A stretch of 64,000 bases of DNA from Echinarachnius parma (Eukaryota > Echinodermata > Echinoidea > Clypeasteroida > Echinarachniidae). Below the pieces are notes generated by a model that saw only the letters and a program-made list of their open reading frames with translations, did not search any database and was not told where the DNA came from. The position numbers and the translations under genes were made by a program. Each line of letters begins with the position of its first letter. Within the stretch, counting starts at the first letter, position 1. The stretch lies in NCBI GenBank assembly GCA_037951105.1, contig JBAMJV010001393.1, positions 1-64,000 on the forward strand, given 5' to 3'. Shown piece by piece: positions 1-64,000 of the stretch.

Positions 1-218
1 CATCATTATAAGTATCTCGAATAATTATCAACCCAACCACCACTACCATGATCATCATCAAAATACAATAATAACGCATGCAGCAATTAAGTTCATACAA
101 TAAACGGCATGATTGGGCTAACGCCCATGTAAATCATGTTGAAACATCATCAAGAATCGCATTGAATAGAAATAATGATTAATAAAAAGTAATATACGGG
201 GATTTAAAAACAAAATGC

Positions 219-290
219 TAGCAGAGCGAGGTTTCGATCCTCGGACCTCTGGGTTATTGGCCCAGCACGCTTCCGCTGCGCCACTCCGAT
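219..290 (-). pseudogene. Initiator tRNA-Met-like copy with AAT anticodon
   Basis: The body matches the initiator tRNA-Met genes of this cluster, including the T-loop ATCGAAA and the GGG/CCC anticodon stem. The anticodon reads AAT instead of CAT, which would decode isoleucine. The 5' acceptor strand is altered to ATCGGAG, giving one mismatch and one wobble against CTCTGCT. Its upstream flank matches that of the copy at 4288-4359 and of the plus-strand copies, while its downstream flank matches the other minus-strand copies, so it looks like a recombinant. Most likely a decayed copy. Confidence 0.8.
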
Positions 291-499
291 TCCAGTGTAT
301 TATTTTGACCACTTTACATAAATATGGCATGTCACTTGGTTCTTTTTGGATAAGATACATGTACAACACATTGTATTATAATGATATACTATAGTGAATG
401 ATGATGTTCAAGTTATGTAAATGTAAGAACATAATGCATTTACCTTTATCGGCAATGAATTATAATGCATGATTACATATATATTGTCAACAATTTATT

Positions 500-720
500 T
501 CAGGCCAGTAGCCCGGGGGTGGTACGATTGGTGCGCCCCCCCCCCCCCCCCCCCCCACCACCAATTCAGAAAGGTCCACTTTTCATCGGTCTCGGCCATC
601 TCACCCAGTGGTCTCGGTCCCGGGCCACGATCGGTCTGGGCGATCGACAATTACCCCCCCCCCCCTCCCCTGCTTAAACAACTTAACCAGTGCTCTTGCC
701 CTCCCCCCCCCCCCCCCCTT
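500..720. repeat. C-rich low-complexity stretch
   Basis: Three long C runs (about 537-556, 653-665 and 704-718) punctuate a GC-rich stretch of unknown origin in the spacer between two tRNA copies. No coding or RNA feature is recognisable. Such runs are prone to length variation and sequencing error. Confidence 0.7.
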
Positions 721-814
721 AAAAAATAATAGTATCTAATTTATATACCTGGTAGGTAATACAATAAAATGATATAAAAACAAGATATTGAGATTTGAAG
801 AAGAAAAAAGAAGA

Positions 815-886
815 TAGCAGAGCGAGGTTTCGATCCTCGGACCTCTGGGTTATGGGCCCAGCACGCTTCCGCTGCGCCACTCTGCT
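815..886 (-). tRNA. Initiator tRNA-Met (CAT)
   Basis: A 72-nt cloverleaf reading CTGGGCCCATAACCCAG in the anticodon arm. Initiator hallmarks are visible: the A1:T72 terminal pair, three G:C pairs in the anticodon stem and an A-rich T-loop (ATCGAAA) in place of the usual TTC. This is the cluster consensus with no substitutions. An A-rich tract just below 815 gives a T-run terminator on the transcribed strand. It would supply initiator tRNA for translation start. Confidence 0.96.
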
Positions 887-1658
887 TTCGGTATTATGTA
901 CTTTTACATCGATGCTGTTATCATCTTCATTATCACTATTTATACTAATTATCAGCACCACTAACCAATGCCATAATCATTATTATTAAAGGGATCTAGA
1001 AACTTTGTTTCCATGGAAACCACTCCGTGTCTACCTCATCAACATCAGCATCTTCCCGAGCTGGCTCATCTCAGGATACATTTATACACTTTGTTTTCTT
1101 CTTCTTCTTCTTTTGCGTCTTCTTATACTCCCTTTTTTCTTCATCGGTGGTGCATAAACAAGGGTTCTCCAGTTCTGCATCGCTCACATGCTAATAGGGA
1201 TGGAGTCACACAGGCACTCCTCAATGTAACACGGTCTTGAAGGGAGGGACTGCAAGGGTCAAAACGCGTTATCTTGACAATTTTCCGATTAATGCCGCTA
1301 ATATCATATGATAATGAGACATTTGAAATGGCCTCTTAATCGATAATATAAATACGTTTAGACAATTAATACACAATGATGGTGATCATGATAACAATGA
1401 CGTCATGCAAACCAAAATTGAATTAAATTAAAGCAACGCACACCAAGCATCGTATTTTCTGCCTATTATTAATATAATTAATATTATAAACCATATTCCA
1501 TGACTGTATAACCATGCTATACTGCACAATAAACCCCTTTGCTGTAAACTTACCAGAAAGAAATGAATACATAAATAATATTACGATTAACATGATGAGT
1601 ATGATGATGTGATCATGGTGACGAATACAAAAATAAATTAAAAAAAACAATTGAGTGA

Positions 1659-1730
1659 TAGCAGAGCGATGTTTCGATCCCCGGACCTCTGGGTTGTGGG
1701 CCCAGAACGCTTCCTCTGCGCCACTCTGCT
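1659..1730 (-). pseudogene. Initiator tRNA-Met-like copy with CAC anticodon
   Basis: Full-length relative of the initiator genes, but the anticodon is CAC (would read valine GTG). The T-stem has a mismatch and a wobble, and the D-loop is changed (GAGG for GCGG). It shares the D-loop changes and both flanks with the copy at 5627-5698, so the two are duplicates. Probably inactive, or at best a variant. Confidence 0.8.
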
Positions 1731-1875
1731 TGTGATGTATTTTATGTTCTTTTACATTGCAATGTTTCGATACTAATAATTATCACCATCACCACCATGA
1801 TCATTATATCAATTAATGTACCATGATAATTCACAAAGTTTATAAAATAAACGACATGATTATATTTTGGCTATA

Positions 1876-2617
1876 CACTCTAAATTACAGGGATTTAAAA
1901 TCTAAATCGTAGCTTGGATTAAAACAAATATAAATACACTTAGATTATTTGTAAATCTATGGAGACTTAAAAAGTCGCGCGAAAGCAATTGTTAATCGAA
2001 GGCCAAGGTGTGATTTTCAATCCATCAAAGGATTGGAAAATAACGCCAGGTTATCGGAGATTTGACGAATGAGAACAGAGATATTTCACACGTGACCTAC
2101 TGCGGTATTCTGAAGCTCAGATTTCTTAGTTTTATACTCATGAATATTCATAACTAGGATTACGGTTTTGGTTAGAGTTAAGGATATGATTACAATGAGA
2201 CCACTCTTGTCATCATCGATTTACGTAGCGTAGTGGTCACGCTGTGGACCTCCACGCTCGGTGTCACGGGTTCGAATCCTCTCTTAGTCTTCAATTTTTT
2301 CTTTTGCCATGATAATTGGTGAGTAGCGCTTTATTTAGTAAATGTATCATGCACAGTAAACTAAAAACTGAAAATTGTGGCCTGCATCACTGATTATGAA
2401 TAATTCATTAGGATGCCATGAACTCGCCTGGGGCCTAATAAGATTAACATAAAACAAATCCAAAAGGGCTTCATTTTTAATCTATCTGGATTTATATTTT
2501 TTAAATCCAACAAAAGATTTATTTTAAATCATGATCGGCTGGTCCCTAATCACAGCCGAAGAAAGATTTAAAAGTAAATCTAATAGATTTAATTTTAAAT
2601 CCTTGTAATTTAGAGTG
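1876..2617. mobile_element. 742-bp inverted-repeat element with a tRNA-like core
   Basis: The ends form an inverted repeat: CACTCTAAATTACAG then GGATTTAAAAT at the left, and its reverse complement ATTTTAAATCC then TTGTAATTTAGAGTG at the right. The same site in the duplicated block near 5840 has no insert, which defines the element as an insertion. I see no transposase reading frame, so it would be non-autonomous. No clean target duplication is visible. Inside, at 2219-2290, lies a tRNA-like sequence. Confidence 0.82.
2219..2290 (+). other. tRNA-like Pol III promoter segment
   Basis: Matches to an A-box (TAGCGTAGTGGTCACG) and a B-box (GGGTTCGAATCC) are spaced as in a tRNA gene. The putative anticodon arm leaves a loop that is too short, and the acceptor ends do not pair, so this is not a functional tRNA. 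It looks like the head of a tRNA-derived SINE captured inside the inverted-repeat element. Confidence 0.6.
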
Positions 2618-2673
2618 GACATGCAAAACATGAATTCAGTGAAATAAATACAAATGGGGATTTAAAAAAGGGA

Positions 2674-2745
2674 TAGCAGAGCGAGGTTTCGATCCTCGGA
2701 CCTCTGGGTTATGGGCCCAGCACGCTTCCGCTACGCCACTCTGCT
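2674..2745 (-). tRNA. Initiator tRNA-Met (CAT)
   Basis: Consensus initiator tRNA except for C13 to T in the D-stem, which leaves a T:G wobble pair. The anticodon CAT, the A1:T72 pair and the ATCGAAA T-loop are intact. The A-run just below 2674 supplies a T-run terminator. It is the paralogue of the copy at 5901-5972, in duplicated blocks. Confidence 0.93.
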
Positions 2746-2995
2746 TTCGATATAATTATGTACTTTCACATCGATGTTGTTATCATCATTATCGCTTTTC
2801 CTAATAGTTATTAACAACACCATCAATACCATGATCAGTATCATAAAGTGCATGTAAAACCATACGTAATAACGCACACATTTAATACAATAATTCCATG
2901 ACAACATATTTTGGCTAAGGACACACCATGTAAACATCATCAAGTATCGTATTGATTTGGAAAAATGAAAACTATAAAATGGGTATAAAACAGGA

Positions 2996-3067
2996 TAACA
3001 GAGCGAGGTTTCGATCCTCGGACCTCTGGGTTATGGGCCCAGCACGCTTCCGCTGCGCCACTCTGCT
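2996..3067 (-). tRNA. Initiator tRNA-Met (CAT)
   Basis: Consensus copy except that C71 is T, giving a G2:T71 wobble in the acceptor stem. The anticodon arm and T-loop are intact. It is paralogous to the copy at 6223-6294, which carries the same acceptor change, so the wobble predates the block duplication. Confidence 0.92.
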
Positions 3068-3308
3068 TTCGGTATGATTACTTACTTTTACATTGGATGT
3101 TGTTATCGTAATATATTATTACTATTCCGAATAATTATTTTATCTACACCAACACTATACTACCATGAATATTATCATCTAAATACCATATCAAAACAAC
3201 AAATTCATAAAATAAATGGCATGATTATATTTCGGGGCTATAATGGCATAATACAAACCATGTCAACATCATCAAGACAGTGTCGCTTTGAGTACTAGTA
3301 TACATGCA

Positions 3309-3868
3309 GTGCGTATAAAAAAACCGTTACACTTTTGAAAAATCTGTCAAAATTACATTTCAAAATATTTAGAAGATTTTTTTTCATGTCGATAGATGCC
3401 CAATAGTCTCATCTATCAAGTGCCACTAACAAAACAAATGTTCGTTCACGCTTGGGCGAACACTGACTGTTTTTGTCCAGAGTGTGAAAAATGACTTGCG
3501 CCAAATTGAAAGAAGAGGGCAAATTATACCAGCAGTCCGAATAAGTACTCCCATTCAAACAAATTGCTCTTTGCCATAATTTTAATGATTTCAATGCTTT
3601 ATGCCAGAAAATTCCTAGACTATCATAACATAATCCTAAATTTATGCAAAAGAGCAATTTGTTTGAATGGGAGTACTTATTCAGATTGGCGCAGGTCATT
3701 TTTCACACTCTGGACAAAAACGGTCAGTGCTCACCCAAGCGTGAACAAATATTTGTTTTGTTAGTGGCGTCTTGATATCTATCAACATGAAAAAAATCTT
3801 CTATACATTTTGAAATGTAATTGTGACAAATTTTTCAAAAGTGTAACGTTTTTTTTTTTTATACGCAC
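3309..3868. mobile_element. Foldback element with arms of about 230-260 bp
   Basis: Two long arms are near-perfect reverse complements. The left terminus is GTGCGTATA followed by an A-run and CCGTTACAC, mirrored at the right by GTGTAACG, a T-run and TATACGCAC. The arms, about 3309-3575 and 3640-3868, flank a loop of about 65 bp. No coding capacity is seen. It sits between tRNA copies and would form a large cruciform or hairpin. Confidence 0.88.
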
Positions 3869-3902
3869 GGTATAATTAAAAAAATGGGGATTCAAAAGAT
3901 GA

Positions 3903-3974
3903 TAGCAGAGCGAGGTTTCGATCCTCGGACCTCTGGGTTATGGGCCCAGCACGCTTCCGCTGCGCCACTCTGCT
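3903..3974 (-). tRNA. Initiator tRNA-Met (CAT)
   Basis: Exact cluster consensus: anticodon CAT, three G:C pairs in the anticodon stem, A1:T72 and an A-rich T-loop. A short AAAA tract just below 3903 could act as terminator. It lies immediately beside the foldback element that ends at 3868. Confidence 0.96.
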
Positions 3975-4217
3975 TTCGGTATTATGTACTTATACATCGA
4001 TGTTGTTTTCATCATCATCATCATTATTCCTTATAATATTATTATCAACACCACACCCTTACCATGATCATCTTCAAAATACAATAACGCATGCACCAAG
4101 TGCATACAATAAACGGCATGATTGGGATAGGCCGATAGGGACATGCAAATCATGTTGAATCATCATCAAGTATCGCATCGATTAGAACTGAAAACCATAA
4201 AATGCGGGGAGAGAGAA

Positions 4218-4242
4218 AGCAGAGAGAGGTTTTGATCCTCGG
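4218..4242 (-). pseudogene. 3' fragment of an initiator tRNA-Met gene
   Basis: Only the T-arm and 3' acceptor strand remain (reverse complement of CCGAGGATCAAAACC and the CTCTGCT-like end). At 4243 it is fused to a stretch that matches the spacer downstream of the plus-strand gene at 7962-8033 (shared ATGTGCCTTCCGAGACTTCC). It marks a recombination junction between the two spacer classes. Confidence 0.75.
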
Positions 4243-4287
4243 TGGAAGTCTCGGAAGGCACATAACAAACTGAAGAAGAAAACAAAA

Positions 4288-4359
4288 TAGCAGAGTGAGG
4301 TTTCGATCCTCGGACCTCTGGTTTATGGGCCCAGCACGCTTCCGCTGCGCCACTCTGCT
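4288..4359 (-). tRNA. Initiator tRNA-Met (CAT), partly weakened
   Basis: The anticodon CAT and the overall cloverleaf are kept, but position 39 is A, which breaks one of the three G:C pairs typical of initiators. G65 is also A, giving a T-stem mismatch. Both flanks belong to the spacer class of the plus-strand array although the gene is on the minus strand. It may be expressed poorly or be an early pseudogene. Confidence 0.75.
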
Positions 4360-4589
4360 TACAGTGTATTTTGTTGACCTCTTTACATCAATATGTCATG
4401 TCTCTTGGTTCTTATTTGATAAGATAAATGTAGAACAATTTACAAGCTAATGATGAAGATCAATTTACAAGTTTGTAATGTTCCATTATTGACACAAAAA
4501 AAATAATAACAATTTGAACATTTATCATAAAATGTATCAACTCATTGTTTTGTGGAAGGTATTCAAATAGATTCAAACAAATAACAGGA

Positions 4590-4661
4590 TAGCAGAGCGA
4601 GGTTTCGATCCTCGGACCACTGGGTTATGGGCCCAGCACGCTTCCGCTGCGCCACTCTGCT
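4590..4661 (-). tRNA. Initiator tRNA-Met (CAT)
   Basis: Consensus apart from one change in the variable loop (A44 to T). All stems pair and all initiator features are intact. Its flanks differ from both main spacer classes of the cluster. Confidence 0.95.
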
Positions 4662-4986
4662 TTTTATGCATCAATTGAGCTGCATCATCTGCATGGATGT
4701 GTAGATACTTTCCTAATTCAAAATCAACGTCAAAATCCCCGTGCTATATACCTGATGAAGCCTCGACGTAGACATGGTAACATTGTACTTTAATGTTTTG
4801 TCAGTCTTTTAATTCAGATTGTAAATTGAACTGAACTATTCAAATTCAACATTTGTATTAATTTTCCGGCATGCAATTCTCACTTCTTTTCTATTTCCTT
4901 CATAAAGCAAAGACACAAAAAAAGTGAAACGTGTCACATTTATTAGTTTTAATGAAAGAAATCAAAATTGTGATTGAAAAAAGGGA

Positions 4987-5058
4987 TAGCAGAGCGAGGT
5001 TTCGATCCTCGGACCTCTGGGTTATGGGCCCAGCACGCTTCCGCTGCACCACTCTGCT
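4987..5058 (-). tRNA. Initiator tRNA-Met (CAT)
   Basis: Consensus apart from C11 to T in the D-stem, a tolerable T:G wobble that also touches the A-box. The anticodon arm and T-arm are intact. An A-run just below the gene serves as terminator on the transcribed strand. Confidence 0.92.
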
Positions 5059-5289
5059 TTCGGTGCCATTTACCTTTACATCTTCATTATCACTATTATC
5101 AGCACTACCACCAATACCATGATCATTATTATTAAGTGCATGTATACCATACGTAATTTAATACACCAAGTTAATAAAATAAACGACAAGACATTTATGG
5201 GCTTGGGACAAACTAACAATACCAAGTTCATCAAGTATCGCATTGTTTAGAAAAAATGAAAACAACAAAATGCGGATTGAAAAAAATGC

Positions 5290-5361
5290 TAGCAGAGCGA
5301 GGTTTCGATCCTCGGACCTCTGGGTTATGGGCCCAGCACGCTTCCGCTGCGCCACTCTGCT
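5290..5361 (-). tRNA. Initiator tRNA-Met (CAT)
   Basis: Exact cluster consensus with intact acceptor, D, anticodon and T arms. The AAAAAA tract just below 5290 gives a Pol III terminator on the minus strand. Confidence 0.96.
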
Positions 5362-5474
5362 TTCGTTGCATCATTAGCACCAAAGGTGTCTTATAACTAA
5401 AATGTCCACGCCCGTAAAATACATGTATATAGCGTACAGCAAAACTGTCGGGAATAACTGTTACATTTTTAGGT

Positions 5475-5498
5475 GGGGGGGGGGGGGGGGGGGGGGGG
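5475..5498. repeat. Run of 24 G
   Basis: An uninterrupted run of about 24 G in the spacer upstream of the copy at 5290-5361. The length may be unreliable in the assembly. Confidence 0.9.
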
Positions 5499-5626
5499 TG
5501 TCCTTCGCTACGCCATGCATTCTCAAAAAGAAATGAATACACAAATACTATTACGATTAACATGATGAGTATGGTGATGTGATCATGGTGACGAATAAAA
5601 ACATTAATAAAAAAACAATTGAGTGA

Positions 5627-5698
5627 TAGCAGAGCGAGCTTTCGATCCTCGGACCTCTGGGTTATGGGCCCAGAACGCTTCCTCTGCGCCACTCTGTT
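5627..5698 (-). pseudogene. Degenerate initiator tRNA-Met copy (CAT)
   Basis: The anticodon is still CAT, but G2 is A (A:C mismatch in the acceptor), the T-stem has a G:G mismatch and the D-loop reads GAGG. It shares the D-loop changes and flanks with the CAC copy at 1659-1730. Likely non-functional. Confidence 0.75.
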
Positions 5699-5900
5699 GT
5701 GATGTATTTTATGTTCTTTTACATTGCAATGTTTCGATACTAATAATTATCACCATCACCACCATGATCATTATATCAATTAATGTACCATGATAATTCA
5801 CAAAGTTTATAAAATAAACGACATCATAATATTTTGGCTATAGGGACATGCAAAACATGAATTCAGTGAAATAAATAAAAATGGGGATTTAAAAAAGGGA

Positions 5901-5972
5901 TAGCAGAGCGAGGTTTCGATCCTCGGACCTCTGGGTTATGGGCCCAGCACGCTTCCGCTGCGCCACTCTGCT
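5901..5972 (-). tRNA. Initiator tRNA-Met (CAT)
   Basis: Exact cluster consensus, paralogous to 2674-2745 but without its D-stem change. An A-run (TTTAAAAAAGGGA) just below supplies a T-run terminator. Confidence 0.96.
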
Positions 5973-6222
5973 TTCGATATAATTATGTACTTTCACATCG
6001 ATGTTGTTATCATCATTATCGCTTTTCCTAATAGTTATTAACAACACCATCAATACCATGATCAGTATCATAAAGTGCATGTAAAACCATACGTAATAAC
6101 GCACACATTTAATACAATAATTCCATGACAACATATTTAGGCTAAGGACACACCATGTAAACATCATCAAGTATCGTATTGATTTGAAAAAATGAAAACT
6201 ATGAAATGAGTATAAAACAGGA

Positions 6223-6294
6223 TAACAGAGCGAGGTTTTGATCCTCGGACCTCTGGGTTATGGGCCCAGCACGCTTCCGCTGCGCCACTCTGCT
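6223..6294 (-). tRNA. Initiator tRNA-Met (CAT)
   Basis: The anticodon arm is intact. It carries the G2:T71 wobble shared with 2996-3067. The T-loop is ATCAAAA instead of ATCGAAA, a change inside the B-box that may lower TFIIIC binding. Confidence 0.85.
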
Positions 6295-6537
6295 TTCGGT
6301 ATCATTTACCTTTACATCGATGATGTTATCATCTTCATTATCACTATTATCAGCACCACCACCAATACCATGATCATTATTATTAAGTGCATGTACCATA
6401 CGTAATTTAACGCACAAAGTTAATAAAATAAACGACAAGACATTTATGGGCTTGGGACAAACTAACCATACCAAGTTCACCAAGTGTCGCATTGTTTAGA
6501 AAAAATGAAAACAATAAATGCGGATTGAAAAAAATGA

Positions 6538-6596
6538 TAGCAGAGCGAGGTTTCGATCCTCGGACCTCTGGGTTATGGGCCCAGCACGCTTCCGCT
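6538..6596 (-). pseudogene. 5'-truncated initiator tRNA-Met copy
   Basis: The 3' two thirds match the consensus exactly, including the CAT anticodon. The sequence stops within the D-loop, where it meets a run of T at 6596. The acceptor 5' strand and A-box are missing. This is the point where the cluster changes orientation. Confidence 0.88.
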
Positions 6597-6700
6597 TTTT
6601 TTTTTTTTTTTTTATAAATTATACATTATAAATATAAATATAAATATAAATATAAATAAATATAAATATAAATAAATATAATAATAAATATATATAAATG
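6596..6700. repeat. Poly-T and ATAAAT microsatellite at the orientation switch
   Basis: A run of 18 T (6596-6613) is followed by imperfect TAAATA repeats. Minus-strand tRNA genes lie on its left and plus-strand genes on its right. The sequence after it (from about 6705) matches the downstream spacer of the plus-strand genes, so one plus-strand gene seems to have been lost here. Confidence 0.8.
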
Positions 6701-6961
6701 TTGTAATACCTTCCAAGGCTTGCCATATACAGCGAGATGCAATGTAATATACGAATGTTGACATGGTTAGTAATTTCCTATAGTAAAGTAAATACAAATA
6801 AAACATTATTGTTGACAATAAAATAATAATCATACATTTCAATTTATTTTTGTATCATTTTATATATAATATATAACTAATTGTTCTACTTATATCTTAC
6901 CAAGAAATAAACAAGAACCAAGTGATACATAAATGTAAACTGGTGCTAAGAATTCATCGAA

Positions 6962-7033
6962 AGCAGAGTGGCGCAGCGGAAGCGTGCTGGGCCCATAACC
7001 CAGAGGTCCGAGGATCGAAACCTCGCTCTGCTA
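6962..7033 (+). tRNA. Initiator tRNA-Met (CAT)
   Basis: Exact consensus, and the first gene of the plus-strand array. TTTT at about 7040 is a Pol III terminator. The upstream flank (ACAAGAACCAAGTGATAC) is shared, inverted, with the copies at 219 and 4288. Confidence 0.96.
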
Positions 7034-7149
7034 TCATTCTTTTATTCCCAGTTTGTTATGTCTTCCAAGGTATCCACAGAACAGTGAAATGCCACGTAAT
7101 ATTATGTGAATAGTCATTCCCTATACCAAGTATAAATAAAACATTATTG

Positions 7150-7366
7150 TAGGAGGTGAAAGCCTTTATGTGAACGATCTTCTTGAGCCCACTGAGCGCT
7201 TGGAAGGAATACTCCCCAGGGAGTGGAGATGGTGCACACAATGTGTGCTGGTTCGCATCGTATCCTATGACCGGGGTAATAATAAATGTAAAGCGCTTAG
7301 ATATGATTATCAATCGTGATAAGCGCTATATAAAAATTGGATATTATTATTATTATTATTATATTT
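7150..7366. repeat. Dispersed repeat ending in an ATT microsatellite
   Basis: Contains ATGACCGGGGTAATAAT and GTAAAGCGCTTAGA, ending in CGCTATATAAA plus (ATT)n. Its core recurs inverted at about 49890-49945. The tail of short tandem repeats suggests a retroposed, SINE-like element, but no Pol III boxes are clear. Confidence 0.6.
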
Positions 7367-7568
7367 TACATTTCGGTTTATCTTCGAGAATGGTATGTAC
7401 TATATTTGTCAGAAATTCATACAAATTTTTAGATTTAACTAAACCATTCACGTGTATATTATTGTAATACTAGTATTTTCTACTTGTATCTTACCACAAA
7501 ATAAATAAGAAAAAAGCATACATAACATATTATTGATGAAAATTCGTGATCAATAAGAATACATCGAA

Positions 7569-7640
7569 AGCAGAGTGGCGCAGCGGAAGCGTGCTGGGCC
7601 CATAACCCAGAGGTCCGAGGATCGAAACCTCGCTCTGCTA
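7569..7640 (+). tRNA. Initiator tRNA-Met (CAT)
   Basis: Exact consensus copy with all initiator features. A long T-run begins a few bases downstream (about 7647). The spacer after it is homologous to those after 7033 and 8033. Confidence 0.96.
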
Positions 7641-7961
7641 TCATTCTTTTTTTTTCTTCTCGGTTTGTTATGCCTTCCACAGAACAGTGAGATACGACGT
7701 AATACATTGTATTATGAATGTTGAAATTGTTAGTCATTCCCTATACCACTTAGAAATAAAATAAAGTGATTATTGCTGAACATAAATAATCTTACATTTT
7801 AATTCGTTGTCTATAATGGTTATTTACACTTAACTTTGAAATTGATCTCCATTTTCCCAAGTTTGCAATACTACTTTATTTTAATTATCTTACCAAAAAA
7901 TAACCAAGAAACAAATGTACATGCCATTATAAATTATGTAGGGGCGTAAGAATACATCGAA

Positions 7962-8033
7962 AGCAGAGTGGCGCAGCGGAAGCGTGCTGGGCCCATAACC
8001 CAGAGGTCCGAGGATCGAAACCTCGCTCTGCTA
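7962..8033 (+). tRNA. Initiator tRNA-Met (CAT)
   Basis: Exact consensus copy, followed directly by an eight-T terminator. Its downstream spacer (ATGTGCCTTCCGAGACTTCC) reappears inverted beside the fragment at 4218-4242. Confidence 0.96.
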
Positions 8034-8381
8034 TCTTTTTTTTCGTTTGTTATGTGCCTTCCGAGACTTCCACAGAACAGTGAGATGCCGCTTAGTATTA
8101 TGAATGTTTAAATGGTTAGTCATTCCCTTTACCATTTATAAATACAAAATAAAGTGATTATTGCTGAAAATAAATAATCTTGCATTTTAGTTGATTGTTG
8201 ATAATTATGATCGTTAAAACCAAATAACACTCAATAAAACTTTTAAATTGCTCTTCACCATTCCCAAGAATATTATTACACTACTCATATAACTTTACTT
8301 TTTATTTTGCCACAACCGAACCAAGATCCAAATGTACATGAAATCATATTTGATGTAAAGGGGTCGTAAGAATACATTGAA

Positions 8382-8453
8382 AGCAGAGTGGCGCAGCGGA
8401 AGCGTGCTGGGCCCATAACCCAGAGGTCCGAGGATCGAAACCTCGCTCTGCTA
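8382..8453 (+). tRNA. Initiator tRNA-Met (CAT)
   Basis: Exact consensus copy with a TTTTT terminator starting at about 8456. It is the last closely spaced gene of the plus-strand array. Confidence 0.96.
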
Positions 8454-8794
8454 TGTTTTTAAAAAAAATATTTGTTATATCCCCTTTCATGAAAGCTTAT
8501 CAATGTGACACATAGTAGTGTTGGGATGTTGTTTCCCTAGCCCAAACTATAATTAGTTATCATAGGTATTATCGTTCTTTATTACACTGATAATGATGAT
8601 CACGATGGGGGTGATATTGATTTCAATTTCTAGTGATAATAATACAATATATTATATCACCATCATATTATAATTCTGTTAAAAACAAGAACAAAAAAAA
8701 CACACCACATGACTGCATTAAGGTAAACATACGTCAAGTTTTATGCAATTGTCAGAATTACTATTAGTAATTAGTAATTAGTAATTAGTATGAT

Positions 8795-9135
8795 AATGCT
8801 TTGGATGTTACGATGGTTGAAACTCTGGAAGATAGGCGGAAGAAAATATGCTTGAAGTTCGGCAAATCCCTCCTTAATTCTAATGATTTCCGGAACTGGC
8901 TCCCAGAACAGAGACCAGACACTGGAAGGCAGTTACGTCGTCAAACAAATTTATATTCTATTGGTTGTAGGACAGAAAGGTATAGGTCCAGCCCTATTCC
9001 TTACATTGTGAGATGCTTGAATAAAAATACTAATTAGATACCTTAAAATCCCCATGTATATTGATGCATGTAATACATTAGACACGTAAGTTTTGTACTA
9101 TTATAATATACTGATTTGATTTGATTTGATTATTG
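8795..9135 (+). mobile_element. 3' end of a non-LTR retrotransposon
   Basis: Codons from about 8813 to 9037 translate to the conserved C-terminal tail of LINE-type reverse transcriptase proteins: ETLEDRRKKICLKFGKSLL, then a tryptophan-proline (WLP) step, then CRTERYRSSPIPYIVRCLN. A stop follows, then a short 3' UTR and a (TTGAT)n tail at about 9110-9133. Everything upstream, including the reverse transcriptase core and endonuclease, is missing, as expected of a 5'-truncated insertion. The tail is typical of CR1/jockey-like groups, but I cannot fix the clade. Confidence 0.82.
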
Positions 9136-9599
9136 TGTTATAATTGTTCACGCACATAATTCCGATCTGTATTATTATGATTATGATGCTTCCTATCTTT
9201 ATTATGATGCTTCCTTTGTGTGAGGCATTTGTGTATAATAACGGGCAATTATACTTTGATGGTAAAAATGCATTTATTCACCCTTACGAATTGTATTGGA
9301 TAATTGATTTGTACAAACTAGTTATTACAGCGAGATACAGTACCTTATAATTGTACATTTAATACTTTTGACTTTAAAAGTAAGTGTTGATTATTATAAG
9401 CTATTGAACCAAACCAAAACACTCTTATTGAAATGCATTTGAATTCGCATTTTTGTGTACGAGTCTCAATTTACGGGTGATATCATTATATCCATAATCC
9501 ATGTAATTGAATAGAGTTAGTTAAGCCATTGAATGCAATACATTATAATTCATATATCATATCATTCTATTCGGATAATTAATTATTACTAATTTTCAA

Positions 9600-10110
9600 G
9601 AATTGCTGCTAGTTTATGTAGTTTTTGTATAAATCTTTAACTTGCTTAGTAAGTGTTATAAATATTAATTTATAAGTATTTTAAATTTGATAAATTTTAC
9701 TTTTAAATATTAAATTTGCATTAGAAAATCGAATTAATACACGATGCCTTAATATTATATTATGGGCTTTTGTTATTACTCATTTCATGTATCAATATAT
9801 AAAACAACATTATTACTCACTGTCGTTGGTTAGTAATTACGGCTAATTCGTTATTCTATTAATTTGTGATTGAGCTATATTATGTAATTTTCGTAAATTT
9901 TTAACTAGCCCAGTAAATGTTACAGCAGTCATAATGGTTTTAATGTTATCTTAAAATATAAAATTTGCATTAGGAAATATAAATTGATACATGATGCCTA
10001 TTGATTTTTCTAATCACTTAATTATTGATTAATCGATATACAAAATAATAATATAAGTTACTGTCTTTCGTTAGTATTCATGCCTAATTTGTGATACTAT
10101 TCAGGTATAT
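9600..10110. repeat. Diverged tandem duplication, about 245 bp
   Basis: Two AT-rich units (about 9600-9850 and 9850-10100) share ordered blocks such as AAATTTGCATTAG, ACACGATGCCT/ACATGATGCCT and TACTCACTGTC/AGTTACTGTC. No coding or RNA role is visible. Confidence 0.6.
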
Positions 10111-10359
10111 TATGATTTATTTCTCTAATTATTGTATATAATATATTAAGGTTTCTTTATACCTCGTGAGTTCATTAATGTTATTTCCATGTTTGTAAAT
10201 ATTGTTGCAAATGACACTGCAATTCAGCTTGTAGCTGTGAATGTGACATTTTGTTGAATAAAATACCATTATTATTATAGTTTCTTGAATAATTATGACC
10301 ATTGTGTTATATTCCAATGAAATATAAATGGGAACATTATCAATACATATTATACCTCA

Positions 10360-10431
10360 AGCAGAGTGGCGCAGCAGAAGCGTGCTGGGTCCATAACCCA
10401 GAGGTCCGAGGATCGAAACCTCGCTCTGCTA
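10360..10431 (+). tRNA. Initiator tRNA-Met (CAT), outlying copy
   Basis: Anticodon CAT and all stems are intact. Two loop changes are present: one of the paired D-loop G residues is A, and position 32 is T. A TTTTT terminator follows at about 10436. It stands about 1.9 kb from the rest of the array, with unrelated flanks. The D-loop change could weaken the D-loop/T-loop contact. Confidence 0.85.
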
Positions 10432-10890
10432 TAATGTTTTTGTTTCTTTCTACGATTTATATCACTATAATTTATGAAGGATATACGCATGAGGAGTCAT
10501 GGGTTACATTATATGGCCTGGGTCAAACAATAAGATTATATTTAGGGAAACGGGGCAGTAATTTCCATCGGGCTTAGAAGGGGCGGGAGACATTATGACT
10601 TGTGTTTATCCTAATTTTTGGTCATAATTATACACCTCTATGTTTTTGACACGTTGGGGAACAGTGAGGGGGTAGCGTAAATTCACAAAGTGGACTTGGG
10701 CATGTCCCATGCCACGCCCCCTTCCCCAGCTACGGAATTTTATCAGAGCCGTGGGGTGGAGGTGGGGGATATGAGGGAGGGAAAGACATGTAAAGGGGAA
10801 TTATTCTTTTCATAAAAGGTTTCAGTATATACATTATCATAATCATAATATGTCATTAATTATTTTATTGGAAGAACAATAATTTCCGCA
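10432..10890. other. Intergenic stretch, nothing recognised
   Basis: Mixed AT- and G-rich sequence between the last tRNA copy and the GC-richer region before the protein gene. I see no gene, tRNA or clear repeat in it. Confidence 0.5.
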
Positions 10891-12454
10891 ATGCGGTTCG
10901 ATGCGGCTGCGTCTCGGCTCGGCATGAGCATCCGCAGCATCCGCCCCTTCCACCCCGCGCCGCCTGATGGATCCTCCTATATTATTATAGTCTCTAGACC
11001 CGTTTTTACGTTTATTTTGCTGGAGCCGGAGGTCGATGTACGGTTTATGTGGATGAAATCAAAGATGGAAAACATGTCATCACATTTTAGCCACTCAAAA
11101 TGCAACACAGAGTAGATGAACAGTAATTCAAACAAATTTACAGTGTTACCAACAATTCCGCATCAATTAATTCACGTGGTTATTATTATCCGATTGACTC
11201 TGCGCTAATTTACTCTCTGCGGATGAATTCTGGAGATATTTCGCTGATTCCGATTGAATATCCCGTGTATATGTACAATACACATGAAAGCAGCGTGTGC
11301 GTGACCGAACGACCTCAGCGCGAACTACCGGTAGTAAAGCGTGCAGAAGGTGGTACCGCAAAGCCGAGAACATTGTTGATATTCCTTTACAATAACGTGT
11401 ATTGGCAATGAGCATTGTCTATATTGAATACTTAATTGTTTAGGATAAACATTAAGTGATCTCTACACCTGAATATTGAAGTGAAATCGAATACACAGCG
11501 ATCATAGTAAGTATTTTCTCGCGCCGGTGTGTGCATGATTGATAGTTACCAGCGCAGGCTAGGCACATGCATATTTGTCACGTGGAAATTTGACCGTGCA
11601 TTGAGAATGGAAGTCACTTCCTACAATGTAATCGCCTGTTTTTTGTCGCTATATTTGAACTGTGAGCATTATTTGTAAGCACAGGAGCTCGCACTATTTC
11701 CTTGGATCCTACTTCCCATAGCTGCACCGTCTTCAGCATTTTGCATGTCTGGTATGTTCTCGAGCATTTGCTCTTTCCCCGTATCTAACCCAGATGAGTG
11801 TGCCGTTTTTTGCCCGAGAACTGCATGCATCTATCTTTGCCCTCTTACGTGTTGATTACGTAGGTCGCACGCAAGTAGCGCTACCTTAGCGAGCGAATCT
11901 CGCGCGTGGGCGGCAGACCCTTTTTCGTGATTTCGTTGCCATAATTCGGCAAAAGCTCCATAATGCAAATTCCCAACATGAATTCTGAGCTGCCTCGTAT
12001 TCTAAATTTAGTTCTCAGTGTCGCGTGTGCACTTTCTTTCTATCGGGAAATATGCGACCGATTGTAGGAACACAGACTCGTTTTCGTTGCTTGTGTCGCA
12101 CAGATGTATCGCAAGAGTAATGTCAGTCCCGTTCATTGGAATAACGTGCATATTGCATTGGTTACCGTATGGATCAGTCGGCCCCCGACTAAAAATCCCA
12201 CGTCCGCTTGCGACGGGCTGTTGGGATCGAGTGTGATTGGAAGGGGGACTTTTCAGCAGTGTGTGTGCGGCGCTCGATAAGAGCGCTGCCAAAACTTGAA
12301 TTTCTCGTGCAATCTGTTACACCAATTGTAATTTTTGTTCAAAATGTTGATTTTTCCACCACAAGGTATTTGGACGGTGGTGCTGTCATCTGACAGTGGA
12401 TCTGATAGTGAGGATACGAACCCGGGACCAAAAGTGAAATTTAGCCTGTTGCCC
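10891..12454 (+). promoter_or_regulatory. CpG-richer upstream region and 5' UTR of the LARP4-like gene
   Basis: CpG dinucleotides (for example GCGAGCGAATCTCGCGCG near 11892) are much more common here than in the AT-rich flanks. The first coding exon lies at its end, so a promoter and 5' UTR are expected within it. No TATA box or transcription start can be fixed. A donor-like GTAAGT at 11508 could end a non-coding first exon. Inference only. Confidence 0.45.
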
Positions 12455-12520
12455 ATGACGAGTGACCGTGCCACCACCAAGAAGGGGGAAGATTTGTCGG
12501 CTGCTGCTGTAGCACAATCG
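12455..12520 (+). CDS. LARP4: LARP4/LARP4B-like protein, exon 1 (N-terminus)
   Basis: Encodes 22 residues, starting MTSDRATTKKGED, and ends in phase 0 at TCG followed by the donor GTAAGT. I chose this start because vertebrate LARP4B also begins MTSD. The frame stays open upstream to an ATG at 12344, which has a better -3 base and would add 37 residues, after an in-frame TAA at 12329. The short, charged, probably disordered segment has no domain of its own. The assignment rests on the frame joining cleanly to exon 2, 23.3 kb downstream. LARP4 family proteins bind poly(A) and poly(A)-binding protein in the cytoplasm and stabilise mRNAs. Confidence 0.65.
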
Positions 12521-13470
12521 GTAAGTTGGGCATGTGACCATGTGTTGAGTCAGTGTCACCTGTGTGTATGTGTGTTTATTTGTGTACATCGCTACATGCG
12601 TATATTAGTGCAGTGACTTTCTCCTGCATATGGCAATGTTTACAAGCAGAACTGTTGTTGGAAATGGGTATAATTTCTATTTTTACTCCCTTCCCTGTAT
12701 AATTCAGCGCTGTTTCATGACATTTTCATGCCAAATGTGTGAATTATTTTCCCCGCACCCTTTTAAAATTTCACTTGTGCATTTATAACAAGTTCTTCAG
12801 TGAACATATGTTTTGGTGCAGAGACGTGCAACAGTGCTGTGATAGTACCATATGGTCAATACAGGACTGTGTATACTGCATCGATGAAACTGCCAAGGTG
12901 TGCCACTGTCTTGTTGTAATTGGTGTGAAAATGGAATTTAATCAATAATTTTCTTAGTGCTGTTTATTTTGTTAATTAATGACACATTTCCCAATCAATC
13001 CCATGTTCTATTTTTTTTTTGCTTGATACACACGGAGTACTGACAGCGACACAGATTTGTATTCCTAGATAATTTTTTCTCAGTTTTCTCAGAGCTTCTT
13101 AATCTTAGTTCTACAATTTCCTTTTGGAGATAAAATAAAGATAACTTGTTCTGTGCCTGTGGTCCTTCATTTATTTCTTTTGTAATAGTTCATAATCATA
13201 TTTCTTTTTCTTTTGATTTTTCTTTTGATTTTGAACTATTCAAGAATAATGTCTCTTTCTGAATGATTTGTTTATTTGTTGCAGAATCAGTTATAACTGC
13301 AATATTTTAAATATATCACATATATCGCTAAAAATGTTGAAGAGTAGACACCATTTGTATTTTAACATCGTAGTTTTTAATTCCTTTGGCAAAATCCTTA
13401 AATGAGAAAAGCATGTCAAACAATATTACAATAACATTCAAATACTTAGATCAATAAATCTATCGTTTCC

Positions 13471-14518
13471 AGGGCCTCTTTTAGTTTTTATGCCTCCGCC
13501 AACGAAGTGGCCGGAGGCATTATGTTTTCGGGTTGTCCGTCCGTCCGTCCGTCCGTACGTACGTCCGTACGTACGTCCGTCCGTCCGTCCGTCCGTACGT
13601 ACGTCCCGTTTTCGTTCTCGCGATATCTCAAGAACCAGTTGACGGATCAATTTCAAACTTGGTATGAGTGTACATATTGGGGTGACAATGATCTGATTAG
13701 ATTTTAGGGGTCATGAGGTCAAAGGTCAAGGTCACAGGACTCAATATATATACAAAAATGCCTCGTTCTCGCGATATCTCAAAAACTGGTTGACGGATTA
13801 AATTCAAACTTGGTATTAGTGTAGATATTGGGGTGGCAATGATCTGATTAGATTTTGGGGTTCATGAGGTCAAAGGTCAAGGTCACAGTACTCAATGTAT
13901 GTGTAAAAAAGCCTCGTTCTTGCGATATCTCAAGAACCGGTTGACGGATCAATTTCAAACTTGGTATGAGTGTACATATCGGGGTGCCACTGATCTGATT
14001 AGATTTAGGGGGTCATGCGGTCAAAGGTCAAGGTCACAGGACTCAATATGTATGCGAAAATGGCTTGTAATGGCAAAATTTCAAGAACTGAATGTCGGAT
14101 TTCAATCAAACTCGGTACCTGATTGTATCATAAAGAGTTAAAGTAGCCATAAAATGTTGGAGTCATGAGATTGAGGTCAAGGTCACGGGACTCATTATGC
14201 ATGCAAAAAAGCTTGTAATGCCAAAATCTCAAGAACTAAATGTCAGATTTCAATCAAACTTGGTACCTGAATGTTTTTTAGGGAGCCATCAAAGATTAGG
14301 ATCAGATGGTTAAGGTCACAGGACTCCAAATATATGAAAAATATTTTTAAAAATTAAATCAGTGCATGTTAATTTGGGCTTGATATTAAAATCGCGTAAT
14401 AGCGGAGGCATAATTTTCGATTGCGCGCAATCGAAGATCCATCTAGTTTACAATTACTGTACTGTCTTATACTATTGACTCTTTTATAAGACAGTACAGT
14501 AAACATAAAAGAGGCCCT
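13471..14518. mobile_element. Inverted-repeat element with AGGTCA-bearing tandem units
   Basis: Outer ends AGGGCCTCTTTTA and TAAAAGAGGCCCT are a 13-bp inverted repeat. Inner ends TGCCTCCGCC and GCGGAGGCATAA form a second one. Inside are a CCGT/ACGT microsatellite (about 13538-13608), three good tandem units of about 145 bp and two diverged ones. The better units carry AGGTCAAAGGTCA (13716-13728, 13867-13879, and CGGTCAAAGGTCA at 14018-14030). This is a direct repeat of the nuclear-receptor half-site with 1-bp spacing. The unit also occurs, inverted, inside 44839-46659. No transposase frame. Confidence 0.8.
14453..14503. repeat. Perfect 16-bp hairpin
   Basis: TACTGTACTGTCTTAT pairs with ATAAGACAGTACAGTA around a loop of about 18 bases, just inside the right end of the larger element. 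It could be a subterminal structure or a small nested element. Confidence 0.75.
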
Positions 14519-14599
14519 AAAAACGACAATTTTAATTAAAAAACCATTGTGGTATATTTTCAATAAATTTCAAAAAAAGTGTAGGTTTCCTAAATTATT

Positions 14600-14770
14600 G
14601 AATTATACAAGTTGGTCCCCAACATTTATTCTGATCGGATGTACTTATAAATTAATATTTCGGCTGTTTCTGGATCAATTTTGATCAAACAAAGTTGATT
14701 CTATCTTTAAAATTGTAAGCTTTAGTTCATTACCTCACCCAAAAAAATATTTCTTGAAGCACCCTATAAA
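14600..14770. repeat. Fragment of the TTAA family A element
   Basis: Contains the internal blocks TTTCGGCTGTTTCTG and TTTTGATCAAACAAAG seen in the elements at 20928-21489 and 57997-58548. The ends are missing. Confidence 0.65.
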
Positions 14771-14934
14771 AAGTTTTGAAAATGTAAATATGTATGAAGC
14801 CTCACCCTTCATCAAGTGGATTGCTTACACCTATCATTGAAGTGATTTATGAGGAGGGCCCTGAACCACCAGTGGCGTGATTCAAAGAAAATGCACCTGT
14901 GACAGTATTTAATAGGAATTGGTATACCAACTCA

Positions 14935-15103
14935 TGGGCCCCATTGCAGAAAGAGTTGAGACCGATTGTACAGTTGAAGTTAATTGCAAGTAAGAAGATA
15001 TGTACATTTTGAACCAATCGGATTTGCGCATTCAGTCACATGTTCTGACTTGCAATTAATTGCAACTTTACAATTGATTGCTACTCTTTCTGCAACGGGA
15101 CCA
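14935..15103. mobile_element. Short hairpin element, CCGTTGCAGAAAGAG family
   Basis: The ends GGGCCCCATTGCAGAAAGAG and CTCTTTCTGCAACGGGACC are inverted. The interior repeats TTGCAATTAATTGCAA-type palindromic sequence with TCACATG. Same family as 27793-27941, 49362-49491 and, diverged, 42800-42921. At about 170 bp with no coding capacity, this is a miniature inverted-repeat element. Confidence 0.8.
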
Positions 15104-16225
15104 TGGACATACAATGAAAGCAATTTTGTTGTTGCATGTACATTACTTGGAAGGATGTTCATTTTTGATGTTTTTTTCTTTCTTCACTTGTTCATTCGCT
15201 ATCCACTTAGTTTAAATTCATTCTGATATTTCTTCTCAAAATGTTTGCGATGATTAACAAAAGGGTGCAAACCCTTGAATCTAGCATGAAGTACTATATA
15301 GTCGATAAATGTTTTTTTGTCAATTAATAAAAAAAAGTTTAATCAAAGCTGGCTTGAATTAAGTTACATAGATGGCAACATCCAGGTCAACCAAGCGTAA
15401 GATGTTTTGAGAGCATTATAGTATATACCAGTTTATAAAAAAACAACTCAAGGACTTGTCTGTCACAATCTGTTTTATAATTCTTCTAGGATAAGAATAC
15501 CTTAAAATCATCTAGAGTAAAAGCCCTGTATTTGTTTGAAGTCATTCATACATGTAGAATAACACCCAACTACCTGTAAGACCTTGTAGCCTCTTCTAAT
15601 AAACACGGATCGTGTTGCATCACTTGAATCAGTTACAAAATAATCTACGAAACTGTAACACAAATTATTTAAGTTTTCAAAGAAATAAGAAACAAACAAC
15701 ATTTAGCTTACTTTATGCATGAAGAAAAATAGACAAGAAAAATAAATGTGAGCTGAACAAATATGGGAACAAATTATGGGGAAAATACTAAGGTGGAGCA
15801 GACTTCTTTCAAAAATTGTATTCATTGCAGCTTCTCCTCTTTTATATTCTCTACCTATTTCATGTCAATAGAATTATAATGAGACCACAGAGAGACAAAA
15901 ATAGAACACATTTTGGGTTAAGAATGTTAGTTAGCTCACTTAATGTAGCTGTCCTATGCAGCTATCAGTAATCAGAACTTTGTAATTCTAGTTCTAACCA
16001 GGATGAGATACCTGTGTACTCCCCAGTGTTGTTTCTTTTTTTATTGAAAAATTGCAAAGGATCTTCAAAGTAAAAAGTAAAAACATTATTATAAACAAAA
16101 CTAGACATTGTATTTAGTTACAGTTGTGATCTTTCACATACTGAAACTAAGTAACATAGTTATGTCTACACATTGCATAATTTTCTTCATAAGATTTTAA
16201 CCCATGTCCCCCATTCCAGTTATCT

Positions 16226-16385
16226 GGGTAGGAAATACATGGGGGCTGACGGGGATGTTGCCCCCTAATTTTCAAAATAGCCCCCTGAAATCACTAGATA
16301 GCCCTAAAATTACCATAGGATAGTATGTGAAATATTTTGTGATGTCCATCAGGTTGAAACAGTAGCCCCCTATTAGTTGTCCTAC
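16226..16385. repeat. Partial hAT-like element with AGCCCCCTGAAA blocks
   Basis: Closely resembles 30395-30549 (shared GAAATACATGGGGGC, ATTTTCAAAATAGCCCCCTG and TGTGAT-TCCATCAG), but no matching target duplication could be found here. Confidence 0.65.
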
Positions 16386-16740
16386 ATTTATTTATCACCC
16401 AAACCGTTTCTCATTTCTAAGGATTAATTAGAGAAGGACTACAGGAAGTACTCCCCTGCATGTAAGTTGGCAGAGGGGAGGAAAAAGGTGTTTGAAAACA
16501 AATAAGGGTACTACAAGTTGATGATGGAGTTAAATTTGTATGCTGAAAAGAGAAAACGAAAGAAGTGAAAGATTCCTAGACACACAACGGAATGGTAATA
16601 TGTGTGTGTGTGTTCTTCACCACTGTTGTTCACACTTTGTTGGGACACATGGTGTTAAATCTGTATGCTGAACACAGAATGAGTGAATGATAGGTGAATA
16701 GCAACATTTTAAATACAAGTATTATTTATAACCACCTACA

Positions 16741-16790
16741 CACTCACACACACTCACATGCACACTCACATGCACACACTGAGACAAACA
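16741..16790. repeat. CA-rich microsatellite
   Basis: Interrupted ACACTCACACACACTCAC repeats. No other role visible. Confidence 0.8.
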
Positions 16791-17161
16791 AAAAACACAT
16801 TAATTTATCCTTTTATTTGGGGCTAGCCAGTAGTGCCCCCCCCCCCACACTTGCCCCAAAACACATGTACATACTTTCAACCTGTAATTATGACTATCTT
16901 GAGGAATTTGAAGGCCGCATCTAGATTGCTCAACGAGCAACTAATCCTTTCCAATATTGTTTGATTGAATTATGAATGACACAGTTCAACATAAAACTTT
17001 TGTTAACACACACAAAATATGTTATTTGTACAACACTCACAATTGGGAATCCGCACGTCCATGATGTTCTAGTCTTTGAGTTTGAGGAAATAAGCTTTCC
17101 CAATCAGCTTTTGATCATTTCAACAGAAAGTTAAATTTGAAATTTGCAAAATAGTAGACAA

Positions 17162-17345
17162 TTAAAGGGATAGTTGAGTATTGGTCAAACTTAACTTTAG
17201 TAACCAAAACCTGCACAATTACGGTACAAACTAATAGTTATAACTTCACCATGGTCAAAAACTATACACAATTACAAACGAGAAAGTAAAACCCCTGTTA
17301 TCATTCAAAAAGAGCCGTTACAACTCGAAGTGTCAAATTAACTCT
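17162..17345. mobile_element. TTAA family A element, right end missing
   Basis: The left end TTAAAGGGATAGTTGAGT and about 170 bp of interior match 20928-21489, including AACCAAAACCTGCA and TCATTCAAAAAGAGCCGTT. The match stops near 17340, in unrelated sequence. Confidence 0.75.
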
Positions 17346-18210
17346 AGAGAACAACAGCGCGAAGCACTAGCGTTCTAGGTCCTAATACGGGACTGTAGTG
17401 CAGTGCGCGGTAATAGTATAGTACGTGTAGTATGTATAATTACAAAGCCCCGTTTGTTCGGCTTTCGTTCGCGCTAATACACGGAGCGAAGTCCATGAGG
17501 TGCATGTATATCACTGATTTTTTGCGGAATGGAGGGAAAAATCATAATCTTAATCCACCCGATAGTTGGATCACATATTGGAGAGTGAATTGCTGGTAAG
17601 TACCGTATCATATATATAGTTTTAAGCATAATTAGCGTGCACAAATATATTTAGTTTCAGTTTTCTTTATGGAGGACCTAGATCGCTAGCGACTCGCGCT
17701 ATCGTTCTCTAAAAAGTGATACCCGGGCGTCAACCACTTTTATATAATCTTTTGAAAGCAAATTTCACAACAATTAGAGCATTTGAACGGGAATCATTAT
17801 TATTTCCCATGTTTTTTTCGATGATCTTTCATATGGAATTGAAATCAGCCAAATCCGTTACAATTTATGTTGGGGGGGCACTTTGAAAATTACCAAAACT
17901 CACCCTTACCTTTAAAAGACCAATAGAAGACAATTTTGTTTCAGTTTTAGGCTATTACCTTGTAATCAACAGGTGAAAATGAAAGTCTCAGACAATGAGC
18001 TTTGGAATTGAACATATTTCCTGAATAAAAAAAATGATGAAAGCACAAGTTTAATTTCTCCTTCAACTTGAGACTATGAGCACTATCAACATTTCGGGGG
18101 ACATTTTTTCTTCCCTTTGTTTTAGTGACATGAATTTGTCACTATCCATTTCCATAACTGTATTTCTCACAATTTGTTACCCTCTGTATCATGATATCAC
18201 TGTCCTAATT

Positions 18211-18488
18211 CAGGGCTCGACAATAGCACTTGCCCTATTGCCCGGGGCAAGTACAAAATTATGTTGGGCAAGTACAATTTCATAAATGGTCTTCTTTGGT
18301 TGCCCTATCAGACAACTTAAAAACTGTTCAACTACAAGAGAAAAATACAATTTTGAATGTGTTATCTCACCTAGAAGTTCATGGGCAAGTTAAAGTAATT
18401 TTTCTGTTGGGGCAAGTAAAATTTTAAGATTTATGATTTTACTTGCACGAATGGACCAGTACAGAAAAAAAGTGAGTGTGTAGGCTTG
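18211..18488. mobile_element. CAGGGCTCG family element
   Basis: The left end CAGGGCTCGACAATAGCAC and the right end, which reads CAAGCCTACACACTCACT in reverse complement, form an imperfect inverted repeat. The element is flanked by CCTAATT on both sides (18204-18210 and 18489-18495). The interior holds repeated GGGCAAGTA/ACTTGCCC blocks. Non-coding. Related copies: 22100-22343, 23961-24235, 60989-61239. Confidence 0.75.
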
Positions 18489-19547
18489 CCTAATTTTGCT
18501 CCCCTAAAAGTGCAGCTTTTGGCCACCGATTCCACTGAATTGTCAATATTTAGTGTATGTATACATCTAACAATTCACCACTGAGCTTATTTGAAAGAAG
18601 TTTGATATTGGCCTCAATGGAAATTTTGGTTAAATATTCTTGGAATTGAACCAAACCATCATTCTAAGCTTGAATGATCTATATATTTTGTTACAGAAAT
18701 CGCATGTATTGGATTGTCTGTAGCTTGTCTAGTTACAGAGTTCACAATTTCTAGGTCAGAATGCATTGAAGTGTAAGGATTATGCAGACTATACATGTAG
18801 TAAACAATCTCTTTCCCTTCAAATTGTTGACCCATTGAAGAAAAAAGGTAAGTACTGAAAATGACTCATCTAGACAATTTGGTAATAAATAGTAAGATTA
18901 TTTTAAAAATAGTTACTTTTAAAATAATTTTGTTACAAAACATGCTCAAAACTCGCCAGTTTAAAACTCTGTAGTCTCTAATAATCGATATCCAATGCAA
19001 ACATATGTAGGGCTTAGTTTTGACTTTTGTACTGTTAATGCCTTGATGGTGGTATTGAAGGTGTGTTTAGAAAGAAATACCCTACAGTAGTGATTAGGTA
19101 GGAATTTCTAAGAGGGTAGGGCTTCATAACACCCTCCCTCTTCTATTCATTGCTAGATGTACACCACAAAAATTTACAATGATAATCATACTAGGTATTA
19201 TGACCATGCACAAGCCATACACATAATTTCTTGGTCCTACTGTGTGCATAGAAAATGCTTACTTCAGCATGTCAAAATTACCCGCTAACTATGCATTGTC
19301 TATGCTTCGCCTACATTACACAGCAGAACAGTAATACACACGTTCGTGTTCTACACCACTGTTGTACAATGTACACGCTTTGCTTGTTCTCACAGGGTGA
19401 CAGGGACCTCGCTACAGTGCTAGAAATTTCTTATTCCAGAGGCCAGATCGGGCAAATATTGAAATTAAAATAATATTTTTTGAAGTTCAATATTGGAAGC
19501 CCAAAGCAAGATTTCACTTGCCCTAAATCAAAGGAAAAGTTTGACAA

Positions 19548-19986
19548 TTAAAGGGTACCACCACCCCAAAATAATAATCTTTTTATAGAAAGGTAACATC
19601 TTTAGTATTCCATTCCTTCAATAAGTTCACAAAAATATGTTTTCAGAAAAAATATATAATTGGAAAACACATCACCACTCTCAGCCATGCGGTCATGCGG
19701 TCTGAATGCGCAGACTATTATGCGAGCAGAGCCAGCGGCGCTCTATGCAGAGCGAACGAATCATCCGGGATTCTATTGACGTACGCGTGAATTACATTGG
19801 CGCACTCGCAAATGCCTGGCCCGTGTGGAACCACGAGATAGCCGTGGTTCCGTAAGTGGTGGAAATTAATTGCTTTGTTTATGAATTACACAACCCTTTG
19901 CAAAATGTTGGGTATCTATTTGATATCACAAAATGGTACCAAAACATATAATAATGTGTTGTCCTTTGCCTGGTGGTCCCCTTTAA
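19548..19986. mobile_element. TTAA family B element, copy 1
   Basis: The ends TTAAAGGGTACCACCACC and GGTGGTCCCCTTTAA are inverted, with TTAA at both edges, which fits a piggyBac-type target site. About 440 bp, non-coding. It lies directly before a second copy in the same orientation. Confidence 0.75.
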
Positions 19987-20039
19987 ATGCCAGTGGGGCC
20001 AGTAGGCCTGCCGCCAGCGCTCATTTCGGGCCCTGCCTG

Positions 20040-20459
20040 TTAAAGGGTACCACCACCCAAAAACAATATTCTTATAAATGAAAGGTAACATCTTTATTAG
20101 TCCATTCCATCAAAAAATATGTTTTCAGAAAAAAATATATAATTGGAAAACGCATCACCATTCTAAAGCATGCGTTCATGGGTCTGCATGTACGAACTAT
20201 GAAGACTACCTTTGTCCAGAGCGAATGAATCGTCCGGGATTCTATTGTCTCCGAACGTACGCGTGAATAGAATTGGCGCACTCGCAAATGTTTGGCGCGT
20301 ACGGAACCGTGAATAATAATGGTTCCGTGCGTGGTGGTAATTGATTGCATTGTTAATAAATTGCACAACCCTTTGCAAAATGTTGGGTATCTATTTGATA
20401 TCGCAAAACGGTACCAAAACATAATTAGGTGTTGTTCTTTGCCTGGTGGTCCCCTTTAA
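20040..20459. mobile_element. TTAA family B element, copy 2
   Basis: Same ends and interior as 19548-19986 (GATATC-CAAAA-GGTACCAAAAC, ACCCTTTGCAAAATGTTGGG), with TTAA at both edges. The two copies are 54 bp apart. Confidence 0.75.
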
Positions 20460-20927
20460 TCCATTGCATACGTGAACCTTGTGCGTCCTGCATTAACTCT
20501 GGGGATTGCAAAATCTAGTAGGAAACAGGTTAACTCCTGCACACAGACATGTTACCCTTGTTCTCCTACTCACTGAAAAGGGGGGGGGGGGGAGGGGGTG
20601 TCAGTGTCAGTGCTAATTGTTCAGCTTTTACCATTGTACGATGTTGCCATTTGTTACTTTATTATTATTGTAATTATGAAATTCCAAGCTTCCACAGGAT
20701 TTACTAGTGGGGGAAAAATGGAAAACATTGAAAATAATATAATTTCTTTACTCAAAACCAGTAAAAGTGAGAAAAGAGTGCCATGCATGCTAGAATCCTT
20801 GAAAATAATGAAAATGATATTTCATTTTCTGGGAAAATAATGGTATTGTCATCTGCTGAAAATAACAGATGTATTTTTAAAAATGACTGATGATTTTCTA
20901 TGTGCTTTCCTAGGTACGGGAATAATG

Positions 20928-21489
20928 TTAAAGGGATAGTTGAGTTCTGGTAAGGAGAGTAGTTTTGGTGAAACTGAATTTTAGTAACCAAAACCTGCAT
21001 CATTACATTACAAACTAATAGTTATAACTAGAAAGGAACACAAAATTATAAATGACGTAGTAAAGATCATGTTATCATTCAAAAAGAGCCGTTAAAACGT
21101 AAGAGGGCGCTCTCTAAACATTCATCGGTTTCAACCATTTTGAATAAAATATTGTGCATGTGATGTTTTGTTGAAATAGTGATTAGAAAGAGAAATAACC
21201 AACAACTATTTAAATACCTATTTTGTGACTTTTTGAAAAGAGGAAGCATGTTAAACAATTTTTTAACGGTTGGTTCAAAATTCTCTAATAAACCTGGGGC
21301 CCCAGCTTTATTACAAATTGTTATATTTATGGATATTTCAGCCGTCTCTGAACCGATTTTGATCAAACAAAGATGATTTTATTATTTAAATATTATGCTC
21401 TTTCAAATTTTGCACTCAGTTTTTCATTACCTCACAAACAAAATAAGTAGTCTAGCGCCCTCTCTACCAAAACTCAACTATCCCTTTAA
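20928..21489. mobile_element. TTAA family A element, complete copy
   Basis: Bounded by TTAA on both sides, with AGGGATAGTTGAGT at the left and ACTCAACTATCCCT at the right. At 562 bp it is the best-preserved member and defines the family. No transposase frame; probably mobilised in trans by a piggyBac-like enzyme, if the TTAA reading is right. Confidence 0.8.
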
Positions 21490-22099
21490 AAATGTAGTGC
21501 TGATACACAATCATGCTATTGAAACGTCTTCAATGTACATCTTGATCATGCACAACTAAATTAATTTCTCCGAATAAATCTTTAAATCTCATTTCCTAAC
21601 ATTGGATGGCTTTGGAATAGGTGTTGCCAAACTGTGCAAGCTAAAATTATTTTTTCGTAAACTTGTAAACATAAAAGTTGTCAGCGGACGCGATCCAGAG
21701 GACCAGTGCTCTTTGGACACAATTATGACAAACAAAATAATAAATAAAATGTTCACAGGTTGGGGGGGGGGGGCTACTTTTCAAGTTCTGCTGCAAAAAA
21801 CCACTGAAAAATTCTAAAAAATCAAACAAATTGTTTTGAATTCAAATCTATGCAAATTTATTTCGGGGGGGGGGGGGGGGGTTTGAGGGGCTTTATGATT
21901 TTGGGGGGCTATTTGTGGCATTTCTTAAATTCTTATTTGGCAAGCATACTTAATTCATATAAATTTGCCCATCTACTAATTTTGTGCACATGACAATAAC
22001 GTACCTGTCAAAAATGTGTACAGTGACCAACGAAGGGTTTCAAGTTTCAACAAAATCGGCCATCATAGGCAGGTGACCTCTACCGCAGGTTCCATAACA

Positions 22100-22343
22100 C
22101 AAGGCTCGACACTAGCACTTGCCCGCTTGCCCGGGGCAAGTAAAAACTGATGTCGGGCAAGTAAAATGACATTAATGGTCTAGTTTAGTTGCCCTATTGG
22201 GCAACTTTAATTTCTCTGTAGTTCCTTACATTAATATATTCTAGAAGCAAGTAAATTGTCTGTTTGGGCAAGTAAAATTTGAACATCTATGATTTTATTT
22301 GCCTGAACGGGCAAGTTGAGAAAAAGGTTAGTGTGGAGGCTTG
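22100..22343. mobile_element. CAGGGCTCG family element
   Basis: The left end CAAGGCTCGACACTAGCAC and the right end (reverse complement CAAGCCTCCACACTAACC) pair well. CATAACA flanks both sides (22093-22099, 22344-22350). Interior GGGCAAGTAAA blocks as in the other copies. Confidence 0.78.
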
Positions 22344-23526
22344 CATAACATTACTTTCGCAGCAGGCGATAACTGTTGCTAGCCAGAAGACAGGTTTGGC
22401 TGTACTTTAAATATTGCCTTTATTTAGCCTCCTCAACTCATGATAATGTCAATACAAGTCTAGAAGCGAGACTAGCGCTGTATATCATTTGCATCCCTGC
22501 ATTGCATAGTACCATAGTACAGGCTACACCCATTGACTTGCACACCAACACTGTATGGAGGCGTGCAATGCACATGGTATGCTACAGTAGTAGTAATGCA
22601 ATTTGTGTGTGCATGCATTTGTATGCACGCAACCCTGTACATGCGTACCAGTACTGTACGCTTGCGTTCGTTCTGTGTGTGGATGCAGTGCAGTGGGTCA
22701 GGGCAATTGGAGCTTGCATTTTCAAGGCAGGATGCATCCTTTGTAAAAGGAATTAAGTTGGAAAGGAAGTTACTGTGTCATTGCACATGAGGAGTGGCAA
22801 CTGGTGAGTGTCTACAGGCCTTATTTATCGCTGGTAGGACAAAATTTCAGCTTTTTATTTCAATTTTGACTGTCATATTCTTTCAACTTACATAATAGGT
22901 AGTGTGAAGATGCATGGTATTAGTGTGTGGAGGGTGTGTGTGCATAATGCATGCTTGTATGTGTCCGTGTGTGAAGTGCCTGGATTACATGTACAATGTA
23001 TGTGAAATGCTTCATGTGCAATATACATGTAGTACATCCACATATATCTACTTGTATGTCACAGTCCTTACATTAGTCTGTAAAAAATACCGGAACCGGA
23101 ATATCAGTAGATGTACTAGTATATTGCTGTCATTTCAAATTGTAGTAAAATTGATCGTAGTATTTGCCTACAAATACATTCACAGTTGCTTTCATTGTTT
23201 TGTGTCTCCGCCTCCTTTCCTCTTTCCAGCCCCCCTTCCATACATGTGTTTATGTTGGTATATATTCTGTGTTTTTTCTGTAGTTACTGTCATTTGTGCC
23301 CTGACGAAGATTCTGCTAGGATCGAAAGCTAGGCTGTATACGACTCTCATTTTATCACATTGGCGATTTTTTAGTAGACAAGCAGTTTTCAGCAGTATTT
23401 TCCATATTCGTATCTTATAATGGGCGTTTTCAGTGTAGATAGTGGAAACCTATGGACATGACAAGTTTATAACATGCCCATGTATAGAAATCCCTGGAAG
23501 ATCCGTCGTTGCAGTGTTGAGATTGT

Positions 23527-23782
23527 TAGGGACTTTTTTATTTGAATGTTTACTAGTGGACTGGTACGTGTATTGCCCCCTGACGATTATGCCCCGTCCC
23601 CATGTTCAATTATTGTTCGGTCACTGTCTCAGTCGAGTATGAACACCAAGTCTGTCAAATCCATGTTGGTATTTGACTGAGACGGTTGACCGAACAATTG
23701 GTGAACTTGGGGGGCCGGGGCTTAATCGTGGCACCATCACGTACCAGTCCATTAGTGAACATGCAAAAGAAGTCCCTAATGT
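23527..23782. mobile_element. Foldback element of about 255 bp
   Basis: Almost the whole element is one inverted repeat. TTAGGGACTT at the left matches AAGTCCCTAA at the right, GGACTGGTACGTG matches CACGTACCAGTCC, and TTCGGTCA-TGTCTCAGTC matches GACTGAGACGGTTGACCGAA. No coding capacity. Confidence 0.82.
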
Positions 23783-23960
23783 AGCGAAGCTGCACAGCAA
23801 GTAGTTAGCAAAATTCTAGTTCATGACTTATACACCTGTTGCGGTATCATCAACAAAATTGCACGAGGGCTCGTCAATTTAGCCCCTGAAATGCCCAAAA
23901 GAGCCCCATGAAATCATAAAAGAGCACTTGTAAATTTACAAAGAGAGCTCAATGCATAGC

Positions 23961-24235
23961 CAGGGCTCGATTCTGGCACTTGCCCGACTGCCCGGGGCAA
24001 GTAAAATTTTATGTCGGGCAAGTAAACTTTCATAAATGGTCTAGTTTGCTTGCCCAATTGGGCAACTTAAATTTCTCTTCAACTGCGGGGGTAGAATGTA
24101 ATTCCTTACATGTAAATCTCATATAGAAGCAAGCGGGCAAGTACATTTTGTGTTTGGGCAAGTAAAATTTGTACATTTATGATTTTGCTTGCCCAAACGG
24201 GCTAGTAGAGAAAAAGGTTAGTGTGGAGGCTTGGG
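23961..24235. mobile_element. CAGGGCTCG family element
   Basis: Left end CAGGGCTCGATTCTGGCAC and right end GTTAGTGTGGAGGCTTG. CATAGC occurs just outside each end. The interior carries the GGGCAAGTAAA blocks of the family. Confidence 0.72.
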
Positions 24236-25528
24236 CCATAGCAAATAATAGTGTGCTGTGTGTACCCTTTTCTGATCCCCAAAATTTGAAAAAAACAAAT
24301 TTTTTCCCCTGGTCTACATGTAGTATTTCTAAGCTAAATTACACTGCGCGCAGATATTATCACTGTGCTTTGGCCGCTTCCCTCTATCCTGTTCGAAAAG
24401 CGCCCTTTACAATTACAATATTTCATCACTTAACCCATTCCAGATTTGATCTTGCTATAGTATGTCATCTGTTCTCCTTAGACCCTAAGTCCAAAATGGT
24501 TTAAATTTCAAAGTCTTGTGTTGAACCCATCATAAAATAGAAAATGAAATTTTACTTGACGTGCAATTGTTATTGTTTTAAATTGATTGATATGGATCTG
24601 TTGTGGATATTCAAAATCAAGTTTTGGAATCTCCATTGTCTGTATGTACATTCTCCCACGCACAGACAGAAAGTACTAGTTAACAATACATTACCACATA
24701 AACATTGAGATACTATGCAGTATTGCGCAATCGCATGATTTGCAGTTTTAGCCTTTAGGTTGTTTTTTACCCAGCAAATATAAGTTTACGATCTGATACC
24801 AAAGGATTTTGTAAGTGAATTGAAGTGAATTATTATATTTCTATACTGAGTGAAAAGTGGACAGTTACCACAAGTGGACACAAATAAATGGGGACTCAGA
24901 ATGATATACATTGTATGTAAACCCTGGAATACCATGAAGAATCCCAGAAAAGTCCCCGCAAATTTGTATTCAATGCAAAACCAAGTAATAGAGAACTATT
25001 TCATGCAGGGAGCTTGAAATATATATATTTTCCCCCTGCACTAAAGGGTTCTGGGCGTAAGGTATACTCATAAAAAAGTGTGTACAGGAGGGGGGGGTCA
25101 ATTTCAGACAATAATTTGCATACATACTTTGTAGATGGCCCTTTAGGCTTAGGAAATAGAGACACATCTCCTACATGTAGAGTAGCATGTATTTCTATTC
25201 CAACACCTGGGCACAAAGACTAGTAGTAGTACTGACTAGCCAGATACACTTGGTCATGGTATGATCAAGGAGTATGGTATGCTGTATGCAGGAACCACAT
25301 GGTAGTTTCTAGCAAGTATAGACGCCCACATCGTACTAGCACAGGGCAAGTGGCATATTGTGTGCGAAAGTAGCCTTTAGTCAAGGCTGCTAATGATATT
25401 ATTGTGTTGAAGCAGCAGCGAGTCTGCTCGATGGATTCAGTTGTGCAGGGGATGTTATAAATGTACATGCCTCGCATTGGGTAGAACAGTTCACTTTGCT
25501 CACTCGCACAGTACAGGATTGTAAGCCA

Positions 25529-25806
25529 GGGCTTGACTTCAGGCTAGCAGTGGCCCGGGTGCCAATGGTCACTAGAAATGCTGTCGGGCCACCTGAAACT
25601 GATAACTAGGTGGCCTGACTGGCCACTAGAAGTTCAATTATGAAGATCATATTAATGATGTTGATATTAAATTGATGCAACATTTTGGCCACCAAATGAT
25701 CCATTTGGCCACCAAAGGATCCATTTGGCAACCTGAAATTCATGATTAGGTCATTTAGGTGGCCATGCAGGCCACTAGAAAAAAAATTTGCCAAGGGCAA
25801 GCCCGG
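25529..25806. repeat. GGCCAC-type relative of the CAGGGCTCG family
   Basis: Begins CCAGGGCTTGACTTCAGGC and ends GGGCAAGCCC, with interior blocks GTGGCCCGGGTGCCA and GGCCACTAGAA in place of GGGCAAGTA. No target duplication seen. Confidence 0.6.
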
Positions 25807-26299
25807 ATAGCACATGAGTCTTGACGGGAGACTAACTAGTGTGAAACTGTGAAAGTAGTTCCAGTCCATTTATAATGCAAGCACCTCTGGATTTGAACTG
25901 TGTCAAGTCATTAAATGAACACTTTTGTTGTGACATTGACCTCTGTATGATGCAGTGGCCATTGGTGGCTAGAATGGTAAAATGGGAGGTAATTATGTTT
26001 TGATACAAAACTAGCTTCAACGATGTCTTCATTTATAAAAAGTACTTACAAAATTATGCATACATGGGACTGTGCCAGACTGTTGTGCATACTGTAACAC
26101 ACGCATGGTCGTTTCTAGAAGTTTAGAGGCTCAACTTATTTGAATCTTACTAGAAGGGGCAAGCTGCATACAAATGATGTGAAGGTACATGTAGTTTAAG
26201 CTTTCAGTATACTTGATCATGTTGACCTCTTGTGCTGTTGTCTTCTTACCAAGGTAAACTTTGCCCCTCTCACCAGCCCCTCCCACATACCACACCACC

Positions 26300-26530
26300 A
26301 AGCACCACCCCTTCACCACCCGCACCCCCCCTTCACCACCCGCACCCCCCCATTCACCACCCGCACCCCCCCTTCACCACCCGCACCCCCCTTCACCACC
26401 CGCACCCCCCCCTTCACCACCCGCACCCCCCTTCACCACCCGCACCCCCCCCTTCACCACCCGCACCCCCCCTTCACCACCCGCACCCCCCATTCACCAC
26501 CCGCACCCCCCCATCACCACCCGCACCCCA
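26300..26530. repeat. CACCCCCC-TTCACCACCCG minisatellite
   Basis: About a dozen units of 20-21 bp, differing mainly in the length of the C run. All three forward frames are open through it, so its proline/histidine-rich reading frames are an artefact of the repeat. Confidence 0.92.
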
Positions 26531-27792
26531 CCCCCAGTTTATCTTCTGGGTTAATAATAATATGAGAAGGTCCATCATTGCCTACATACTCATCACACAA
26601 TGGATGGATTACACATTTGTTTACAGGGGTGATCATGATCATGTAAACATGTTGTTTCACAGGTTTTGAGGTGCTCTTTATCCTTTTCCCAAGACTATGA
26701 CCTAGAAATTCAATTGCTCCTGACCCACTCACCACGACACCAGACTCATAATAGGGTATGTCCTTCATGGACAACAATTGCTGATCAATGAATTTGGTCT
26801 GCTTCGCGCTGGTACCATATATAACAAAGAATTAATAGCCTGTCGTTTTGTAAACACTTGTAGACATTTGTTTGAAAGGTATGCTGTGTTTCTGACATTT
26901 TCTTCAATATTGGTACATTACAAAGGAAACTCGGTTTCCATATCCATTATGCCTGTTCTTCATTTTGATATATGTTTACATACGGAATGTAATAAGTGAG
27001 TAGGATTAATGGTAATCTCGACTTGTGAACAAAAGTGGGTCTGCTTGGCATAGACTAGCAGTTGTCTGGAGTCAGTGTGTGGTTCTGTGCACCCAGGCCA
27101 TGGCCATAGTAACTGGTCTGCATAGCAGTGTGTGTACTGTGCTGTGTGCTATTCCTGCATTGCATTGTACATTGCATGCCTTTGGGATCGGTATTGGGGA
27201 AACCATTGTGAGGGATTAGGAACACGTGCCCGCAGTGAAAAACTGAACGAATGCTTGTTGAATTTGCCATTATTTAATCGGAAAGACTAGGATTATCAGC
27301 CCACTTTCTTGTAAGTATTCAGTTCTAATCTTGGTGAAAATTTGTCTGATTACTTTTTATGAATTTATTGGAGATTTTTAAAGATAACTTGTAAGGCTTT
27401 CTTCAGACGTTTGCATATTCCACTTAATCCGCTGGTATTGTATGGTAGTACACTTACACTAGTACATGTACGTTACTGCACAAGTGCATTCATGACACAT
27501 TCAGTGTTTTACATTTATGCATGAAGATACATACAAGGTCTACATACACATTGAGTGTGTATTTCAATGCGAGTAAAAATACTGCCTACGTAGGTATGCA
27601 TTTTCAACATAAACTGTTGTACTATAATGTAGGATTATGAACATTTTTGTGTTTAATCGTCCCGGTAAAATACAGTACATGTAGTTCAAATGAAGATCAA
27701 AATGCCTTGACTTCCTGTGATTGCTTGGAAAATACTTCATGTCTCATACGAATCATGTAGAGCATATTTGTGATCTGGGCCTTGTAACATCA

Positions 27793-27941
27793 AGGTCCCG
27801 TTGCAGAAAGAGATGCAATCGATTGAAAGTCAGAAAAATTGTGAATTTGAACCAATCAGATGTGCGCATTTGGTCACATGATCGGACTTACAATTAATTG
27901 CAACTTTACAATCGATTGCATCTCCTTCTGCAACGGGGCCC
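27793..27941. mobile_element. Short hairpin element, CCGTTGCAGAAAGAG family
   Basis: The ends GGTCCCGTTGCAGAAAGAG and CTTCTGCAACGGGGCC are inverted, and the interior holds GAACCAATCAGATGTGCGCA and TCACATGATC, as in 14935-15103. Non-coding. Confidence 0.82.
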
Positions 27942-28314
27942 AAGACTTACAATTCATTGTAAGACTAATCAATTGATCGGTAATTGTACTATCAAGCAAT
28001 TAATTGAAGAATTAATTGCAAATCTTTGTAAACAGAGCCCAGAACTTGTCATTGAGTTGTGTTTTGCTGATGTGGCAATTGTATCGCACTGACCCAGCTC
28101 GGCTGCAGAAAATTGTTAAAAGTGTAATCAATGATAAGACTTTGTAATTTATAACAGAACTATATACAAGATTTTTCATCCCATTCTGTAATTGTATAAA
28201 AATGTACATATTGGTTGCCTGGTCTGGCCACCAAATTATGAATTTCATAGATATTTTTGTTGGCCCGAAGTAAATTATTTACTAATCACAGATCAGTGGT
28301 GTGTCGATCCCAGC

Positions 28315-28478
28315 CAGTGATAAAAATACACAGGGGAACTCATTCCCTGAAAGGCCAAAAAGAGCCCCCCAAAAATCACAAAAGTACTGCCGTAAATTTG
28401 CATAAAGTTCAATGCAAAAAAATATACGCAAGCCTTTAAAAGTAGCCCCTGAAAACAAATGTTTTTGTTTCCCCCTGT
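28315..28478. mobile_element. hAT-like miniature element
   Basis: Starts CAGTGATAAAAATACACAGG and ends TTTCCCCCTGT, with the perfect 8-bp flank ATCCCAGC at 28307-28314 and 28479-28486. CAG ends and 8-bp target duplications are typical of the hAT superfamily. The interior has AGAGCCCCCC and GTAGCCCCTGAAA blocks. Non-coding. Confidence 0.82.
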
Positions 28479-29517
28479 ATCCCAGCCTTAGTAACAATAA
28501 CATGTTAGTAAATCCTGTACATGTAGTTGAGTGACTGATCGAGGGCTCCACTGCCCCCACAATAAGGACATTGAGTCATTGTGTGCATAATGTTGTTCCA
28601 TCCCAATCCGCATGTACTTCCTTGTTGAGCTTTTAATCGTGGATGAGTTTCCCCTTCCCCTTTTCAGATTTTGCTTGTTTCACAAACACACACTACATGC
28701 AGTTGCCCAAATTATCAAAATCATGAGAGGGCTAAATTGATTTCCTGTTATAATGTCAATTTAGTACATTGAAATTCAACCAACAAGCTCTTACATGTAG
28801 TAAAACATCTACATGTAATATTCATTGGTTAAAATTTAGACCATGGACTTTGAGGAATGACTTCACATTATAGGATTTAACCTAGAGGGTAAAATTAACT
28901 TTGTTTAGATTTTCTGCCAAATTGTATAGTTTTACAAAAATTGCTTGTGAAGCATAGTTCTCTTTATGTACACTTCAATTTCAATATTATGATTGTGTTT
29001 GAAGTGTTATCTAAGAACAAGAACATACACGCACTGGTCTTTGTTGTTTGCCAACTTATGGGATACAAAATGAAAAAGCGTAAATTAAGTTTAGCATGTT
29101 GAACTTTACCCAACACTGGTACATACATGTATTACAGCTATATAATACACTATAATACATTTCAGACAACCATCCATTCAAGGAAAAAACAAGGGGTTTA
29201 ACCAGTTATAAACGCATTCATATGTCCATGCATTCATCAGTGTTACCACTAACACTTTTGTCCTTGTTTACTCATTTTCCAACAAATGCAAATCAATTAC
29301 TCCGAAAATTGTGATTAATGTGAGCGACTGTGACATGTGTACAGTATGTAGATCATATTATAAAATGTTTATTGTTGAGCATTATGGATGCAGAAATTGT
29401 AAAGTGAATTAAAATTATTTGGTTCACACACCCACGTTTTAGTATTTTAGACGTATCCTGGTAAGCATTTTGGCACGTGCGAGCAGAATCCTGGCATTGT
29501 TGCAGGAAGTTGCATAC

Positions 29518-29913
29518 TTAAGGGGACCACCAGGCAAAGAGCAACACATAATAATATGTTTTGGTACCATTTTGTGATATCAAATAGATACCAAACATTT
29601 GTGCAAAGGGTTGTGTAATTCATAAACAATTACCACCACTTACGGAACCATTATTATTTCGTGGCTCCGTGCGCCCCAAACATTTGCGTGTGCGCCAATT
29701 CTATTCACGCGTACGTTTGGAGACAATAGAATCCCGGACGATTCGTTCGCTCCGGACAAGGTTGTCTTCGTACATGTAGCAGACCCATGAACGCATGCTT
29801 TAGAATGGTGATGCATTTTCAAATTGTATATTTTTTTCTGGGAAACAAATTTTTCGGAACTTGTTGTTGGAATGGACTACTAGAGATGTTACCTTTCATA
29901 TGGTACCCTTTAA
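29518..29913. mobile_element. TTAA family B element, inverted copy
   Basis: Reads as the reverse complement of 19548-19986 and 20040-20459, from TTAAGGGGACCACCAGGC to GGTACCCTTTAA, with TTAA at both edges. Confidence 0.75.
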
Positions 29914-30394
29914 TCATCAACATATTGACCTATTAATGAAGTTCATGTTTAATTTGCACAAATTACTTTATTGTTCATTTATGACTATTAATGAGAACCA
30001 TTAAAAGTTATGACATTGAAATGATTAGAGACATGATATCATTTTCAGGACGTATTGAAATGAGACATAATTTTCAGGACGTGTTCAATTGAAAATATTA
30101 GTAGACTGTAGTGTAGTAGATGAAAAGTTTATATTTTTTATTTTCATGATAAAAAATTATATTTGCAATTCTGAAATGCACTTAAAACCAAACTTGTCCA
30201 TGGGCTATTTGTTATTGTACAATTCTGTTCAAAATTGCTTCATCATGGTTTGGACCTTTTTGAGAAAAAAAAAGCTGAAACTATTTGGGCAATTGTTTGC
30301 TCTCGTTCAAAGTGTTTACGTACAAGGTAACTGACAAGTGTGATTCGGGTGGTTTTGAGATGACTTCACCTTATAAAGGCAGACCACCACACTA

Positions 30395-30549
30395 CAGCCT
30401 GGTAAGAAATACATGGGGGCCGAGGGCGATTTGCCCCTTAATTTTCAAAATAGCCCCCTGAAATTACCATTAGGGTATTATATATATTTTGTGATATCCA
30501 TCAGATTGAAGAAGTAGCCCCCTGAAATTAAAAATTAAATCCTTCCCTG
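30395..30549. mobile_element. hAT-like miniature element
   Basis: Starts CAGCCTGGTAAGAAATACAT and ends AAATCCTTCCCTG, flanked by the perfect 8-bp repeat CCACACTA (30387-30394, 30550-30557). At 155 bp with AGCCCCCTGAAAT blocks, it is a sister of 16226-16385. Confidence 0.85.
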
Positions 30550-30582
30550 CCACACTATGTTTACATTATTATTTGCTATTGG

Positions 30583-30860
30583 CCGCCCGGTTGGGCAAGT
30601 AGAACTATTTTCTCTCAATTTTTGATGGCCCAAAACATTTATTTATTTACTGGCCGGGAAATTCTTTTCATTTGTGAACTGTCCACTAAATCTCACTCTT
30701 TGATATCCAAGAATATACATTTTTAATATTTTCTGTTATCAGTTTGAAAATCTAATGTTCAGTCTGACATTTGACTAAACATGACATTTTTACTGGCCCA
30801 ATCTTAATTGAATTACTGGTCCCGACTTGTGGGCCTCCCATTAGGCAAGTGCTAGTAGGG
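30583..30860. repeat. GGGCAAGT-type dispersed repeat, inverted
   Basis: Contains CCGGTTGGGCAAGTAGAA near the start and GGCAAGTGCTAGTAGGG near the end, so its order is reversed relative to 22100-22343. The boundaries are unclear. Confidence 0.55.
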
Positions 30861-32219
30861 ATCTCTGCTTTAGTTGTATCAAAATGAGTATCAAAAAGGC
30901 TGGATGGAGTTGATCATCTTTCGAGAGACTCAATTCGTGCTCATACCCCAACATGTATCAAGCAGGGACTGTGAGAAATGGATGGTTATTTATAAAGTTA
31001 TTAACCTACATCGTATGTCCTAGTAGATCACTACAATCACAGTTCTACATACATTTAGCTAATGTTACTACATCTATTTATAACATGATGGCAACATTTC
31101 TTCTTCAATACTGTACATCTAAAAAAAGATTTTTAAAAAAGAAATAAAACAAGGTTTAGCCATGAATTCTAGTATGCACTAAAGCAGGAGCACATGAACT
31201 AGATTGGTGACACTCTTCAGGAATAACCTTGGATCTAAATATATCTTGGTGTAATTGTATTGAGCACTTTTTAATGCGCTCGCCGAGTGCACATCACCTT
31301 ACCTGCACGTACTGAGTGAGGGTAGGGGTACAATTAGATTATGCTTGGTGCAATAGTGCCTGCCTTTGCAGAGCTGCCAAGTCTCCCTGATTCTGTAGGT
31401 GGCTTCCACATCTTCATTCATGTATTTCAGAACTATCTCCAGGATTGCTGTTTGAAACTCCCTGAACTCGAGACATGTCAGTGTTGCCAGCATGTAATAT
31501 ATTCCCAGCAACTATTGGTTGATGATGTTGCCTGATCCAAAATGTTGAAAGTTCTTTCATACAAGAGGCTTAAAATGCTTAAATCATGATGAAAATTGTT
31601 GTTCACAGGCATTCTACAACTAAGAAGGCTACCGAACAATAGTAAACTAGAAAATAATGCCCCAAAGAAATCCCTTACCTGTTGCTTGACCCCCCCCCCC
31701 CCCCCCACACAAATATTTTGTTGATGTACTTGCCACTACCAGCAAGGCAAGGCTTGCCAAAAGTACTCAGAAAGTGCACAACCCGGTACTTCGGTACCCC
31801 CTTTTTAGCTGCTCACCTGGTCATAAAAAAAGGTGCAGTTGATGTACATTGTACACCGAAAAAAAATATTTTGCTTTACTCTGGGCATTTCTCTTAATCG
31901 TTTTGGGCCCTAATTTTACATTACTCTGACGTGGAGTGTGTACCTTTACAACCTCGACTATTAGATGTTATTCAGGGCATTACTGAATACGTTGTACTGG
32001 GTCCTAATTTGACATTACTCTGACGTTGAGTGTGTGGACCTTTAAAACCTTTACTATTAGACTTTGAGCTGGACCTTTAAGTTTAACTGATAACCCAGGA
32101 AATACAGACATCAAAGGACTACATCTACTGAGCACATATTGGGTGCATACATGTGAAACCAGAGATAAGAGACACACAGATAGTAGAGAGAAAGAAGGAA
32201 GTGAAGGAGAAGAGAGAAT

Positions 32220-32440
32220 GAGTGAGAATGTTTTTTAAACATTTTCAGGGATGAGGGGGGGGGGGGGGGGGGGGGGGGGGCTATACATTTCAAGCTTGCC
32301 GGCATGAAAATAGCACTAAAAAATTTGTTTTGCATTGAACTGTGCAAATTTTCTGGGTCTCTTTCATGTTTATGGTCTCTTTGGAGCATTTGGGGGGCAA
32401 ATTCACCCATGATAGTCCCCATGTATTTTGTCACTGCCTG
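32220..32440. repeat. Run of 26 G in a hAT-like remnant
   Basis: An uninterrupted G run at 32255-32280 is followed by reversed GGGTCTCTTTCATG and CATTTGGGGGGC blocks of the AGCCCCC family, ending GTATTTTGTCACTG. No target duplication was found. The G run is able to form a quadruplex. Confidence 0.7.
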
Positions 32441-32723
32441 TCTATGGATCATACACACTGCAATTATTTCATTGTAGGGTAATTTTTACACTCCCGCTGG
32501 GGGCATTCCAGCCTCGTCTATTCGGCACGCAGTGCTTTCGGACCACTTTCCCAACCTTTCGGGGGACCCATTTTTACACTTGAGCAGCCATGCACAATGT
32601 ATAATATTATGGCATTGATTGGTTTTGAACATGATTGGAAGTCAAAGAGCCTATCAGATTGTGTCGCAAAAGCTCCATATATGGGGAAACATGGACAAAG
32701 GTTAGAGAGAAAAAAATACAGGT

Positions 32724-32850
32724 GGGCTCAGGGCGAATTCGTCCCAGAAATGCCAAAACGAGCCCCCAGAAATGCCAAAACGAGCCCCCGATAAAAAAAA
32801 AAGAGCCCCTGAAAATGTGCATAGAGTTCAATGCAAATCAAATTTTGGAA
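32724..32850. repeat. AGCCCCC-type hAT-like remnant
   Basis: Contains GGGCGAATTCGTCCCAGAAA and two CCAAAACGAGCCCCC blocks. The ends are not defined. Confidence 0.65.
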
Positions 32851-35595
32851 GAGTAAAAAATAGAGGAATTACTTACATTGATTAGATACTTGTGGAGCTA
32901 AACTGATGTGAAAAGATATCAAATTATGCAGGGGGATAGAGATTAGATTTAAAGAGACAGAGCAATATAATAAACTGAGCAAAGTTCACATGTTGTTAGT
33001 CTTCTCTCCAGCCTCTACAATACAAATTTCATACCATTTATGTTGATCATGTTCTAACGAACTACAATTCCCTAAAGTATCCTACATGTATCTCCAGATT
33101 GTTTACTGTAATAGTTCAATTATCATTTAGTTCAAATAGTAGTACCATTTAGTTTCAAAAGTCTTGTGTTGTGATGGTATGTGATATTAAAGATGCACTG
33201 TGCCATTTTCTCTACATAATGCGTATGTACACTATAAATAAATGCAATGTATTTGTATTGGCAAACGAACCGTTACAATCAAATAAAAGGCCTCTATTCA
33301 CAGACTACATGTACACCAACCTGGTATCCCTACCCATAAAAAAGTGCCTCTTGTTGATAGCAAACTGAGTGCATCCATCCATGCCCTTTGTACATACAGC
33401 CCATAGACAGCGAGTGCTGGTATGTGACAAAACAAGTGCCGTTTTAAATGCAATGAGATGTGATGCGCCTGTAGCATGTGTCAAACACATGTACAGGGGA
33501 GTGAGGTGGGCGTGAATATATGTATTGTGCTATCTGGGTGTCAGACAGGACTGGACCCATCCACGGACTAACACGCTAAGAATCAATTGGTAATATTATC
33601 GGCTATTTATTAAGTGCAGTTGTCATTTTTTGGAGAATCTGGATTAGGTGATGTATGTGTCGTTTACAAACTGTACATACATACATGTAGTCACTACATG
33701 TGCATATTGTCACTGTTGTAATTACTAAATTTGAAGAATTTGTAGAAGAGTTGACGAGAAATATTCTTACTTATCCAGCCTATCCAGGCAATTGAATAAT
33801 TTGTTGGTTTATATAAAAGTTACATTGAAGTTTGTGTGTGCGTATGTGGCTATGTTTGTACGTTAGTCTGTGTGTGTGTGTGTGTCTATGTGAGAACACA
33901 TACAAAACACCAACAAACGTCAAACAGTATCACTTTACAGACCTGTGGGGTTTGTTGCATGGACAGTTTGTGTGTACGTTAGAAGGCTTTGGGATATATA
34001 TGAGTACTAGATATTTGTTTAATGTCAATTTGTATTGATTTTCAGGATAAACTTTACAGAAATGGGTGAAATGTCACACAATACGTAATAGCCTTTAAAA
34101 CATTAATGAGTTCCATGATATTGGTATAATTGGTTACCCTAGGGCCTAGGAAAGGTTCTTGTTGAAACAGATTGTGTCACCACAATAGCAAAGGTCACAT
34201 TGTGAAAGCAACAACATGAACAGTATGTTGCTTATCAATAAACATTCAATAAAAAAAGAGAAGTAATGTACATGTATGACTTCTGTATTGTCAGTAAATA
34301 TATTTTCATGTAGCCACACAACATGATTGTAAGATTTCCCTCTTTCAAAGCCAATGAAGACAATTTGGAGAAGAATTAAATTTAGACAGAATGGCATCAA
34401 AATCATTAAAATTATTAACCCCTGGACTACGGGAATCGGGTGGGTTGTATACAAAGTCAATGGGGATTTTAGAAACTCGTAGGGAACGGGTTAAGTAATG
34501 TTGTTGCACCCAGTAGACATTCTTCAATTTAATTGAGTTCAATAATTTATTAACAATTAGTAACATTTAATCAGTTCATATTATAAAAGCATCTGAATAT
34601 CAACATCAAAAATCTAGTGATAAACCAGCGAGCTACATACACATCCACATAAATATGCAGATGCAGTCACAAATGTAGCTACAAGTTTTGTTTACCCTCT
34701 TGTCTTGAGGTCTATGCACATAATGTAAAGTGTGTGCATGCCATTCTCCATTGACAAAAATAAGCGACGGATAATCTTGGCAAGGAAGAGGGAAAGCCGC
34801 ACGTGGATGAGATTGTAGCGAGATGCTATAATTAGCAGACGAGAGCCAATTGGATTTGCTTGTGGGAATACGCTGGACACGGCGATGTATTTTAGTCGCT
34901 GAAGTGCGCTTAAATGTTGCTAGAGTACTTCCTGTACATAAGCATAGCTTACATTATACATTATGCAGTCTATAAACATGTGTATGTAAAGTAGTCCTTG
35001 TAATGTTTAGTTAGTCTTTAATTATGTTTTGTCATGTACATCTCATTATGTTTATCTGGTACAGTGATAACACTACAGTTTGTATTTTTAGATGCTACTT
35101 ATATTATGTATTGTACTTGAATGCAACGAGTCTCTCTGTGGAAGTGGTTGGTGTATCATGTTACTAAGTTTCAGGCTTTTATTACATTATCAATAATGTG
35201 GAGTCATTTACGACATTAAGTGATAGTGACTTTGTTAAAATACCATGAATTGCAATGCAAATACTAGCAAAATATTTTCTTAGTATCAAATTTCTCTGAC
35301 ATCTGCAGCGAAATTGTGAATAAAACTTGATATTTGTTTTCCTGTTTTCGTTGCAATTTGTTTTTTCTTGTTCTATTTTATATTTCCTATTTGACACTAC
35401 AGTATATTTTCTTCAAATCAGATGTGATGTCAACTGTAAAGTACTCATGCAAATTACATAAGCACATGTTTTCTATTTTGCTCTTATTTCTCTGAACTCT
35501 ATACATATAAACTACTTAACAAAATTACAATACTAGTATGCTCTTAACTATTTTCAGTTATTTTGGGAAATGTATATTCCGGTGAAAAAACAAAA

Positions 35596-35760
35596 TACAC
35601 AAGGGCTCTGGGCAATTAAGCCCCAAAAATGCTGAAAAGTCCCCCCCCCCCCCCCCAAAAAAAAAAGAAGAAAGAAGTAAAATAGATAAAATTGTATTTA
35701 ATTTTGTAAAAGCTTACTACATTTGCACAGAGTTCAAGGCATAAACCAAATGTAGAGTTA
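35596..35760. repeat. AGCCCC-type hAT-like remnant with C run
   Basis: AATACACAAGGGCTCTGGGC is followed by a run of about 17 C and an A-rich stretch, ending just before exon 2. The ends are not defined. Confidence 0.6.
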
Positions 35761-35807
35761 TTATGTAATGTTATTAATCAATATTTGTTCTTCTTTCTTT
35801 CTTGCAG

Positions 35808-35976
35808 GGTGCTGGCAAGAAGACTACCTTGAACCCCAATGCCAAGGCATTCCAGAGTCCTAAGACACCAACGGGCTCCGTGAATTCAGACACTGGAGAC
35901 GGCTCACAGGACTGGGCGGACCATGATAGTGGCATCTCGGTTGCCTCGTCTCCCCAGGTAGCAATGAAATCACAAG
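35808..35976 (+). CDS. LARP4: LARP4/LARP4B-like protein, exon 2 (PAM2-type motif)
   Basis: Encodes residues 23-78. The acceptor is TTTCTTGCAG and the donor CAAG/GTGAGT, which leaves phase 1. The key element is LNPNAKAFQSP (residues 30-40), a PAM2-type motif that in this family contacts the MLLE domain of poly(A)-binding protein. Vertebrate LARP4 has tryptophan where this protein has phenylalanine (residue 37). The rest is Ser/Asp/Gly-rich and probably disordered (GDGSQDWADHDSGISVASS). A weaker donor-like CCCCAG/GTAGCA lies at 35958. The segment from 35861 on is repeated in tandem just downstream. Confidence 0.88.
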
Positions 35977-36041
35977 GTGAGTTACAAGTTAACAGTTTAA
36001 TGAGTTAAAAGGTTATTGATACATTTAGATTGACTGGGTCC

Positions 36042-36440
36042 TAAGACACCAACGAGCTCCGTGAATTCAGGCACTGGAGACGGCTCGCAGGACTGGGCGG
36101 ACCATGATAGTGGCATCTCGGTTGCCTCGTCTCCCCAGCTAGCAATGAAATCACAAGTTGAGTTACTAGTTACGGGTTTGATAAGTTAAAAAGTTATTGA
36201 TGAATTTAGTTGATTGAGTCCAAGGTTTAAACGGGCTCAGTGAATTCAGACACTGGAGACGGCTCACGGGACTGGGCGGACCATGATAGCGGCATCTCAG
36301 TTGCCTCGTCTCCCCAGGTCTACAGCAATGAAATTACAAGTTGAGTTACTAGTTATGGGTTTGATAAGTTAAGAAGTTACTGATAAATTTAGTTGACTAA
36401 GTCCAAAGATCTTACAGGGGTGGTGAATTCACAGGAGATC
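36042..36440 (+). pseudogene. Tandem partial copies of exon 2
   Basis: Two further copies of the exon segment 35861-35976 start at about 36042 and 36226, with a remnant at about 36423; the period is about 180 bp. Copy 2 differs from the exon at about 5 of 124 positions. The coding frame stays open in copy 2 and through CCCCAG in copy 3. Neither copy has the PAM2 part or a pyrimidine-rich acceptor, and the donor CAAG/GTGAGT has become CAAG/TTGAGT in both. Copy 3 keeps CCCCAG/GTCTAC. Most likely non-functional duplicates, although the exon part is better conserved than the intron part. Confidence 0.85.
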
Positions 36441-36679
36441 ACTCAAGATGTGTAAATGTTCACTAGAAATGTAAAAGAACAGTATGTTCATACAGGAAGG
36501 GAGATGAACATTCATGCACAAAAAAATATGGTCACAGTAACAAATTCCATTATAAACCAGAATGTAAGCCATTGTCATTGCATCAACCTTCCTGTGGTTG
36601 CACAGTTGGGCAAGTAAACTTTATTGTTATATTAATTAATGCAAACAAAGCTGATTAAAAAGAAACCAGTGAATATGGC

Positions 36680-37735
36680 AACGCTCGAAATTAACTTTTT
36701 TTGCTGGTGGCCCGATCGGGCAAGTAGAATTGGTATTTATCCAATATTGGTGGCCCGAAACAGAAATTTGGTGGCCCGAAAAAACAAGGAAAAACAAAAG
36801 AAAACAGTGACCGGTAATCTTAGCTTTTCATAAGAATTAATTAATGAAAATAACATCTAAAATCACCACCCTGATCAAAAATCCGTAAAGGAATATATAA
36901 ACCCAACATTGAATCAGTAAAAGGTAATTTTGGAGTGATGAAATGTTACAATTTCAGCCCTTTCTCTGTGCGATTTTGTCAACTTACAAGTTGAAAGTTG
37001 AAATTATACACAAAACAACATGCATGGGACTGAACTGGAACTCTCACAAAATTGGCATGAAACATCTACAAAAGTACAAAACTAGATAAAACAAAATCTG
37101 TACTACCTTATTATGAGTCCTATATTTGAAGTTCTTTCAAATTATGTGATGCTTTGAAAGATAATAAGGCCTTTCTGGCTTTCTTGCCCAAACGAATTTG
37201 CGCAAATTGGACTGAATTGAAGACAAGTCAAAGCATAGTTGCAGAGTTGACTAGACTGTGTGTGGCTATGCGAATTGCTGTATTAAGCTGATGTACATAC
37301 CGTCCCCATTTATAATACATGGGGCCGGGTCAGTACAAGGTACCAGCATGTGTGTACACTTCTAGTTCTACTTGTATGCACTAGTAGTAGACTGGTAAAT
37401 CAGTCTTTCTCTTTGTTGTTTGTCTCCCCAAGATGTCATAATTTTCATAGGCACCTCCAGAACGAGATGAATTTTTCTGTCTAATCACGCACATTTCTCC
37501 AGATTATCGCCGTTAGCAGATTTGCGCTCGCTATTTTGTTGATTTTTTCCACTGATTTCCTTTGTTTTTTATGCCTGGTTTTGGCGATGTTTGAAATGTC
37601 AAATTTTCAGATTTACATTTGGAAATCTTACTGGCCCAATCGGGCCACTAAAATAGAGCAATTATGATTTTTTGGTGGCCCGACAGAGATTTTTGGTGGC
37701 CCCGGGCCATCGGGCCTGTGCTAATTTCGAGCGTT
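36680..37735. mobile_element. Mutator-like element, 1.06 kb
   Basis: The ends AACGCTCGAAATTA and TAATTTCGAGCGTT are a 14-bp perfect inverted repeat. They are flanked by the 9-bp direct repeat GAATATGGC (36671-36679 and 37736-37744). A 9-bp duplication suits the Mutator group. Subterminal blocks GGTGGCCCGATCGGGCAAGT and GGTGGCCCCGGGCCATCGGG resemble the CAGGGCTCG family. I see no transposase frame. Confidence 0.82.
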
Positions 37736-38099
37736 GAATATGGCAATGAAAACATACTTGGTTATGTGGTGGTCAGAGCCAGCTATCCACATTCAAGTTC
37801 AAATATCCATCTCTCACTTGAATAATTCAGTTTTGTCTCCATCCATCTATTTATGGCACATATATGACATTTCGTTTGGCTAAATATGTTAATGAAATCC
37901 TGCACTCTGGATGGTAATGGAGAGAGGCAGAGAGCCGAGAGATATTGAACAGAGGGAAATTTTGGTATCTATTTTTAGAATTGGTGAAAACAAAAAATCA
38001 AACTTTGCATAATTGAAGTGGGGAAATGTACCAATTTAGGAGAGGAGAAGGAACATGAGTGCATGAGGGAATGTAACTTATTCAGTACAGGACAATATC

Positions 38100-39790
38100 G
38101 TATGAAAAAGGGAGATTTAATGTGTGAAACGGAGGGGGGGGGGACATTAAATATAATGGGAGAGGGGGGGGGGGAATATAAATAGGATTACGGTAATTTA
38201 CTGATTTAGGAAAGAAAAGAAAGGGATATTACATGCATGAAAATATTGAGAAAATGAGAGAAATAAACAGATTTTTGGAAAGGAACAAAGGGGAAGATAA
38301 TGTTCATGTATGAATAATTGAGAAATTAAGAAAGGGGGAAATTAGGCCAGATTGGTAGAAAAGCTGCTGTTTATTTTGGAATTGGTCAAATGAAATGACT
38401 TGGAGAAGAAAAGCGAGAGATTACAGCCATAAAGAATGGATAATTATAGAGAAAGGGAATGTAGCGATTTTGCAGTGAAAGCCGCCGTATGTCGACCTGG
38501 CATTTATTTGTGTGGATGGTATTTCTCATTCTGACCGTTTTCATTTCTAAAAGGGGTTTATTTACATGATTCAAGAGAAGAAACTTGAGAGATTACATGT
38601 ACATTCACAAAGAATGGATAAGAATGGAGAACAAAAATGGGGGAATGTAGCATTTCGCCATATGTGCACACAGTATTTGTGCGGATGGCATTTCTTATTT
38701 TGACTATGAAAGCTGAGTACTGCGTACATTTTGGAAAGGGTAAAATCAAATGATTACAGAGAAGAAAAGAAAGATAATATCCATAATAAATGGTGTTCTA
38801 AATCAAAATGGGGGATTGTAGCTATTTTGCAGCAAAAGCCGCCGTATGTGCACATGGCATTTGTGTTTTCGGATGGCATTAAAGTGTGCGGGGGAAGAGC
38901 ATTCTGTTTACAGAGGCCAGATGCAAACCTGTGAGGCGAGCGAGTCTGATGACGTAGATGGTAATAAGGCACAGAATAGAGCGGGGTAAACAGGTAGCTC
39001 ACGGACAAATGCTATTCTTAGCTCCGTGTCTAGGCAATGGAGAGCTTGGGAGGGAGAGGGAGGGAGGTGGAGAGTGAGAGGAAGAAAGAAAGAGAGGAGA
39101 TTATTTAGCAGAGAGAGCTGGACAGAGTACATGTATGTTACATAGATGGGAAGAGGGAACAAATTGGGAAAGGAAGAGAGAAAGACTGAGAAATGTAGAG
39201 AGAGGAGAAATATAGAAAGAGGAATACAGATTCAGAGAAAGATAGAGGAGAGAGTATATTATGACAAAGATGGGGAAAGGGGAAAATGAGAAAGGAAGAG
39301 AGAGACTAAGAAAGATGGAGAGAAACAGTGAGACACAAGGACATATGGAGAGGAAGAGAAAGAGACAGGAAGACAGTGAGGAGAGACAAGAGAAAGACAG
39401 AATCAGATAAGAGTCAGAAAGATAGAAGGGAGGGAAAACAGAAGATATAGAGAGGGAAAGAGGAAGAGTAGGGGGAGAGAGAACAAAATTTAGTAAAAGG
39501 AAAAGGGAAGATGGGTGAAGAGAGAATTAAAGAAAGACGAGAGCGAAAGAGTGACATGGGCAAATATTGGTAGAATAAAGATGCAGAGTGCAAGAGAGAG
39601 AGAAGGGAGAAGAGGTGGAGTAAGCAAAGTAGAGAGCATCACGTGATGTAATGTAATAAAGGAAGGGTACGAGAGAGAAAAGGATGAATGTGGAGAGAGG
39701 AAGAGGGACAGAAGGGAGTGCGAAGGATAATTCTATAGAGAGAGACGGAGAGAGACGAGAGGGAAGTTGTTGATACGAAGATGCGAAAGG
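38100..39790. repeat. Long purine-rich tract
   Basis: The plus strand is strongly A/G-biased, above all at 39040-39790, where GAGAGA, GGAAGAG and AAAGACAGA motifs dominate for about 750 bp. At 38395-38890 there are three diverged tandem units of about 180 bp sharing GCCGCCGTATGT/GCCATATGT and CGGATGGCATTT. Reading frames on the minus strand here are Ser/Leu/Pro-rich by composition only. Confidence 0.85.
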
Positions 39791-40739
39791 CAAATTACGA
39801 ACGGCATATTGTAGGCTTTTCTTAAATAAATTTGTGCATCAAATTTACATATCTATTTTAGTTCAAGTCTGTTTTTCCATGTAGGGCAAAAACAAAATGG
39901 GTAGAACATTTATTTATCCAAATTCATGCAGATCTTTGTGTACAACCCTTATGTATACAGATTGTACATTATGCACCAGTGTATTGTTACATTTTGATGA
40001 CCTTTATCTTGTGGTGCGCTTTTGTGAATGATTTATGAGTGAGGTATTGAACGTGCGGTGTACTGTATGTAGTGTGTAGGACAAGTAGGCACACAGCATG
40101 TGGGTGTAAAATCAATTTCAAATTTGTATTACTTTCACATTTAGGCGTGCATGTATTTTAAAACGATAACAATGGAGAGAAAACGGTCCTGAGTGTTAAA
40201 TTTATAAAAAGCCATTTGGGAGGGTCTAAAGATTATTTATGCATGCATGTGGGTTGATATGGTAACAGTGGTAAGAAAATGCAAGTGTTAAATGTTTATT
40301 GGGAAGGTTTAGAGATTAAAAAACAGGCTAATTACAAATTGACAACCAGAGTGTATGAGATATTACTGTTAAATTAAACAAACAGTGTTGTATGAATTTT
40401 GAAATGGTAACAATGAAGACTGGAGAGAAATATACATGTGTTGAATTATAAAAGCAATATATGATTAGGAGGGTCTAGGGAGGAAAAAACCAAACGGTTT
40501 AATTACCTCCAACTTGTTAGAGATTTTTCTTGGTGAAGTGAGAGTGATCGACATTTAAACGCTTAGTGAATAGAGGGAGTGCACAAGATTTAGACCACGT
40601 GAAGTGAGAGGGTGCGCAAGATTTAAGACGTGAAGAAAGAGAGGTGTGCACAAGATCAAGATCTAGACAAATCGGAGTGAGAGTGGGCAAGATTTAGTCA
40701 GCTCGGCGTGTGAATAGAGATGTTTTTCTTGCGTAATGT

Positions 40740-41215
40740 TTTCGCTCCAGTGCCCATCCCCTTCATGGTTGCATGCGTAGAAGCCTGCCTTTAACCGATG
40801 TATTCCCAAAATAATTTCAAATGATGCCATGATTATGTGGTGTCTTTTCATGTGCTCGAGGGCAGTGATTACATGGTGTTTTTTAATTTGTTGGAGAGGG
40901 TTCAAGCGTAACCATTTAAGGTTGGTGTGGGTGTACAATTGCGTAATGCACAGTATACGTCTTCAGCATATTCCATAGTGTTTTAAATGGAGTAAACACC
41001 ATGACACTTTGTCAAATGTACTTGAATGAACCATTTTATTCCCAACAAACAAGCATTTCAAATGATGCACTGACTGTACATGCCAATGTGTAATTTGTTT
41101 TGAGAGGGTTAAAATGAAACCACTAAGGGTGGTGTGGGCGTACAAATGCGTAATGCAAATGTACATTATGTCTACAACATATTCCATATTGCTTGAAATG
41201 GTTTAAACAAACATG
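40740..41215. repeat. Tandem duplication of about 230 bp
   Basis: Two units share GAGAGGGTT, GGTTGGTGTGGGTGTACAA/GGTGGTGTGGGCGTACAAA, TGCGTAATGCA and CATATTCCATA in the same order. Confidence 0.72.
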
Positions 41216-41359
41216 CCACTGTCCAATGTATTGCGTGTAATGGTAGATAATTTTCTACATTTGATACAGTGTGGGGTAACCTTTGAATTTTGGACTCCCA
41301 CCCCCTACTACATTTTATCTTCTCTCAAGAGGCTTGATTTAATAAACTTATATCAACAC

Positions 41360-41560
41360 ACATGCATGCACGCACAAACACACGCTAATATATACACGTG
41401 CATGTGCACATACACATACACACGCACACACACATACACACACACACACAAACGTACACACACACACACAAACAGGCACATACAAACGTACACACATACA
41501 GACACATACTAACACATACACAAACACACACACAAACACGCACATACAGCTAAACATCTA
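41360..41560. repeat. CA-rich microsatellite
   Basis: About 200 bp of interrupted CACACA, ACATACAC and AACACACA repeats, which open spurious frames on both strands. Confidence 0.92.
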
Positions 41561-42506
41561 CGCCCACGCTGCAAGGAGTAGGTGGATTCTAATTTCCACA
41601 GAGCATTTCTTCTGTTTTCCCCCACTTCTGTAAATTATGCCCTTCGGGAATAGGTTGTTGTCATAAATTTGCCCATGTAGACTGATCATCAATCAGATTT
41701 AATGTGTACAGTAAGTGGAATATTAATCGCTTTCACTATCACTCAGGAGAGCATGAGTGCTGGAGAAATAAATGCGGTTTACTGATTACCAAATGCAACT
41801 GGTGTATTTTTTCTCTCTTTATCTCCATTGATACATTTACGTAACTAACAAAATCTGTATTTTTTGCTCACCAATCCTAGGCTAGTAGTGAACATGTACT
41901 AGTACTAAATTACTTGAACTGAAGAATAGTAAGGTTATCAATCAGCTTAATGTGTACAGTTAGCGGCATCGCTTTCACTATCGGGTAGCATGAGTGCAGC
42001 TGGTGAAAGAAATGTGTTTTTTTGTCCTTCATTATTATGCTTTGTATACCAAACTCCATCCCACCTTTGAAATAATTAATCAAGCCCAGTCTTCACCCTA
42101 TATGTACACTTCTACATTTATCCAATATTCATTTTCTTGTATGAAAGTAGACCTTCTTGAAAGTGTATGCACCAACGATGTCTTCAACCTCAATGTTTCC
42201 ATACATGTGCCATTCCCTTATAATGACTGATGTGAACTAATTAATATTTAACCGAACCATAATTGTATTTGTTAATCGTACCCGATTACCAATTTTAAAG
42301 TGACTGCAGCATCGTGTTGGAGGGCACTTTAAAAATCTGCGTAAATGTATGCATGCATTCATGTGAACGTGTAATATACAGACTCTGTATCACCCATTTA
42401 TTATTTGTTGTTTTGTTTACCTTTGTATCTCTTCCCTTCTTACCCCCCTCTCTTACCCCCCCCCCCTCTCTTACCCCCTCTCTCACCCCCTCTTGCCCCT
42501 ACTCAG

Positions 42507-42659
42507 GACCCTCCGGCACCTTCCAGATGAACGGCGACATGGGCAAGTTCTCCGCACTTGGTTACCCACCCACCCCCGAATCCCCCGTCTTTCCCCTCGC
42601 CAACGGGCACTTGTTTGGATCCGAGTACCCCTACCTCCCCGATGGCCAAATTGTGACTG
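42507..42659 (+). CDS. LARP4: LARP4/LARP4B-like protein, exon 3 (linker)
   Basis: Encodes residues 79-130 (the first and last codons are split). The acceptor follows about 80 bases of C/T, ending CCCTACTCAG, and the donor is ACTG/GTAAGT. Entry and exit are both phase 1, so the exon could be skipped without breaking the frame. The peptide is Pro/Gly-rich (GYPPTPESPVFPLANGHLFG) with no fold visible. It fits the variable linker between the PAM2-type motif and the La motif in LARP4 proteins. GC content and codon use stand out from the surrounding intron. Identified mainly by frame and splice-site fit. Confidence 0.82.
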
Positions 42660-42799
42660 GTAAGTGGCAAGATCGAGTGAGCGAGTTGCGTGCATGCCCA
42701 TGAGTGAGTGGGTTTTGTGTGGTAACGTTTGCTCCAGTGGAGGTGGTTTAATCCAACTCTAGAGTAGCTTCTTATGTCGTGACAGTCACTAACTTGGGG

Positions 42800-42921
42800 G
42801 AGTTGCCTAAAGAGTCGCGATTAATCGCAAGTCAGAAAATGCGCCCCAATGCACAAACTGGGTTGGCTCAATTGCACATGTTTTCTGACTTGTGATCAAA
42901 TCACAACTCTTATATAATGCA
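42800..42921. repeat. Diverged hairpin element, CCGTTGCAGAAAGAG family
   Basis: Inverted blocks CTAAAGAGTCGCGATTAATC and GATCAAATCACAACTCTT, with internal AAGTCAGAAAATG and CATGTTTTCTGACTT, match the plan of 14935-15103. The outer GC ends have decayed. Confidence 0.55.
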
Positions 42922-43295
42922 GATGTGACAAATGCAGGTTTTGCAAAAAAAAGTTCCTTCTGATGTACTTGATAATCGACATCCTAAGGTCGCAAGTGTT
43001 GGTTTTGCACAGTATTTGCTTTTGTGGACGTTCTTAGATCCCAGTAGACTAGTGACATTCACGAACTTGATGTGACAAGTTTTTTTTCCTAAAACCTAGA
43101 AAGCTAATTTGGTTTTGTACAGAATTAGGCTAGAAAACTGTTGAATACCTTAAAAATATGCTTGTGCTAGATAAACATACAGATTCACGATTAATTGTAT
43201 TATTATTTCCTAGGATCAACTGATTAATCGTGAATCTTTATGTTACTGGGCCCTTTACATGTTTGCAAAGAGTATACATGTAATTAACAATATCC

Positions 43296-43935
43296 AAGAA
43301 AATTATTGCATTTCTGGGCAGATCGAGTTTAGGATTTTAAATGATGGTGGAATATTGGCAATAAAGGTGGAATATTGGCAATAAAGGTGAATGGACAGTC
43401 CACCTCCCCTATGTATGGGATGATTTCAACATAATTAACACCATCATTGATATGCTTGGGACGTACATGTATACAGAAAATTATTGCATTCTCGGCATTA
43501 AGTTTAGGATTTCAAATGATAGTGAAATATAAGCAATTGGAGGTGAATGGACAGTCGACCTTCCTCACATATGGGATGCTTTCGACATAATTAACACCAT
43601 AATTTATACTTGGGATGTACATACAGAAAATTATTGCATTCTCAGCATTGAGTGAAAGATTTCTGCTGATGATGAAAGAATATTAGCAATAAAGGTGAAT
43701 GGACAGTCGGCCTTCCCCATGTATGGGACGCTTTCGACATAATTAATACCATCATTCATACTTAGAATGTACATGTATACAGAAATTTATTGCATGATTC
43801 TCAGCATTAAGTCTACTTAGGGTATCTGCAGATGGTGGAATATTGGCAATAATAATGATAATAATAATACACTTGATCTACATAGCGCAGGTTTATGATC
43901 GGTAATAAAGGTGAATGGACAGTCGGCCTTCCCCT
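43296..43935. repeat. Tandem repeat, about 150-bp unit
   Basis: GGTGAATGGACAGTC recurs at about 43387, 43543, 43693 and 43910, each followed by GGGA-G-TTTC/TTT-ACATAATTAA and AGAAAATTATTGCATT. Four diverged units; no frame is conserved across them. Confidence 0.78.
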
Positions 43936-44429
43936 TGGGACGATTTTTAACATAATTAACACCATCATTCATACTTGGCATGTACAGTGTGTATGTATGT
44001 TGCTAGGTGTCCATGCATTTGCAGGCACACCCTTCTTGCTAACACCTGCGCCACACAAGGTGTGATCGCAGTCCAGTTTGTTTCCGCTCTGTCGCAATTT
44101 ATGTCTTTTCTCACTTTCTCTTTTCCTTTTTTGTCTGTCACTCTTATCATACTGTCTCTGGTCATTTCTTCACGCTCTCTCTTTTAAAATTTTATTTAGG
44201 CTTATTGATTTTGTTTCCTTTATCTGCTCATTTTAAATTCTCTGCAAATATTTAAATGAAATATTTATTAATTTATTTGGGAACGATATATTCGTCTCAA
44301 GATCTGTTTAATCTTTCAAGCTATTTATCCATCCCTCTGCTAGGTCACAGGCAATTGCCATTTGCAAAAAGAGTGATTTCTATCTTTTAGCTGTCCGTTT
44401 GTGTCTTTCACTCAGTCCCGCTAATAATC

Positions 44430-44590
44430 TTTCTGTCGCGCTCCCTATCCCCCGTCTTCCCCTATATCTCTTCCACTCTCCCCCTCTCTCCTCCTCTGTA
44501 CACCACTCTCTACCTCTCTCCTCCACTCTCTCCCTCCTTCCTCCACTCTCTTTCTCTCTGCTACACTCTCCCCTGTCACCCCCTCCATCA
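44430..44590. repeat. Pyrimidine-rich CTCTCC tract
   Basis: Low-complexity C/T sequence, mostly CTCTCCCC and CCACTCTC units. Confidence 0.8.
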
Positions 44591-44838
44591 CCTTGCATCT
44601 TACATCGCTAATGCTAGCTAGGTCACCGACTCAGAGCGATAGTAATATCTGTACGATGTCCATTCTCAATTAGTCTCGGTTTACCCCGAGGGTGCAATGT
44701 ACATACATATATCTCGCTGATGTAATCTCAACGAGACCTAGAGTGGCCATTATTTTTGCTCATTAATTCAGGTTTTAATGTAAAATATGGGGAGAAAGCG
44801 TAGCAGCAGCAGGCTGCAACATAAAAATTGCATAAAAT

Positions 44839-46659
44839 ATATGGGCAATTCCAAGGTAACAGCGTGACGGTCGGAGGGTGTTTCTCACGATGAAAGTCTA
44901 AATAACTCACAAAATAAAAATGTCCAGAACCAAATTTTGATATGCATCTGTTACCACTATCCTACCAATTATTTACAATAGGAAAGAAAATCAAAATTCC
45001 CACTAAATTATGAATTATGAATATCAATATCTGCGGTAACAGCGTGACGGCAAAAAGACATGGGTTTCTTACATGGTAAGAAACTAAGCAAACTCTGTGA
45101 ACTACAGGAACATTTTGCAATTTTGTCACATTGATTCTTTGTACTAGACATCAAGCTAGAACATCCAAATAAAAATGTAGAAAAAATCCAATGTTCATAG
45201 TAAATATGATATCATAAACATATCTGTGCACGGTAACAGCGTGACAGTAACAGCGTGACCTCTGAATTGTACATGTTATATATATATGGGAGATATTGAT
45301 GAGATGAATAAGATTATATAATTTTGATGTAGTCATCCAGAATCTATACAGAACTAGATGAATGGGTAATATAACCCAGATGCTCTGAAATGATGGTTCG
45401 CATGACACAAATTTGCAGCCTAGCGCCCTCTATTGATCAAAAATGTTTTGGGGCATAACTGAAATTCTTATCTTTTTCAGAATTTAGTTTGAGGAACCAT
45501 CAAATATCAAAACCAAAATACAAACTTAATTGCAACAATGAAATATTAGACCTTTGACATCTGACCTTTGACCTTATTTCTCAAATTAGCATACAAATGT
45601 TTAATTCTATGTCGGCACAGTGCATATCTACAAGTGATTTGTTTCATGTAACATGATTTCAATGTCAGTAAGTTTTTGTGTTTGAATTGGTAATTATCCG
45701 AGTGACCTTTGACCTGTGCTCCAAACATTTTCATAGAATTTTCTTTTATCTACAGTACTCTTTCTACCATTAATTCTGGCATTTTTTTGTGAGATAAACA
45801 ATAAACTACAATAATTTGACCCATTGACCTTTGACCCCATGACCAAATTCTATAATCAGGTCATCTACTTCACTGAACGCATACCAGTATTAATTATCAT
45901 GTCATCCTTCAAGGATTCTTGAAATATCTTGAGAATAATATATTTTTTGCATATTAATTAGCTGTGACCTTTGACCTTTGACCTCATGGCCCCAAAATGT
46001 ATCAGATCATCCATACCTCTGAATACATGTCTTGTACAAAGTTTGAACAGAATCCATCCAACGATTCTTGAGATATTGCAAAAAAAAAGTAGGTTGCGTC
46101 ACGCTGTTACCCTAAAAGTAACAGCGTGACCAAATTGATATTGCTTAGATTAATTAGTGGTAAAAGATAATGCTGCTATTTAGCATCCATAATATAGCCC
46201 TATGGGCGAATGAAGAAGAAACAAAAAATAATTTCATTCCCATTCATATTTTTCCAGAAATATTAAAAATACCTGTTTTTAGGGTAACAGCGTGACATAT
46301 AGATGACTATAAATGAAACATTCACTGAAGCAGAACAAAGAGCGAAAATGCCGAAATTTATATTTATCTGATAAATTGAAGTAATGTTCTTACCAACACT
46401 GAAAGAAAATTTTATGAAAACCTATTTTTGCAGCTCTTTTGAGCTTAATATTTACAAGTATATTTTGTGAAAATAATTGAAAATTAATTTATGCTAATTA
46501 ATTCCTATGAAATAATAGTTTACGCAAACATTTTTTTTGAACAAAATGCATTTCTGAATAGTTTAATCTTTAAGCTTTAATTTGATACCAAATATGTTAT
46601 TATTCGACGAATTTGAAAAATGGGTGCTTATGTCAATGTTTGCTTGGAATTGCCCATAT
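44839..46659. mobile_element. 1.8-kb element with seven GTAACAGCGTGAC motifs
   Basis: Bounded by a 17-bp perfect inverted repeat: ATATGGGCAATTCCAAG (44839-44855) and its complement (46643-46659). The 13-mer GTAACAGCGTGAC occurs at 44856, 45036, 45233, 45247, 46118 and 46284, and inverted at 46098; the first copy abuts the left end. The inverted pair at 46098-46130 forms a hairpin with a 7-base loop. Between 45540 and 46090 are units of about 120-140 bp with TGACCTTTGACCT, homologous to those inverted in 13471-14518. No long reading frame. Probably a non-autonomous DNA transposon whose superfamily I cannot name. Confidence 0.75.
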
Positions 46660-47102
46660 GGCACTTTCTATTATCATTTGATAGTTCCCACTCACCCTAT
46701 ATGTGATACTTTCAGGTCTAATTTGAGACCTCCTGTCTCATCTCGTCTCTCTTTTGATATAAATTATTCATAGGAAAGCTCTTGGTTTCAAAATCGAAAC
46801 TGATGCCTCAATTAAAAGCTTGTTCTGAAATGTTAATATATTTTGTCATTGAGACTTTCAGAATGCATTTTAAGTGAATTCTATTGTACAATTTGTTTCT
46901 TTCTAGCCAGGCCCAAATCCAAATTGTTATGATGGTAATAATGGAAACAATACATATGAATAAATCCTTAAAATGGGAAAGTTGGGACATTAAAATTTAT
47001 GAACCTGTTCATTTTAACTAGCCATCTGCGTAAGAACGATGTCGACAACCTTCTTTGACCAAAAATAAAGAGATGCATGAATGAATAGAATACTCTGGCA
47101 GT

Positions 47103-47475
47103 CAGCGAAAAAATACACAGGGGCAAAGGGTGATTTGCCCCCTGACCCTTTGAAATCGCCCCCGTGAGCCAAAACACGGGGGGCGAAAAAATAAAGATGT
47201 TGAACAAAAACGCCCTCGCTGTCTATGTCGCATCTTAGTTCTTATTTGATTAAGGAAGCTTGTTTTGTTTTTCAGTATAGGATGGGATATCTATCATTTA
47301 TTACAATGTCTGAAGATAGTAAACTATACAAATGAACAAAACATATATATTATGGCAAGAATAGCCCTTGTGGGCACCAAAAATAGCCCTCAAGAACATT
47401 TTCACAGGGGCAATTTTTTAACTCTTTAAGTGTAAAAATAGCCCTTGTGAATTTGTGTATTTTTGTATTACACTG
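47103..47475. mobile_element. hAT-like miniature element
   Basis: Starts CAGCGAAAAAATACACAGGG and ends TTTTGTATTACACTG, flanked by the perfect 8-bp repeat CTGGCAGT (47095-47102, 47476-47483). At 373 bp it is the longest complete member here. GCCCCCTGA and AATAGCCCTTGTG blocks lie inside. Confidence 0.85.
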
Positions 47476-49078
47476 CTGGCAGTCTTGCCCATGTATGAAT
47501 ATTGCAATTGGCCACTAGTGTTGATATGAGAACAGTTTGCAATTATTGGAAACAAGTTCTTGTAAACACTTGAATACACCATTAGCAACTTACAATTGGG
47601 GACACTTGTTTGAAATGACACACATTAGTGGTCGTCATCTGCAATTTTCAGAAAAGTGTCTCGTCTACTTTGACATTTATTCTCAATTCAAGGGAGCATG
47701 AAACTTGAGTAGTACATGGAGAAGAAGAAATGTGTACGCCCCCTCCCTTTAAATGATTCACTAGTAGACTAAAACTGTCACTCGTGCCTTACAAGGGACT
47801 GCTCAAATAATTCTCTTTCACATCTCAAGCCCTCCGCACATAGAGTCGACTCGACCCAATCCGACTGGTTTTCAGTCGGTTCAGCTCAGTATACATTGCC
47901 TCAGGACTCTTGTTTTGCCGGTCATTATACCTCTTGGCAATTTTCTTCGAAATTTTCTAAAATCAAACTTAGCCCATCTAGGATTCATAAGTTTTGCACC
48001 AAGTTAAGAAAATTTGTTAGTTCATTTCTGAAACAGTTTTAGACAATGCTAGTTCAGAAACGGTTTAGAAAAGAAAATATTTCTGAAACGGTTTAAATCT
48101 GAACCTAGAGGTGTAAAAAGGGTACAAGACAGATTCAAGTGATGCATCAATATTAATTCCATGCTTCTGCACATAAAAGGTCATCTGATGTGCAAGGGAT
48201 AGGGCCTGAGATACAGATTTGTAAACATTCACATGAAAACTTGAATACAAACTAATTTAGCACATACACAAACACAATCATTATTCATCAAATGCACATA
48301 CATAAATACACACTAAAGTCTAACACAAATGTTATTGCAAACAAGAATGCATGTTGTACAGTATGCATGTACAGACTAAAATTTGGGAACTTGCTAAATT
48401 GAAATAAAAATCATATTTCTCTGCTGAGATCAGACTTTAAAGGTAGTTCAGATTCGTCAAATGAGATGCGCGGCGCCATCTTGTATACGCGTTGCGCACG
48501 GTGCGTAATGCACGTTAGCTCAGTGTCATGCGGTGCGCGCAAACTAACCCAGTTCAAAATGGCGACCCGCAATGTAGCATCCCCACGCTTGATGCCCTTT
48601 AAAAAAAATAAATTTAAAGTGGAATTTGTGCACTTCTATAAAAAATAACATTCCACTTAAAGGTCACCAATGGTGGCACTATAACCGACTAGTTGAAGTC
48701 AGTTATTTTATAACATGCTTGTTTTCGGTTGATGCTTGGATTGATCTCCATATCATCCATGTCATACTATGTGGGAAGTAATAATGTGTAAATGCATTAT
48801 TAATGTAATTACAATTGTAGTGCAGGAGTTCTCAAAGTTGATTTACACATTACTAATTAATTTATAAGAGTAAACAAATTTGAGCTCTGTCGACACATCA
48901 GTACGTGATTTAAAGATTGTAACGATGCATTAATGTAATTAGATATTTTAGTAATGTGCAAAGAGGATTTTGATACCATTGTTAGTCATGGTGTCAATCA
49001 TGTCAGAGTTAAACAAATCCTACTTTATATTGTAGAAATCATGTGCCTCTTGTTACCCCTATCCTTGTCAGCGAAAAA

Positions 49079-49335
49079 AATACACGGGGGCGGCGGGCGA
49101 ATTCGCCCCCGAAATGCCCAAATTCCGGGCCGAATTTTTTTTTTTTTTTTTGGATTTTTGGGATTATTCTGTTTGGATTGTGATCAAATGCTTATAAAAT
49201 GATCACTTACATCATTATAGCTTATTAGTAGCCCCTGAAATTCGAAAAAGAGCCCAGAAATTTGTAGCCCCCGAAAGTTGGAAAAGTAGCCCCCGAAAAT
49301 GGAGTCCCCGAAATAAAAATATTAATTTTTCGCTG
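49079..49335. mobile_element. hAT-like miniature element
   Basis: The ends CAGCGAAAAA and TTTTTCGCTG are inverted. The flanks ATCCTTGT (49071-49078) and ATCATTGT (49336-49343) match at 7 of 8. The interior carries CGGGCGAATTCGCCCCCGAA and GTAGCCCCCGAAA blocks. Confidence 0.82.
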
Positions 49336-49361
49336 ATCATTGTTCTCATGTCAGAAAGAGT

Positions 49362-49491
49362 AGGACCCTGTTGCAGAAAGAGAAATCGATTGTAAGTCAG
49401 ATCATGCGCTCTAAATGTGCAAATCTGATTAGTTGAAAATTGCAAAGTTTCTGACTTGCAATCGATTGTATCTCTTTGTGCAATGGGACCC
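49362..49491. mobile_element. Short hairpin element, CCGTTGCAGAAAGAG family
   Basis: The ends GGACCCTGTTGCAGAAAGAG and CTCTTTGTGCAATGGGACC are inverted; the inner blocks ATCGATTGTAAGTCAG and CTGACTTGCAATCGAT pair. Confidence 0.78.
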
Positions 49492-49742
49492 ATCACCCAT
49501 GACAGAAAATGCGGCTTAGATTGAATCAAGTTAATTCTTCTCTGATTGGTTGTCTTACCAGAGTTGACAAAATTAACTATGGCAAGTTCAAAAAAATATA
49601 TTTAAATTTAAGAGCAAAATGCATTGATCAATGTTGATCAGTGTTATGGGTTTGTGTATTACCATTTTTCGTTGTATTTTAGTTTAATTACTGGAAGAAT
49701 TATCTACTATGTTTTTTATTTTCTACCTTTTGTTTTTTACAG

Positions 49743-49827
49743 CTGAAGATCTGTCACAGCAGGAACCTCCCAAGGGAGATGACCTACGCAAAATTCTTCA
49801 GAGACAACTAGAGTACTATTTCTCCAG
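49743..49827 (+). CDS. LARP4: LARP4/LARP4B-like protein, exon 4 (start of La motif)
   Basis: Encodes residues 130-158, with the last codon split in phase 2 at TCCAG/GTATGT. DDLRKILQRQLEYYFSR is the first helix of a La motif, the winged-helix RNA-binding domain. The pattern Q-L-E-Y-Y-F-S is its signature, and an N-terminal PAM2-type motif plus a La motif this early in the protein points to LARP4/4B, not LARP1, LARP6 or LARP7. The family goes on to the rest of the La motif and an RRM. I could not find the next exon (expected to start ENL) before 64000, so the gene continues beyond the window. Confidence 0.88.
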
Positions 49828-49889
49828 GTATGTGCTTTTGTGTGTATAATAATAAACACTGTTTTGAATTTTTTGATTTTAGCACCTAA

Positions 49890-50400
49890 TATGATTGATA
49901 ATCATCTCTAAGCGCTTTACAATGATATTATTACCCCGGTCATCGGACACACTAACAATCAATCCGCACATGCATAGCAAGGTTAGTCCTTCAGCTCTTG
50001 TCACATATCACTGGATAGCGTTAACGGATGCCCGACGGAGAGCCAAATTATCAATTCGTTTCTTTGCGTTTCTTGTCCGTTTCTTGTTCGGCGAATGCAT
50101 TCCTTGTCAACGCCGGAGATCCGCTCTCACGTTGCTGGTTGTCTTGTCCCAGTACGAGATCCTCGGACAGCAAAACTCCCGGTCTGACGTCGCAAGAATT
50201 TGTAACTGGGACCAGGCGATGTGAGAGCGTACATACAGCGAATGGGCACTGGCTAACGGCCTGAAACATGACATCATCATGTTCTGGTACGCATAGTGAT
50301 TGTGCAGTCGAAAAGCCCCTGTTGTTATCATCTGTAGGGATCTTCTCTTATTGCTTTTCCGTACATTTTCCTGGTTGATCGGGTGGTCTGTTAGATCATC
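49890..50400. repeat. Dispersed repeat sharing a core with 7150-7366
   Basis: ATGATTGATAATCATCTCTA, AGCGCTTTACA and ATTATTACCCCGGTCAT are the inverted counterpart of the repeat at 7150-7366. The rest, to about 50400, is GC-richer with several CpGs and is unlike its surroundings. No coding similarity recognised. Confidence 0.55.
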
Positions 50401-50459
50401 CATATCATCATTTATATATTTGTACCGATGAAATCATAGAATAGGTTGATACAGGTGTT

Positions 50460-51720
50460 GCCAACGATTTTCCCTGGAGTATTTTTTCTTTATTCAGAGC
50501 ATGGTTGCGTCCAAATTTGTCTGTGGTTTCCACTTTCCCCAGTCGCTGTTTTCATGTGACATGATTAACATGATTTCATATACGAGTCCCTAGAATATTG
50601 GAGATCGTTATCAGTACTTTGCCAGCGGTTTCCGTGATGGATCACTGTAGTAATGATATCAGATTCTCTTTTTAGTGACGTAGTAATGGTTCTTTTGAAA
50701 CAACTTGTTCTTTGATAGTGGTGTAGAGCTGGACAATTGCCTTCACAGCAAGTGCAAGGTCGCAACATTTTTGGCTTGCCTAACATGTTAAGAATCATTG
50801 CCAATGGCAATTAATGCAATCATTCAGTAGTATTTCTAATCAGATGTCATTATTCTTTAGTGGTCTCTAGAACAATAATGTGATTGTTTGGGTCACATCC
50901 AAATTTTGCCAACTCTGATGAGTCCTAGAATGAATCACCAAATCATGATGGAGCTTAAGCCATTGCCAACATTTTCCTCGGGCGAATTCCCCATTATATT
51001 CCACGTTTCCTTAATGACGCAATGATCATTTTCAGTTGTATGTTTTTTCATCATCATGTTTCATGTTTGTCTAGTGCAAGGTTGTCACCAGGAGGAACGT
51101 GAGCGACCTGCAATTTGTGGTTACTGGCAACTTTGCTAGTGGTTTCCGCCGACGAGTACTCTTTGTCACCAGTTGTATATTTCCTTTGTGACATCATGCT
51201 GCAGTTTTTCGAAGGTCCATCACCATTTTACAGTTGTGCCTAGAACATGTTTGAGCTCGATACCGGTGTCCGCGGTTGTTCCCAACTTTTCAACAATTCT
51301 CTCCAGCCAATTCCCTTGATTGTATTTATTTTTTTTTTTGAGGGGGGGGGGGGGGGGGGGGAGGGGGCATTTGTAATTTGTGATCATGTAGTCACGCAGT
51401 AGGGTTGTCCACCATCATCATCATTTTAAGGTTGTGACTAGAACATGTTTGAGCTCGATACTGGTGTCCGTGGTTGTTCCCAACTTTTCCAACAATATCC
51501 TCTGGACAGCGAATTCCCCTGATTGCATTTTTTTTTTTTAAAGGGGGGTGCCATTTGTAATTTGTAATCATGTAGTCACGCAGTAGTGTTGGTGGTTGTT
51601 CCTAACTTTTCCAACCATTTCCTCATGTGAATTCCCCCGAATCCCTTTTTTTAAGGTGGTTGCCATTTGTAATTTGTAATCATGTAGTCATGCAGTATGT
51701 TGGCAGATCACAGACTGACT
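50460..51720. repeat. Diverged tandem repeats with a G run
   Basis: Units of about 180 bp are clearest at 51230-51700, sharing GTTTGAGCTCGATAC, GGTTGTTCCCAACTTTTC and AATCATGTAGTCACGCAGTA. Weaker related blocks extend upstream. A G run of about 20 interrupted by one base lies near 51342-51367. Confidence 0.7.
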
Positions 51721-52429
51721 CACACGTCTTCGGTGGGGAACACATGTATTGCATAGAGGAAGTGAGATCATCGCTGAATGACGCAAGTTGTTGAACTAAA
51801 TCCCCTCCCCCCTTCTTTTTTTCACATTTGTTTGGTTTAATGGTGTCAGATTTTTGTGAAACTCTATCCGAATATATATGTCTTTACAAGTCCTGAGCAT
51901 GTTAAAGCTTCAAAGGGCCCACCAGATTTGCTTTAGGCAGTGGGTTTTAAAAGTGGATTAGTTGCAATATAATTTCATTGAGACAGAAATCAGCCTGAAA
52001 GTGTAATTAACTGTGCTTGATAGTAAAGATAGTTAATGAAATCCTAATAGTATTGCAGCAATTTGGTTTAATAATCAGGCAAAGATGGCAATGAAGTAGA
52101 ATGCCTAGCACGATACAAACGCAAATATGCCTATGTGGGAGATTGCTATATGATCTATGTGTGATCGATACTGTTTTACCTTGGCCAATGTGAACAAAAT
52201 GGGTAGTTTGAGGTGACTCACATTTCATATTGAAAGCAAAATCTAAACAAAAATACTTTCAAACAAACAGAACACTCAGAGAGAATTTCTCTGAAATAAC
52301 CATACATTATACTCAAGCATCTCTTCAATTATCGTTACAAGTAATTTACACGCTTGGAGCAGGTGCACATAATGTAATTTGATACAATTACACAGCATGT
52401 TTCACCAGTGTTCAACAGGGTTCAGCGGC

Positions 52430-53480
52430 TGGTCATGATCTAGGGCCCAGTCAGATGCAAATTACGACATTAACCAAAGATATACATGTAGGTATTGCAC
52501 AGTGAAAAAATTAATATTTTTATTTCGGGGGCTCCCTATTTATTTTTAGGGAATTTTTTTGGGCTACTTTTCCAACTTTCGGGGGCTACTTTTATCATTT
52601 CTGGGGCTCTTTTTTTAGAATTTCAGGGGCTACTATTTAACTTTTTTTTCTTTTTCGGGGGCTCTTTTTGGCATTTCGGAGGCGAATTCGCCCGCCGCCC
52701 CCATCTATTTTCCCCCCTGGTATTGCATCTAGCTATGGACACTGTGTAGTAAATGGTTTACAGGCTGGTCATGATCTAGGCCCCCAGACAGAGCAAATAC
52801 TAGAAAATTAACCAATTGATAGTCCACAATAAACTGGTGTGTAATATTGTCTATGGGAGTAATATATCATACAGTCTGAGCAAATACTTACAAAGTTAAC
52901 CAACCTCCAGTTAAAACTCCTATATGTGGAGTGTATTCAGGAGGATTAACCTACCAAGTATTAACCTATATAGATTCTCTATGGGAAACTGGTGTGTATT
53001 CAGTCAGTGGGAAGAACGTTGGCAGGAGGCAACAGGTTAACCCTGAACATTCCACAGATAAATGTACACATGTGTTGCACCTCGCTATACGCACTGTGTA
53101 AAGTAAATGGTTTACAGGCTGGTTATGATCTAGGACCCCGTCAGAGCAAATACTACAACCATGACCCATACATATTGTCCATGGGAAACTGGTGTGTATT
53201 CAGTCAATGGGAATAACATTAGGTAGAGGCAACAGGTAAACCCTGAACATGCCAAAGTTGCATGTACTGCACATAAATTTTACCTCGCTTTGGAGACACC
53301 GTTGTGTGTAATAACAGTCATAGCAAATACTACAATCTTAACCAATTGATAGTCCATGGGAAGCTGGTGTGTATAAAATCAATGGGAAAACATCAGCTGG
53401 AGGCAACAGGTTAACTATGAACATTACACAATCATGATTTTCACCTAGCTATGGACGCTGTGTGTAGTAAATGGTTCAAA
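52430..53480. repeat. Tandem repeat with GGCTGGTCATGATCTAGG units
   Basis: Copies start near 52430, 52762 and 53115, with a partial one near 53305. Shared blocks are GCTGGTCATGATCTAG, CAGAGCAAATACTA, AACCAATTGATAGTCCA and AAACTGGTGTGTATTCAGTC. The first unit is split by the hAT-like element at 52500-52729. Confidence 0.78.
52500..52729. mobile_element. hAT-like miniature element, inverted
   Basis: Starts CAGTGAAAAAATTAATATTT and ends TTTTCCCCCCTG, flanked by the perfect 8-bp repeat GTATTGCA (52492-52499, 52730-52737). The interior is the reverse complement of 49079-49335, with GCGAATTCGCCCGCCGCCCC and repeated TTTCGGGGGCT blocks. Confidence 0.87.
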
Positions 53481-53639
53481 TTAGTGCCAGTGGTGCTCAA
53501 AGACGTTGTGCCGAAGCAGCTGCAAGAACCGTGGCCTAGAGACGGTCTTTGAACTTGATGGATGATTGCAATTAAATGCTAGTTTGTGCTAGCGTGTTCA
53601 CGAGGACGAATCACTTGGAGCAGCATGCTATTGCTCCGT

Positions 53640-54110
53640 CTGCAGCCATTTACAACTTCAGACTAATTATTCATTGGCATGGGCAGCGGCGAATTCTCAG
53701 GGCGCTACGTCCGTCTCCTGCACAACAATTTTGAGGGCGGTAGGTCCGTCCTTTTTTTCTGTGATGGGTTAGAAGTACGTTCAGCTCAGCATGTTATAGC
53801 AGCTTCTGCAGTGGTTTACAACTTCAGACTAATTATTCTCTGGCATGGGCAGCAGCGAATTCTTATGCACAAAAATGTTGAGGGCGGTAGGTCCGTCCTT
53901 TCTGTAATAAGGACTGATTACCCATGGCTCGGCAAGCTATAGCATCTTCTGCAGTCGTTTACAACGTCAGACTAATTATTCTCTGGCATGGGCAGGGGCG
54001 AATTCTTATGCACAACAGAGGGCAGTAGGTCTGTCCTTTTTCTGTGATAGGTTACAAGGATGGATTACCCGTAGGTCAGGAAGCTATTGCAGTCAATTAC
54101 ACCTTTGGAC
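53640..54110. repeat. Tandem repeat with GGTAGGTCCGTCC units
   Basis: Three units of about 165 bp share ACTTCAGACTAATTATTC, GGCATGGGCAG-GGCGAATTC, GAGGGCGGTAGGTCCGTCC and TTCTGTGATGGGTTA. A related first line lies just before 53640. Confidence 0.8.
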
Positions 54111-54429
54111 AGATTATTTGGCAATGAGGTTGACTCGTGGATTATGTGTGTCACATGGTAATATTGTGGACATTGCATTGTATCAAAGGCCTTTTTAAAT
54201 GCCACCTTAAAGTGAACGTGATGTCAACAAAACATGAATTAAACAATACAATTTCCAATCAATGGAGAAGATGAAATAAGTTTCCTTAGAAATAGTTCAA
54301 ACAAATTATTCTTTCTTGAAATATCTGGTATTCTATTAGTGGCACCTGTCCATGAACTGATCATCCTTATTAATAATTATAAACATAACTATCTTTCTGT
54401 CATATTTGACCAAAACAAAATCCATTCTC

Positions 54430-55960
54430 ATTTGATTCTCGGCAGGTGCCAAGATACGAGTGTAAACCTGTTGTGAACTTGTCTTTATGAATAATTGAAA
54501 TCATGATTTGGATGGGGTCGTTCTTCTCTGTGATCATCGACACGAACAGATCATTCGTAGCTTCTGAATAAGATTGCTTCTAAAGGTTTGTGCTAAGATA
54601 CAAGCCTTGACTATTTGTGAGCTTGTCCTTATGAATAATTCAAATCTCGACTGTCTCTTGAAATTCCTCTATGTGATCACTGAGACGAACAGATCATGCT
54701 CGGCTTCCAACGATTCTACGACATCTCCTAAAATAAGATTGTTACACATTTGTGAACTTTACTTTATGAATAATTCAAATTGTAACTTCTCTCTATTGGA
54801 TGATATATAACACTAACGGATCATTCTTAGTTTCTAAAGATTCTACGCCTCCTAAAATATCATTGTCAGTGTTACACATTGTGAACTTGTCTTTCTGAAT
54901 AATTAAAATCGTAAATATCTCTCTTAATTCCTCACCATGATCACCGACACGAACATATCTTCCTGAGCTTCTGAACAAGATTCTACGCCTCCTCCTAATA
55001 TAAGATTGTTACACATTTGTGAACTTTACTTTATGAATAATTCAAATTGTAAATATCTCTTACAATTTCTCTCTAGATAATCTATGACACTAACAGATCA
55101 TTTTTGGTTTCTAAAGATTCTTAGGGCTTCTAAAATATGAGTGTTACCCAATTCAAGGCTTGCCAGGCTTGCCTTCAGTGGTGGCCCAGGTGCCAAGGGC
55201 CACTAGCAATTATTTTATTGGCCACCAAGGTGCTGGGATCTACAATACATGAGGCATATATGGTGAGAGTCTATCTGATGTGTCATTTTAGCCACATGAG
55301 GGAATGTAAAGTTGACTTTCAGAATAATTCAAATCGTAACTATCTCTCATCATTCCTCTATGTGATCACTGACACGAACAGATCAGCTTCTAAAGATTAT
55401 ACGCCGCCTCCTAAAATTTCATGATTGTTACACAATTGTGAACTTTACTTTATGAATAATTCAAATTGTAACTATTTCTTACTATTTCTCTCTAGATGAT
55501 CTTTGACACTAACATACCATTCTTAGTTTCTAAAGATTCTACGCCTCCTAAAATATCACTGTTAGTGTTACACATTGTGAACTTTTCTTTCTGAATAATT
55601 CAAATCGTAACGATCTCTCGTAATTCGTCTCTGTGATCACCGTCATGAACAGATCACACTCGGCTACTAAAGGTTCTACGCCTCCTTCTAAAATAAGATT
55701 GTTGCACAATTGTAAACTTGTCTTTCTGAATAATTCAAATCGTAACTATCTCTCGTAATTCGTCTCTGTGATCACCGTCATGAACAGATCACACTCGGCT
55801 ACTAAAGGTTCTACGCCTCCTTCTAAAATAAGATTGTTGCACAATTGTAAACTTGTCTTTCTGAATAATTCAAATCGTAACTATCTCTCGTAATTCCTCT
55901 CTGTGATCACCCACACGAACAGATCACGCTCAGCTTCTAAAGGTTCTTACACTCCTGCTG
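54430..55960. repeat. Satellite-like array, units of about 120-135 bp
   Basis: About a dozen tandem units share TATGAATAATTCAAAT, CGTAACTATCTCTC, CTGTGATCACCGACACGAAC, AGATCA and AAAGATTCTACGCCTCC. Two neighbouring units near 55620-55890 are almost identical with a 135-bp period. A partial GGCCAC-type repeat (55150-55250) is inserted. Confidence 0.85.
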
Positions 55961-56229
55961 AAATGCCCAGGGTTCCATTAAGTGGTGAACCTGTTCGTAA
56001 ACTGATCAGCATGAATAATTCTTAGTCTTACTCTGTTATCGTAAATACTGTGCATATTTTTTGTAATGCCTGGATGGCAACGGAAGTGATTGACCCTGTT
56101 GAAAAAAAAAGTTGGCACAGGTATGACTGGAATAAAAATATAAGTATAATATACAGCAGAATTTTACCAGATGGTACGTCTGTAGCAGGGAAAAGGGTGA
56201 CATTTTATTTTCAGGTGTTAAATTTCCTA

Positions 56230-56252
56230 GGGGGGGGGGGGGTGGGGGGGGG
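56230..56252. repeat. G run
   Basis: About 12 G, then one T, then about 8 G. No other feature. Confidence 0.85.
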
Positions 56253-56461
56253 TCTGGGCTCTGAATATAAATTTTGAGTGATTCTTTTGCATTTTGTTAG
56301 ATGGAAACTTCACGATTGTGCTTTTATTCATGTGGCATATTATTTTGGGATGGGAGTGGGTGTTGATTGAAAAGGGACTATTTCTTTGATTACCAACCAT
56401 GCAAATCATAACTGTTAAAATTGACATGGGTACAACAGATGCCTTTACATTAAGCAATGTG

Positions 56462-57085
56462 TTAACCTGTTCCCTACTAGATATTACAATCCCCCTAAGT
56501 AAGAGTTATACAGGATCCACCAGGTTCCTGTAGGCAGTGGGTTTTTAACTTGTTCCCTACTAGATTTTGCAATCCCCATATAGAGTTAATGCAGGGCCCA
56601 CCAGGTTCCAGTAGGCAGTGGGTTAACTTGTTCCCTACTAGATTTTACAATCCCCATATAGAGTTAATACAGGACCCACCAGGTTCCAGTAGGCAGTGGG
56701 TTTTTAACTTGTTCCCTACTAGATTTTACAATCCCCATAGAGTTAATACAGGACGCACCATGTTCCTGTAGGCAGTGGGTTTTTAACTTGTTCCCTACTA
56801 GATTTTACAATCCCCATATAGAGTTAATACAGGATCCACCAGGTTCCTGTAGGTAATGGGTTAACCTGTTCCCTACTAGATTTTACAATCCCCATATTAA
56901 AGAGTTAATACAGGACCCACCAGGTTCCAGTAGGCAATGGATCAACCTGTAACCTACTGATGTTGCAATCCCCATATTAAAGAGTTAATACAGGATCCAC
57001 CAGGTTCCTGTAGGCAGTGGGTTTTTAACTTGTTCCCTACTGGATTTTACAATCCCCATATATAGAGCTAATACAGGACCCTACA
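56462..57085. repeat. Minisatellite of about 81 bp, eight units
   Basis: Units begin TGTTCCCTACTAGATTTTAC, continue AATCCCCATATAGAGTTAAT and end CCACCAGGTTC-TGTAGGCAGTGGG. Units start near 56467, 56550, 56628, 56709, 56790, 56867, 56948 and 57031. The open frame at 56550-56771 is a by-product. Confidence 0.9.
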
Positions 57086-57675
57086 TGGGTAGGCAATGTG
57101 TTAAATGGTAAAGATGAACAGAAGAGAGAAAAATGCTTTTCCCCTAATTCTTGGGTGGTTAGGAAAGTGGTTAGGACGGTGGTTTGTGAAGTAGGCACGT
57201 GAGCTCAGAGGCAACGGGAAAAAAGGCACCTCTGTGTCACGTCACTGTTCATCTCCGCAAACAGGAGTACCATTTGTTGTCCGTCCGTCCCATCATTAAA
57301 GGTATCCATTAACTATCTCAAAATTTAACTACAAACACTTGGAGCTTTCACACTTCTCTTGCACCTTGTTGTTTGGGCGTACATGTATGGTAACAATGTC
57401 TCCCTAATTCAGTTGAATTATGGAGATCTTATGGTTGAATGAAAAAAGTTCCAGGAATACTTTGCGATTGAAGTCAAAATCAGTCGGCAAGGAAATAAAA
57501 TGTGAAAAAAAAAATTTTCACTAGAAAATCAGTGTTCTTTTTCTCTGAAACTATCAAACATCTTTCAGACAAACCTTACAATGATATTGGTTTATGATTG
57601 AAGTCTCAAGTATCACTTTTGGAAACTAATCTGATTAAGTTAATGGATCACTTTAATACCAGTGTCTGGCATAAA

Positions 57676-57997
57676 TTGTCTCCACTCTCGCACTGCAGCG
57701 GTTGTCTAGACAACTTAAAGGGACTATCAGGGATGCCAATTATCAAGCAAAAGCCTGAATTCTGGTGCTGGTGGGTTGTTGCGTACAACTTTGATCGCAA
57801 CTTTGCGATGGAAAACATTTTTGCAATTGAATGCAACTCCATTGCATAAAGAGAAGTTGTATATTATCTCAAACACAACTTTTCGCTAGCTAATAGATCA
57901 ATTGCAAATTGTCTCCACTCTCGCACTGCAGTGGTTGTCTAGACAACTTAAAGGGACTATCAGGGATGCCAATTATCAAGCAAAAGCCTGAATTCTA
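57676..57997. repeat. Direct repeat of about 90 bp
   Basis: 57676-57764 and 57908-57996 are almost identical (TTGTCTCCACTCTCGCACTG, GGTTGTCTAGACAACTTAAA, AAGCAAAAGCCTGAATTCT). The second copy runs straight into the TTAA family A element. Confidence 0.85.
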
Positions 57998-58548
57998 GTT
58001 GAGTTCTGGTAAAGAGAGTACAGTTTTTGGTCAGTAACCAAAACCTGCACCATTACATTACAAACTAATAGTTATAACTCCACCATGCTCGAAAGGAATA
58101 CAAAATTACAAACGACTAAGTAAAAAGCCTGTTATCATCCAAAAAGAGCCGTTCAAACTCAAGAGGGCGCAGTCTAAAAACTCATTGGTTTTAACCATTT
58201 TAAATAAAATATTGTGCATGTGATGGTTTGTTCAAATAGTGATTAACCAGAGTGATAATCAACAACTATTAAAAAACTTCTTTTGACAATTTTTGAAAAG
58301 AGGAAGCATTTAAAAAAAAATGTTAACGGTTGGTTCAAAATTATCTAATAAATGTGGGGCCCCACATTTATTACAAATGGTTACGTTTATGGATATTTCA
58401 GCCGTTTCTGAACCGATTTTGATCAAATAAAGTTTATTCTGTCATTAAAATATTATGCTCTTTCAAATTTTACACTCAGTTTTTCATTATCTCACGAAAA
58501 ATTGTTATGTGTAGCGCCCTCTATACCAAAACTCAACTATCCCTTTAA
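57997..58548. mobile_element. TTAA family A element, left end missing
   Basis: Starts at AGTTGAGTTCTGG, lacking the first 9-10 bases of the family, and runs to ACTCAACTATCCCTTTAA with TTAA at the right edge. The interior matches 20928-21489 closely. Confidence 0.78.
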
Positions 58549-58837
58549 TATCAAATTTAGGCAACGTTTACGCAATGGAAGTATGTTTAAAGTTGCGTTC
58601 AAATTTGCAACATCTCTTGGTACTTGTTATAATAATTTTCCACGCAAATCGGGTATTATGTCTCAATTTACTAGCCCTTGAATATTGTAGCTCGCTAGCA
58701 TCTTTGGACCGTTATACAAACATTAAAAATGCTAACATAATTAGTTGCCTAGTTTAGTAATTAATTCAAACATATAAAGAAACTGACCAGAAATATATAA
58801 TGTGATTAAAAATGAGCAAAGAAAATGGGATTCCAAC

Positions 58838-58890
58838 GGGATTCAAACCAGAGACCTCCGGATTGCCAGACCGGTGCTCTTAGTTTAGTA
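58838..58890 (-). pseudogene. tRNA-derived fragment
   Basis: On the minus strand, AGAGCACCGGTCTGGCAATC and GGTTTGAATCCCG resemble the D-arm end, anticodon arm and B-box of a tRNA. The anticodon would be GGC. The 5' part and acceptor stem are absent. Probably a tRNA pseudogene or SINE head. Confidence 0.55.
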
Positions 58891-59744
58891 AAGTAGAATT
58901 GGGCCATAAAGAAATGTTGATGGTCCGAGGCCAAGTTTTAACTAGCAGACGAATGCAGAGTTTTTGCTGTAAGCAAAACAAATCCAAATGTAAGGTTGCA
59001 GATTTCAATGGGGTGAAATTGTAATCTGTCATCAGTATGCAAATACAATCGCAATATCTGCCATCGAGGTAGGCAAAAGTGTAATGACAAATTGCACTAA
59101 TTTGTGTAATGATTAAATGGCTATTCATGTTCAAGAAACTAGAGGTGGGAAAGTGAAGGACGAAACGGGGGTGGGTTGGTGATGGCCCAAAGGGGGTGGT
59201 GGAGGGGGTGGAAGGGGATTTAGGGATGGGCTGAGCTGGGCAGGGCAGCGGGGCAGGGGGGAAATTAATAATTGTGAAACAGAGATCTATGGTCTACGAT
59301 CATTTGTTTGGCAGTTCTCTCACTCTTCTCTCTGTTATTACGATTTATTTGGCAGTTATTGGTAATTAAAGGGATCTAGTAAATTGTCCAAATGCACAAA
59401 ACTTGATTAGAATTCTAGTGGTTCTCTCATACCTTGTTGTATTTGTATTCCCAATAGAAGCATGGAACAGGTTTTGGTTTTTCAAATTTCCCTTTCGTTA
59501 TAAAGAAATTTACGATTTAAGTGTTTAGATTTGTAACTATCCACAGGATAGTCATTACATGTTACTGTGTACAAAGTCAGTGCAATTAGTTAGCAAATAT
59601 CACTGAGCATTTTTCGCTCATTACTCGGCCATAAAACATCCATTTAACGTGACATTTCATGCGATACACAGAGGGTGGGTGTCTGGGTGAGTGAGATGGA
59701 GTCACTTATCTCCGGTGTTAATTTGTTGATGCTACCATGACGAT

Positions 59745-60530
59745 GTGTTCATCCGTTCAAGGTGTGAATGCACCGAGATGGGGGTGGAGATGGGATTTCA
59801 TGAATTAAATTATCGGCCACTCGTATTAGAAGCTACGCTTTATTTGTTCCGCTGTGGAAGTGTGGGGGAGGGTAAGGGATGGGTGGAATTTGTTGTATTT
59901 GCTGTTGAGTTAAAGTGGATATGGTTAGAAAAATGTATACTATAAATGTGGGTGGGTATGATCTAACTTGATCAATATTGGTTGAATCTGGAAAAAACAA
60001 AATCTTCCGTTGAGTTTATTCCTCAAAGGAATGCACTGGGATGGGAGATAGTGATGGGATGCCATGGTTGAAATTATCGGATACTCATATTTGAAGCTAC
60101 GCTTTTATTTGTTCCGCTGTGGAAGTGTGGGGGAGGGGATGGGATGGGGGCGGAATTGTTTATTTACTGTTCATATAGAGGCAGATATATGTCACTATTA
60201 TTTACAGCACCGGAGGTGTCCGGAATTGATCATCAGTTAAAGTGGGTAAGGTGAGAGAACACTAGATGTGGGTGGGTGTGATATTGGTTGCATCTGGAAA
60301 AAAGTATGTTTTAAGTTTATTCCTCAAAGGATTTACAGTCAAACCTGTTAATAGTGACTCACTTTATTTGAGTGTGAGTGTTTGGCTGGCTTGTAGCTGG
60401 TTTGTAAAAAAAAAAAAATATATGTTTGTAAGTTTATTCCTCAAAGGAAGTATAGTATAAGACCTCTGCCTGTACGTGCCTACCTCCATTATTTGATTGA
60501 GTGTGAGTGGTTGGCTGGCTTGTAGCTGGT
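59745..60530. repeat. Tandem duplications of about 300 bp and 125 bp
   Basis: GAAGCTACGCTTT-ATTTGTTCCGCTGTGGAAGTG and AATTATCGG-CACTC/ATACTC occur at about 59805-59870 and 60075-60130. TTTATTCCTCAAAGGA recurs at about 60017, 60320 and 60432, and GGCTGGCTTGTAGCTGGTTT at about 60382 and 60513. Confidence 0.78.
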
Positions 60531-60988
60531 TTGTGGCCACTGCGGCCGGTTTCATTCCCATCCTGTTGATCCTTAGTCTTGCGCAAGCCAGTTTGATTTG
60601 TTTGTTTTTATTCTGGGGGAGAATTGGTGCAACTTATTTTCAGATTCTTGACGAGAGTTCACCTTCAAATACAGCAGTTACACCAGTATTAGATCAGTAG
60701 TCTCCTCTTTGTCTTTTTACATTTTCATTTTGATATGTTCTGATAAGCTGTAAACTCATTAGTTCAGTTTGCAGTACTGCAAAAATGCAAAAAGAGGTCA
60801 GCCTGTGGAGCAGACTAAGGAGTCTAGTCATATTGACTTTCATGGTCTATGTAAGCTTGCCGCTATGTGTACCTAAAGTAGCATATGGTACATCCTGAAC
60901 ATGAAACACCATGACAAATAGGGTACTTGAGGAGTAGTGATGCGAAGATGGGTTCATTTTTGTCATGACCCCAAGGTACTCTTGTTAC

Positions 60989-61239
60989 CAGGGCTCAAGT
61001 CTAGTTAGCACTTGCCCGCTTGGCTGGGGCAAGTAAAAATTGATGTCGGGCAAGTACAATTTCATTTAATTGACAAGTTTGCTTGCCTGATCGGGCAACT
61101 AAAAATATATTGTTAGTGTACGAGAAAAAACAATGTTATGTCGTAAATTTCATCTCTAGAATAAAGAGAGCAAGACAATATTATATTGAGGCAAGTCAAA
61201 TGTAAAAATGTAGGACAAAAAGGTTAGTGTGGACGCTTG
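60989..61239. mobile_element. CAGGGCTCG family element
   Basis: Left end CAGGGCTCAAGTCTAG and right end GTTAGTGTGGACGCTTG, with GGGCAAGTA blocks inside. The flanks CTTGTTAC and CTTATCAG match only in part, so the target duplication is doubtful. Confidence 0.68.
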
Positions 61240-61834
61240 CTTATCAGATACTGAAACAATGTTTCCTCATCTGTCATTATACAGTCTAACAAAGTCAATT
61301 GTGGCAGTTTATATAATAGACCCATTTCACTTCACTAGTAATTATCACAACACAGCTTCATCCTTATAATATCATAGCTTCCGGCAAAATGTTTCGCACT
61401 TTCAAATGTTCAATGAATTTTACATGAATATGTCTGGACCAAATACCTTTGGGTATAAATTCATCATAGTTGAGGGGGTGGGGGGAGAGTGAGCCAACTC
61501 GTAATTGGGTCAGCATTATTAAAAATTGATACGTGCGAAAGGTAAAAATGGGTCGGTACAATTAAACATGCATGTATCCAGAGTGATGATTTAAGAGTGA
61601 CCCTACCTGTTCAGTGCAATAATCAATTAAATTATGATGCATCCATTATTGACAATAGATGGCAAATCACATCAATGTTTGAGTATTTGTTAATTGAGCA
61701 CGTAGTAGTACTCTTATTTCTAACATAATTTCTCTCTGAAAATATAACCAGCACAGGTATGTACTAGAAATGTGATTTAAAAGTGTTAATTATTCACCAT
61801 CTTTCAATTAAAAGTTAAACCCTCATTAGGAATC

Positions 61835-62080
61835 TGGGCCCATATTCATGAAAGCCTGCTAGCTTATTTCCTTGCCAAGTCTATTTCGGATGGCGCGGCT
61901 AGCCGGCTACAAATTAAACACAAGATATTTTAGTTGTTAACTAGGGGAAACTTAGTGGGTACCTAAAGCTTACCCAGCTAACCCTAGTTGGGGGCTAGGA
62001 AAATTGTTGCTTAATAAACTGTGCATTTAAAATACACTTAGCAAGGAACTAAGCTAGCGGGTTTCATGAATATGGGGCCT
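61835..62080. mobile_element. Foldback element of about 246 bp
   Basis: TGGGCCCATATTCATGAAAG at the left pairs with TTTCATGAATATGGGGCCT at the right, and the inner blocks GCTAGCTTATTTCCTTGCCA and TAGCAAGGAACTAAGCTAGC also pair. Non-coding. Confidence 0.82.
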
Positions 62081-63389
62081 GAAAGATAGGAACATTATTA
62101 TCTACCCTTACTTTTATCAGTAACAAAATACATAAAATAGGTAAATTGATAAAATCTTAATCTGGTAGTTTTTTTAAAATAATGTTTTGAACCTTGATTA
62201 CAGTAAATACCTTTCTCATGTTATATTCCATGTTTGCATAAATCAAGTGGTTTTATTTGACATTCTAAAATGCCAAATTGTGTGTCAACTTCTGTGATGT
62301 AATTGAGAATTGGAAATAGTGCACGTCGAACCCTTGCGGTTTTTTGTAAGGATGCGAAACTGTCCTAATTTTAGAGAACAAGAAACCACTCATTGAAATG
62401 TGGTTCAACATTACCTCAGAGTTTTCTGACAGATTCTTTCACATTTTTAACAAATTAGGTAAAGAGTTTGATCATTTGGTTTAGGGTACTGTACTGTAAC
62501 TTGTGAAATCATGTTTCCCCTCTCCCCGGTTTCCCTTCCGAAAGCAAATTTATGTGAGAGTTAGGATTTCACTAAGGTACACTATTGAAGTAAATGTTAT
62601 ATTTTCGCAATTGTAAGAGCTTCAAAATAAAGTTTGGGTACTTCTTACTATCGATTTGACTTGTCATACTCACACACACACGGAAGCTACGAGGAATATG
62701 ATACTGACTATCCCTCGCCCGACTTAGTCGGTAATTAAGAGGGATTTATAAAGCGAAAATGTACGTGGATGACTCATTATTTACAAACACAGCATGTACA
62801 TGTAGTATACTGTAGAGGTTACCACGTACATGTTGCCCCTTCTATTTAGTATTAAAGGGAATGCATAATGAAGCATGGCTGATCACTTGATCTACATTTA
62901 CACTCGGGAGTAAAAGTTAAAATCCTTTATTCTTCCAAACCTGCAATGTTATATAAGGGGGAGGGACGGAGGGTAGGAGGGTACCCCAATTTTCTACTTT
63001 GTAAAGAAACTAAAGCACAGTCAGGAGTTATTGAAGTTCAAATCTTGGAGTTTGGTAATCCCCCTTTTCTCATACAAGGTGCTATATCAGGCAATCTTTA
63101 TTATGTGTGATGCAAGAAAGTTTCAATCTTAGGTGTATTATACACAGTGAATGAAAAAAATGGCTACTAGATTTGTATGCATTCTTTTATGATTACCTTA
63201 TGTTGTCATTTGTTTAAATCAACATACTGTAGAGAAAAAATATTGATTTATTCTTGTGTGTTTTTACATCATCAAGTGAAATATAAAAAATAACAAAGCA
63301 CAACCACTGACTCAATGTACATTAAATACACAGAATTCTTCAAACTTCACACATGTCAATCAATCACAAAAGAAATCCAGTGTGTGCAG

Positions 63390-63560
63390 TATATATAGCA
63401 GAAAAGAGCGCTCAGTGTTAGAGTTTTCTGCTCCCTCGTGTGTGTTGCAGTGTTGTGCCTGTCATAATTCTTTTCTCACAAACGCCGCCGCCGCCGTAGG
63501 AAAGGTCAGCCAGTCGCTCAGTAGCTCGGATATTACCGGCTGAAGTTCAATTGAATTTGA
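63390..63560 (+). promoter_or_regulatory. Possible promoter with TATA box
   Basis: TATATATAG at 63390-63398 lies about 25 bases before GCGCTCAGTGTTAGAG, which could hold an initiator, followed by a GC-richer stretch with a GCC trinucleotide repeat (63483-63495). It could be an internal promoter of the LARP4-like gene or the start of another gene. I find no long coding exon after it, only ATGGCAGGCAGATACTGA with an early stop. Confidence 0.35.
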
Positions 63561-64000
63561 GATAAGAAAATGGCAGGCAGATACTGATAGTGCCTGTGTG
63601 TTTTAAATGTCACGCGGGCTCTTGGATGAAAAGAGTGGCATTCTAACGCAGTCTAATTCACTTTAACCTTCTGAATACCCTGTAATATGAGCAGCCCACT
63701 GAGTTATTACATAATTTATGCACTTGGGTAATTCAAGACTTAACCACAGCATTGCCATCATATCTAGATAGGCCCATTGTACCAGATTCTCATAGCAATG
63801 GTTATATTTAATCCTGGGTTAAATTTCTTTCGTATGACGTCATTTTAGGAATAACGTGGACTAAATATAACCCTTATGTAATCCTGATTTAAATCACAGC
63901 ATGTAATGACATCACACAATTTAAATATTAATCCTATTTTGTATTTTAATTTGGAATTGAAACTCATTTACGCTAAAATAACTAACAGTTAAATTTAACC
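63561..64000. other. AT-rich stretch, nothing recognised
   Basis: No gene or clear repeat. The last 200 bases contain several short forms of TTTAAAT/ATCCTGATTTAAAT that look inverted (for example AATCCTGGGTTAAAT and AATCCTGATTTAAAT), possibly part of an element cut by the window edge. Confidence 0.4.

Follow-up and report, generated by a model that had tools for sequence, protein, structure and literature searches.

A probable non-autonomous DNA transposon of a known kind, with seven exact copies of a 13-bp motif between perfect 17-bp inverted repeats

In CACTA transposons, TnpA binds subterminal repeats, and defective elements that keep such sites move (PMC2613891). Harbinger3_DR uses a second, Myb-like protein that recognises a 9-bp subterminal motif (PMC9710019). 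The terminal inverted repeats (TIRs) of PIF/Harbinger elements usually have A or G as their first base, and the preferred target of ISL2EU is A|AT|T (both from PMC4482050). VANC21 binds a 9-base motif in the non-coding parts of its own element, and single-base changes sharply reduce this binding (PMC5735166).

We analysed a stretch of 64 kb (hereafter the window) in which the 13-mer GTAACAGCGTGAC is present in seven exact copies (44856-46296; six plus-strand, one minus-strand). All seven lie between two 17-bp inverted repeats and none lies outside them; a search of the window that allowed two mismatches found no others. The features are given below.

44839..46659, no strand assigned: whole inferred element, 1821 bp, 31.9% G+C, bounded by the 17-bp inverted repeats, with all seven 13-mers inside
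44839..44855, plus strand: left terminal inverted repeat ATATGGGCAATTCCAAG, matching the right arm at 17/17 bases
44856..44868, plus strand: 13-mer copy 1, directly adjoining the left terminal repeat
45036..45048, plus strand: 13-mer copy 2, exact match
45233..45245, plus strand: 13-mer copy 3, exact match
45247..45259, plus strand: 13-mer copy 4, in tandem with copy 3, one base between them, 14-bp period
45549..46084, plus strand: central diverged tandem repeat, unit of about 140 bp, with TGACCTTTGACC at 45562, 45703, 45825, 45965 and 45972
46098..46110, minus strand: 13-mer copy 5, the sole minus-strand copy
46118..46130, plus strand: 13-mer copy 6, forming a hairpin with copy 5
46284..46296, plus strand: 13-mer copy 7, forming with copy 5 a 20-bp perfect inverted repeat (46098-46117 / 46277-46296)
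46643..46659, minus strand: right terminal inverted repeat, perfect partner of the left arm

The initial annotation had described a 1.8-kb element with 17-bp ends and a perfect 13-mer occurring seven times within 1.45 kb, one copy touching the terminal repeat and two forming a hairpin pair. All of this was confirmed. The arms are identical throughout, with the identity breaking off right after base 17; the seven copies span 1441 bp; copy 1 starts at 44856, the arm ending at 44855; and copies 5 and 6 fold into a hairpin (46098-46130, 13-bp core stem, 7-nt loop, z -8.43) that none of 200 shuffles equalled in stability. Copies 1-4 lie within 421 bp of the left end and copies 5-7 between 363 and 562 bp from the right end, leaving a middle of 838 bp free of the motif and the clusters in the two flanking thirds. 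The layout is asymmetric: copy 1 begins 17 bp inside the left end, whereas the final 363 bp on the right are empty.

The same annotation had held that chance does not explain the repetition, and this was upheld: when the 1821-bp element was dinucleotide-shuffled 1000 times, two was the highest count reached by any 13-mer, and 0/100 shuffles of the whole window gave seven matches to GTAACAGCGTGAC, even at two mismatches. Within the element the motif had seven matches at zero mismatches and none at one to three, and it returned to the background level at four (3 vs. 2.1 expected) and five mismatches (14 vs. 12.7 expected). Alignment of the 110-bp flanks revealed no column outside the 13-mer that was common to all seven copies, the best columns being A at -3 and at -17 (each in 6/7) and G at -1 (5/7). 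With no flanking base common to the whole set and no copies in the element at one to three mismatches, the 13-mer forms a unit with sharp limits. The earlier impression of a dedicated protein-binding site was supported as far as confinement to the element, departure from chance and sharp edges are concerned; the protein site itself is still putative.

Some copies may ride on an old, much-diverged longer repeat. Flank pairs were more similar than random window pairs (p<0.05) in 3 of 21 upstream and in 5 of 21 downstream comparisons, the neighbouring copies 3 and 4 accounting for one of these on each side, and positions 44974-45053 match 45170-45250 at 68% identity over 82 columns, including the 13-mers of copies 2 and 3 (E 0.001). 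As the cause of the 13-mers, a longer repeat was rejected, given the zero flank columns common to 7/7, despite the mild excess of flank similarity. A GTNAC half-site was also rejected, GTNAC not being enriched in the rest of the element (10 vs. 10.8 expected). A small nested element at 46098-46296, bounded by 13-mers within a 20-bp inverted repeat, was not favoured because no TSD was seen by eye and the other 13-mers stand alone.

Perfect inverted-repeat pairs of at least 13 bp, spaced 150-4000 bp apart, numbered 90 in the window: 60 in a tRNA array, 6 within the element and 24 elsewhere by our count, six of these 24 being 17 bp or longer. As such pairs are not rare in the window, the ends alone are weaker evidence than the ends plus the motif, and it is the coincidence of the two that makes the case for an element. 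ATAT adjoins the ends. TSDs of 1-10 bp were scored in 15 registers, which left 44839, 44841, 44842 or 44843 as the candidate true start on the left. Since ATAT is palindromic, the ends can be read in four ways.

Reading 1: element start GGGC, TSD ATAT (or AT)
Reading 2: element start ATGGGC, TSD AT
Reading 3: element start TGGGC, TSD TA
Reading 4: element start ATATGGGC, without a TSD

No 3-bp or 8-bp TSD was found in the 15 registers, which excludes the standard CACTA, PIF/Harbinger and P element signatures on this copy.

Among the stop-to-stop frames of the element, none of the ten longest (41 to 92 aa) gave a Pfam match above the cut-off, the best being a weak Pectate_lyase_4 match (E 0.09, 12.8 bits vs. 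a cut-off of 24), and no transposase, Myb, THAP, DDE or YqaJ sequence was found in them. A coding relic was rejected on these grounds. Since these frames contain nothing recognisable as coding, the element would need a partner if mobile. The longest open frame with a start codon in the whole window is 168 aa; this lack of long frames, together with the 18 tRNA genes (16 tRNA-Met), suggests that the DNA is from an animal. The element is present as one copy in the window, and no relatives were found in the prokaryote and viral contig collections. The one database match was to the 17-mer end alone, in a 74-kb viral contig that had neither the 13-mer nor a second arm in the 7065 bases examined; this match is probably due to chance.

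Compared with the known systems, the locus resembles non-autonomous TIR or MITE-like transposons in its terminal inverted repeat (17/17 bp) and in having no transposase gene in its ten longest frames (0/10 Pfam matches). It shares with CACTA (En-Spm) a short terminal inverted repeat and a repeated short motif inside the ends in both orientations, here seven copies, 6 plus and 1 minus (PMC2613891). However, its ends read ATATGGGC or inner registers rather than CACTA, it has no 3-bp TSD, whereas that of Tgmt is three bases, and its motifs spread over 560 bp instead of being packed at the end. The short subterminal motif and a TIR that may start with A or G recall PIF/Harbinger, in particular Harbinger3_DR, but the 3-bp TWA TSD fits no register of the element and no Myb or transposase match was obtained. 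A 2-bp AT TSD, as in ISL2EU, is possible. By contrast, the flanks are T|AT|G or T|AT|A, not the A|AT|T given for ISL2EU, although a single copy may have a deviating target, and THAP, DDE and YqaJ sequences are absent from the frames tested. The P element and the zebrafish THAP9 element differ in requiring an 8-bp TSD, absent here, and in having one inverted pair of sites, where this element has seven mostly direct copies. With VANDAL/VANC of Arabidopsis the element shares a short motif repeated in the non-coding parts of a DNA transposon (PMC5735166), but that is a plant MULE system with other motif letters, and the element carries no coding gene.

The initial annotation recognised no described family. 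For the letters of the motif this holds: no printed instance of GTAACAGCGTGAC was found in the literature searched, nor any occurrence of its reverse complement or of the two end sequences, and the two human-medicine papers in which a 12-base piece occurs were judged unrelated. For the kind of element it is overstated, because repeated sites bound by a transposon protein have already been described in CACTA (TnpA), Harbinger (the Myb-like protein) and VANDAL/VANC.

The locus is thus most likely a new and as yet unclassified non-autonomous DNA transposon carrying repeated putative subterminal protein sites, of a kind already known. That it is such a transposon, probably a recent one, whose 13-mers serve as subterminal sites for a protein supplied by a partner, is in our judgement somewhat better than an even bet. 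A transposase acting in trans would cut at the inverted ends of 17 bp (or 13-15 bp). The 13-mers would serve as subterminal sites for this transposase or, more probably, for a partner-encoded second DNA-binding protein, which would load on the clusters inside each end (four sites on the left and three on the right), pair the ends and perhaps relieve silencing.

In favour of this transposon are the position of all seven motifs inside the ends and none outside, copy 1 adjoining the terminal repeat, the sharp edges of the 13-mer, the clusters in the flanking thirds with the middle free, a possible TSD of ATAT, AT or TA, and the precedents of TnpA in CACTA and the Myb-like protein of Harbinger3_DR. 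The lack of partly decayed 13-mers, together with ends identical at 17/17 bases, fits a recent insertion. Several observations count against it: the TSD is ambiguous and possibly absent; perfect inverted repeats of at least 17 bp exist elsewhere in the window; the motifs are asymmetric, with 6/7 in one direction and the final 363 bp empty, in contrast to compact subterminal arrays; the total absence of degenerate 13-mers is unusual for protein sites; and there is the mild flank similarity with the 82-column match. The single known copy also counts against it; mobility is what we infer, as are the autonomous partner, the protein binding and the recency of the element. Should ends and 13-mer prove to recur as a set, the 13-mer would offer a handle on the autonomous partner and the DNA-binding protein it encodes, and the exactness of the motif (no copies with 1-3 mismatches) would suit a model of protein-site coevolution; if not, the feature is a curiosity of one locus.

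The main functional rival, compatible with the same anatomy, is an anti-silencing role, in which the 13-mers would not primarily pair the ends but recruit a transposon-encoded protein that lifts host silencing, as VANC does on VANDAL. The motifs are scattered in non-coding DNA and partly tandem or paired, each contains a CpG (7 of the 26 CpGs of the element lie inside 13-mers), and the 9-base motif of VANC21, sensitive to single-base changes, offers a precedent (PMC5735166). However, VANC is a plant system for which an animal equivalent was not found in the literature searched, no coding copy was seen, and the element is not depleted in CpG relative to the window (observed/expected 0.56 vs. 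0.62). We regard this role, argued by analogy, as unlikely. A bolder form of it would be an animal transposon family that relies for mobility or escape from silencing on a dispersed 13-bp site with zero tolerance, read by a dedicated, undescribed transposon-encoded protein, as an animal counterpart of VANC; this is a long shot.

The 13-mers could also be a functionless relic of short-unit repeat growth within the element, through slippage, template switching or gene conversion. Copies 3/4 in tandem and copies 5/6 as a hairpin have shapes that slippage and template switching produce, and the mild flank similarity and the 82-column match agree with such an origin. Against it, the seven units are exact although their spacing varies from 14 to 865 bp, both orientations occur and their flanks otherwise differ. 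Such a set is hard to obtain without selection or a very recent spread, and we consider a relic improbable.

That the element has collected host transcription-factor sites (the 13-mer plus five TGACCTTTGACC) and so forms a portable regulatory module is doubtful. The 13-mer contains TAACAG and GCGTG, which we take to resemble Myb and bHLH-PAS cores, and TGACCTTTGACC, a DR1 nuclear-receptor half-site pair, occurs five times in the centre of the element (45562-45983, spacings 141, 122 and 140/147). Seven perfect 13-base matches without degenerate copies are, however, stricter than usual host sites, and the TGACCTTTGACC sites belong to a longer repeat that is also found at 13.6-14.2 kb: positions 45812-46084 match 13615-13890 on the minus strand at 69% identity over 284 columns (E 1.5e-29), and the central repeat as a whole recurs at 13615-14235, minus strand, between other inverted repeats. 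The two stretches, which have different ends, thus share a central filling, as in tandem-repeat-carrying transposons; the 13-mer and the 17-bp ends are what sets the element at 44839-46659 apart from the stretch at 13.6-14.2 kb. That the 13-mers are iteron-like sites, bound by the replication initiator of an integrated virus or replicon, is very improbable: the exact short direct repeats and the hairpin resemble iterons and an origin hairpin, but the ten frames tested had no viral or replication domain and no relative was found among the viral contigs, the single match lacking the 13-mer and a second arm in 7065 bases.

The surroundings are rich in repeats. The second locus of the central repeat lies in an inverted-repeat-ended stretch at 13455-14534 (AGGGCCTCTTTTA, 13471-14518) with an inner pair TTATGCCTCCGC and the TGACCTTTGACC repeat at a 151-bp period. 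The window has further motif clusters (54.4-56.0 kb, 56.5-57.1 kb and 22.1-24.2 kb), but these belong to longer repeats and do not compare with the 13-mer. A minisatellite of eight or nine diverged units, each about 135 bp long, occupies 54440-56017, and a dispersed repeat, rich in GGGCAAGT motifs of both orientations, is found at 22100-22343, 23961-24233 and also near 18244-18426. A transposon-like interval at 36679-37736 has 15-bp inverted ends CAACGCTCGAAATTA and AATATGG on both sides, a 7-bp direct repeat resembling a TSD, while positions 20928-21489 are MITE-like, with a 19-bp perfect inverted repeat TTAAAGGGATAGTTGAGTT and 562 bp overall. The tRNA array (219-10431) comprises 18 tRNA genes (tRNA-Met in 16 cases) arranged as two blocks of opposite orientation, one on the minus strand to about 6.3 kb and the other on the plus strand from about 7.0 kb. 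A large imperfect foldback with successive perfect arms of 13-27 bp lies at 3309-3868.
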